From: an uncultured Clostridia bacterium
GTDB taxonomy: Bacteria > Bacillota > Clostridia > TANB77 > CAG-508
DNA: 39,752 nt
Direction: 5' to 3'
NCBI GenBank assembly: GCA_947631025.1
Contig: CANRKA010000008.1
Span: forward strand, 1 to 39,752
In this document: positions 1-39,752 of the stretch, piece by piece
How the letters are laid out: every line of letters begins with the position of its first letter
Numbering within the stretch: position 1 is the stretch's first letter
Program-made: the position numbers and the translations under genes
Notes under the pieces: model-generated
Told to the model about the DNA's origin: nothing
Databases searched by the model: none
The model's input: only the letters and a program-made list of their open reading frames with translations

Positions 1-103
1 ATTATTGTAATTACTAATGCAATTAGTGTTACTCCTTTTGTATTTTCTAAATTACTGCTCTCTCTCTCTCTCTCTCTCTTAGAGCTTCAACTACTTTCAT
101 CAT
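1..103 (-). CDS. N-terminus of a prepilin-like protein, out of frame across a (CT)11 tract
   Basis: This is a partial gene that runs off the left edge. The start is clear: GGAGGT lies 7 bases before ATG ATG at 103-98. The zero frame reads MMKVVEALRERERERAVI and stops at 49-47. After the dinucleotide tract another frame is open to the window edge and reads ENTKGVTLIALVITII. That is the class III signal and hydrophobic N-terminus (K-G then V-T-L-I) of the prepilin-like proteins common in gut Clostridia, which usually lack Glu at +5. Losing one CT unit, or gaining two, joins start and prepilin frame without a stop. The gene is therefore either phase-OFF in this sequence or a decayed copy. It is divergent from the flippase gene. 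Its mature function cannot be read because only the leader lies in the window. Confidence 0.5.
58..79. repeat. (CT)11 dinucleotide tract, candidate phase-variation tract
   Basis: Eleven perfect CT units (AG on the coding minus strand) lie about 8 codons after the start codon. Tracts of this kind mutate by slipped-strand mispairing. With 11 units the frame is closed, and with 10 or 13 it opens into the prepilin-like sequence. The position early in the gene matches known contingency loci. Confidence 0.85.
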
Positions 104-137
104 TTGTTACCTCCAAACATTTTTTAATCTTTTTCAA

Positions 138-167
138 ATTATACACTAAATATATAACTAAATGCAA
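138..167 (-). promoter_or_regulatory. Sigma-A promoter of the prepilin-like gene
   Basis: On the minus strand TTGCAT (167-162) is followed by an 18-bp spacer and a perfect TATAAT (143-138). It lies about 35 bp before the ATG at 103, which supports a transcribed gene rather than a chance ORF. Confidence 0.6.
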
Positions 168-288
168 CAACTTGCAAAAGAAAAATATATGTTTTATGGC
201 TTTTATTTTTTATATGAATTTATAATACAGTTTTCTCATATATTTTTTAAAAGGTTTATTTTACTTATTGTACTTAATTGGAGGTTTT

Positions 289-1773
289 ATGAGAAAACTT
301 AAACTTTTCCTAATTAATGGTTTTATTTTAACTTGCACTTCTTTTTTATTACAAGTAATAGGACTATTTTTTAATGTTTATATATCTAATAAAATAGGTA
401 GTGAATCTGTTGGTGTTTTTCAACTTTTAATGTCTGTATATTCTTTTTTTATAACATTTGCTATGTCTGGAATAAACTTATCTTGTATGCGTATTGTTTC
501 TGAGGAAATTGCACTTGGACTTGGTGGAAATATAAAAAAAGCTATGAGAAATTGTATGTTTTATAGTCTACTCTTTGGACTTTTAGCAGGAAGTTTGCTT
601 TTTACTTTTGCCCCATTTATTTCTACAAATTGGTTACATTCAAAAGTTTCTAGCACACCACTTTATATAATTTCGTTTTCTCTTCCTTTTGTTGCAATTT
701 CATCTTGCTTAAAAGGCTACTTTTCTGCTGTTAGGCGTGTTTCTAAAACTGCTTTTACAGAAATTTTTGAACAAATTGTTAAAATTGTTTTAATTTCATA
801 TTTAATAAACTTATTTATGCCACCAACTGTAGACTATGCATGTATTTCTTTAGTTTTAGGTACTACTATTTCTGAAAGTTTATCATTTATTTGCTTATTT
901 ATTTTATATAAAATAGATAAAAGGCAATATAATAATTACAAAAAAAGTCACTCACGTTTTATAGGAAAACTCTTACATATTTCTTTACCTATTGCTTTTA
1001 CTTCCTATGTTAGGTCTGGCCTTTCAACCTTACAACAAATATTAATTCCATTCCGTTTAGAAAAATCTGGAATTAGCTGTGAAATGGCTCTTTCTCAATA
1101 TGGACAAATAAGTGGTATGGTTATGCCAATTATTATGTTTCCATGTATTTTTATTCAGTCTTTTTGTAGCTTATTAATACCAGAATTTTCCGAATATAAT
1201 GTACAAAATAAATATTTTCAAATAAATTACAATATTTCTAAAGCAATAAAATATACAATATATTTTTCTATTTGCATTTTTGGAATTTTTATATGTTTTA
1301 GTAAAGAACTGTGTACAATTATATATAATTTACCAGAGTTATCCACATTTTTATTAATATTATCCCCTACTATTATTTTAATTTATTTAGATAAAGTAGT
1401 TGATAGCATATTAAAAGGTTTAGATAAACAAGTTCGTGTTATGGGAATTAATATTATAGATTTATTTTCTAGCATTAGTATAATTTTCTTTTTACTTCCT
1501 ATATGGGGAATTAATGGATATTTATTTGTTATTTTATTTAGTGAAACAATAAACTTTGGCTTAAGTTTACGAATTTTAATAAAAGAAACCAATTTTAAAT
1601 TTGATATAAGTACTATTCTAAAATCTTTTTTAAGCTTAATTGGAGCTACTTTATTTATAATTATTTTTAAAAATTTATTTGAAATAAATATTGTAAATTT
1701 AATTTTACTTATAAGCTTATTTATTGTTATTTATTTAACAGAATTAAAATTCTTTGAAAAAAGAATTTTGTAA
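289..1773 (+). CDS. SpoVB-like polysaccharide/lipid flippase (MOP superfamily)
   Basis: This is a polytopic membrane protein of 494 aa with about 12-14 hydrophobic helices along its whole length and almost no soluble region. The family (stage V sporulation protein B, MurJ and O-antigen flippases) moves lipid-linked saccharides or peptidoglycan precursors across the membrane. The N-terminus with a glycine/serine-rich first pair of helices (YISNKIGSESVGVFQLL) and the later LPELSTFL and DKVVDSILKGL segments resemble SpoVB-type proteins. The ORF track starts at a TTG at 268. I prefer ATG 289 because GGAGG at 280-284 is spaced correctly for it. The gene is convergent with yhgE. A role in spore cortex or capsule synthesis is not shown by the context. 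Confidence 0.85.
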   Translation: MRKLKLFLINGFILTCTSFLLQVIGLFFNVYISNKIGSESVGVFQLLMSVYSFFITFAMSGINLSCMRIVSEEIALGLGGNIKKAMRNCMFYSLLFGLLAGSLLFTFAPFISTNWLHSKVSSTPLYIISFSLPFVAISSCLKGYFSAVRRVSKTAFTEIFEQIVKIVLISYLINLFMPPTVDYACISLVLGTTISESLSFICLFILYKIDKRQYNNYKKSHSRFIGKLLHISLPIAFTSYVRSGLSTLQQILIPFRLEKSGISCEMALSQYGQISGMVMPIIMFPCIFIQSFCSLLIPEFSEYNVQNKYFQINYNISKAIKYTIYFSICIFGIFICFSKELCTIIYNLPELSTFLLILSPTIILIYLDKVVDSILKGLDKQVRVMGINIIDLFSSISIIFFLLPIWGINGYLFVILFSETINFGLSLRILIKETNFKFDISTILKSFLSLIGATLFIIIFKNLFEINIVNLILLISLFIVIYLTELKFFEKRIL

Positions 1774-1828
1774 AAATACTATGTATTTACTAAATATTTT
1801 ACACAAGAATTTATATTATAATTTAAAA

Positions 1829-1884
1829 AGTGAGAGGACATTATAAGATTTAGCTTTAATTCTAACATCTTATTACCTCTCACT
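1829..1884 (-). terminator. Terminator of yhgE, between convergent genes
   Basis: The arms AGTGAGAGG (1829-1837) and CCTCTCACT (1876-1884) are perfectly complementary, and an inner imperfect stem (TAAGAT/ATCTTA) extends them. On the minus strand the hairpin runs into CTTTTTAAA, a U-tract fitting the end of yhgE. It may also stop plus-strand transcription, but no T-run follows on that side. Confidence 0.7.
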
Positions 1885-1908
1885 TCTAACTTTCTAACTT
1901 ATAAATTT

Positions 1909-3708
1909 TTATTTATCTGTTATATTTCTTTTTTTTCTAATTATATCATTTAAAGCATTTATTCCAATAAATACAACTGTTAATATTAGTAATATTGTTA
2001 TATTTTTTGTTAGTAAATTTCCATCTATACATACTAAAGCTTCTCTTAATAACCTTATTGTATATGTCATTGGTAAAAAGCTATGTATGTTTTGGAAAGG
2101 CGTTGGTACTGTTTCTATTGGGAATGTTCCACCTGTTGCTGCTAATTGTAATATTAATAAAATTAGTGCTATAAATTTTCCTATATCTCCAAATGTAACA
2201 ATTAAAAATTCTATTATGTTTAAAAATAGTACAGCTGTTAAAATGCATGTTCCATAGTATAGCCAAATATTTGTAACATTAAATCCTAATCCTAATTTTA
2301 GTAAAAATCCTAATGCAATTCCTTGAATTACTGCTAAACCACCATATAGCGCTGTTCTTAATATTTTATTTTCTGCATATTTTCCAAATAATTTAAATCT
2401 ATTTTCTTGGTCATAATATAAAACTACAAAAGCCATTAATGCTCCTACCCATAAAGATAAACTTATAAAGTATGGTGCAAATGCTACTCCGTATTTTTCT
2501 ATTTGTCCATAAGATTTTTCCTCAATTTTAATAGGGTTTGCTGTGTATTCATCTAAACCTTCTAATTTTGTTAATTGTTCTTTTGTGTCTGCTATTCCAT
2601 CGTCTACACCTGTTTTTAGTTCTGTTACACCTTCGTTTATTTTACCTATTCCATCTTGAACTTGTTTTGAACTAGATGACAATGTTTCAATTCCACTTGT
2701 TAAATCTGAACTTCCTGCTTTTAGTTGTGCCCCACCGTTTTGTAATTGTTTAGCACCATTATTTAATTGTTTTACTCCTGAAGATAATTGATTTAGTTTT
2801 GATACTTCTGAGTTTAAAGTTTGAATTCCAGAGTTGATTTTACTTGAATTATTTGCTAATACTGTTCCTGTAGCTGTAAGCTGACTATTCATTCCTGGAA
2901 TACTATTTACAGTTGTAACATATTGCTGTATGCCATCATTTAATTGTTTATAGCTTTGTGCTAGCTCATTTACAGAAGCTATTAGCGTTTCCACATCTTG
3001 CGTTCCATTTTCTAGTTTTTCTGTTCCTGCATATAATTCATTTATTCCTTTATTAAGTTCTGCCAATCCTTCATCTAAACTTTTGCTTCCATTGTAAGCA
3101 GTATTTATTCCATTATCAAATTCTTGGTATTTATTAGATAATGTTTGTGTTCCTTCTTGCAATTGCTCAGCACCATTGCTTATTTCTTGCATTTTTTCTG
3201 GAACTTCATTTAATTTATCTGTTAATGTTCCTACAACTGTTTCACTTATTTCAGACCTTACTTCTTTTTCTATTGTGTTTACTGCAGAATTAATTATTTG
3301 TGATGCTAAATAGTTGCTTTTTTTATTTGGTGAATAAGTTATAGTTGTAATTTGTCTATCTGCATTTTCAGCATTTTTCAAATTTTTAGTAAAATCTTTT
3401 GGAATTGTTATTAATGCATAATATTCTTGATTTATTAAAGATGTATTTGCATTTTCTTCCTCTACTTTTTCAAATTTTAGTGTATCTTTTTCTAATAATT
3501 TATCTTGAAGTTTTTTTCCTTGGTTTTCATTTTCTACTCCTTCGTCTAAATTAACTACTCCAACTTTTACATTTTGTAAATTTCCATATGGGTCCCAAAA
3601 TGCCTTTAAATAAAAGAAGCTGTACATTAATGGTATTAAAATTACTACTGCCCATATTATAATCTTTAGTATTAAACTTGCTTTTAATTTTTCTTTTAAA
3701 TCTTTCAT
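1909..3708 (-). CDS. YhgE/Pip family membrane protein
   Basis: The protein has 599 aa: one membrane helix near the N-terminus (about residues 14-35), a long extracytoplasmic region, and five to six helices in the last 180 residues, the layout of the YhgE/Pip family with its ABC-2-like C-terminal membrane part. The outer region is a heptad-like stalk with repeated L-x-x-G motifs (QLQEGTQTLS, GLAELNKGINELYAG, QLNNGAKQLQNG), typical for the family. Members include the lactococcal phage infection protein and Bacillus YhgE; their biochemical role is unsettled. The ORF track begins at TTG 3744, but ATG 3708 with an upstream AAAGGA is the better start. The TetR gene lies just upstream in the same direction, so this protein is probably the regulated target, perhaps in export or envelope stress. 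Confidence 0.85.
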   Translation of the reverse strand: MKDLKEKLKASLILKIIIWAVVILIPLMYSFFYLKAFWDPYGNLQNVKVGVVNLDEGVENENQGKKLQDKLLEKDTLKFEKVEEENANTSLINQEYYALITIPKDFTKNLKNAENADRQITTITYSPNKKSNYLASQIINSAVNTIEKEVRSEISETVVGTLTDKLNEVPEKMQEISNGAEQLQEGTQTLSNKYQEFDNGINTAYNGSKSLDEGLAELNKGINELYAGTEKLENGTQDVETLIASVNELAQSYKQLNDGIQQYVTTVNSIPGMNSQLTATGTVLANNSSKINSGIQTLNSEVSKLNQLSSGVKQLNNGAKQLQNGGAQLKAGSSDLTSGIETLSSSSKQVQDGIGKINEGVTELKTGVDDGIADTKEQLTKLEGLDEYTANPIKIEEKSYGQIEKYGVAFAPYFISLSLWVGALMAFVVLYYDQENRFKLFGKYAENKILRTALYGGLAVIQGIALGFLLKLGLGFNVTNIWLYYGTCILTAVLFLNIIEFLIVTFGDIGKFIALILLILQLAATGGTFPIETVPTPFQNIHSFLPMTYTIRLLREALVCIDGNLLTKNITILLILTVVFIGINALNDIIRKKRNITDK

Positions 3709-3833
3709 GCTGCAGTCATTCCTTTCTTTTATTATCTTTATCAAATATTAAATTTTATAGCAAATTTAATATTTTTTTACATTACATATTTTATCTACAA
3801 TATTATTTTACATTTATTCTATCTATTGTAAAT

Positions 3834-4397
3834 TTATATAAAAATTCCGTCTTTTAGAATTGCTGTTATATTATCTGCTATTTCTTTTTCGTTTAGTGGC
3901 TTATTATTACTATTCCAATCGTACATAAGTGCAATATATACCTTATATATTACAAATGAAGCAATTTCTATATTACATGATTTTATCTTTTTTTCTTCTA
4001 TTGCTTTTTTTATTTTTCCTTTAATGTATTCTATAACTGCATTATCAAACATTTTTATACTTTCTTTTGCTTGTATATTATTAATTAATTCTGAATCTTT
4101 AATAGTTCTTAATAAAAATTGATTTTCGTTTTTGTATTTTAAAAGGTCATATATTGTTTTGTGAATTTTTTGAAAATATGGAATATTTAGTTTTTCATTT
4201 TTTTCAATAATAGTTTTCATATTTTGTATTTCATTACTTACAATTTCTTTAAATAATGTTTCTTTATCTTTAAAATGTGCATATATTGTTTTTTTTGTTA
4301 CATTTGCATCTCTTGCTATTTCGTCCATACTAACTTTTTTGTATCCATATATACTAAACAACTCTTTAGCACTTTTTATTATACTCTCTTCTTTCAT
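3834..4397 (-). CDS. TetR/AcrR family transcriptional regulator
   Basis: A 187-aa protein with an N-terminal TetR DNA-binding domain: residues about 5-50 contain ELFSIYGYKKVSMDEIA and NVTKKTIYAHFKDKETLF, the canonical helix-turn-helix with the Y-x-H-F recognition end. The rest is an all-helical ligand/dimerisation domain of usual length with no recognisable ligand signature. It is the first gene of a minus-strand unit with yhgE, about 125 bp apart, under a consensus promoter that is followed by repeats suitable as an operator. By analogy with other TetR-exporter pairs it probably represses itself and yhgE until an inducer binds. Confidence 0.9.
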   Translation of the reverse strand: MKEESIIKSAKELFSIYGYKKVSMDEIARDANVTKKTIYAHFKDKETLFKEIVSNEIQNMKTIIEKNEKLNIPYFQKIHKTIYDLLKYKNENQFLLRTIKDSELINNIQAKESIKMFDNAVIEYIKGKIKKAIEEKKIKSCNIEIASFVIYKVYIALMYDWNSNNKPLNEKEIADNITAILKDGIFI

Positions 4398-4413
4398 ATT
4401 TCACCTTCTTTTT

Positions 4414-4444
4414 GTACAAGTATACTATTTTGGTATCTTGGTAT
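4414..4444 (-). promoter_or_regulatory. Candidate TetR operator downstream of its own promoter
   Basis: Between the -10 box and the tetR start codon there are two tandem TTGGTAT units 8 bp apart (plus strand 4431-4443) and an imperfect dyad (ACAAGTATAC against GTATCTTGGT, 7 of 10 matching). The position overlaps the transcription start, as expected for autorepression. That TetR binds here is inference. Confidence 0.45.
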
Positions 4445-4473
4445 ATTATACTCTCTCTTTTTCACTTTGTCAA
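4445..4473 (-). promoter_or_regulatory. Consensus sigma-A promoter of tetR-yhgE
   Basis: On the minus strand a perfect TTGACA (4473-4468), a 17-bp spacer and a perfect TATAAT (4450-4445) precede tetR by about 50 bp. Such a strong promoter makes sense if it is normally repressed. Confidence 0.85.
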
Positions 4474-4569
4474 CAATTTTTTTGCGAGCAAAAAATTTGT
4501 ATAGAAGTTTTTTATGCAATGCTTTATATTATAAAAAGCTATAAAAAAAATTTCCTATAATATAATAAA

Positions 4570-4587
4570 GGCACCATAAATGGTGCC
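4570..4587 (-). terminator. Terminator of the HtrA gene
   Basis: GGCACC (4570-4575) pairs with GGTGCC (4582-4587) around a 6-base loop. On the minus strand the stem is followed by a T-rich tract. It lies 45 bp after the HtrA stop and before the tetR promoter, insulating the two units. Confidence 0.65.
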
Positions 4588-4631
4588 CACTAAAAATAAT
4601 TTTAATAAAGAAACTTAAAAAAATTTAATTT

Positions 4632-5762
4632 CTATTTTTTCCCTAATTTTAATTTAATTTCACTAATATTTCTATTTCTTTGAACAGTTAAAGTTACTTC
4701 ATCATTTGGTTTTTTTGAATAAATATATTCTCTTAAATCATTCATTTTGCTTAAGTTTTTTTCGTCTATTTTTGTTATTATATCTCCTTTTTTTAATCCG
4801 GCTTGGTCACTTGCAGAGCCTTTTGTTATATCTTCTACATAAATTCCTGTTTCTATATTTAGCGTTTCATCTAAATATGCAATTACATTTTTGTCATATG
4901 CAAAAATTCCTATACTTGCTTCTTCAAACTCACCTTCAACAGCATATTTTTCTATTATTGGTTTTATTACATTAATTGGAACTGCAAATCCTATTCCTTC
5001 TGCTGTTGTTATTTTTACAGAATTTATTGCTATAACACTTCCATCTGGCTTTATTAATGGTCCTCCACTATTTCCTGGGTTAATGGTTGCATCTGTTTGT
5101 ATTAAATCTGCCATATAAATTTCTTGGTCATTTTCTGTAAATTTTATGGTTCTATCTATGGCACTTATTATTCCAGATGTTACAGTTCTTTGAAATTCAT
5201 ACCCTACCGGATTTCCTATTGCGTATACTGTTTCGCCTATTTTTACATTACTTGAATTTCCTAATTTTACGTAATCTAAATTTTTCATATTTATTTTTAC
5301 AATACTTAAATCTAAATTTGTATCACTCCATTGAACTATTCCCGTATACACTTTTCCATTTTCTAATGTAACATAGCAACTACTATACTTTTCTCCAGAA
5401 ACATGTGCATTTGTAACTATATATCCATTTTCTGAAACTATAAAACCTGTTCCAATTCCTAAATTTGAACTACTATTATTAGAAAATACACTCCTTCCCA
5501 TATTTTTTATTTTAGAAATTCCTACAACAGCTTTATTTGCTTGTTCTATTGTATCTGATACAGTTTTGCTTGTCTTTTCCGCTTCTTCCACAGTTAAAAC
5601 TGTTCTTTGCGCTTCAATTTCTGTTTTTAAATTGCTATTATCTGCTACCTCAATTTCATTATAAATAGAATATAACCACCAAAAAAACAAAAAAGATAAA
5701 ACAATAATTAAAATTTTAATAATTATTCCTTTAATCCTTTTTGCTTTTAAAGTGTTTTTCAT
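4632..5762 (-). CDS. HtrA/DegP-like membrane-anchored serine protease with PDZ domain
   Basis: The 376-aa protein has one N-terminal membrane helix (about residues 11-31), a short linker, a trypsin-like domain and a C-terminal PDZ domain. The catalytic triad is visible: His120 in VTNAH, Asp151 in SDTNLDLSIV and Ser232 in NPGNSGGPL. The PDZ domain begins near IGIFAYDK and contains AGLKKGDIITKID. This is the architecture of HtrA proteases that degrade or refold misfolded extracytoplasmic proteins. The start at 5762 is chosen because GGAGG lies 7 bases upstream; the ORF track adds 11 N-terminal codons without a site. It is monocistronic, divergent from the NRPS gene, and ends at its own terminator. 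Confidence 0.95.
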   Translation of the reverse strand: MKNTLKAKRIKGIIIKILIIVLSFLFFWWLYSIYNEIEVADNSNLKTEIEAQRTVLTVEEAEKTSKTVSDTIEQANKAVVGISKIKNMGRSVFSNNSSSNLGIGTGFIVSENGYIVTNAHVSGEKYSSCYVTLENGKVYTGIVQWSDTNLDLSIVKINMKNLDYVKLGNSSNVKIGETVYAIGNPVGYEFQRTVTSGIISAIDRTIKFTENDQEIYMADLIQTDATINPGNSGGPLIKPDGSVIAINSVKITTAEGIGFAVPINVIKPIIEKYAVEGEFEEASIGIFAYDKNVIAYLDETLNIETGIYVEDITKGSASDQAGLKKGDIITKIDEKNLSKMNDLREYIYSKKPNDEVTLTVQRNRNISEIKLKLGKK

Positions 5763-5974
5763 ACTAATCCTCCAAAATATGTATTTAAATTTCAATTTCT
5801 ATTATGCCCATAAGTTCAAACTGAAATACACATTAAATAAAAGTTTTTACAATAACTTTTTATTTAATTTTATTTTTTAGCGCTATTCATAAAAATGGCT
5901 AAGTGCCGGCTTAGAATCTAATTTTTTTGACTAATTTCGACATATTTTTACAAATTTTAAAATACATGCCAAAT

Positions 5975-6000
5975 CTATTTTACAAAAAACGGCAAAATAG
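5975..6000. repeat. Dyad just upstream of the NRPS promoter
   Basis: CTATTTT (5975-5981) is inverted as AAAATAG (5994-6000), ending one base before the -35 box. It could be an activator site. The rest of the 388-bp region between htrA and the NRPS gene holds only AT-rich DNA, one short CTAAG/CTTAG dyad near 5900, and the promoter described separately. Confidence 0.4.
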
Positions 6001-6001
6001 T

Positions 6002-6030
6002 TTGATTTTTGTAGGGTGTTAGTATATAAT
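6002..6030 (+). promoter_or_regulatory. Sigma-A-like promoter of the NRPS operon
   Basis: TTGATT (6002-6007), a 17-bp spacer and perfect TATAAT (6025-6030). The same TTGATT-N17-TATAAT arrangement precedes the response regulator gene. It predicts a leader of about 110 nt before the NRPS start. Confidence 0.7.
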
Positions 6031-6032
6031 TC

Positions 6033-6063
6033 TTTAAAAGTTAAGTTTAATTTAACTTTTAAA
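6033..6063 (+). promoter_or_regulatory. Perfect 12-bp inverted repeat at the NRPS transcription start
   Basis: TTTAAAAGTTAA (6033-6044) is repeated in inverse as TTAACTTTTAAA (6052-6063) with a 7-base centre. It starts 3 bp after the -10 box and so covers the predicted start of transcription. This suits a repressor operator; as RNA it would be a weak AU hairpin. No regulator gene of obvious fit is adjacent. Confidence 0.55.
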
Positions 6064-6150
6064 AATATAATGAATTTTGAATAAGAAAATTTGAATTTTC
6101 AAAAGATTCTTAATATAAAAAATGTTTAAGATAAAAGGATTGTGAAACTT

Positions 6151-9100
6151 ATGAAAAAAACTTTATTTGAATTAACTAACCCTCAAAAAAGTATCTGGCT
6201 TACAGAGCAATATTACAAAGGTACTACTGCCAATAACTTGTGCGGTACTGTTAATATAAATGAAAAAATAGATTTTAAAGTTTTAGAAAACGCTTTAAAT
6301 TTGGTTATAAAAAATAACTCCAATTTTTTAATTAATTTTAAGCAAAAAAATGGGGAGTTGTTTCAATATTTAACAGATTACAAATATTTTAATATTGAAA
6401 CTATAAATGTAAAAAGTAGCGATGATGTTAAAGCTATTGAAAATAGTCTTAATAATAAGGTTTTTAATATAGAAAATTCATATTTATTTGAATTTAAAAT
6501 TTTTAAATTTCCTAATTCTACTGGAGGATTTGTTTTTTGCTGCCATCATTTATTAGGTGACTCTTGGAGTTTAGGTTTAATCTGCAAAGAAGCAATTCGT
6601 GCTTATAATTCTTTGTGCCAGGGAACTGAAAATGAACTTCCTACCTCAAACTACATAGATTTTTGTAAAACGGAAAAAAATTATTTACAAAGTTTGAAAT
6701 TTCAAAAAGATAAGGAATATTGGGATTTAGTATTTAGCACTATTCCAGAAGTGGCAAGTATTCCTTCTAAAAATAAAAATACTTATGAAAATATTTCATG
6801 CAAAGCAAATAGAAATACTTATGAAATTTCAAAAGATATTATGGAAAAAATAAATGAATTTTGTAAAAGTAATAAAATTTCGGTTTTTAATTTTATTACT
6901 TCTATTTACTCGTTATATATAAGCAGAACTTGCAATTTAAAAGATTTTGTTATTGGAACTCCTATATTAAATAGGTCTAATTTTGCTGAGAAAAATACTT
7001 TGGGAATGTTTGTTAGTACTGCTGCTTTACGTGTTAATTTAGAAAATAAAAATACTTTTTTAGATTTAGCATCTAATATTGCACAAAATAGTATGAGTAT
7101 GTTAAGACATCAAAAATACCCATATGAATATATTTTAAAAGACCTACGCCAAAGGATTCCAAATTTACCTAATTTATATAATATTTTAATTTCTTATCAA
7201 ATAACAAAAACTACAACAGATACAATAAAACATACTACAAATTGGGCATTTAATGGAAATTGTGCAGATGAATTACAAATACATATTTTAGATTTAAATG
7301 ATACTGGAAACTTAAATATTTCTTACGACTATAAAACACAAAAATATACTTCAAATGAAATTGAAGATATTCATAAACGTATTATACATATAATAAATCA
7401 AATTTTAAATAATAATTCTATTTTATTAAATGATATTGAAATTGTTACTGAGGAAGAAAAAAAGGAATTATTATACGATTTTAATAATACAAAATTTGAA
7501 TATGATAAGACAAAAACTATAGCTGAACTATTTGAAGAGCAAGTAAGAAAAACACCAAATAATGTTGCAATTGTGTTTGAGGGAAAACAATTAACCTATA
7601 AAGAATTAAATGAAAAGGCAAATCAGCTTGCAAATTATTTAAGAAAAAATAATATAAAAAATAATACCATTGTTGGAATTGTAATAAATAGGTCTTTAGA
7701 AATGATGGTTTCTATTTTAGCTGTTTTAAAATCTGGTGGAGCCTATATTCCTATAGACCCTGACTATCCTGATGAAAGAATTTCATATATGTTAGAAGAT
7801 AGTAAAACCGCTATTATTTTAACAACAAAAGAAACAAATAAAAATTTTAACATTACTACAATATATGTTAATTTAGATAATTTAAATATATATTCTGGAA
7901 ATGAAAATAATTTGAAAAAAATTTCTAACCCAACAGATTTATCTTATTTAATATACACATCTGGGTCTACAGGAAAACCTAAAGGCGTAATGTTAACACA
8001 ACAAAGTTTCTTAAATTTATATTATGGAGTTGCAGAAAAAGTAAAATATTTAAATGATGGTTTATATCATTCAATTGTATCTATAACAACCATTTCATTC
8101 GATATTTTTGCTTTTGAAAGTATTATATCTTTAACTAAAGGCTTAAAGGTATTTATAACTAATGCAATGGAACAAAAAATAACGTCGAAATTAGAAGAAT
8201 TAATTTCAAAAAATAATATTGAAATTATACAAACAACACCTTCTATAATGAATTTTCACATAAATTCATTATTAAATAAAAATAGCTTTAATTCTTTAAA
8301 ATATATTGTTTTAGCGGGTGAACAGCTTCCTAAATCTTTAGTAGATAAAATTAAAAATACTATAGACGATATAACTATATACAATGGTTATGGTCCTTCT
8401 GAAACTACAATTTTTTCTACAATAACAGATGTTACAAATGCTGATAGTATTACAATTGGAAAACCAATTGCAAATACTAAAATATATATATTAGATGAAA
8501 CTAAAAATTTGCTTCCTAAATATTGTATTGGAGAATTATATATAGCAGGAGATGGTGTTGGAAAGGGTTACTTATTTAAGGAAGATTTAACATCTCAAAA
8601 ATTTATAAAAAATAAATTTTTGAATAATTCTATAATGTACGAAGTTGGAGATTTAGGTTTTTGGAATGATAATGGAACAGTAGAATGCAAAGGAAGAATA
8701 GACCATCAAATTAAACTTAGAGGACTTAGAATAGAATTAGGCGAAATAGAAGAATGTATTGAAAGCTTTTCTAAAAATAATTCTATTGAATGTGCTGTTA
8801 TTGTGAAAAAAGTTGATGATAAAGAAAAACTAATAGCATTTATTAATTCTAATAAAGAAATAAATTTACCTAATTTGAAAAAGTCTTTAGTAAATAAGCT
8901 ACCTAATTATATGATTCCAAACGAATTTGTATTTTTAAATAGCTTGCCTCACACTCCAAATGGTAAAATTGATAGAAAAACTTTGCAAACAATAAATATA
9001 GATTTAAAACAAAAAAACATTGTACTTCCAACTACAAATACAGAAAAAGAAATTGTAAAAATAATTTCAGCAATCTCTAAAAACAAAGAAATAAGTATTG

Positions 9101-12100
9101 AAGATGACTTTTATTCAATAGGCTTAGACTCTTTAGATATTATAAAATTATCTTCAGTAATAATTAAGCAATTTAATGTTGAAATACCAGTTTCTAAATT
9201 ATACTCTTTGTCAAATATTAGACAAATTGCAGACTATGTTGATAATAACTCAAATAATCTAAAACAGGCAATAAAAAAGGCGTTAGATAGCAAATATTAT
9301 CCACTTTCTAATGCTCAAAAAAGAATTTACTATGCAAGTAAAATGTCTACAAATTCTTTAGTTTATAATATAAGTGGTGGATTATTAGTAGATTCTTTAT
9401 TAAATGAAAACAAAGTAAGTAAGATTTTTAATACTATAATACAAAAGCATAGTGCTTTTAGAACGTGTTTTAAAATTATAGAAGATGAGCCAAAACAAGT
9501 TGTATTAAAAGATGCAAAAATTAATATAAAATCTTTTAATACCAAAAACCAAAATGTTGAAGAATTAATAAATAATTTCCCAAAACAATTTGACTTTGAA
9601 AATGCTCCGCTTCTAAGAGTAGAATTGTATTATATAAATAATAAACAAACTCTATTATTAATAGATTCACACCATATTATTTTAGATGGAAGTTCTTTAA
9701 ATATATTAATAAATGAATTTTGCAAACTATATAATAATGAGGCTGTAGAAGAAGAAAAAGTAGATTATAAAGATTTTACAATATGGGAAAATGAATTTGT
9801 AAATAGTAAAGAAATCAAAAAACTTGAGGAAAATTGGCTTAATATTTTTAAAAATGTTGATATACCAGTTATAAACTTACCTTATGATTATCCTGTATCT
9901 CAGGTAAAAACATTTAATGGTAATACTATAAAATCAAAAATACCACAATCTACATTTAAAAAGCTTGAAATACTTGCTAAAAATAATCATGTTTCTCCAT
10001 ATGTACTATTTTTAAGTGCATTTTATGCAATGCTTTATAGATATACAGGTCAAGAGACAATAATTGTTGGAAGCCCTATCTCTGGAAGGTTTGACAGTTC
10101 TTTAGAAAATACAATAGGTATGTTTGTTAATAATATTCCTTTAGCTATTAATATAAATTCTGAAAGTTCTTTTATAGAATTTATGAATGTAATAAAAGAT
10201 AAAGTTATAACTGCTCTTGATAATGGATCCTATCCTTATGATATGCTAACAAAAGCCTTAAATTTAAAATCAAATACTAATTTATTTGATGTAATGTTTA
10301 CATATCAAAGCGAAAATAATGAATTACCTAAAATAGAAAATAAAGATATAGATATTATTTATGCAAATACAAAAACTGCTAAATATAATATATCTTTAGA
10401 AATTATACCTAATACAAATACAATTAATTTAGAATATAATACAGATTTATTTAAAGAAGAAACAGCAAAAGAATTTTTAAAACATTATTTGGTGGTTTTA
10501 GAAAATATAATTACTAATTCAGAAGCTAAACTATATAATTTAAACCTACTAACCAATGAAGAAAAAAATAAAATATTATATGAATTTAATGATACAAAAT
10601 TAGAATATCCTACAAATAAGACTGTTTCTATGCTTTTTGAAGAAAAGGCAAAACAAATACCAAACAAAACAGCACTTGTTTTTAAAAATAAAAGCTTAAC
10701 ATTTAAGCAATTAGATGAAAAATCTAATGAACTTGCCAATTATTTAAGAAGCATAAATATTGAAAAAAATGATATTGTTGGAATTATGTTAGAGCGTTCT
10801 TTAGAATTAATTATTAGTATTCTAGCTTCTTTAAAATGCGGATGTTGTTATATACCAATAGACCCAAACTTTCCAAATGAAAGAATTAACTATATGTTAA
10901 AAAATAGTAATTCTAAAATATTATTAACATCTGAGAAAACCTATAATAAAACAAGTTTTAATAATAAATTAGTTGTTAATTTAGATAATTTAAATGTTTA
11001 TAATGGAAATAGCACTAAGCTAGAAAATATAAATACACCAAACGACAACTCTTATATTATTTATACTTCTGGCTCTACTGGTACCCCTAAGGGAGTTGTT
11101 TTAAAACATAAATCATTAACTAATTTAGCTTATTATTTAAATGAAAATTTAGGATTTTTTAAAGAAAAGGAAAATACTATTGTTTCTATAACTACTGCTA
11201 GTTTTGACATTTTCCTATTTGAAACAATTATGTGTCTTCAAGCAGGAGTTAAAGTTGTTGTTGCAACAGAAGACGAGCAAAGAATACCTAGTAAATTAAA
11301 CAGCCTAATACAAAATAATAACGCAACTGCTATACAAATGACACCTTCAAGAATGCAATTTTTTATAGAAAATATAGGTGATATGCCTAATTTAAAAGAT
11401 TTAAAATATGTAACTCTTGCAGGAGAACCTTTAAGCAAAGATTTACTTAAAGAACTTTTAAAAATTGGTATAAAAAAGGTTTATAATGGTTATGGGCCTT
11501 CCGAAACAACAGTATTTTCTACTTTTACAGATGTAACAAATCAAGATATAGTAACAATTGGAAAACCTTTAGCAAACACACAAATTTATATTTTAGATAA
11601 AAATATGTCACCATGCCCTATTGGTGTTCCTGGTGAGCTATATATAGCTGGAGATGGTGTAGGAAATGGATATTTAAATAATATAGAATTAACACAAAAA
11701 AGTTTTATTCCAAATCCTTTTATACCAAATTCTACTATGTATAAGGTAGGAGATTTGTGTAAATGGCTCAAAAATGGAGAAATTCTATGTTTAGGTAGAG
11801 TTGATAACCAAATAAAAATTAGAGGTTTGAGAATTGAACTTGAAGAAATAGAAAACAGAATTTTAAGTTTTCCTTTTATAAAAAAATGTGTTGTTGTAAA
11901 GAAAACAATGAATACAAGAGAATTTATTTGTGCATATTACATTGCTGATAAAAGAATTAAAGTTTCTGACTTAAGAGCACATTTAGCAAAAAATTTGCCA
12001 GATTATATGATACCAAGTTACTTTACTGCTTTAAGTGATTTTCCATATACACCAAATGGAAAAATAGATAAAAAATCTTTACCAATGCCTGAATTAGGTA

Positions 12101-13074
12101 AAAACAAAACAAATAATTTTGTTGCGCCAAAAACAGACTTAGAAATTAAGCTTGCAAACATCTTCGAAAATATATTATCTACTAGTCCTATTGGTGTAAC
12201 CGATAACTTCTTCGAATTGGGAGGAGACTCTATACTTGCAATGAGGCTAAATATAGAACTTTTAAAAATATCTAGTAAAATTACATATGCAGATATCTTT
12301 GAAAATCCAACTATTTCCGGCTTAATTACACTTATAGAATCTACAAAAAACATAGAAACACATTTAAATAATATAGATAATTCAAAATATGAAAAATTAT
12401 TGAATAAAAATGTTGAGTTTCCAAAGGTTATAAAGAAAACTCCATGTAAAAATTTATTACTAACAGGAGCAACTGGATTTTTAGGAATTCATGTGCTAGA
12501 CTCTTTTTTAAGAAATGATTTAGGAAATGTTTTTTGTATAGTTAGAGATGAACCAGGTATTAGTGCTGAAACTAAATTACTTAATAAATTAAATTATTAT
12601 TTTGGAGAAAAATATAACAATTTAATTAATAAAAAAATATTTATAATAAATGGCGATATTTCTAAAGATAATTTAGGCTTAAGCCAAAGAATGTATTATA
12701 ATTTAGGAATAACAATAAATGCTGTTATAAACTGTGCTGCAAAAGTAGACCACTTTGGAAAATATGAAACATTTTATAATATAAATGTAAAGGGTGTACA
12801 AAATTTAATAGATTTTTGTAATATTTATAAAAAGAAATTTTATCAAGTTTCTACTTTAAGTGTTTCTGGTAATTCTTTTGTAGATGACTATGCTACAGAG
12901 CAGAGCTTTACAGAAGATAAAGAATTTAGAGAAAATAATTTTTACATAAATCAAACTATAAATAACGTATATATTAAAACTAAATTTGAAGCAGAAAATC
13001 TTGTTTTAGATAATATTTTAAATGGATTAGATGGCTATATTTTAAGAGTTCGGAAATTTAATGCCAAGATTTAA
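6151..13074 (+). CDS. Two-module NRPS, C-A-T-C-A-T-reductase (zero frame, ends early at a +1 frameshift)
   Basis: The 2307-aa zero-frame product contains, in order: condensation domain 1 (HHLLGDS, His132/133, Asp137); adenylation domain 1 (about 440-945; YTSGSTGKPKG near 600, YGPSETT); carrier domain 1 (GLDSL, Ser near 993); condensation domain 2 (HHIILDG near 1173); adenylation domain 2 (about 1480-1975; YTSGSTGTPKG); carrier domain 2 (LGGDSI, Ser near 2026); and the start of a terminal thioester reductase (GATGFLG near 2104, VSTLSV, catalytic Y-x-x-x-K near 2274). Reading the pockets against GrsA by hand gives DIFQVAGIFK and DIFQTAGVFK, hydrophobic and nearly alike. An N-terminal C domain suggests an N-acyl cap. 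The reductase would release a dipeptide aldehyde by NADPH reduction. Frame is lost at 13051, and the zero frame ends 7 codons after the CGG. ATG 6151 is preferred over GTG 6142 for spacing from AAAGGA. Restored length is 2473 aa. Confidence 0.93.
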   Translation: MKKTLFELTNPQKSIWLTEQYYKGTTANNLCGTVNINEKIDFKVLENALNLVIKNNSNFLINFKQKNGELFQYLTDYKYFNIETINVKSSDDVKAIENSLNNKVFNIENSYLFEFKIFKFPNSTGGFVFCCHHLLGDSWSLGLICKEAIRAYNSLCQGTENELPTSNYIDFCKTEKNYLQSLKFQKDKEYWDLVFSTIPEVASIPSKNKNTYENISCKANRNTYEISKDIMEKINEFCKSNKISVFNFITSIYSLYISRTCNLKDFVIGTPILNRSNFAEKNTLGMFVSTAALRVNLENKNTFLDLASNIAQNSMSMLRHQKYPYEYILKDLRQRIPNLPNLYNILISYQITKTTTDTIKHTTNWAFNGNCADELQIHILDLNDTGNLNISYDYKTQKYTSNEIEDIHKRIIHIINQILNNNSILLNDIEIVTEEEKKELLYDFNNTKFEYDKTKTIAELFEEQVRKTPNNVAIVFEGKQLTYKELNEKANQLANYLRKNNIKNNTIVGIVINRSLEMMVSILAVLKSGGAYIPIDPDYPDERISYMLEDSKTAIILTTKETNKNFNITTIYVNLDNLNIYSGNENNLKKISNPTDLSYLIYTSGSTGKPKGVMLTQQSFLNLYYGVAEKVKYLNDGLYHSIVSITTISFDIFAFESIISLTKGLKVFITNAMEQKITSKLEELISKNNIEIIQTTPSIMNFHINSLLNKNSFNSLKYIVLAGEQLPKSLVDKIKNTIDDITIYNGYGPSETTIFSTITDVTNADSITIGKPIANTKIYILDETKNLLPKYCIGELYIAGDGVGKGYLFKEDLTSQKFIKNKFLNNSIMYEVGDLGFWNDNGTVECKGRIDHQIKLRGLRIELGEIEECIESFSKNNSIECAVIVKKVDDKEKLIAFINSNKEINLPNLKKSLVNKLPNYMIPNEFVFLNSLPHTPNGKIDRKTLQTINIDLKQKNIVLPTTNTEKEIVKIISAISKNKEISIEDDFYSIGLDSLDIIKLSSVIIKQFNVEIPVSKLYSLSNIRQIADYVDNNSNNLKQAIKKALDSKYYPLSNAQKRIYYASKMSTNSLVYNISGGLLVDSLLNENKVSKIFNTIIQKHSAFRTCFKIIEDEPKQVVLKDAKINIKSFNTKNQNVEELINNFPKQFDFENAPLLRVELYYINNKQTLLLIDSHHIILDGSSLNILINEFCKLYNNEAVEEEKVDYKDFTIWENEFVNSKEIKKLEENWLNIFKNVDIPVINLPYDYPVSQVKTFNGNTIKSKIPQSTFKKLEILAKNNHVSPYVLFLSAFYAMLYRYTGQETIIVGSPISGRFDSSLENTIGMFVNNIPLAININSESSFIEFMNVIKDKVITALDNGSYPYDMLTKALNLKSNTNLFDVMFTYQSENNELPKIENKDIDIIYANTKTAKYNISLEIIPNTNTINLEYNTDLFKEETAKEFLKHYLVVLENIITNSEAKLYNLNLLTNEEKNKILYEFNDTKLEYPTNKTVSMLFEEKAKQIPNKTALVFKNKSLTFKQLDEKSNELANYLRSINIEKNDIVGIMLERSLELIISILASLKCGCCYIPIDPNFPNERINYMLKNSNSKILLTSEKTYNKTSFNNKLVVNLDNLNVYNGNSTKLENINTPNDNSYIIYTSGSTGTPKGVVLKHKSLTNLAYYLNENLGFFKEKENTIVSITTASFDIFLFETIMCLQAGVKVVVATEDEQRIPSKLNSLIQNNNATAIQMTPSRMQFFIENIGDMPNLKDLKYVTLAGEPLSKDLLKELLKIGIKKVYNGYGPSETTVFSTFTDVTNQDIVTIGKPLANTQIYILDKNMSPCPIGVPGELYIAGDGVGNGYLNNIELTQKSFIPNPFIPNSTMYKVGDLCKWLKNGEILCLGRVDNQIKIRGLRIELEEIENRILSFPFIKKCVVVKKTMNTREFICAYYIADKRIKVSDLRAHLAKNLPDYMIPSYFTALSDFPYTPNGKIDKKSLPMPELGKNKTNNFVAPKTDLEIKLANIFENILSTSPIGVTDNFFELGGDSILAMRLNIELLKISSKITYADIFENPTISGLITLIESTKNIETHLNNIDNSKYEKLLNKNVEFPKVIKKTPCKNLLLTGATGFLGIHVLDSFLRNDLGNVFCIVRDEPGISAETKLLNKLNYYFGEKYNNLINKKIFIINGDISKDNLGLSQRMYYNLGITINAVINCAAKVDHFGKYETFYNINVKGVQNLIDFCNIYKKKFYQVSTLSVSGNSFVDDYATEQSFTEDKEFRENNFYINQTINNVYIKTKFEAENLVLDNILNGLDGYILRVRKFNAKI
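13048..13054 (+). other. +1 frameshift site GTT-C-GGA in the NRPS reductase domain
   Basis: The zero frame reads GTT CGG AAA and ends in RKFNAKI-stop. Skipping the C at 13051 gives GTT GGA AAT TTA ATG, that is V-G-N-L-M, the conserved segment of thioester reductases (typically RVGNLM), and the frame then stays open to 13573. CGG at 13051-13053 is the only in-frame CGG of this 7-kb gene. Either one base is inserted (mutation or assembly error) or the site is recoded. Confidence 0.85.
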
Positions 13075-13573
13075 AGATGGCGTATTTCAAGAAAATTATA
13101 GCGATAATGCATATTTAAATAGACTAAAGGCATTTTTACAAATTGGAAGTATTCCAAAAAATATTTATAACGCATATTTAGAATTTACACCAATAGATTA
13201 CTGTGCAGATGCAATAATTAAATTACTACAATATTCAAACAGTAATAATAGAATTTTTCATTTATTTAATCATAATCATGTTTATTTGAAAAAACTATTG
13301 GAATTTTTAAAAGCTTTAAATTATAATATAAGTGTTATTAATGAAAAAGAATTTAAACAAACTATTACTAAAATATTAAGTGATGATTCTAAAAAGTCTA
13401 TGCTTAATAATCTAGTAAACGATTTTGGAAAAGATTTTGATTTAAAATATGAAAGCAATATTAAAATTAAGTCTGATTTTACAATAAAATATTTAAATGA
13501 AATTGGGTTTAATTGGCCAAATATAGACTTAAATTATATAGAATACATTTTAAAACTAATAGAAAGTAGGTAA
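13052..13573 (+). CDS. C-terminal part of the NRPS thioester reductase, in the +1 frame
   Basis: From GGA at 13052 this frame encodes 173 aa beginning GNLMPRFKDGVFQEN, followed by the helical C-terminal substrate-binding part of the reductase (TPIDYCADAIIKLL, HLFNHNHVYLKKLLEFL). The first ATG, 13061, has no ribosome binding site, so this is not a separate gene. Without it the reductase lacks about its last third and should not release product. The stop is 6 bp before the kinase start. Confidence 0.88.
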   Translation, partial: GNLMPRFKDGVFQENYSDNAYLNRLKAFLQIGSIPKNIYNAYLEFTPIDYCADAIIKLLQYSNSNNRIFHLFNHNHVYLKKLLEFLKALNYNISVINEKEFKQTITKILSDDSKKSMLNNLVNDFGKDFDLKYESNIKIKSDFTIKYLNEIGFNWPNIDLNYIEYILKLIESR

Positions 13574-13579
13574 ATAATA

Positions 13580-15400
13580 ATGACTGTAGTTGAAAATTTA
13601 TTATTATTAGTACTATCTGCACTTACTGTTGTAACTTTACTTTATAATTTATTAAAATCGCAGAGACACTCTCAATTAAAAAATATTTTTATTTGCATAT
13701 TGTCTTTACTGTTATGTTGGTTTTTTGGACTTATATTCCAAATAGTATGTTGCCAAAAATTTAATGCAAACCCACTATTTTTTGAAAACTTCATATATAT
13801 TTCAGCTTGTACAGTTCCGGTTTTTATTTTATTTTTAGCAATTTCTTTTGTAAAAACAAAAATAGAGTTTACTAAAAAATATTTATTATTTTTCATAGTG
13901 CCAATTATCTCTTTATTGGTACTATGGACAAATAATTATCACCATTTATTTTATATTACATATTCAACCAATATTAAAGAAACAGTTTTTGGTCCGTACT
14001 TTATAATACATTCAATTTATTCGTATGCATGTGTAGGAATTGGAATACTGCTTTTATTAATATATAGTATTAAAAATTCAGGCTTATTTTCTAAGCAATC
14101 TTTATTATTTGTTATTGGTACTACATTTTGCTTATTAATTAATGTATTATCTACATTTGGAATACTAGACTTATCAATTTACGCAACTCCTATGTCTTTT
14201 ACAATTGCAATATTATGCTACTCTGTTGCTGTATTTAAATTTAACTTTTTAAGTATTTCACCAATAGCACTTCAAAAGGTTGTAGATAAAATGTCTGATA
14301 GTTATTTAGTACTAGATGAAACAAACCAAATTACAGACTTTAATAAATCTTTATTAGAAACATTTAAGGTTTTTGATAATCAAATTAGAAACCATAATAT
14401 GTTTGATGTACTAAAAAGTTCTAATATTGAACTTTCTAGGGAAAACTATAATAATTTATTAAATAAAGCAAAAGAAACAGGACACACTGTTCATATAGAA
14501 AAGTATTTTAGTAAAATTGATAAATATTTTAATATAGAAATTAGCGCAATTTATTCTGAAAATATGTTTTTAGGAACATTAATTCTTTTAAAAGATATTA
14601 CACAGCACGTAATAGATCTGAAAACAATTGAAGATAATCAAGACATACTTATGGAACAAGAACGTTTAGCTTCTTTAGGACAATTAATTGGTGGTATTTC
14701 GCATAACTTAAAAACACCTATAATGTCTATTTCTGGAGCAGCAGAAGGCTTAAGCGACTTAATTAAAGAGTATGATGCATCTATTGGGGACAGTGAGGTT
14801 ACAAATGAAGACCACCACGAAATTGCAAAAGATATGTATGGATGGATTGAAAAAATTAGAAGTTACACAGAATATATGTCAGATATTATTACAACAGTTA
14901 AAGGACAAGCAGTAACATTATCTAGCGAAAATAATGTAGACTTTACAATAGATGAATTAATAAAAAGAATTAATATATTAATGAAACATGAACTTAAAAA
15001 TGCATTAATTAATTTGAATATAAATTTAAATATAGACCCAAATACTAAATTAGATGGAGATGTTAATAGTTTAGTTCAAGTTGTAAATAATTTAATTTCC
15101 AATAGCATACAAGCATATAACGGAGAAAAAAATAAACAAATTAATTTAAATGTAAGTAAAAATGAAAATGCAATAGAAATTGCCATTGAAGATTTTGGAT
15201 GTGGAATTAGTAAAGAAGTACAAAGCAAATTATTTAAAGAAATGATTACAACAAAAGGAAAGAACGGTTCTGGACTTGGATTGTTTATGTCTTACTCAAC
15301 AATAAAAGCACACTTTAATGGAAATATGACATTTGAATCTGAAAAAGGAAAAGGTACAAAATTTATAATTAGTTTGCCAATAACAATAAAGACACATTAG
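13580..15400 (+). CDS. Sensor histidine kinase with 7TM N-terminal domain and PAS domain
   Basis: The 606-aa protein has about seven hydrophobic helices in residues 1-215, resembling the 7TM input domain of some Firmicutes kinases. A PAS-like domain follows (about 230-345; DSYLVLDETNQITDFNKSLL), then a dimerisation/phosphoacceptor region with GGISHNLKTPI (His near 375) and a GHKL ATPase domain (N-box VVNNLISNSIQAY, DFGCGISKE, GSGLGLFMS). It should sense a membrane or external signal and pass phosphate to a response regulator, probably the REC-HD-GYP protein next door. It starts 6 bp after the NRPS reductase stop, so the two are almost surely co-transcribed. That suggests a sensory link with the peptide product, which is inference. 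Confidence 0.92.
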   Translation: MTVVENLLLLVLSALTVVTLLYNLLKSQRHSQLKNIFICILSLLLCWFFGLIFQIVCCQKFNANPLFFENFIYISACTVPVFILFLAISFVKTKIEFTKKYLLFFIVPIISLLVLWTNNYHHLFYITYSTNIKETVFGPYFIIHSIYSYACVGIGILLLLIYSIKNSGLFSKQSLLFVIGTTFCLLINVLSTFGILDLSIYATPMSFTIAILCYSVAVFKFNFLSISPIALQKVVDKMSDSYLVLDETNQITDFNKSLLETFKVFDNQIRNHNMFDVLKSSNIELSRENYNNLLNKAKETGHTVHIEKYFSKIDKYFNIEISAIYSENMFLGTLILLKDITQHVIDLKTIEDNQDILMEQERLASLGQLIGGISHNLKTPIMSISGAAEGLSDLIKEYDASIGDSEVTNEDHHEIAKDMYGWIEKIRSYTEYMSDIITTVKGQAVTLSSENNVDFTIDELIKRINILMKHELKNALINLNINLNIDPNTKLDGDVNSLVQVVNNLISNSIQAYNGEKNKQINLNVSKNENAIEIAIEDFGCGISKEVQSKLFKEMITTKGKNGSGLGLFMSYSTIKAHFNGNMTFESEKGKGTKFIISLPITIKTH

Positions 15401-15423
15401 AAATATAATTATCTACAATCGTA

Positions 15424-15461
15424 TTTTACAGCTATTTTACATTTTTCGATGTTAATTTACA
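15424..15461 (+). promoter_or_regulatory. Phased TTTACA repeats upstream of the response regulator promoter
   Basis: TATTTTACA occurs at 15422-15430 and 15433-15441 and a shorter ATTTACA at 15455-15461, spaced about 11 and 21 bp, near whole helical turns. They lie 18-55 bp before the -35 box, where an activator would bind. In DNA this AT-rich the pattern may be chance. Confidence 0.3.
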
Positions 15462-15478
15462 TTTTTTTGCAATTTCTA

Positions 15479-15507
15479 TTGATTTTCTCTTATTTTCTGT
15501 ATATAAT
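15479..15507 (+). promoter_or_regulatory. Sigma-A-like promoter of the REC-HD-GYP gene
   Basis: TTGATT (15479-15484), 17-bp spacer, TATAAT (15502-15507), the same form as the NRPS promoter. The start codon is about 30 bp downstream of the predicted transcription start. Confidence 0.7.
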
Positions 15508-15543
15508 ATGTTAAATTTTATTTCTTGGGAAGGAGAATATCAT

Positions 15544-16605
15544 ATGAGAAAAAACATGCAAGACAGAAGCTCTTCTAATGGTTATAAAATTATAGCAGTT
15601 GATGATGAAGAAGGAATTGTAGATTCTTTATCTATTTTCCTTAAGCGTTCTGGTTATGACTTCACAGGTGTTACAAATCCACAAGATGCTATTGAACTTG
15701 TTAAAAAAGAGCATTTTGATTTAATGATTTTAGACTTTATGATGTATCCCCTTCATGGAGACCAAGTTGTAGAAGAAATTCGTAAGTTTAATAAAGATTT
15801 ATATATTTTATTACTTACAGGACATAAAGATTTAGCTCCACCTTTAGAAACAATTAGAAGATTAGATATTCAAGGATATTGCGAAAAAAGCGATAAATTT
15901 GACCAACTATTACTTTTAATTGAATCTGGAATTAAATCTATTAGTCAAATGAATGAAATAAAAAGAATTAATGAAGAACTTTCCGAAGCAAATGACGAAT
16001 TGGAAAAAGCTTATATGGAAAGTATAGAAACTTTAAGATATACAGTTGAAGCAAAAGACCCTTATACAAGAGGTCATTCTGATAGAGTTTCCTCATATTC
16101 TGTATTAATAGGTCAAAAGTTAGGTTTATCTGAGGATGATTTAAGAATTTTGCGTATAGGTGGTCTATTTCACGATATAGGTAAAATTGGAATTCCTGAT
16201 AGTATTTTACTAAAAGAATCTAAACTTTCAGATGATGAATATTCTCAAATAAAAAATCACCCATCAATTGGTGAACATATACTTTCTAATGCAACTATCT
16301 TTAAAGATATGATACCAATTGTAAAACATCATCACGAAAGATTTGATGGAAGAGGCTATCCTAGCCAACTTGAAGGAAACAATATTCCATATATGGCAAG
16401 AATATCTGCAGTAGCAGATACATTTGATGCAATGACCTCAAAAAGGTCATATAGAGACCCTCTACCTTTAGAAGTAGTAATAAATGAAATAAAAAAATGT
16501 TCTGGAACTCAATTTGACCCAGAAATTGCACAAACATTTATAAATATATTGGAAAATGAATACGAAAAAATAGAAGAAATTCAAAAAAAGTTTCCAATTA
16601 ATTAA
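15544..16605 (+). CDS. Response regulator with REC and HD-GYP phosphodiesterase domains
   Basis: The 353-aa protein has a receiver domain (about 12-130; acidic pair in AVDDEEG, phosphoacceptor Asp64 in LMILDFM, LLTGH), a coiled-coil linker (about 135-165) and an HD-GYP domain (H210-D211 in LFHDIGKIGIP; HHHERFDGRGYP). Intact HD-GYP residues indicate hydrolysis of a cyclic dinucleotide, classically c-di-GMP. Phosphorylation by the preceding kinase would then set second-messenger levels. The ORF track starts at ATG 15508, but AAGGAG at 15530-15535 serves the ATG at 15544. It has its own promoter, 143 bp from the kinase. Confidence 0.93.
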   Translation: MRKNMQDRSSSNGYKIIAVDDEEGIVDSLSIFLKRSGYDFTGVTNPQDAIELVKKEHFDLMILDFMMYPLHGDQVVEEIRKFNKDLYILLLTGHKDLAPPLETIRRLDIQGYCEKSDKFDQLLLLIESGIKSISQMNEIKRINEELSEANDELEKAYMESIETLRYTVEAKDPYTRGHSDRVSSYSVLIGQKLGLSEDDLRILRIGGLFHDIGKIGIPDSILLKESKLSDDEYSQIKNHPSIGEHILSNATIFKDMIPIVKHHHERFDGRGYPSQLEGNNIPYMARISAVADTFDAMTSKRSYRDPLPLEVVINEIKKCSGTQFDPEIAQTFINILENEYEKIEEIQKKFPIN

Positions 16606-16661
16606 ATTTTGGTATTAATATAAATATTAATATATATAATTAAATAAAAGGAGGATTTATT

Positions 16662-17405
16662 ATGACAGCATCAGAAATTAGAACACAAGCTCGTAAAAGT
16701 TTAACAGGCAAATGGGGAAAAGCAGCTTTAGCAACATTAATATTTGGAGTGATTAACTATATTATAGGATTTGTATTAGGATTAGTTCCTGTAGTAGGTT
16801 CAATAGTAGCTAGTATTATTTCACTTCCATTATCTTTTGGATTTACAGTTGTTGTAATGACAAAAATAAAAAGAGGAGAAGATTTTACATACTTAGAATT
16901 CTTTTCAAATGGTTTCAATAATTTCGTAAAAGTATGGCAAGCTACATTATGGATATTAGTTAAAATAATACTTCCACTTGTTATTGCTATTGTAGCAGCA
17001 ATTATTATGGTAGTTGGTTTTTCAATGTCAGCAGCAGGTAACGGATTTGGAATAGTTTTAGGAATTATAGGATTAATTGGTTACATAGCTGGACTTATTT
17101 GGACTGCTGTAAAAAGCTATTTATATAAATTAAGTCTTTATATAATGAACGATAACCCAGATATGTCTGCTAAAGAAGCTGTAGAAAAAAGTGCAGAACT
17201 AATGAATGGTCACAGATGGTCATACTTCTGGCTACAATTATCTTTCATAGGATGGATAATTTTAGGAGCTCTTGTATGTGGTATTGGTATGTTTTGGGTA
17301 CTTCCATATATGCAAGTTGCTACAGTTGCATTTTATGATGAACTAGCTGGAAATAAAGAAACAAAAGTAGAAGAGCCCGAAGAAAATAATCCAATTAGTG
17401 AATAA
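16662..17405 (+). CDS. DUF975 family membrane protein
   Basis: The 247-aa protein begins with the family signature TASEIRTQARKSLTGKWGKA, followed by about six membrane helices and an acidic tail (VEEPEENN). DUF975 proteins are integral membrane proteins of Firmicutes with no firm biochemical role; they often show the MNGHRWSYFWLQLSFIGW-like segment near the C-terminus that is visible here. A strong AAGGAGG precedes the ATG. It ends at a strong terminator, so it may be the last gene of the transcript from the response regulator. Confidence 0.88.
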   Translation: MTASEIRTQARKSLTGKWGKAALATLIFGVINYIIGFVLGLVPVVGSIVASIISLPLSFGFTVVVMTKIKRGEDFTYLEFFSNGFNNFVKVWQATLWILVKIILPLVIAIVAAIIMVVGFSMSAAGNGFGIVLGIIGLIGYIAGLIWTAVKSYLYKLSLYIMNDNPDMSAKEAVEKSAELMNGHRWSYFWLQLSFIGWIILGALVCGIGMFWVLPYMQVATVAFYDELAGNKETKVEEPEENNPISE

Positions 17406-17410
17406 AAATA

Positions 17411-17438
17411 AAAAAACTCAGATAACTCTGAGTTTTTT
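17411..17438. terminator. Bidirectional terminator between DUF975 and DUF2752 genes
   Basis: ACTCAGA (17416-17422) pairs with TCTGAGT (17427-17433) around TAAC, flanked by A5 and T7, so it functions on both strands between convergent genes. Confidence 0.93.
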
Positions 17439-17448
17439 TATTTGCTTT

Positions 17449-17826
17449 TTAATTATATAAAAGTGTATTATTTATATTTCTAATAAAACATATTATTGAA
17501 ACAATAACACAAATAAAAATTATAATTTTACTATTTTTATTTATAAATTTCTTTAGAGTTTTTTTATTATTTTTTATATCGTATAACTCCCATATTACAC
17601 ATATTATAAATAAAATAACTAATGGTATTCCTAATATATTATATTTAAGGGAAAGTAATATATCTCCATGAAGCAGGCTTATTATTGACCTAGTAATTCC
17701 ACAACCAGTACATGGAATTTTAAATAAATTATATATTAGGCACATACGTATATTAAAAGTATATAATGTAAATATAAATATTAATATAATTATATATGGG
17801 GTAAAATTTTTAACTTTATTTAACAT
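17449..17826 (-). CDS. DUF2752 domain membrane protein
   Basis: A small protein of 125 aa with about three membrane helices and the DUF2752 core: IPCTGCGITRSIISLLHGD, with the paired cysteines typical of the family, then SLKYNILGIPLVILF. Function is unknown. I place the start at ATG 17826 because GGAG at 17839-17836 is correctly spaced; the longer ORF start at 17841 directly abuts the Tex stop (TAAATG). It is likely translated from the same mRNA as tex. Confidence 0.8.
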   Translation of the reverse strand: MLNKVKNFTPYIIILIFIFTLYTFNIRMCLIYNLFKIPCTGCGITRSIISLLHGDILLSLKYNILGIPLVILFIICVIWELYDIKNNKKTLKKFINKNSKIIIFICVIVSIICFIRNINNTLLYN

Positions 17827-17841
17827 TGTTATTTTCTCCAT

Positions 17842-20016
17842 TTATACTTTCATAGATAATTTTACCTTTTGTCTTTCATTATCTATTCCTATTACTTTTA
17901 CTTTTACTATATCTCCTATTGAAACTATGTCTGATGGATTTTTTACAAATTTGTCTGATAATTCTGATATGTGAACTAAGCCATCATGTTTTACACCAAT
18001 ATCTACAAATGCTCCAAAGTCTATTACATTTCTTACTGTTCCTGTTAATATCATTCCTTCTTTTAGGTCTTCAAATTTTAGTACATCTTGTCTTAATATT
18101 GGTTTAGGCATTTCGTCACGAGGGTCTCTTCCTGGTTTTGATAGTTCTTCTATTATATCTTTTAATGTAGGTTCTCCAATTTCTAATTCTTGAGCAATCT
18201 TATTTGTATTTAGTTCATTTAATTTTGCTCTTAGGCTACCTATTTTTTCTTTATCTAATAAATCTTCTTTTTTATATTCTAATTTATTTAATAATTTTTC
18301 TACTGCATCATAACTTTCTGGATGAACTGCTGTTGTATCTATTGGATTATTTCCTCCAACTATTCTTAAGAAACCTGCACATTGTTCATAAGCTACCTTA
18401 CCTAATTTTGGTACTTTTAGTAATTCTTTTCTGTTTTTTAATTTTCCATTTTCATCTCTATATTTTACAATATTTTTGCTTATTGTTTTATTTAAACCTG
18501 AAACATAAGATAAAAGTGAAGGTGTTGCTGTATTTACATCTACTCCAACTTTATTAACACTGTCTTCTACAACTCCTGTAAGGCTTTCTTCTAGCTTCTT
18601 TTGGTTTACATCGTGTTGATATTGTCCTACACCTATTGCTTTTGGGTCTATTTTTACAAGTTCTGCTAGTGGGTCTTGAAGCCTTCTTGCAATAGAAATT
18701 GCTCCTCTTATAGAAACATTTATATCTGGATATTCTTCTGTTGCAAGCTTAGAAGCTGAATAAACAGATGCTCCCGCTTCGCTAACTATTGCATAACTTA
18801 AATTTAGGTTATTTTCTTTTATCATATCTGCTACAAACATTTCAGATTCTCTGGATGCTGTTCCATTTCCTATAGAAATCATATTTACATTATATTTTTT
18901 AATTAAATTTAAAAGTTCCTTTTTTGCGCCTTCTACATCGTTTTGTGGCTCTGTTGGGTATACAGTTGTATAATCTAAAAGTTTTCCTGTATCATCTATA
19001 ATTGCTATTTTGCAACCAGTTCTATATGCTGGGTCAAATCCCATTACAATCATATCTTTTATTGGAGCCCCTAGTAATAATTGTTTTGCATTTTTTCCAA
19101 ATACTTTTATTGCTTTTTCTTCTGCCTTTTCTGTTAAATCTGCTCTTATTTCTCTATCTATAGAAGGTTCTATTAATCTTTTATAACTATCTAAAATTGT
19201 GTCTTCTAGCATTGCTTTAAACTGTGTATCGCCTTTTATTACATCTTTTTTTATGTATTCTAATATTTTTTCTTCTGGCTTTTCTAAAGATACTTTTAAA
19301 AACTTTTCCTTTTCTCCTCTATTAACTGCTAAAATTCTATGGCTTGGAATTGTTCTTATTGTTTCATTAAAATTATAATACATTTCGTAACTAGATTTTG
19401 TTTCTTCATCTATTGCTTTTGTATTTAATGTTCCTTCCCTATAACATATTCTTTTTATTTGTTTTCTATATTTTGGTTCATCTGAAATTATTTCTGCTAT
19501 TATGTCTAAGGCTCCTTGTATAGCTTCTTCTACATTATTTACAATTTTATCATTATTTTTTTGGTCGTCTTTTGGTGTTGTTACAAACTCATTTGCAATT
19601 TCTTCTATTGGTTTTGTTTCTTCTTGCTTATATATTATTTTTGCTAATGGCTCTAGACCTTTTGCTTTTGCAACTGTTGCTCTTGTTTTCTTTTTTTGTT
19701 TATATGGTCTATAAATATCTTCTACTTCTGCTAATGTTTTTGCAATTGCAATTGAGCTACCTATTTCATCTGTTAATTTTCCTTGTTCTTCTATTATTTT
19801 AAGAACTTCTTGTTTCCTTTGTTCTAAATTTCTTAAATATGTAAGTCTTTCTCCTAATGTTCTTAAAATTTCATCACTTAAACCACCTGTTGCTTCTTTT
19901 CTATAACGCGCAATAAATGGAATTGTATTTCCTTCATCTATTAATTTTACTGCTGCTTCTACTTGAGTATTTTTTACACCTAATTCTTGTGCAATTGTTT
20001 TTATTATCTCTTGCAT
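17842..20016 (-). CDS. tex: Tex-family RNA-binding transcription accessory protein
   Basis: The 724-aa protein has the full Tex order: N-terminal helical domain (IPFIARYRKEATGGLSDE), a YqgF/RNase H-like domain (MGFDPAYRTGCKIAIIDDTG), helix-hairpin-helix motifs (LLSYVSGLNKTISKNIV; LLKVPKLGKVAYEQCAGFLR) and a C-terminal S1 domain (GTVRNVIDFGAFVDIGVKHD). Tex binds nucleic acids and acts on stalled transcription complexes; it is highly conserved. GGAGG fits ATG 20016, so the extra MEEK of the ORF track is probably not translated. It follows the ABC-F gene by 45 bp. Confidence 0.95.
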   Translation of the reverse strand: MQEIIKTIAQELGVKNTQVEAAVKLIDEGNTIPFIARYRKEATGGLSDEILRTLGERLTYLRNLEQRKQEVLKIIEEQGKLTDEIGSSIAIAKTLAEVEDIYRPYKQKKKTRATVAKAKGLEPLAKIIYKQEETKPIEEIANEFVTTPKDDQKNNDKIVNNVEEAIQGALDIIAEIISDEPKYRKQIKRICYREGTLNTKAIDEETKSSYEMYYNFNETIRTIPSHRILAVNRGEKEKFLKVSLEKPEEKILEYIKKDVIKGDTQFKAMLEDTILDSYKRLIEPSIDREIRADLTEKAEEKAIKVFGKNAKQLLLGAPIKDMIVMGFDPAYRTGCKIAIIDDTGKLLDYTTVYPTEPQNDVEGAKKELLNLIKKYNVNMISIGNGTASRESEMFVADMIKENNLNLSYAIVSEAGASVYSASKLATEEYPDINVSIRGAISIARRLQDPLAELVKIDPKAIGVGQYQHDVNQKKLEESLTGVVEDSVNKVGVDVNTATPSLLSYVSGLNKTISKNIVKYRDENGKLKNRKELLKVPKLGKVAYEQCAGFLRIVGGNNPIDTTAVHPESYDAVEKLLNKLEYKKEDLLDKEKIGSLRAKLNELNTNKIAQELEIGEPTLKDIIEELSKPGRDPRDEMPKPILRQDVLKFEDLKEGMILTGTVRNVIDFGAFVDIGVKHDGLVHISELSDKFVKNPSDIVSIGDIVKVKVIGIDNERQKVKLSMKV

Positions 20017-20061
20017 TTTTTCCTCCATAATTAGATTTTTGACATTTATTTTATTGTTATT

Positions 20062-21645
20062 TTAATCTATTCCTAAATATTCGTTGTATGTTACTTCTCT
20101 ATCTACAACTGTTCCATCTGCTTTTATATCTATTATTCTGTTTGCTACTGTTTGTGTTAGTTGGTGATCATGTGATGTAAATAATATGTTTCCTGGAAAT
20201 TTTTTCATTCCTTCGTTTACACTTGTTATACTTTCCATATCTAAGTGGTTTGTTGGCTCATCTATTATTAAAAAATTTGCTCCAGATAACATCATTTTAG
20301 ATAAAACACATCTTACCTTTTCTCCTCCAGACATTACATTTACCTTTTTAAGTGCTTCTTCTCCTGAAAATAGCATTCTTCCTAAAAAGCTTCTTACATA
20401 TGTTTCGTCTGGATCTTTTGAGTATTGTCTTAACCAATCTGTTATGCTTAAATCTACATTAAATAAATAATTATTATCTTTAGGGAAATACGTATTTGTT
20501 ATTGTTGTTCCCCAAGTTATTTGCCCTGAATCTGGCTGCATTTCTCCTGCTAATATTTGAAATAATACTGTTTTTGCATTTTCATTATCTGCTAAAAAGG
20601 CTATTTTATTATCTTTTTTTACTGTAAAAGATACATTGTCTAATATTTTTTCTCCATCTATTGTTTTGCATAAATTTTTAACCTCTAAAATGTCATTTCC
20701 TGGCTCTCTGTCTGGTTTAAAGTCTACATATGGGTATCTTCTGTTAGATGGTTTTATTTCATCTAATTCTATTTTCTCTAATGATTTTTTTCTAGATGTT
20801 GCTTGTTTAGATTTTGAAGCATTTGCACTAAATCTTGCAATAAAGTCTTGTAGTTCTTTTATTTTTTCTTCTTTCTTTTTGTTTTGTTCTTTCATTTGTT
20901 TTAAATCAAGTTGACTAGACTCATACCAAATGTCGTAATTTCCTGGATATACTTTTATTTTTCCAAAGTCTACATCTGCAATGTCTGTGCAAACTTTGTT
21001 TAAGAAATATCTATCGTGTGATACAACTAATACTGTGTTTTCAAAGTTAATTAAAAATTCTTCAAGCCATGCAATACTTTTCATATCTAAGTCGTTTGTA
21101 GGTTCATCTAATAATAAAATATCTGGATTTCCAAATAAGCTTTGTGCTAAAAGAACTTTTACTTTTTCTCTTGCTTCTAGCTCTCTCATATATTTATAAT
21201 GATTTTCTGGTACTATTCCTAAGTCATTTAATAAAATTGCTGCATCACTTTCTGCATTCCATCCGTCAAGCTCTGCAAAGCGTTCTTCTAATTTTGCAGC
21301 TTTCATTCCGTCTTCTTCACTAAAGTCTGGTTTTGCATAAATACTATCTTTTTCCTTCATTATATCGTATAATTCTTTATTTCCCATTATAACTGTATCC
21401 ATAACAGTATAGTCTTCGTATGCAAAGTGGTCTTGTTTTAAAACAGAAATTCTCTCATTTTTGTCTATTGTAACTTCACCCTTACTTGGCTCTATATCTC
21501 CTGCTAAAACCTTAAGAAAGGTTGATTTTCCAGCACCATTTGCACCTATAATTCCATAACAATTTCCTTTTCCAAAACGAATGTTAACATCTTCAAATAA
21601 AACTCTCTTACCAAATCGAACAGTAACTCCATTTACAGATAGCAT
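20062..21645 (-). CDS. ABC-F ATPase, YkpA/YbiT-like
   Basis: The 527-aa cytosolic protein has two ABC domains and no membrane segments. Walker A motifs: GANGAGKST (domain 1) and a degenerate ADNENAKTV (domain 2). Walker B: ILLLDEPTNDLD and FLIIDEPTNHLD. The first signature is degenerate (LEAREKVKVLLAQ) and the second is MSGGEKVRC, the pattern of YkpA/YbiT-type proteins. The linker between domains (SKSKQATSRKKSLEK) is basic. ABC-F proteins bind the ribosomal E site and ease stalled translation; some members give antibiotic resistance, but this subtype is mostly housekeeping. Strong GGAGG upstream. It heads an operon with tex. Confidence 0.93.
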   Translation of the reverse strand: MLSVNGVTVRFGKRVLFEDVNIRFGKGNCYGIIGANGAGKSTFLKVLAGDIEPSKGEVTIDKNERISVLKQDHFAYEDYTVMDTVIMGNKELYDIMKEKDSIYAKPDFSEEDGMKAAKLEERFAELDGWNAESDAAILLNDLGIVPENHYKYMRELEAREKVKVLLAQSLFGNPDILLLDEPTNDLDMKSIAWLEEFLINFENTVLVVSHDRYFLNKVCTDIADVDFGKIKVYPGNYDIWYESSQLDLKQMKEQNKKKEEKIKELQDFIARFSANASKSKQATSRKKSLEKIELDEIKPSNRRYPYVDFKPDREPGNDILEVKNLCKTIDGEKILDNVSFTVKKDNKIAFLADNENAKTVLFQILAGEMQPDSGQITWGTTITNTYFPKDNNYLFNVDLSITDWLRQYSKDPDETYVRSFLGRMLFSGEEALKKVNVMSGGEKVRCVLSKMMLSGANFLIIDEPTNHLDMESITSVNEGMKKFPGNILFTSHDHQLTQTVANRIIDIKADGTVVDREVTYNEYLGID

Positions 21646-21680
21646 TTTTATTTCCTCCTAATTTTTTTACATTGTTTTGT

Positions 21681-21709
21681 ATTATAACAAGAAACTAATT
21701 TTTTTTCAA
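21681..21709 (-). promoter_or_regulatory. Promoter of ABC-F/tex operon
   Basis: On the minus strand TTGAAA (21709-21704), 17-bp spacer, TATAAT (21686-21681), about 36 bp before the ABC-F start. Confidence 0.75.
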
Positions 21710-21737
21710 GAGACAAGTAATAAGAGATAGTTTCAAT

Positions 21738-21766
21738 TTGACAAATTATGTAAATCGTTGTATAAT
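21738..21766 (+). promoter_or_regulatory. Consensus promoter of the 42-aa ORF
   Basis: Perfect TTGACA (21738-21743), 17-bp spacer and perfect TATAAT (21761-21766). It is divergent from the ABC-F promoter. Confidence 0.88.
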
Positions 21767-21812
21767 ATTTTATGTAACTATAGTGTTTTTTTCATTATTA
21801 GGAGGTGTAATT

Positions 21813-21941
21813 ATGCCACGTAAAAACAATATTTCAGGAAGAAAAGCAAACAAAACTCTTCTAATCAGATTAGAAAAAGACCTTGAGTACTTTCGCAAGG
21901 AATTTGTTAAAGACTCATGTTCAGAAAAAAACCGGAGGTAA
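21813..21941 (+). CDS. Small basic protein of 42 aa, unknown function
   Basis: I do not recognise this protein. It starts at ATG 21813 after GGAGG and ends inside its own terminator. The sequence is basic and probably helical (NKTLLIRLEKDLEYFRKEF), with one cysteine and no signal or membrane segment. Its codon choice (CTT, CTA, ATC, CGC, AAG, GAG) is richer in C and G than that of its neighbours. Its last two sense codons are CGG AGG, making it the only ORF besides the two frameshifted genes with an in-frame CGG. A consensus promoter, strong ribosome site and tight terminator argue for real, high expression. It could also be a regulatory RNA that contains an ORF. Confidence 0.6.
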   Translation: MPRKNNISGRKANKTLLIRLEKDLEYFRKEFVKDSCSEKNRR

Positions 21942-21957
21942 ACCTCCGGTTTTTTTA
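21930..21957. terminator. Strong bidirectional terminator overlapping the 42-aa ORF stop
   Basis: AACCGGAGG (21930-21938) and CCTCCGGTT (21943-21951) form a 9-bp stem with loop TAAA, flanked by A- and T-runs. The stop codon of the small ORF lies in the loop. The minus-strand DUF378 gene ends at the other side. Confidence 0.95.
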
Positions 21958-22146
21958 TTTGTTATCAAATAATAGTTTAATTCCCCATAATCCTGATATT
22001 CCAACTAGAATATAGATTACTCTACTAAACCAACTCATAACACCAAATATTGTGTCTACTAAATTAAAATTAAATATTCCAACTAATCCCCAGTTAATGG
22101 CACCAATTATAATAAGTATTAGGGCAATTGTATCTATAACTTTCAT
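21955..22146 (-). CDS. DUF378 membrane protein (YuzA-like)
   Basis: The 63-aa protein matches the DUF378 pattern: IALILIIIGAINWGLVGIF, LVDTIFG and two membrane helices ending in ISGLWGIKLLF. The family consists of short membrane proteins of unknown function found widely in Firmicutes. GGGAGG precedes the start. It uses the shared terminator at 21930-21957. Confidence 0.9.
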   Translation of the reverse strand: MKVIDTIALILIIIGAINWGLVGIFNFNLVDTIFGVMSWFSRVIYILVGISGLWGIKLLFDNK

Positions 22147-22265
22147 TTTTTTCCTCCCTTTTTAATATTTTATAATATTATATGGAGAAAAAAATTTTTT
22201 ATACATTTAATTTTTATACTTTTAATTTATTTTTTAGACATTATTTTTAACATAAGTTAAATATT

Positions 22266-23216
22266 TTAATCTAACATATCTTTTTTCTTTAGCCATAATG
22301 TTACTACTAATGTTAATATTGTTGAAATTCCAAGCATTATCCAAAAACCTTTTACATTATGTTGAAATGGCAATTCTACATTCATTCCCCAAAAGCTTGA
22401 TACCATTGTTGGTATTGCAAGTACTATCGTTATTGAAGTTAAGAATTTCATTACACCATTTAAGTTATTTGAAATTATTGAAGCATATGCATCCATTGTC
22501 CCATTTAAAATGTCACTATATATTTTTCCCATTTCAATTGCTTGCTTATTTTCTATAATAGCGTCTTCTAGTATATCTTCATCATCTTCATATAATTTTA
22601 TAAATTTTCCTCTTAATGTTCTTTCCATTACTACTTCATTTGCCTTTATAGATGTTGTAAAGTACACCAAACTCTTCTCTAAACTTAACATTTTTAAAAG
22701 TTCTCTATTTTTCATAGAATGTTTTAGTGTGCTTTCTGCTATTTCTGTTTCTTTATTTATTCTTTTTAAGTATGCTAAGTATTCTGAGGCATTTTCTAGC
22801 ATTATTTGAAATAGAAATCTACTTTTCATATATGTTGCAAAATTTTTAATTTTTTGTTTTGCAAATTTTTCTGTTATAACATACTTTTGTATTGAAACAG
22901 TAATTACATAGTCATCTCTTACAAATATTATTCCAAGTGGCATTGTGTTGTATATATACGTTTCGTTTTGTTTTTCTATTACTGGCACATCTATTACAAA
23001 AAGAATTGTTCCATCATCTTCTTCTATTTCTATTCTTGGTTTTTCCTCATCGTCTAATGAATCTCTAATAAAGTCTTCATTTATTTTTAATTCACTGCAT
23101 ATACTTTTAATTTCTTCGTCACTTGGAGAAATCATATTTATCCATGCACCTTTTTTTATTTCTTTTAGTTCTTCAAATTTATTTGTTTGTATGTCTGTAT
23201 TATATATATTTATCAT
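22266..23216 (-). CDS. CorA-family divalent cation (Mg2+) transporter
   Basis: The 316-aa protein has a large cytoplasmic N-terminal domain with long helices and two C-terminal membrane helices. The signature GMN lies between them (FWGMNVELPF), as in CorA pores. The N-terminus begins with INIYNTDIQ and a region rich in Asp/Glu that fits the metal-sensing domain. It probably forms a pentameric channel for Mg2+ or related ions. A GGGAGG site precedes the start. A short hairpin separates it from the cohesin gene upstream on the same strand. Confidence 0.92.
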   Translation of the reverse strand: MINIYNTDIQTNKFEELKEIKKGAWINMISPSDEEIKSICSELKINEDFIRDSLDDEEKPRIEIEEDDGTILFVIDVPVIEKQNETYIYNTMPLGIIFVRDDYVITVSIQKYVITEKFAKQKIKNFATYMKSRFLFQIMLENASEYLAYLKRINKETEIAESTLKHSMKNRELLKMLSLEKSLVYFTTSIKANEVVMERTLRGKFIKLYEDDEDILEDAIIENKQAIEMGKIYSDILNGTMDAYASIISNNLNGVMKFLTSITIVLAIPTMVSSFWGMNVELPFQHNVKGFWIMLGISTILTLVVTLWLKKKDMLD

Positions 23217-23236
23217 AATTGCCTCCCTACTAAAAT

Positions 23237-23257
23237 GGGTCGCATACTATGCGACCC
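23237..23257. repeat. Palindromic hairpin element, 9-bp stem
   Basis: GGGTCGCAT (23237-23245) pairs with ATGCGACCC (23249-23257) around a 3-base loop. It is GC-rich in very AT-rich surroundings. On the minus strand only ATTTT follows, so terminator activity would be weak. It resembles the palindrome at 31280-31302 and may be one of a dispersed family. Confidence 0.6.
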
Positions 23258-23272
23258 TATATTGCTATAATT

Positions 23273-24073
23273 TTATATCTTTTTGTATTTTTCATGTAAT
23301 TTATAAGATATTACTCCAAATATAGAGATTGCAAATATTGATATTAATATTATTGCATTTGTTACATCTCCTGTTTTTGGTATAGATTTATCTGAATTAC
23401 TTTGTCCTATTACTTGTGATTTACTTGTTGATGTTGTTGGAGTTGATTTTTGTGATGATTGTTCACTATTAGAGCTATTAGCACTATTAGCACTATTAGC
23501 GCTATTGCTACTATTACCATTATTACTATTACTGGGAGTTACTGCTAAACTTCCTGTTGAACCGCTATTATTATCTCCTTGAACTGGCTCTGATATTATA
23601 TTAATTGTTTTATCTATATTATTAATTTCTACTTCATCATCTGCTAATGGATTTAGTGTAATTTTTTCAAATGCATCATAGCCTTTTAATGTAATATTTG
23701 TAGAGTCTTCTGTAACGTTTTCTTTAACTTTAAATGTTATACTGTATAAATTTGCTTCTTTTGGATATTCTCTTGATGTTTCTTTCCAAGATAATGCAAC
23801 ATTTGCTCCGCTTCCGTTATTTATATAATTTTCATTTAATATTGAACTTGACTCTATTTCTAATATATCACTATTATATTCAACACCTGTTACTAATCCT
23901 ATTATTCCAGAATCACTACTTGCAGAAATTGTTAATGTAAATGTTTCTCCTTCTTTTACATTATTTTTGCTAATTGTAGCTGTAACATTTCCATTTGATG
24001 CAGCATTAGATGTTATATTTAACGTTATAAGTGTAATTATAGTAATTAATAATGTAGCTAATATTTTTCTCAT
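23273..24073 (-). CDS. Cell-wall-anchored cohesin-domain protein
   Basis: The 266-aa protein has a signal peptide (about 1-25, ending SNAAS), one cohesin-like domain (about 27-165), a Ser/Asn-rich linker with short repeats (NSANSANSANSS) and a sorting-type C-terminus: IPKTGD, a membrane helix and a basic tail. Cohesin marks are VKEGETFTLTISA, GLVTGVEYNSDILE and ANLYSITFKVKENVTEDSTNITL. Cohesins bind dockerins in cellulosome-like complexes. The start at 24073 follows AGGAGG; the ORF track adds about 29 codons. It lies directly downstream of a dockerin protein gene in the same direction, so the two products probably bind each other on the cell surface. No sortase gene is in the window. Confidence 0.85.
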   Translation of the reverse strand: MRKILATLLITIITLITLNITSNAASNGNVTATISKNNVKEGETFTLTISASSDSGIIGLVTGVEYNSDILEIESSSILNENYINNGSGANVALSWKETSREYPKEANLYSITFKVKENVTEDSTNITLKGYDAFEKITLNPLADDEVEINNIDKTINIISEPVQGDNNSGSTGSLAVTPSNSNNGNSSNSANSANSANSSNSEQSSQKSTPTTSTSKSQVIGQSNSDKSIPKTGDVTNAIILISIFAISIFGVISYKLHEKYKKI

Positions 24074-24208
24074 TTTTATTCCTCCTATGTATTTTAAGCT
24101 ATACCATATTATTAAATATATTAAAGTTTTATGGTATTTAAGACCTTTATAAATCGACATTATTTTATAATATATATTATATCATTAATTATTTTTCCGT
24201 CAACATTT

Positions 24209-27200
24209 TTATAAACTTTCTATAATCCCTAATCTATAATTGTTTATTTTATATATGTCTTTTAAATTTATTGTTCTATCTTCTGTTACATCTGCAGCTA
24301 ACCAATTTGCAACAGTTAATTTTAAAATATTAAGTCTGTAGTTATTTAATGCAAATATATCTTTTAAATCTATTTTTCCGTCACTGTTTACATCACCTTT
24401 TAAAACTATTACATATTGTACATCTCCATCTGTTACAATATTATCTCCAGTTTTTAAATTTCCAGTCACATTTTGTGTTAAATCTGAATTTTTTATTTCA
24501 ACATTTGTTCCTTCAATTTTTTCTAGTAATGTTTCTGCTTCCATTGGTTCTGAAAGTATTAAATAATCTACATTATTTTCTGTTTTTACAACTAAGCTTT
24601 CATCTAATCCTATTGTTCTACCATCTACTATATATTCGTTTGAACATGCTGTTGTTATATGTCCTTTTGTATCTGTTGTTTTTACGTGTAAATAATATGT
24701 ATCTAATTCTTGAGCAATATATTGAGCTTTTAATGCTGTAGAATTTCCTCCATCTTGTGTATATGCACTTGGCTCATCTTTAGATGTTGTCCATGCATAT
24801 TCTATTTTGCTTATTGCTACATTAGTTACTATTATATTATCTTCTATTAAAGCTCGACCTTCTTTGTTTAACTTGTATGTTCCACCATTTTTTTCAAATA
24901 TAATTGATGCATCTTCGTCTTTAATTTTGACTATATTTGTTACTTCTATAGAATCTGTTACAGTATTTCCTGCCTTATCTGTTACTGATACTGTATACCA
25001 TCCATTTTCTGTTACTATACATGCACAATTTCCATCTTCATCTAATGTAACTTGTGTTCCATTTATTTCTACTTTTTCTATTCCAGAAACTGTATCTACT
25101 GCATTAAATGTTATTACACTAGAAACATCATTATTAGCAGTTTGTGTTAAATTAGTTATTTTTGGTAACTCTTTATCTATATTTGTTATTGATACATTTT
25201 GAGATGTTGATGTATTTCCTAAAGAATCCTGTGTTTTTATTTGTATATTGCTTGTATTTTCACTATATGTTTTTGTATTACTTGTTTCCCATGAGCTTCC
25301 ATTATCATAACTATATTTTGTTACATCTGCATACTCGTCTGTAGCATAAACAGTTAATGTTACATCATTATTTGTCCAATTATTTTCAGATTTTTCTATA
25401 TTTGTAATTACTGGTCCTTTATTATCTATAACTACATTATCGTATAATTGATTTACAAGCGTTGAATTTGCATTATTTAAAGCAACATCTTTTATTGTAG
25501 CTTTTACATATACTCTTTGTTTTCCATCATTATCTGCTAAAACAGTTATTGAATTTATATTTCCATTCGTACTTGAATTATCAATTATAGTTCCATTTGT
25601 TACAGTTATATTACCTAAACCTAATACATTAGCTGCAATACCTCTGTTTGGAACATTTGTCCATTTATCGGAATTATCTGTTAAGTTAAAATTATATGTT
25701 ATTGTATTGTTTTTTGTTAATCCTGAAGGGTCTGAAGTTATTGTTAATTCTGGTGCAGTTGTATCTGCATAAATATATGTTAATTCTTGTGTTTTTTCTG
25801 CAGTTGTATTTCCAGCTTTATCTTCAAATGCTCCTTCTAAACAATGTATAGTAAGTAGTCCATTTTCATTTTCCATAACCGTTACATTATATTTAGTACT
25901 AGTATTCCAAGAATCTTCATGACTTTTACCCAAATAACTATATACTACATCAGGTGATTCATTAAAATATCTATCCATTTGTCCTAATAAATTTACAGAT
26001 TCGCTAAAAGCAACAGTAAAGTCTAAAGTCGAACCTTGTCCATAAATTCCGTCTTGTGCATTTTCAGCTTTACTTATGCTTGTTATTACAGGAGCTGTTG
26101 TGTCAATTATTATATTTTCTAATGTAGTTAATTTAGTTGTAATTTTTTCAAGGTTGCTACTAAGTTGACTAGAATAATCTTCAACCTTCGCTTTAAATTC
26201 GTTAATAACACTATTATAATCAGATATTTTATTATATTTTTCTTCTTCTTCTCTTAACTCGTTAGTATATTCTTGTATTTTTCCTTGTTGATTATTTATT
26301 TCTCCACTTAATCTCGTAATCTCTTCATCTAATTCGGTAATTTCTTTTTGAACTTTTTCTGCATCTTTAGTTGCCTTTTGAATTTTTTCTTCTAATTCTT
26401 GTCTCGAAGGACTTCCTGTATCACTATTTAGACTTTCGTTTAATCTAGCAAGTTCTTCATCAAGCCTCTTTTTAGCGTCCTCTTTTTCAGCTTTCAATCT
26501 TTCTTTTTCTTCTTTTGATTTTTCATTATTTTCTTTTTCTGATTTAGCAGTATTTAACTTTTCTTCTAATGTATCAATATATTCATATTCATCTTCTAGA
26601 GCTTTATTGGTGTTTTCAATTACAGTTCTAATTTCTCCTTTTAATTCATCTATTAAAGAATTCATAACACTTGCATTTTGACTTGTCTCAAAACTATCTG
26701 CACTACTACAAAAACTTTTAACCTCATTTATATGGTCTATTATTTTATCTACACTAAATGCTTGTTCTCTACCACTTGCATCTGTATAACTATATGATTT
26801 ATTAGTTCCTATAGCAGTTCCTACACTATTATTATATGTACTTTCTATTTCTTTGGATATATTTTGAATATTTGTTATTTCTTCTACTCCTGGATATACA
26901 TATTCATCCCTTAAAGCATGACCTACATTATCATATACAATTCCAGCAGGTACAGTGATTTTCTTTATTTTTCCATTTAATCCATTTTCTATTTCATATT
27001 CATATACTACTGTACTTCCACTTACACTTCTTACTTTTGCTTGTTTTGTAACTGATGCACTTCCATTTATAATTTCTAAATTAATTTTTCCAGAATCAGC
27101 ATCTAATGTTCCTTTACTACTATTTGAATAAACATTATCATTATAATTTACAGTAACAACAACTTTACATCCTGCTTTTAAGTATGTAATACCATCAATT

Positions 27201-28183
27201 TCTCTTCCATTTTCAGTAGTTACACTAGAAATACTTGTTACTTTAGGTGTATATTCTGTTGAAATGCTTGCACCAGTACCTTCTCCAGTAAATATATCTT
27301 TATTTCCTGCAATATCACATACATTTTTTATTGTAAATTTTGGTATTCCATTATCTCCTTTTACTATTTTGTATGTAATTGTTATAGTATTAGCTCCATA
27401 GCTTACATTAAAATTTCCTTTAGGAGCATAATCACCAATTGTCATACTAATATCTATATTATTATTAGAAGCATTTGCAATTTTATTATCTGTAATACCA
27501 TATATATTTTCACTAAATGTAAATGTACCTGTTATAGTTGTTCCGTCATTTGATATAGTAGATGTTGCAGTTGGTCTTGTTCCATCTGCTATAATTGTTC
27601 TTGAAGTTGTATATTGTAATCCATTTGTTGGCAATCCCATTTCTATTGAATTATTTCCGTTGTCTGTTACAGTACCAGATAGAGCTATTACTTGTAATTC
27701 TCCCATATCACCTTGTGCAATTTTATATGTAAATTTAATTGTACTTCCATCAACTGTTCCGCTTACTTGTTTTTCTCCTCCATTACCAAATTTAATAATT
27801 AATTTTGAATTTGAGCATGATTGTATTATTTGGTCAAATTGTGCAGTTATTTCAACAGTTTCTCCAATACCATAATATTCTCTGTAATTTGCAATACTAG
27901 ATTCAATTCCCAAATCTGTGTTAACCCTTGCTGTTAAGTTTCCTTGCTGTATTGTTACAGAGTTTGGGTTTAGTGTTTTTGTTGTTGGTAATTTACTTAT
28001 TGTTTTAAACCATGTATTATCCTTATCTTCTTTCTGTGCTTTCTCTACACTTTCTAAATTTGCAATAGAGCCATGATTTTTGTTTGTACTGTTTAGCATT
28101 ATTAATGCCACTGCACTACACAAAATTACAGCTACTACCCCTATTAAAATAATTCTTAATTTTTTTGATACTGTACCTTTCAT
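24209..28183 (-). CDS. Large secreted, multidomain protein with C-terminal dockerin
   Basis: The 1324-aa protein has an N-terminal membrane/signal segment (about 9-31), several beta-sandwich, Ig-like domains (about 80-460), a long charged coiled coil (about 490-700, rich in E and K), more Ig-like domains beginning with IDTTAPVITSISKAE, DTTAPELTITSD and NKGPVITNIEKSE, and a C-terminal type I dockerin (about 1263-1324). The dockerin has the two Ca-binding repeats GDVNSDGKIDLKDIFALNNY and ADVTEDRTINLKDIYKINNY. No catalytic domain is visible, so it looks like an adhesin or structural surface protein rather than a glycosidase. Strong GAGAGGAAG site before ATG 28183. The cohesin gene follows 135 bp downstream. 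Confidence 0.9.
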   Translation of the reverse strand: MKGTVSKKLRIILIGVVAVILCSAVALIMLNSTNKNHGSIANLESVEKAQKEDKDNTWFKTISKLPTTKTLNPNSVTIQQGNLTARVNTDLGIESSIANYREYYGIGETVEITAQFDQIIQSCSNSKLIIKFGNGGEKQVSGTVDGSTIKFTYKIAQGDMGELQVIALSGTVTDNGNNSIEMGLPTNGLQYTTSRTIIADGTRPTATSTISNDGTTITGTFTFSENIYGITDNKIANASNNNIDISMTIGDYAPKGNFNVSYGANTITITYKIVKGDNGIPKFTIKNVCDIAGNKDIFTGEGTGASISTEYTPKVTSISSVTTENGREIDGITYLKAGCKVVVTVNYNDNVYSNSSKGTLDADSGKINLEIINGSASVTKQAKVRSVSGSTVVYEYEIENGLNGKIKKITVPAGIVYDNVGHALRDEYVYPGVEEITNIQNISKEIESTYNNSVGTAIGTNKSYSYTDASGREQAFSVDKIIDHINEVKSFCSSADSFETSQNASVMNSLIDELKGEIRTVIENTNKALEDEYEYIDTLEEKLNTAKSEKENNEKSKEEKERLKAEKEDAKKRLDEELARLNESLNSDTGSPSRQELEEKIQKATKDAEKVQKEITELDEEITRLSGEINNQQGKIQEYTNELREEEEKYNKISDYNSVINEFKAKVEDYSSQLSSNLEKITTKLTTLENIIIDTTAPVITSISKAENAQDGIYGQGSTLDFTVAFSESVNLLGQMDRYFNESPDVVYSYLGKSHEDSWNTSTKYNVTVMENENGLLTIHCLEGAFEDKAGNTTAEKTQELTYIYADTTAPELTITSDPSGLTKNNTITYNFNLTDNSDKWTNVPNRGIAANVLGLGNITVTNGTIIDNSSTNGNINSITVLADNDGKQRVYVKATIKDVALNNANSTLVNQLYDNVVIDNKGPVITNIEKSENNWTNNDVTLTVYATDEYADVTKYSYDNGSSWETSNTKTYSENTSNIQIKTQDSLGNTSTSQNVSITNIDKELPKITNLTQTANNDVSSVITFNAVDTVSGIEKVEINGTQVTLDEDGNCACIVTENGWYTVSVTDKAGNTVTDSIEVTNIVKIKDEDASIIFEKNGGTYKLNKEGRALIEDNIIVTNVAISKIEYAWTTSKDEPSAYTQDGGNSTALKAQYIAQELDTYYLHVKTTDTKGHITTACSNEYIVDGRTIGLDESLVVKTENNVDYLILSEPMEAETLLEKIEGTNVEIKNSDLTQNVTGNLKTGDNIVTDGDVQYVIVLKGDVNSDGKIDLKDIFALNNYRLNILKLTVANWLAADVTEDRTINLKDIYKINNYRLGIIESL

Positions 28184-28392
28184 AATTCTTCCTCTCTCGT
28201 TTATAAAAAAATATTTTTTTACTTAAATATAAATTACTCCTTTTCTTTTCAAGGGTCAATATATGTTTTTTTGCTATTTTTCTAAGTGTCTTCTAAGCCT
28301 TTACGGATATTAGTTTTGGGCTTTTTTTATTTCAAATTTTAAATTTTTATTACATTTTATTTCATTTTTTGCAATATATTTATAATATAAAA
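28184..28392. other. Upstream region of the dockerin gene with a small hairpin
   Basis: AT-rich DNA. The arms AAGCC (28295-28299) and GGCTT (28319-28323) form a hairpin that on the plus strand runs into T7. Its loop holds TTACGGATAT (28301-28310), which is complementary (one G-U) to the loop ATGTCCGTAA at 28415-28424. TTGACC and TTGAAA boxes on the minus strand near 28250 have only poor -10 partners. No ORF is visible. Confidence 0.4.
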
Positions 28393-28475
28393 AAATGTTC
28401 CTTTTAAATGCTTGATGTCCGTAAGTTTAGCATTGTATAAAGGAACAAATCTCGCTTCGCGAGACCTTTTTTTGT
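28393..28475 (+). ncRNA. Candidate small structured RNA ending in a terminator
   Basis: TATAAT at 28381-28386 predicts a plus-strand start near 28393, although the -35 region is weak. The RNA would begin with a hairpin: outer stem TGTTCCTTT/AAAGGAACA, inner stem AATGCT/AGCATT, and a 16-base loop. It is followed at once by TCTCGC-TTC-GCGAGA and CC-T7, a good rho-independent terminator. No ORF of note lies inside. On the minus strand the first hairpin is itself followed by T7 and could end a transcript entering from the HTH-repeat gene. I could not match it to a known riboswitch. Confidence 0.35.
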
Positions 28476-28573
28476 GCATCTTAAGGTTTGCTATCTTAAT
28501 TCAAGGTCTTAAAGAAGCGTAAAGATTTGTTGACGCGAAAATTTACAAAGTAAATTTTCTGTGCAATGTTTTG
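28476..28573. other. Intergenic region, structured, no gene seen
   Basis: It holds a 10-bp hairpin GAAAATTTAC/GTAAATTTTC (about 28539-28561) and short complementary segments to the preceding terminator region (AAGGTCT against AGACCTT). No promoter or ORF that I can support. Confidence 0.4.
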
Positions 28574-28620
28574 TTTTTTTATATAATAGGAAAGTAGAAC
28601 TTTCCTATTATATAAAAAAA
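28574..28620. repeat. Perfect 22-bp inverted repeat
   Basis: The left arm 28574-28595 and right arm 28599-28620 are perfectly complementary around the loop AGA, with T7 and A7 at the outer ends. It may be a second bidirectional terminator or a remnant of a small inverted-repeat element. Confidence 0.8.
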
Positions 28621-28656
28621 TACCGAAACTTAATTAAATACATTTAAGTTTTGGTA
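28614..28656 (-). terminator. Terminator of the HTH-repeat gene
   Basis: TACCGAAACTTAA (28621-28633) pairs with TTAAGTTTTGGTA (28644-28656), 13 bp with one G-U pair. On the minus strand it is followed by T7. It lies 15 bp after the stop of the HTH-repeat gene. Confidence 0.85.
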
Positions 28657-28671
28657 TTTTTTATATTATTT

Positions 28672-30813
28672 TTATCTAGTTTTTTCTTCTATTGATTGTA
28701 AATTTCTAAACTTATCGCATATTCTACATATATATGCTTTACTTTCTTGTTTCTTTTTTGCATTAATTTCTACATTAGAATCATTATTCATAACATTTAT
28801 ACTATCTCTTATATGGTCTATCATTGTTACTATTTTATCGCATCTTTCTATTGCAGCCTTTTGAATTATATAATTTTCTGATTGCATTTTAACATAAGTT
28901 TTTGTCAAATCTTCTTTTAAAGCTTTTATTATATAATTGGCTTCTTCAATATAATCTCTTTGGCTTTTTCTTTTAGTATCTACTAATATTTCGTTTTGTT
29001 TATATGCTATACTTGCTTTAAATTCTTTTACTAAATTTTTACTATTATTTGAACTTGTATTTACAATGTTTTGTTGATGTTTTTGTGTTTGCATAAATTG
29101 AGTTTTATTTTTAATTTTAGATTTTTCTTTTTGTTCTATATTATCATTTTTACTTTTCACTTCATATTCTTCTTTTTTATAAGATTGAATCTCTTCTTCT
29201 TTTTCTTCTTTTTCTTCTTTTTCTTTTTGTTCATTTTCATACTGTTTAAATAATTTTGAATCAAAATTCCAATTTAATATTTCATCATAAAATCCAAAAT
29301 CAAAAATATTAGATTTTTTATTTCTTACTCTTTCCATTATTTTATTTAATGTTTGTATCTGCTTTTTTTCTAAATTCACATTTTCTTTTGCTTCTTTTAA
29401 AAATTTTTTTGCTTCCTTTAAATTTTTTGATTTTTCACATACTGCTAATAATAAAATTGTTCTTTTATATTCAGATATTTCCTTAAATAATTTAATCTTT
29501 TCAATTAAATCTCTTTCTTCTTTATTATAATATAGTATTGTTTTTACAGTATTTATAAATTTATTTTCTAATTCTTTTGATTTCTCATTATTTGTTTCTT
29601 TTATTTCCATTTTTTTTATCTGTGATTGTATCAGTTCATTATTTTTATATCTTTTTCCTATTTCTTCTACTTTATCATAATTTCCTTCTTTTATTGCTAT
29701 TGTTATCATCTGTGACTGTATCGGTGCTTCTTCTTCAAATCTACTTCCTATTTCCTTTGCTTTATTATAATCTCCCTCTTTTATTGCTATTGTTATCATC
29801 TGTGATTGTATCTGTGCATACTCTTCAAATCTACTTCCTATTTTCTTTGCTTTATCGTAATCTCCTTCTCTTATTGCTATTGTTACCATTTGTGATTGTA
29901 TCGGTGCTTCTTTTTCAAATCTACTTCCTATTTTCTTTGCTTTATCATAATCTCCTTCTTTTATTGCTATTGTTACCATTTGTGATTGCATCTTTGCATG
30001 CTTTTCAAATCTACTTCCTATTTGCTTTGCTTTATCATAATCCCTTTCTTTTATTGCTATTGTTATCATTTGTGATTGTATCGATGCATACTCTTTAAAT
30101 CTACTTCCTATTTGCTTTGCTTTATCATAATCCCCTTCTTTTATTGCTATTGTTACCATTTGTGATTGTATCAGTTCATCTTCTTCAAATCTACTCCCTA
30201 TTTCCTTTGCTTTATCATAATCCCCTTCTTTTATTGCTATTGTTATCATCTGTGATTGTATCGGTGCATACTCTTCAAATCTACTTCCTATTTGCTTTGC
30301 TTTATCGTAATTCCCTTCTTTTATTGCTATTGTTACCATTTGTGATTGTATCGGTGCACACTCTTTAAATCTACTTCCTATTTCTTTTGCTTTATCATAT
30401 TTTTTCTCTCTTATTGCTATTGTTATCATCTGTGATTGTATTTTTGCATCTTCTTCAAATCTACTCCCTATATCTTTTGCTTCTGCATAAAGTTTTTTTA
30501 AAATTAGTATTTTAATTTTTTGACCTTGAATAACGCAATCATTAGGATATTTTGCTGTTAATTTATATGCTTCTTCTAGTTTATGTAGTCTAGTTAATTC
30601 TTTTATTTGGTTACTTACTTCTATTTTCTCTTTATTTTCGTTATTCATATCATTCTTAGCGTTATTTTCATTATTTAATTCTAAATTCAATTGTTTTTTC
30701 CAATTATATAATGTTGCAATACTAATTCCAGTTTCTATATTTATTTCTTTTATTTTTTCTCCTTTTTTTATTCTATCTTGAATTTCAGTTTTTATTTTCA
30801 ATGGATAACTCAT
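28672..30813 (-). CDS. HTH protein with ten tandem 30-residue helical repeats
   Basis: I do not recognise this 713-aa protein as a named family. Residues about 1-45 hold a helix-turn-helix of the transposase/homeodomain-like sort (ETGISIATLYNWKKQL). After a short linker come ten 30-residue repeats, consensus KAKEIGSRFEEYAPIQSQMI plus TIAIKEGDYD. Each can form a two-helix hairpin, as in TPR or PPR solenoids, but shorter than the usual 34-36. Then follow a helical region, a very acidic/basic coiled coil (KEKEEKEEKEEE), a predicted helical C-terminal domain and a CRICDKF motif with a single C-x-x-C pair. The start at 30813 follows AAGGAGG. No signal peptide or membrane segment, so it is cytoplasmic. 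It could be a DNA-bound adaptor using the solenoid to hold a partner. Confidence 0.8.
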   Translation of the reverse strand: MSYPLKIKTEIQDRIKKGEKIKEINIETGISIATLYNWKKQLNLELNNENNAKNDMNNENKEKIEVSNQIKELTRLHKLEEAYKLTAKYPNDCVIQGQKIKILILKKLYAEAKDIGSRFEEDAKIQSQMITIAIREKKYDKAKEIGSRFKECAPIQSQMVTIAIKEGNYDKAKQIGSRFEEYAPIQSQMITIAIKEGDYDKAKEIGSRFEEDELIQSQMVTIAIKEGDYDKAKQIGSRFKEYASIQSQMITIAIKERDYDKAKQIGSRFEKHAKMQSQMVTIAIKEGDYDKAKKIGSRFEKEAPIQSQMVTIAIREGDYDKAKKIGSRFEEYAQIQSQMITIAIKEGDYNKAKEIGSRFEEEAPIQSQMITIAIKEGNYDKVEEIGKRYKNNELIQSQIKKMEIKETNNEKSKELENKFINTVKTILYYNKEERDLIEKIKLFKEISEYKRTILLLAVCEKSKNLKEAKKFLKEAKENVNLEKKQIQTLNKIMERVRNKKSNIFDFGFYDEILNWNFDSKLFKQYENEQKEKEEKEEKEEEIQSYKKEEYEVKSKNDNIEQKEKSKIKNKTQFMQTQKHQQNIVNTSSNNSKNLVKEFKASIAYKQNEILVDTKRKSQRDYIEEANYIIKALKEDLTKTYVKMQSENYIIQKAAIERCDKIVTMIDHIRDSINVMNNDSNVEINAKKKQESKAYICRICDKFRNLQSIEEKTR
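29584..30483 (-). repeat. Ten tandem 90-bp coding repeats
   Basis: Ten units of exactly 90 bp encode the 30-residue motif. Most units differ at only a few codons, with variation focused on two or three positions after GSRF and the residue before IQSQM. Such similarity points to recent duplication or gene conversion and to copy-number variation between strains. The unit length is a multiple of three, so changes keep the frame. Confidence 0.93.
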
Positions 30814-30838
30814 ATAGTGCCTCCTTTTTATTGTGTAC

Positions 30839-30867
30839 ATATTATCATATTTGTGTGTTTATGTCAA
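30839..30867 (-). promoter_or_regulatory. Promoter of the HTH-repeat gene
   Basis: On the minus strand a perfect TTGACA (30867-30862), a 17-bp spacer and TAATAT (30844-30839) preceded by TGA, an extended -10. The leader is only about 20 nt. Confidence 0.8.
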
Positions 30868-31020
30868 CTTTTCCGCTTAAATTACATTTACTATATACTT
30901 TTTTAATTCTTATTTATACTTAAAAGTTTAATATGTTTTTTATCTACCGTGCCTACATAATATTTACAGCATCAAAAACTCTGCTTACTAAATTTATATT
31001 TCAAATTTGGCAATCTAGCA

Positions 31021-31051
31021 AAAAAAATAGAGAGTATAAAACCTCTCTATT
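31021..31051 (-). terminator. Terminator of tRNA-Lys(CUU)
   Basis: AATAGAGAG (31026-31034) and CTCTCTATT (31043-31051) form a 9-bp stem; on the minus strand a T-run follows. It begins 8 bp after the tRNA 3' end. Confidence 0.9.
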
Positions 31052-31058
31052 GCTTGTG

Positions 31059-31134
31059 TGGTGCGTCATCAGGGGGTCGAACCCTGGACCTTCGGATTAA
31101 GAGTCCGCTGCTCTACCAACTGAGCTAATAACGC
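31059..31134 (-). tRNA. tRNA-Lys(CUU)
   Basis: The minus strand folds as a full cloverleaf of 76 nt with encoded CCA. Acceptor GCGTTAT pairs with ATGACGC; D-arm AGCTCAGTTGGTAGAGC; anticodon loop CTCTTAA (anticodon CTT, reads AAG); T-arm CAGGGTTCGACCCCCTG. Single gene with its own terminator. Confidence 0.95.
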
Positions 31135-31279
31135 ATATTTAATTATTTATCTTTTTTTCAATAAAGTTAATAACATATTTTTATATGTTTACGTTTTTAG
31201 TTTGACTTAATATATCTATTTTTAACGAATTTATTGTATTATCTTTTTATGTATTTGTCAAGATATATGTATTTTTTGT

Positions 31280-31302
31280 GGGTCGGGATATGTACCCGAC
31301 CC
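31280..31302. repeat. GC-rich palindrome downstream of prfA
   Basis: GGGTCGGG (31280-31287) pairs with CCCGACCC (31295-31302) around ATATGTA. No T-run follows on either strand. A second, weaker hairpin (TACCACT/AGTGGTA, 31304-31332) lies between it and the prfA stop. It has the form of small dispersed palindromic elements of Clostridia (TAGGGG-CG-rich arms). The remainder of 31135-31344 is AT-rich without genes. Confidence 0.6.
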
Positions 31303-31344
31303 CTACCACTACACCATTGTTTAACAGTGGTATTGTTACTTTAT

Positions 31345-32400
31345 TTAATTACCTTTTAATTTTTCTGCTCTGTCTGCCGCTGTAAGGCTATCTATCATTT
31401 CATCTAAATTTCCGTTTAAAAAATCTTCCATTTGATATATACTTAAACCTATTCTATGGTCTGTTATACGACCTTGTGGATAGTTATATGTACGTATTTT
31501 TTCGCTTCTATCTCCACTTCCTACCTGACTTTTTCTTTCACTTGCTAACTCTGCATCTTGTTTTTGTTTTTCTTGGTCATATATTCTAGATTTTAATAAT
31601 CTCATTGCATATTCTCTATTTTGTAATTGTGAACGTTCTGTTTGACATTCTGCTATAATTCCTGTTGGTTCATGTATTAAACGTACTGCAGATGATGTTT
31701 TGTTTACATGTTGTCCTCCTGCTCCAGAAGCCCTAAATACTTCCATTCTTATATCTGCAGGATTTATTTCTATTTCAACATCTTCTACAACTGGTAGTAC
31801 TGCTACTGTTGCAGTTGAAGTATGAATTCTACCACTACTTTCTGTATCTGGAACTCTTTGTACTCTGTGTACACCACTTTCAAATTTTAATCTGCTATAC
31901 ACACCTTTTCCTGTAATCATAAAAGATACTTCTTTATATCCTCCAAGTCCTGTACTATTTTCATTTAATATATCTAATTTCCAATGCTTTTTTTCTGCAT
32001 ACATTGTGTACATTCTAAACAATGTTCCTGCAAATAGAGCTGCCTCTTCTCCTCCTGCTCCTGCTCTTATTTCACATATTATATTTTTATCATCATCTTT
32101 ATCCTTTGGAATTAAAAGTATTTTTAATTCTTCTTCTAATTTTGGTAATTTTTCTTTTGCTTCATAATATTCTAATTCTGCAAGTTCCTTCATTTCTGGA
32201 TCTTCCATTAATTCTTCGGCATCAAGCATACTTTGTTTTGTTTTTTTATATTCTCTAAATTTTATAACAATATCTTCTATTCCTGCATGCTCTTTCATAT
32301 ATTTTTGCCATTCTGTTTGGTTGGCAATTATCTCTGAATCTGATATTAATTTTGTTAATTCTTCATATCTTTTCTCCACAGCTTCTAATTTTTCAAACAT
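31345..32400 (-). CDS. prfA: Peptide chain release factor 1
   Basis: The 351-aa protein is RF1: the codon-recognition region contains [14 protein letters not shown] (PxT-type motif), and the catalytic loop [16 protein letters not shown] holds the GGQ tripeptide that triggers peptidyl-tRNA hydrolysis at UAA and UAG. The N-terminal helical domain ([14 protein letters not shown]) and acidic [15 protein letters not shown] segment are also typical. AAAGGAG lies 7 bases before ATG 32400; the ORF track adds seven codons. It is not next to the usual prmC gene in this window. Confidence 0.97.
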
Positions 32401-32633
32401 ATATATACTCCTTTTATACAATCTGTGTGATATTATAACGCATTTTTATAGGATTTTCAACTAGCCAGAATAATTTGTTTATATTAATTTATCTTTTTAA
32501 ACAATTTAATATTAAATTATTTACACATTTTTTTCCCTCTTTAAAACTTTTTTTATATATTTTTTGTTAAGCAATACAAGAATTATATGTATATAAATAC
32601 AAATAATGTAAAAAATAATTATGGAGGTTTTTT

Positions 32634-34127
32634 ATGAGTATTTGGTTAGATTCTGTAGATTTAAAGAAATTTCCTAAATTGGAAGAAGATTTTAAGTGTG
32701 ATGTTGTAATTATTGGTGGTGGCATTACTGGAATATCAACTGCTTATTATTTATCTAAAAAAGGCTTTAAAGTTTGTATTTTAGAAAAAAATTTATTTGG
32801 GCATAAAACAACAGGAAATACAACAGGTAAGGTAACCTCACAGCATAATTTGTTTTATGATTATTTGTATAAGACTTTTGGTTTTAATTTTGCAAAAGAC
32901 TATTTTGAAGCAAACGAACATGCCATTAATGATATAGAAAATATAGTAAAAGAAAATAATATAGAATGTGATTTTGAGCGTAAAGCTTCTTACGTTTTTA
33001 CACAGGATAATAAATATATACAAAAATTTAAAGATGAATTTAGTGCTTTAAAGCATATAAACCCAAATGCAACTTATGAACATACTATAGATATTCCTTT
33101 AAATGCTATAGCTGGAATAAAATTTCCTAATCAAGCCCAAATTAATTCTGTTAAATATATAAATGGATTGCTTACTATTTTAGAAAAAAATGGGGTTAAA
33201 TTATATGAAAATTCTAAAGTAGAAGATATTTCTTCTGTAAGTGATGGATATAAAGTTTCTACTAGTTCTAATAATATAACGTGTAAATATGTGTGTATAA
33301 CAACAAGATATCCATTTATTAATTTTCCTGGTTTTCATTTTTTAAAAATGTACCAAAGTACAGCATATGCTATTTCTATTGATACCAATTTACCAGTTTT
33401 AGAAGATATGTTTATTTCTTTCGAAAGTCCAACAATTTCGCTGAGATATACTTATTATAATAATAAAAAAATTCCTATAATTGCTGGTTTTGACCATAAA
33501 ACAGGTAAACAAACAAACTCTGAAGATGCATATTTATTTTTAGAACAAATTGCTAAAAAAGTATATCCAGATTATAAAATTATTTCGAAATGGTCTACGG
33601 AAGATTGTGTTTCTGTGGATAAGTTGCCTTATATTGGTGAGTTTTCCACTTTTAAACCTAATTTATATATGGCAACTGGTTTTAAAAAATGGGGTATGAC
33701 TACATCTAACATTGCTGCAAATATTTTATGTGATAAAATTTGCGGTAAAGAAAATAAATACAGCTATTTGTTTAATTCTAAAAGATTTAATCCTTTAAAA
33801 AACTATAAAGAAACTGGTAATATGATAAAAGAGTCTTCAGAGTCTTTAGTTTTTAATAAATTTAAAATTAAGAATTTTGATATAAATAATGTTCCCAAAA
33901 ATAGTGGAAAAGTTTTAAAAAGTGATGGCAAGATTATTAGAATTTATAAAGATGAAAATGAAAAAGTTTATGCTGTTAAACCTATTTGCTCTCATTTAGG
34001 TTGCTTGCTTACTTGGAACCAAACATTAAAAACATGGGATTGTCCTTGCCATGGTTCTAGATTTGACTTTATGGGTAATTGCATTTATGGTCCAAGCAAT
34101 GAAGGACTTAAAAAATATAACTTATAA
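32634..34127 (+). CDS. FAD-dependent oxidoreductase with C-terminal Rieske domain (YhfW-like)
   Basis: The 497-aa protein starts with a Rossmann-type FAD site (VVIIGGGITGISTAYYLSKKG, with an E-K further on) in a DadA/glycine-oxidase-like fold. The C-terminus carries a Rieske [2Fe-2S] domain with both ligand pairs: CSHLGC and CPCHGSRFD. This fusion is known in Bacillus YhfW and relatives; the substrate is unknown, probably an amine or amino acid with electrons passed to the Fe-S cluster. Cytoplasmic, no signal. GGAGG precedes ATG 32634. Single gene, convergent with the VanW gene. Confidence 0.93.
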   Translation: MSIWLDSVDLKKFPKLEEDFKCDVVIIGGGITGISTAYYLSKKGFKVCILEKNLFGHKTTGNTTGKVTSQHNLFYDYLYKTFGFNFAKDYFEANEHAINDIENIVKENNIECDFERKASYVFTQDNKYIQKFKDEFSALKHINPNATYEHTIDIPLNAIAGIKFPNQAQINSVKYINGLLTILEKNGVKLYENSKVEDISSVSDGYKVSTSSNNITCKYVCITTRYPFINFPGFHFLKMYQSTAYAISIDTNLPVLEDMFISFESPTISLRYTYYNNKKIPIIAGFDHKTGKQTNSEDAYLFLEQIAKKVYPDYKIISKWSTEDCVSVDKLPYIGEFSTFKPNLYMATGFKKWGMTTSNIAANILCDKICGKENKYSYLFNSKRFNPLKNYKETGNMIKESSESLVFNKFKIKNFDINNVPKNSGKVLKSDGKIIRIYKDENEKVYAVKPICSHLGCLLTWNQTLKTWDCPCHGSRFDFMGNCIYGPSNEGLKKYNL

Positions 34128-34205
34128 AAAGCAAAAGTAGACATTATTAATATTTTTACTATTTAGAACATTTAAATCTTAAGTATTTGTTCGCATAAAA
34201 CAAAA

Positions 34206-34270
34206 TTGCCTAAGGGTGCAGCTTCTATAATTATTTATAGATGGCCCGCTTCCTTAGGCAAAGTTTTTAT
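34206..34270. terminator. Long bidirectional hairpin between convergent genes
   Basis: TTGCCTAAGG (34206-34215) pairs with CCTTAGGCAA (34252-34261); an inner stem CTATAA/TTATAG closes the loop, leaving an internal loop with GTGCAGC and GGCCCGC. On the plus strand GTTTTTATT follows; on the minus strand TTTTGTTTT follows. It ends both the Rieske gene and the VanW gene. 34128-34205 shows nothing else. Confidence 0.75.
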
Positions 34271-34284
34271 TATATTAATTTTCA

Positions 34285-35814
34285 TTAATTTGTTTTTTGA
34301 TTTGTATCTGTTGATTCTGTGTTCCCATCTTTTCCTTCATTTCCAGATTCTTTACCTTCTTCTACATTTGGTTTTGTTTCAGTTTCTGAAGGTGGATTTG
34401 ATGGAATATTTGGCGTTGTTGGTACTTGCTGAGCTGGTTGTTGAACTACCTCAGGTTTTTTTACTCCTCTTCTTATTACTTTTTCCATTGCATTATATTT
34501 ATCACTTGATAGTAAATTTCTAGAAACAACAACTCCATTTAAATATAATACTTTATATGTTACACTTCTACATCCGTTTTGTCCCTTTTGTTCTACTTCT
34601 TCTGTTCCTTCTGGTAAATTTTCATCATCTATATATGTTGTTTCATATGGTATTGTTTCTACAATACTTGATTGTATATCTACTTTATATTCAACTTCCT
34701 GTTTCATTCCATATATTGCAACTCTTGCTATTCCATTTTTTGCAGAAGCTACTATTTTTATAGGATATTTTCTACTGTTTTTAAATCTAAAGTCTGTTGC
34801 TCCATATACAACTGTTGCATCTCTTCCTGCTCCTAAATATGATGTTACAAATCCATGGTTTCTTCTGCTTACTATATCTAAATTAGCTAATACTACTGCG
34901 TTATAAAGTGTTGATGATATTTGGCATATTCCTCCACCTAAACCATCTATTACTTGACCATTTTGATATATTTTTGCATCTCTATAACCTGCAGCTATTG
35001 TTCTTTCTCCAACTGTTGCATTATATGAAAAGGTTTCTCCAGGCATTACTACTGTTCCATTTATTTTATTTGAAGCTAATCTTAAATTTGTACTTCTATT
35101 TACATTTCCTCCATCATAATTTGTTGTAAAAGATGCTAATAAATCTGGAAAAGCTTCATCTCCTAACTTATCTGTTGTTATTTTTGGAATTGTTATTTTT
35201 AATGGTATTATATATTCTTCCTTTTCTTCTGCTACAATTTGTTTTGCTTCTTCTATACTTATTGCAAAATCTACTCCATTAACATGCGGATGTAATGTAA
35301 ATGGATCTTTTGTGTAATATGCATCTTGTGCTTCTGTATGTATTTCGTTATATATTTTTTCTACATCTATTGGTCCTGGAGCACTTTCTTCTAATGGTAA
35401 TTCTACATTTTCTTCTGTATTATTTATATTTTTTATATTTTCAATTATTTTATTTTTTAATTCATCTTTAATTATAGTATTTCCTTGTGTACCTCTTGTT
35501 ATTATTAGATCACTTTCTTCTATACAATAACTATTATCTTTCATTGCATTTGGAATACTACCTTTTATTTCTTCTATTTTATTATTAAGATTCTCTTCAT
35601 TAAATTGAATTTGCATATCTATATTTTTTTTATTATTTCTAGCACTTAAAATATCAAAATTGTTGCTTATTATATTTTTTTCTCTTCCTATATTATAGGC
35701 ATCTTCTACAGCTTGATCTATATTATAATTAATTTCTAATTGATCTAATGATAGCTCACTTTCAAATTCATCTTTTGTAAGCTTTATTATACTCTGTTTT
35801 TTTAATTCTGTTCC
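34285..35814 (-). CDS. VanW/G5 protein, main part in the +1 frame
   Basis: From GGA at 35814 this frame encodes 509 aa: the rest of a YoaR-type peptidoglycan-binding domain (LSLDQLEINYNIDQAVEDAY), a VanW domain (LRLASNKINGTVVMPGETFS, GGGICQISSTLYNAVV, YGATDFRFKNS), a G5 domain (about 400-470 of the joined protein) and a Pro/Glu-rich tail. The first ATG in this frame (35820) has no ribosome site and lies inside the upstream coding part, so it is not a separate gene. VanW proteins of this type are membrane-anchored and extracytoplasmic, linked to the cell wall; the exact role is unknown. Joined length is 585 aa. Confidence 0.9.
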   Translation of the reverse strand, partial: GTELKKQSIIKLTKDEFESELSLDQLEINYNIDQAVEDAYNIGREKNIISNNFDILSARNNKKNIDMQIQFNEENLNNKIEEIKGSIPNAMKDNSYCIEESDLIITRGTQGNTIIKDELKNKIIENIKNINNTEENVELPLEESAPGPIDVEKIYNEIHTEAQDAYYTKDPFTLHPHVNGVDFAISIEEAKQIVAEEKEEYIIPLKITIPKITTDKLGDEAFPDLLASFTTNYDGGNVNRSTNLRLASNKINGTVVMPGETFSYNATVGERTIAAGYRDAKIYQNGQVIDGLGGGICQISSTLYNAVVLANLDIVSRRNHGFVTSYLGAGRDATVVYGATDFRFKNSRKYPIKIVASAKNGIARVAIYGMKQEVEYKVDIQSSIVETIPYETTYIDDENLPEGTEEVEQKGQNGCRSVTYKVLYLNGVVVSRNLLSSDKYNAMEKVIRRGVKKPEVVQQPAQQVPTTPNIPSNPPSETETKPNVEEGKESGNEGKDGNTESTDTNQKTN

Positions 35815-36043
35815 GTGCATTTAATTTTTCTTTTGCTTCTTCTTTTGTAAGTTCTGAAACATCTATATTATTAATTGCAACTCCTTTAATAATTTTTGTA
35901 TTGTTCATATTAATAATAGAAAAAATTGTACAAAATATTCCTATTATTAAAACTAATGCAATTAAAATAGTAGAAATAATAATTATATTTCTTTTACTTG
36001 TAAAAATATTTTTTAATTTTTCTATAATTTTAGCACTTTCCAT
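35768..36043 (-). CDS. VanW/G5 protein, N-terminal part in the zero frame
   Basis: This 91-aa ORF holds the start (ATG 36043 after GGGAGA), a membrane anchor (about 18-42) and the beginning of the YoaR-like domain (IKGVAINNIDVSELTKEEAK). It continues past the CGG at 35815-35813 for 15 unrelated codons to a stop. The text of the domain continues exactly in the other frame, so both ORFs are one gene. A weak promoter (TTGTAA-N17-TAAGAT) lies upstream. Confidence 0.9.
   Translation of the reverse strand: MESAKIIEKLKNIFTSKRNIIIISTILIALVLIIGIFCTIFSIINMNNTKIIKGVAINNIDVSELTKEEAKEKLNARNRIKKTEYNKAYKR
35812..35818 (-). other. +1 frameshift site GCA-C-GGA in the VanW gene
   Basis: On the minus strand the zero frame is GCA CGG AAC. 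Skipping the C at 35815 gives GCA GGA ACA GAA TTA, which continues the domain. The layout (codon, C, GGA) is the same as in the NRPS at 13048-13054. Deleting either G of CGG would also restore the frame, giving Arg instead of Gly. Confidence 0.85.
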
Positions 36044-36131
36044 ATATTTTCTCCCACCTTTTATTTTACGATAAAATCTTACCACAATATTTATTTTTTT
36101 ACAATATTTTTTATTTTTTTCTAAAAAACTA

Positions 36132-36160
36132 TTGAATAAAAATTTTTTTAATACTATAAT
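36132..36160 (+). promoter_or_regulatory. Promoter of the CBM25-like gene
   Basis: TTGAAT (36132-36137), 17-bp spacer, TATAAT (36155-36160), about 30 bp before the start codon region. Confidence 0.75.
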
Positions 36161-36197
36161 ATGTATATTCTAAAGATAAGCAAGGAGAACTATATTT

Positions 36198-36671
36198 ATG
36201 GAATTAACAAAAAATATATTTTTTAATACAGATAAATTAATAGAAAATTCACCTATTAAGCTTTCTTATACAGGAAATCTTTTCAAAGAAGACTATGATG
36301 GTAAAGTATTTATTCATTATGGTTTTGGCTTAAATTGGGATAATGTTTCTGAATTGGAAATGAAAAAAACAGATTTAGGATATCAAGCAGAAATAGACTT
36401 ACCAGAAAGTGAAAGTTTAAATTTTTGTTTTAGAAATAGTGAAAATGTTTGGGATAATAATAATGGAGAAAATTATATATTTCCTATTGAAAAGGTTTGC
36501 ACAGATTTAATTGCTTTAGATAATGATGACTTAGCTTTAAGCAAACCAAAAAGACTTAGAAGAACATATATGTGGAGTAAAAAAGTTCGTTTAGCTGTTT
36601 ACAAATTAATAAAATATGTTCCTAAAATATTATCTGGAAATTATAAAAGAAAAGTAACAAACGAAGAATAA
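36198..36671 (+). CDS. Stand-alone CBM25-like carbohydrate-binding protein
   Basis: The 157-aa protein has a starch-binding-type module in residues about 15-100: VFIHYGFGLNWDNVSELEM, YQAEIDLPESESLNFCF and VWDNNNGENYIFPI follow the CBM25/CBM53 pattern with aromatic residues for glucan binding. The last 45 residues are basic and helical (SKPKRLRRTYMWSKKVRLAV). There is no signal peptide and no catalytic domain, so it would act in the cytoplasm, for example on glycogen. AGGAGA precedes the ATG. Single gene with its own promoter and terminator. Confidence 0.78.
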   Translation: MELTKNIFFNTDKLIENSPIKLSYTGNLFKEDYDGKVFIHYGFGLNWDNVSELEMKKTDLGYQAEIDLPESESLNFCFRNSENVWDNNNGENYIFPIEKVCTDLIALDNDDLALSKPKRLRRTYMWSKKVRLAVYKLIKYVPKILSGNYKRKVTNEE

Positions 36672-36698
36672 AAAAATCGGCAAGTTGCCGATTTTTTT
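36671..36698. terminator. Bidirectional terminator between CBM25-like and SDR genes
   Basis: ATCGGCA (36676-36682) pairs with TGCCGAT (36686-36692), loop AGT, flanked by A- and T-runs. It overlaps the stop codons of both convergent genes. Confidence 0.93.
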
Positions 36699-37422
36699 AT
36701 ATTTTCCAACCACCATTTATAGAAATTATTTGACCTGTTGTGTAATTGTCTTCTGCAAGCCACATTGCACATTTGGCAATATCTTCTGCTCTTCCTATCT
36801 TTTCTAGTGGAATTTCTTTTTTTATTTCTTCTTTTTCTTCTTTGCTTAAATTATTGTTCATTCTTGTATCTATTATTCCAGGTGCTATAGAATTTATGCG
36901 TATATTAGAAGGGCCTAATTCTTTAGCAAGTGATTTTGTTAGACTATCAATTCCTGCTTTTGTTACTGCATATAAACTTTCGCAAGATGCCCCTACTTCT
37001 CCCCATATTGAAGAAATATTTATTATACACCCTTCTTTTTTCTTTATCATATATTTTATAGCTTCTTGTGTTACACAAAATACAGAATATAAATTATTAT
37101 TTATTATTTTATTCCATTCTTCATCTGTTATTTCTGTAAATAATTTTACAAAATCTATTCCTGCATTATTTATTAAAATATCTATATTTTTATATTTTTT
37201 TATAGTAAATTCTATTAATTTTTTTACATCTTCTCTTTTAGATACATCTGCTTTAAATATTTCTATATTATTATTTATCTTCGTTAACTCTCTTTTTAAT
37301 TCTTCCGCTTCCTTTTCAGATTTATTGTAATTTATTACAACATTATAATCTTTATTTGCAAACTCTTTTACTATTTGTCTTCCAATTCCTTGTGCTCCAC
37401 CTGTAACTAAAATTGTTTTCAT
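36697..37422 (-). CDS. SDR-family oxidoreductase, FabG-like
   Basis: The 241-aa protein is a classical short-chain dehydrogenase: cofactor site TGGAQGIGR, NNAG at about 85-88, catalytic Ser in INISSIWG and Y-x-x-x-K in LYAVTKAG, and C-terminal INGGWKI. It is closest in pattern to 3-oxoacyl-ACP reductase FabG (NADPH-dependent reduction in fatty acid synthesis), but it stands alone without other fab genes, so another ketone or alcohol substrate is possible. GGAGG precedes ATG 37422. Confidence 0.9.
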   Translation of the reverse strand: MKTILVTGGAQGIGRQIVKEFANKDYNVVINYNKSEKEAEELKRELTKINNNIEIFKADVSKREDVKKLIEFTIKKYKNIDILINNAGIDFVKLFTEITDEEWNKIINNNLYSVFCVTQEAIKYMIKKKEGCIINISSIWGEVGASCESLYAVTKAGIDSLTKSLAKELGPSNIRINSIAPGIIDTRMNNNLSKEEKEEIKKEIPLEKIGRAEDIAKCAMWLAEDNYTTGQIISINGGWKI

Positions 37423-37529
37423 TTTCTATCCTCCAATTATTTGTTTTATATTACATATATTTTCTTATTAAAATACTATTTTTAATGAAAACATTATACT
37501 ATATTTTAATTATTTATTCATTATATTTA

Positions 37530-37700
37530 TTATTTTTCTTCCTCATTAACTTTTTTTGCCATTTCTTTAACTAAATCTTCATACCCTGTTAGTGTAGAAT
37601 ATGGTGCAAATTGCGCTGCTCTTGACTCCATACTCATTTGTGGATGTTTTTTTGAAATATGATGTGGAAGATTTATAATATCATCATAATTATTTTTCAT
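37530..37700 (-). CDS. Small protein paired with the Y-family polymerase (YolD-like role)
   Basis: A 56-aa protein too short for the ORF track: it starts MKNNYDDIINLPHHISKKHP and continues with QMSMESRAAQFAPYSTLTGY. This matches the small proteins often found next to Y-family polymerase genes in Firmicutes, comparable in place to YolD. The polymerase stop and this start are adjacent (TAAATG), and GGAGG lies in the end of the polymerase gene, so the two are translationally coupled. A role as polymerase partner is inference from this association. Confidence 0.85.
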   Translation of the reverse strand: MKNNYDDIINLPHHISKKHPQMSMESRAAQFAPYSTLTGYEDLVKEMAKKVNEEEK

Positions 37701-39182
37701 TTATTCTTTATGACCTCCAATTTGTTTATTTCTTTCAATTGTTGTTCCACCTTCTTGTAAATTCATGCCTTTTATTATTGCGTTTTTCCCATATTTATTT
37801 TTAATTTCTAATATTGCTCTTTGCATATTTCTTTCTAATTCTTCATTTTTTCCCTTTAAATTTTCCTTTTCGTAGCTAGTAAATAAGTTAATTTGTTCAA
37901 AATTTTCTTCTCTTTTTACTACTTTATTTGCAGTAATATTTATTCTTCTTACTAATAAATCTTTATTTATAATCTTTTCATATAATTTCATAACTGATTC
38001 CATTATAATTTTAGTAGAAGATGTTCTATTTTCTAAATTTATTGTACCATGTGCATGTTTTGGTATTTTTCTTCCGTACATATCTAATGTTATTTCACCA
38101 TTGTAATTTATGTTTTTATTTTTTAAATTTTCTACATCGTAACCTATTGTTAGAACTATTTGATTTGTTACTAAATCTTTTTTTACTAAATCTAAAGTTA
38201 ATAACTCTGTCATTTCTTTTACTATTAATTTAGTTTTTTCATAATTATATGGCTTGTGTAGAACCTGCCCTGAACTAATACTATTTGTAGAAGGTTTATA
38301 TTTTTTTATATCTTCTAGAGTGCAAGGTTCCCATCCCCAGCTATGGTCTATAAGTAATTCGGCATTTATTCCAAATAATTTATATAATAGTTCTTCATTT
38401 TTTATTGATGTTGCTGCAACATCTCCCATTGTATAAATTCCATATTTTTCTAATCTTTTTTTATACCCTTTTCCAACTCTCCAAAAGTCTGTAATTGGTG
38501 TATGATTCCATAATAATTTTCTGTATGTTTTTTCATCTAAACATGCAATTCTTACACCTTTTTCATCTGGTTTAGTGTGTTTGGCTCCTATATCCATAGC
38601 AACTTTGCATAAATACAAATTTGTTCCTATACCAGCAGTTCCTGTTATTCCTGTTGTATTATAAATATCATGTATAATTTTAGTTACTAATTCTCTTGGC
38701 GACATTTTATATTTTTTTAAATAATGTGTAATATCTATAAATACCTCATCTATTGAATATACATATATATCTTCTGATGAAAAATATTTTAAATATATTT
38801 TATAAATATCTGTACTATATTTCATGTAATATGCCATACGTGGTGGTGCTACTATATAACTTAGCTCTAAATCTTTATTTTCTTTTAATTTAATATCATC
38901 ATATGAACTTCCAGTAAATGTTTTATTATGTGCTTTTAGTTTTCTTTCTATATTTATTTCTTTTACTTTTTGAATTACCTCATATAATCTTGCTCTACCT
39001 GCTATTCCGTAAGCTTTTAGTGAAGGACTAACAGCAAGGCATACAGTTTTTTCTGTTCTGCTATTATCTGCAACTACTAAATTTGTTGTAATAGGATCTA
39101 ATCCACGTTCTCTACATTCTACAGAAGCATAAAAACTTTTTAAATCTATTGCTATATAAATATTTTGATTAGTGCTTTGCAT
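37701..39182 (-). CDS. Y-family (UmuC/DinB-type) translesion DNA polymerase
   Basis: The 493-aa protein has the Y-family palm with the metal-binding residues in AIDLKSFYASVECRERG and YSIDEVFIDITHYL, a thumb with helix-hairpin-helix character (DFWRVGKGYKKRLEKYG) and a C-terminal little finger domain. It is of the Firmicutes type also seen on mobile elements (UvrX/YqjW-like), which replicates across damaged DNA with low fidelity. GGAGG precedes ATG 39182. First gene of a two-gene unit. I saw no clear LexA box near its promoter. Confidence 0.92.
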   Translation of the reverse strand: MQSTNQNIYIAIDLKSFYASVECRERGLDPITTNLVVADNSRTEKTVCLAVSPSLKAYGIAGRARLYEVIQKVKEINIERKLKAHNKTFTGSSYDDIKLKENKDLELSYIVAPPRMAYYMKYSTDIYKIYLKYFSSEDIYVYSIDEVFIDITHYLKKYKMSPRELVTKIIHDIYNTTGITGTAGIGTNLYLCKVAMDIGAKHTKPDEKGVRIACLDEKTYRKLLWNHTPITDFWRVGKGYKKRLEKYGIYTMGDVAATSIKNEELLYKLFGINAELLIDHSWGWEPCTLEDIKKYKPSTNSISSGQVLHKPYNYEKTKLIVKEMTELLTLDLVKKDLVTNQIVLTIGYDVENLKNKNINYNGEITLDMYGRKIPKHAHGTINLENRTSSTKIIMESVMKLYEKIINKDLLVRRINITANKVVKREENFEQINLFTSYEKENLKGKNEELERNMQRAILEIKNKYGKNAIIKGMNLQEGGTTIERNKQIGGHKE

Positions 39183-39212
39183 AATATTTCCTCCACTTTT
39201 TAAACTAATAAT

Positions 39213-39241
39213 ATTATAGCAGATATTTAATTATTTGTAAA
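39213..39241 (-). promoter_or_regulatory. Promoter of the Y-family polymerase gene
   Basis: On the minus strand TTTACA (39241-39236), 17-bp spacer and TATAAT (39218-39213), 31 bp before the start codon. Confidence 0.75.
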
Positions 39242-39480
39242 CATTTGTTCTTGTATTTTTAGTGTTTTTATATAATTTCTAAGGTTTTACTTTTTTTTAA
39301 TAGCTTGCATTCTAAAGGGCTGATTTATAAAGATTTTTTAGTTCTATAATATTAGTTGGGGTGGTAAATGCCTAAACATTTTTTTAAATAGCATTTATCT
39401 AAACTCTTTGATAAAATTGTTTTGCAAAATAAGCAAAAAAAAAGCCACTAACCAAGCATTTTACAAGACTAATGACCTTT
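39242..39480. other. Intergenic region between the tRNA cluster and the polymerase gene
   Basis: AT-rich, no ORF of note. It holds a loose inverted repeat TAAATGC/GCATTTA around 39365-39395 and a run of nine A (T on the minus strand) near 39436, probably part of the tRNA transcript end, though I found no good stem before it. Confidence 0.5.
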
Positions 39481-39557
39481 TGGAGCCACTTCTCAGATTC
39501 GAACTGAGGACCCCCGCATTACAAGTGCGGTGCTCTGGCCAACTGAGCTAAAGTGGC
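39481..39557 (-). tRNA. tRNA-Thr(UGU)
   Basis: The 77-nt minus-strand cloverleaf has encoded CCA. Acceptor GCCACTT pairs with AAGTGGC; anticodon loop CTTGTAA (TGT, reads ACA); T-loop GTTCGAATC. Last gene of a three-tRNA cluster. Confidence 0.95.
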
Positions 39558-39561
39558 ATTG

Positions 39562-39636
39562 TGGTGACCCGTACGGGAATCGAACCCATGTCTCCGCCGT
39601 GAAAGGGCGATGTCTTAACCGCTTGACCAACGGGCC
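39562..39636 (-). tRNA. tRNA-Glu(UUC)
   Basis: The 75-nt minus-strand cloverleaf with CCA. Acceptor GGCCCGT pairs with ACGGGTC (one G-U); anticodon loop CTTTCAC (TTC, reads GAA). It is 4 bp from tRNA-Thr. Confidence 0.95.
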
Positions 39637-39677
39637 TTAAATAAATGAATACTATATATTAAATATATAGTATTCAT

Positions 39678-39752
39678 TGGTGAGCTATCCGCGACTCGAA
39701 CGCGGGACAACTTGATTAAAAGTCAAGTGCTCTACCACCTGAGCTAATAGCC
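39678..39752 (-). tRNA. tRNA-Lys(UUU)
   Basis: The 75-nt minus-strand cloverleaf reaches the right window edge with its 5' G. Anticodon loop CTTTTAA (TTT, reads AAA); encoded CCA. Together with the CUU gene at 31059 the organism has both lysine isoacceptors. Confidence 0.93.

Follow-up and report, generated by a model that had tools for sequence, protein, structure and literature searches.

The window analysed here is a stretch of 39,752 nucleotides, contig 8 of the 1.21-Mb draft genome (94% complete) of a small-genome gut bacterium. Two adjacent genes on its minus strand form the subject of this study: a gene for a 1324-aa dockerin-bearing stalk protein (28183-24209) is followed by a gene for a 266-aa single-cohesin anchor protein (24073-23273), and both open reading frames are present at these coordinates. 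The mechanical ORF start of the cohesin gene lies at 24160, and an ATG with a preceding AGGAGG at 24073 gives the 266-aa product. Just past the dockerin stop codon and ahead of the cohesin gene there is a promoter-like TTGACG-16-TATAAT on the same strand (24176-24203), which agrees with the consensus at 11 of 12 positions but is a consensus match only, in a region that is overall not enriched for such sites relative to shuffled sequences. Terminator scoring picked out one minus-strand hairpin upstream of the dockerin gene (28447-28467) and another 3' of the cohesin gene (23237-23257); the latter is a near-perfect palindrome, GGGTCGCATAGTATGCGACCC, in the gap that separates the cohesin gene from the gene at 22266-23216, the next one along. 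Because terminator-like hairpins flank the pair and a promoter-like site separates its members, the pair appears to be a self-contained unit within which separate transcription of the anchor gene could occur.

Two other genes of the window deserve mention. The plus-strand gene at 6142-13074 encodes a 2310-aa two-module NRPS (C-A-T-C-A-T-reductase), whose closest NCBIfam model is the aureusimine synthetase AusA, below the cut-off; its product is likely a dipeptide aldehyde or pyrazinone. The minus-strand gene at 28672-30840 encodes a 722-aa protein with a transposase-like helix-turn-helix start and about ten TPR-like repeats of 30 residues (90-bp units at 29596-30482, 87% match), and the near identity of these repeats suggests a recent expansion.

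The 266-aa protein consists of a signal peptide, one cohesin, a Ser/Asn-rich spacer and an IPKTG sorting signal; the cohesin and the IPKTG-type anchor had been proposed in the preliminary description. The cohesin domain (23642-23986, minus strand) matches PF00963 with 30.9 bits, above the cut-off of 24.1; with the family profile the domain extends to 23597. A search of PDB sequences with the window cohesin gave no match, and we therefore compared folds: the AlphaFold2 model matches solved cohesins, with the non-cellulosomal Clostridium perfringens structures 2vo8 and 2jh2 as best hits (Foldseek E ~1e-8). Had the protein failed to score as a cohesin, the earlier proposal would have fallen; it both scores and models as one. 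The IPKTG sortase motif (23369-23383, minus strand) is followed by a hydrophobic stretch and a basic tail reaching 23276. With a single cohesin, this sortase signal and five sortases in the genome, all encoded elsewhere than at this locus, the protein has the features of a ScaE-type anchoring scaffoldin.

The 1324-aa protein is composed of a signal segment, Ig-like regions, a coiled coil, more Ig-like repeats, an X-module-like domain and a dockerin, all encoded on the minus strand, and it carries no wall anchor of its own. A hydrophobicity scan places the N-terminal signal or membrane segment at 28082-28183. The N-terminal Ig-like (SbsA/Big-like) region (approximately 26864-28006) was delimited from its sequence and from homologous stretches in relatives, and the C-terminal Ig-like repeats (approximately 24614-26041) from stalk homologues and weak DUF7743 and OmpL47-like matches. 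Between them lies a clear coiled coil (residues ~500-705, approximately 26069-26686) with SMC/Rad50/Filament-type matches. Searches of Pfam, NCBIfam and PDB sequences found no catalytic domain anywhere in the protein and no CBM or cellulose-binding module in the stalk. The composition first described for the stalk, Ig-like domains and a coiled coil without a catalytic domain, thus stands for the last two elements, whereas its Ig-like similarity is weak, the DUF7743 and OmpL47-like matches being below cut-off.

The C-terminal end of the stalk protein is better defined. An X-module-like domain of ~70 residues (24401-24610), beta-rich and modelled mostly with pLDDT >90, aligns with the pre-dockerin modules of relatives. 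The adjoining type I dockerin (24236-24400) matches PF00404 at residues 1262-1316 with 31.3 bits against a cut-off of 22.9, so that both profiles named for checking the pair, Cohesin and Dockerin_1, exceed their curated cut-offs; against PDB dockerins it reaches E 3.5e-4. As proposed earlier, the dockerin has two repeats. These EF-hand-like repeats, both with LKDI...NNYRL, are identical at 14 of 23 positions, and the second calcium-binding loop is degenerate (DVTEDRTINLKD). Similar repeats are typical of dual-binding dockerins.

Profiles built from the family and run over the whole genome recovered four clear dockerins, that is, three in addition to the one in the window, together with four clear cohesins and one weak cohesin match. 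The four cohesins sit in four different single-cohesin proteins, none of them a multi-cohesin scaffoldin. Dockerins are carried by the stalk protein, an autolysin and two Coh-Doc linkers encoded on contig 17, and a degenerate dockerin is present on a giant VWA-like protein; no plant-wall glycosidase was found on these dockerin proteins, the giant one having been scanned in part. The sole dockerin enzyme of the genome is a peptidoglycan glucosaminidase containing SH3, whose catalytic part resembles bacterial autolysin glucosaminidases (6fxo, E 1e-12). These counts led us to reject the view that the genome encodes a cellulosome. The pair might instead be what remains of one after loss of its enzymes, as the occurrence of cohesin and dockerin domains with no attached plant-wall glycosidase could suggest, but the same counts speak against such a remnant; across the family, moreover, single cohesins go with adhesin, peptidase or autolysin cargo, the scanned cargo has no plant-wall glycosidase domain, and the genes are intact in many genera. 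We regard descent from a cellulosome as extremely improbable.

The autolysin is encoded on contig 11 of the same genome (L010, 2268-5570, plus strand), where a glucosaminidase-SH3-X-Doc gene is followed by a gene for a membrane-anchored protein. This downstream protein of 502 aa has a weak partial cohesin match in the window genome, on which we did not accept it as a cohesin here, and a clear cohesin in relatives. The combination of an autolysin with a membrane-anchored cohesin protein recurs in Clostridia and Bacilli MAGs at many loci (L153-L232), and our literature search found no paper joining cohesin, dockerin, autolysin and glucosaminidase.

Recurrence of the gene pair was assessed in 59 genomes (the window genome and 58 relatives), with 60 further regions fetched and scanned with the profiles built here. 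Dockerins were present in 42 and cohesins in 35 of the 59 genomes. Among the relatives, the gene immediately 5' on the same strand encodes a dockerin protein for 33 of 67 cohesin-only proteins, these 33 coming from 25 genomes; by our rough estimate, chance would produce such adjacency in well under 1% of cases at about four dockerins per 1300 genes. The preliminary description had identified the pair correctly, but its picture of the arrangement has to be corrected: it is not isolated, being found in many genera of the family, and the CttA/ScaE system discussed below means that it is not unprecedented either.

The position of the dockerin within its protein follows the gene order. Of 53 proteins whose dockerin gene lies 5' of the cohesin gene, 51 have a C-terminal dockerin (one has it at the N-terminus and one in the middle); of 15 whose gene lies 3', 7 have an N-terminal dockerin, or 6 of 9 if only cohesins without a 5' partner are counted. 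The end that encodes the dockerin tends to lie on the side of the cohesin gene (Fisher p ~5e-5 for 7/15 and ~1e-5 for 6/9, uncorrected for relatedness and drawn from draft genomes). This facing orientation, and a pairing conserved by dockerin class, weigh against a reading in which the cohesin captures dockerin proteins of other bacteria and the cell releases the window stalk instead of retaining it. The stalk's lack of its own anchor fits such release, and several related cohesins have no adjacent dockerin gene; taken together, we consider foreign capture very unlikely. A different arrangement is seen in G022 (contig 3; L134, 1063-15115, minus strand), where three large paralogues in a row on one strand each have an N-terminal cohesin and an internal dockerin, and these paralogues are possibly self-assembling.

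Cohesin and adjacent dockerin vary together. In a set of 21 non-autolysin pairs, cohesin distances correlate with dockerin distances (Mantel r 0.38, p 0.0005), and the dockerins paired with the best matches of the window cohesin mostly bear the signature of the window dockerin, NxYRLG. Most loci in this comparison were picked by cohesin similarity, some by stalk similarity and none by dockerin. In a tree built from 47 paired cohesins, one label change suffices for the 16 with YRL-type neighbours (shuffled mean 13.5; 0 of 500 shuffles as low), and two suffice for those with autolysin-type neighbours; the YRL label was set after the sequences had been seen, the YRL branch is poorly supported (31), and one non-YRL pair is placed among the YRL cohesins. 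Because the window genome and that of one relative (G015) each hold more than one dockerin/cohesin class, the pattern does not merely follow species descent.

The displayed parts behave differently from the coupling parts. Relatives of the window cohesin occur in 163 of 292 family genomes and relatives of the stalk in only 29 of 292, and then only of parts of it. The 16 YRL pairs allow 120 comparisons, of which 119 showed similar X-Doc ends (last 140 residues) and 37 showed similar stalks. The YRL stalks contain LRR, BspA-type LRR, Big_3/GLUG, Big_12 and NPCBM+F5/8C domains; scans of eleven of them recognised no enzyme domain, long stretches of the NPCBM proteins being without any domain match. 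Other dockerin classes carry papain-like peptidase and lectin-like, transglutaminase-like, fn3, Ig and LRR proteins. Since the cohesin tree sorts by dockerin class, and the plug is conserved while the stalk is not, the comparison supports cognate pairing with interchangeable cargo. Co-inherited pairs would give matched trees even without binding, and the replacement of stalks argues against simple co-inheritance.

These family data also bear on the question of whether the two neighbours are each other's main partners. The window cohesin might mainly take other dockerin proteins, and the window dockerin other cohesins, their adjacency being incidental: besides this pair the genome encodes three cohesins and three dockerins, the cohesin gene has a promoter-like site of its own, and Limousia is predicted to use one sortase-anchored cohesin for many dockerins (PMC12997984). 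However, the window cohesin and the anchor cohesin of contig 17 occupy separate regions of the tree, and the dockerins beside them belong to different classes; every other dockerin of the genome has a cohesin or weakly cohesin-like gene in its own cluster. A preference of the dockerin for distant cohesins, which had been named as grounds for abandoning the proposal, is likewise at odds with a cohesin clade tied to the adjacent dockerin class. We judge such sharing of partners to be unlikely.

To model the pair we made use of the fact that both window genes share one frame: the DNA was read through the intervening stops to yield a tethered X-Doc/linker/cohesin chain for AlphaFold2, with alignment rows restricted to the window and related-locus sequences. 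The X-Doc was modelled mostly with pLDDT >90 and the cohesin at ~80-94 over most of its length; the pTM was 0.52, and the relative placement of the two halves is uncertain. A tethered autolysin-class pair, modelled likewise, reached a pTM of 0.76, which is compatible with, and no proof of, a docked complex.

Together these results lead us to propose that the two genes probably encode a minimal cell-surface display unit with a predicted non-covalent plug-and-socket coupling. The 266-aa cohesin protein, the socket, would be fixed to the wall by sortase, and the anchorless 1324-aa protein would be secreted. Its C-terminal X-module/dockerin, the plug, is expected to bind the neighbour's cohesin non-covalently and so to hold the stalk at the surface, from which the Ig-like and coiled-coil part would project as an adhesin or spacer. 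Within the family, plug and socket would be passed on together, with one displayed stalk giving way to another, which suggests that couplings of the cellulosome kind serve here to present adhesin-like proteins and not enzymes for digesting plants. The suggestion made from the first inspection, an enzyme-free stalk held to the wall by non-covalent coupling, therefore appears to be the best reading of the locus, its adhesin-like aspect being suggested by domain types.

Contig 17 of the same genome encodes a longer series. Four consecutive minus-strand genes (L009, 3886-10662, and L233, 79-13788) specify a 4569-aa giant protein, a 323-aa Coh-X-Doc protein, a 1609-aa Coh-Flg_new-X-Doc protein and a 236-aa Coh-LPYAG anchor, so that three X-Docs face three cohesins in series. 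The giant protein has a VWA-like start, SpaA-like and Flg_new repeats (VWA and SpaA assigned by eye) and, near its end, a degenerate X-Doc whose dockerin has only a marginal hhalign score. The smaller three genes occur in the same order on contig 9 of G007 (L111, L234), after a gene for a 4476-aa giant protein. Head-to-tail coupling of the contig 17 products could give a non-covalent fibre with a VWA-like tip. More broadly, it is quite possible, if short of probable, that in this family of genome-reduced gut Clostridia the cohesin-dockerin couple is a general cargo-swapping display device, ranging from two-part stalks as in the window to multi-part fibres in which a wall-anchored cohesin carries a head-to-tail stack made of a Coh-repeat-X-Doc shaft, a Coh-X-Doc adaptor and a giant VWA-like/SpaA-repeat tip (contig 17 here, contig 9 in G007); such fibres would in effect be a non-covalent counterpart of sortase pili.

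To our knowledge, cohesin-dockerin pairs have been studied almost entirely as cellulosome parts. What appears to be new here is their occurrence outside cellulosomes across a small-genome family, together with the fibre-like operons and the linked inheritance of plug and socket in combination with cargo exchange. If our reading is true, uncultured gut bacteria with genomes of ~1-2 Mb commonly possess a repertoire of plugs with matching sockets that serve adhesins, proteases and autolysins, and could swap surface proteins without re-evolving an anchor. Engineering, and tests of how pair specificity evolves, would also gain a large natural supply of orthogonal pair candidates.

Among systems already described, several share parts of this arrangement. 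The non-cellulosomal modules of Clostridium perfringens provide the closest solved folds (2vo8, 2jh2) and are likewise used outside cellulosomes, but they couple secreted glycoside hydrolases to one another and include no pair of wall anchor and stalk. The 'scaffoldin-containing' non-cellulolytic microbes resemble the window genome in having single-cohesin membrane-anchored proteins and dockerins on non-cellulolytic partners; in the part of that work available to us, isolated species are presented, and neither a conserved adjacent pair nor cargo exchange is described (PMC11557425). The mucinolysome anchor cSca5 of Limousia, also a gut Firmicute, is a sortase-anchored cohesin for wall attachment and is encoded by a very highly expressed gene, but it anchors multi-cohesin scaffoldins and mucin-degrading glycosidases, and the window pair has neither (PMC12997984).

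The closest known system and the direct precedent is CttA/ScaE. In Ruminococcus flavefaciens, ScaE has a single cohesin and is anchored through LPXTG; CttA, from the same sca cluster, uses a dockerin at its C-terminus to bind ScaE (PMC2930009). An X-module beside the dockerin, as in CttA and the related R. champanellensis complex, strengthens the bond under force (PMC7456326). As in CttA/ScaE, considered together with ScaB-ScaE and the R. champanellensis X-Doc:Coh complex, a single-cohesin anchor of the sortase type and a protein with a C-terminal dockerin are encoded together in the window, and as in CttA an X-module-dockerin C-terminus is found on an enzyme-free protein beside the anchor gene. 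The differences concern what is anchored. ScaE, unlike the window anchor, also anchors a true cellulosome via ScaB; CttA binds cellulose, but the window stalk is made up solely of Ig-like and coiled-coil parts; and the window dockerin scores as type I, in a genome that, in contrast to R. flavefaciens, is without a cellulosome.
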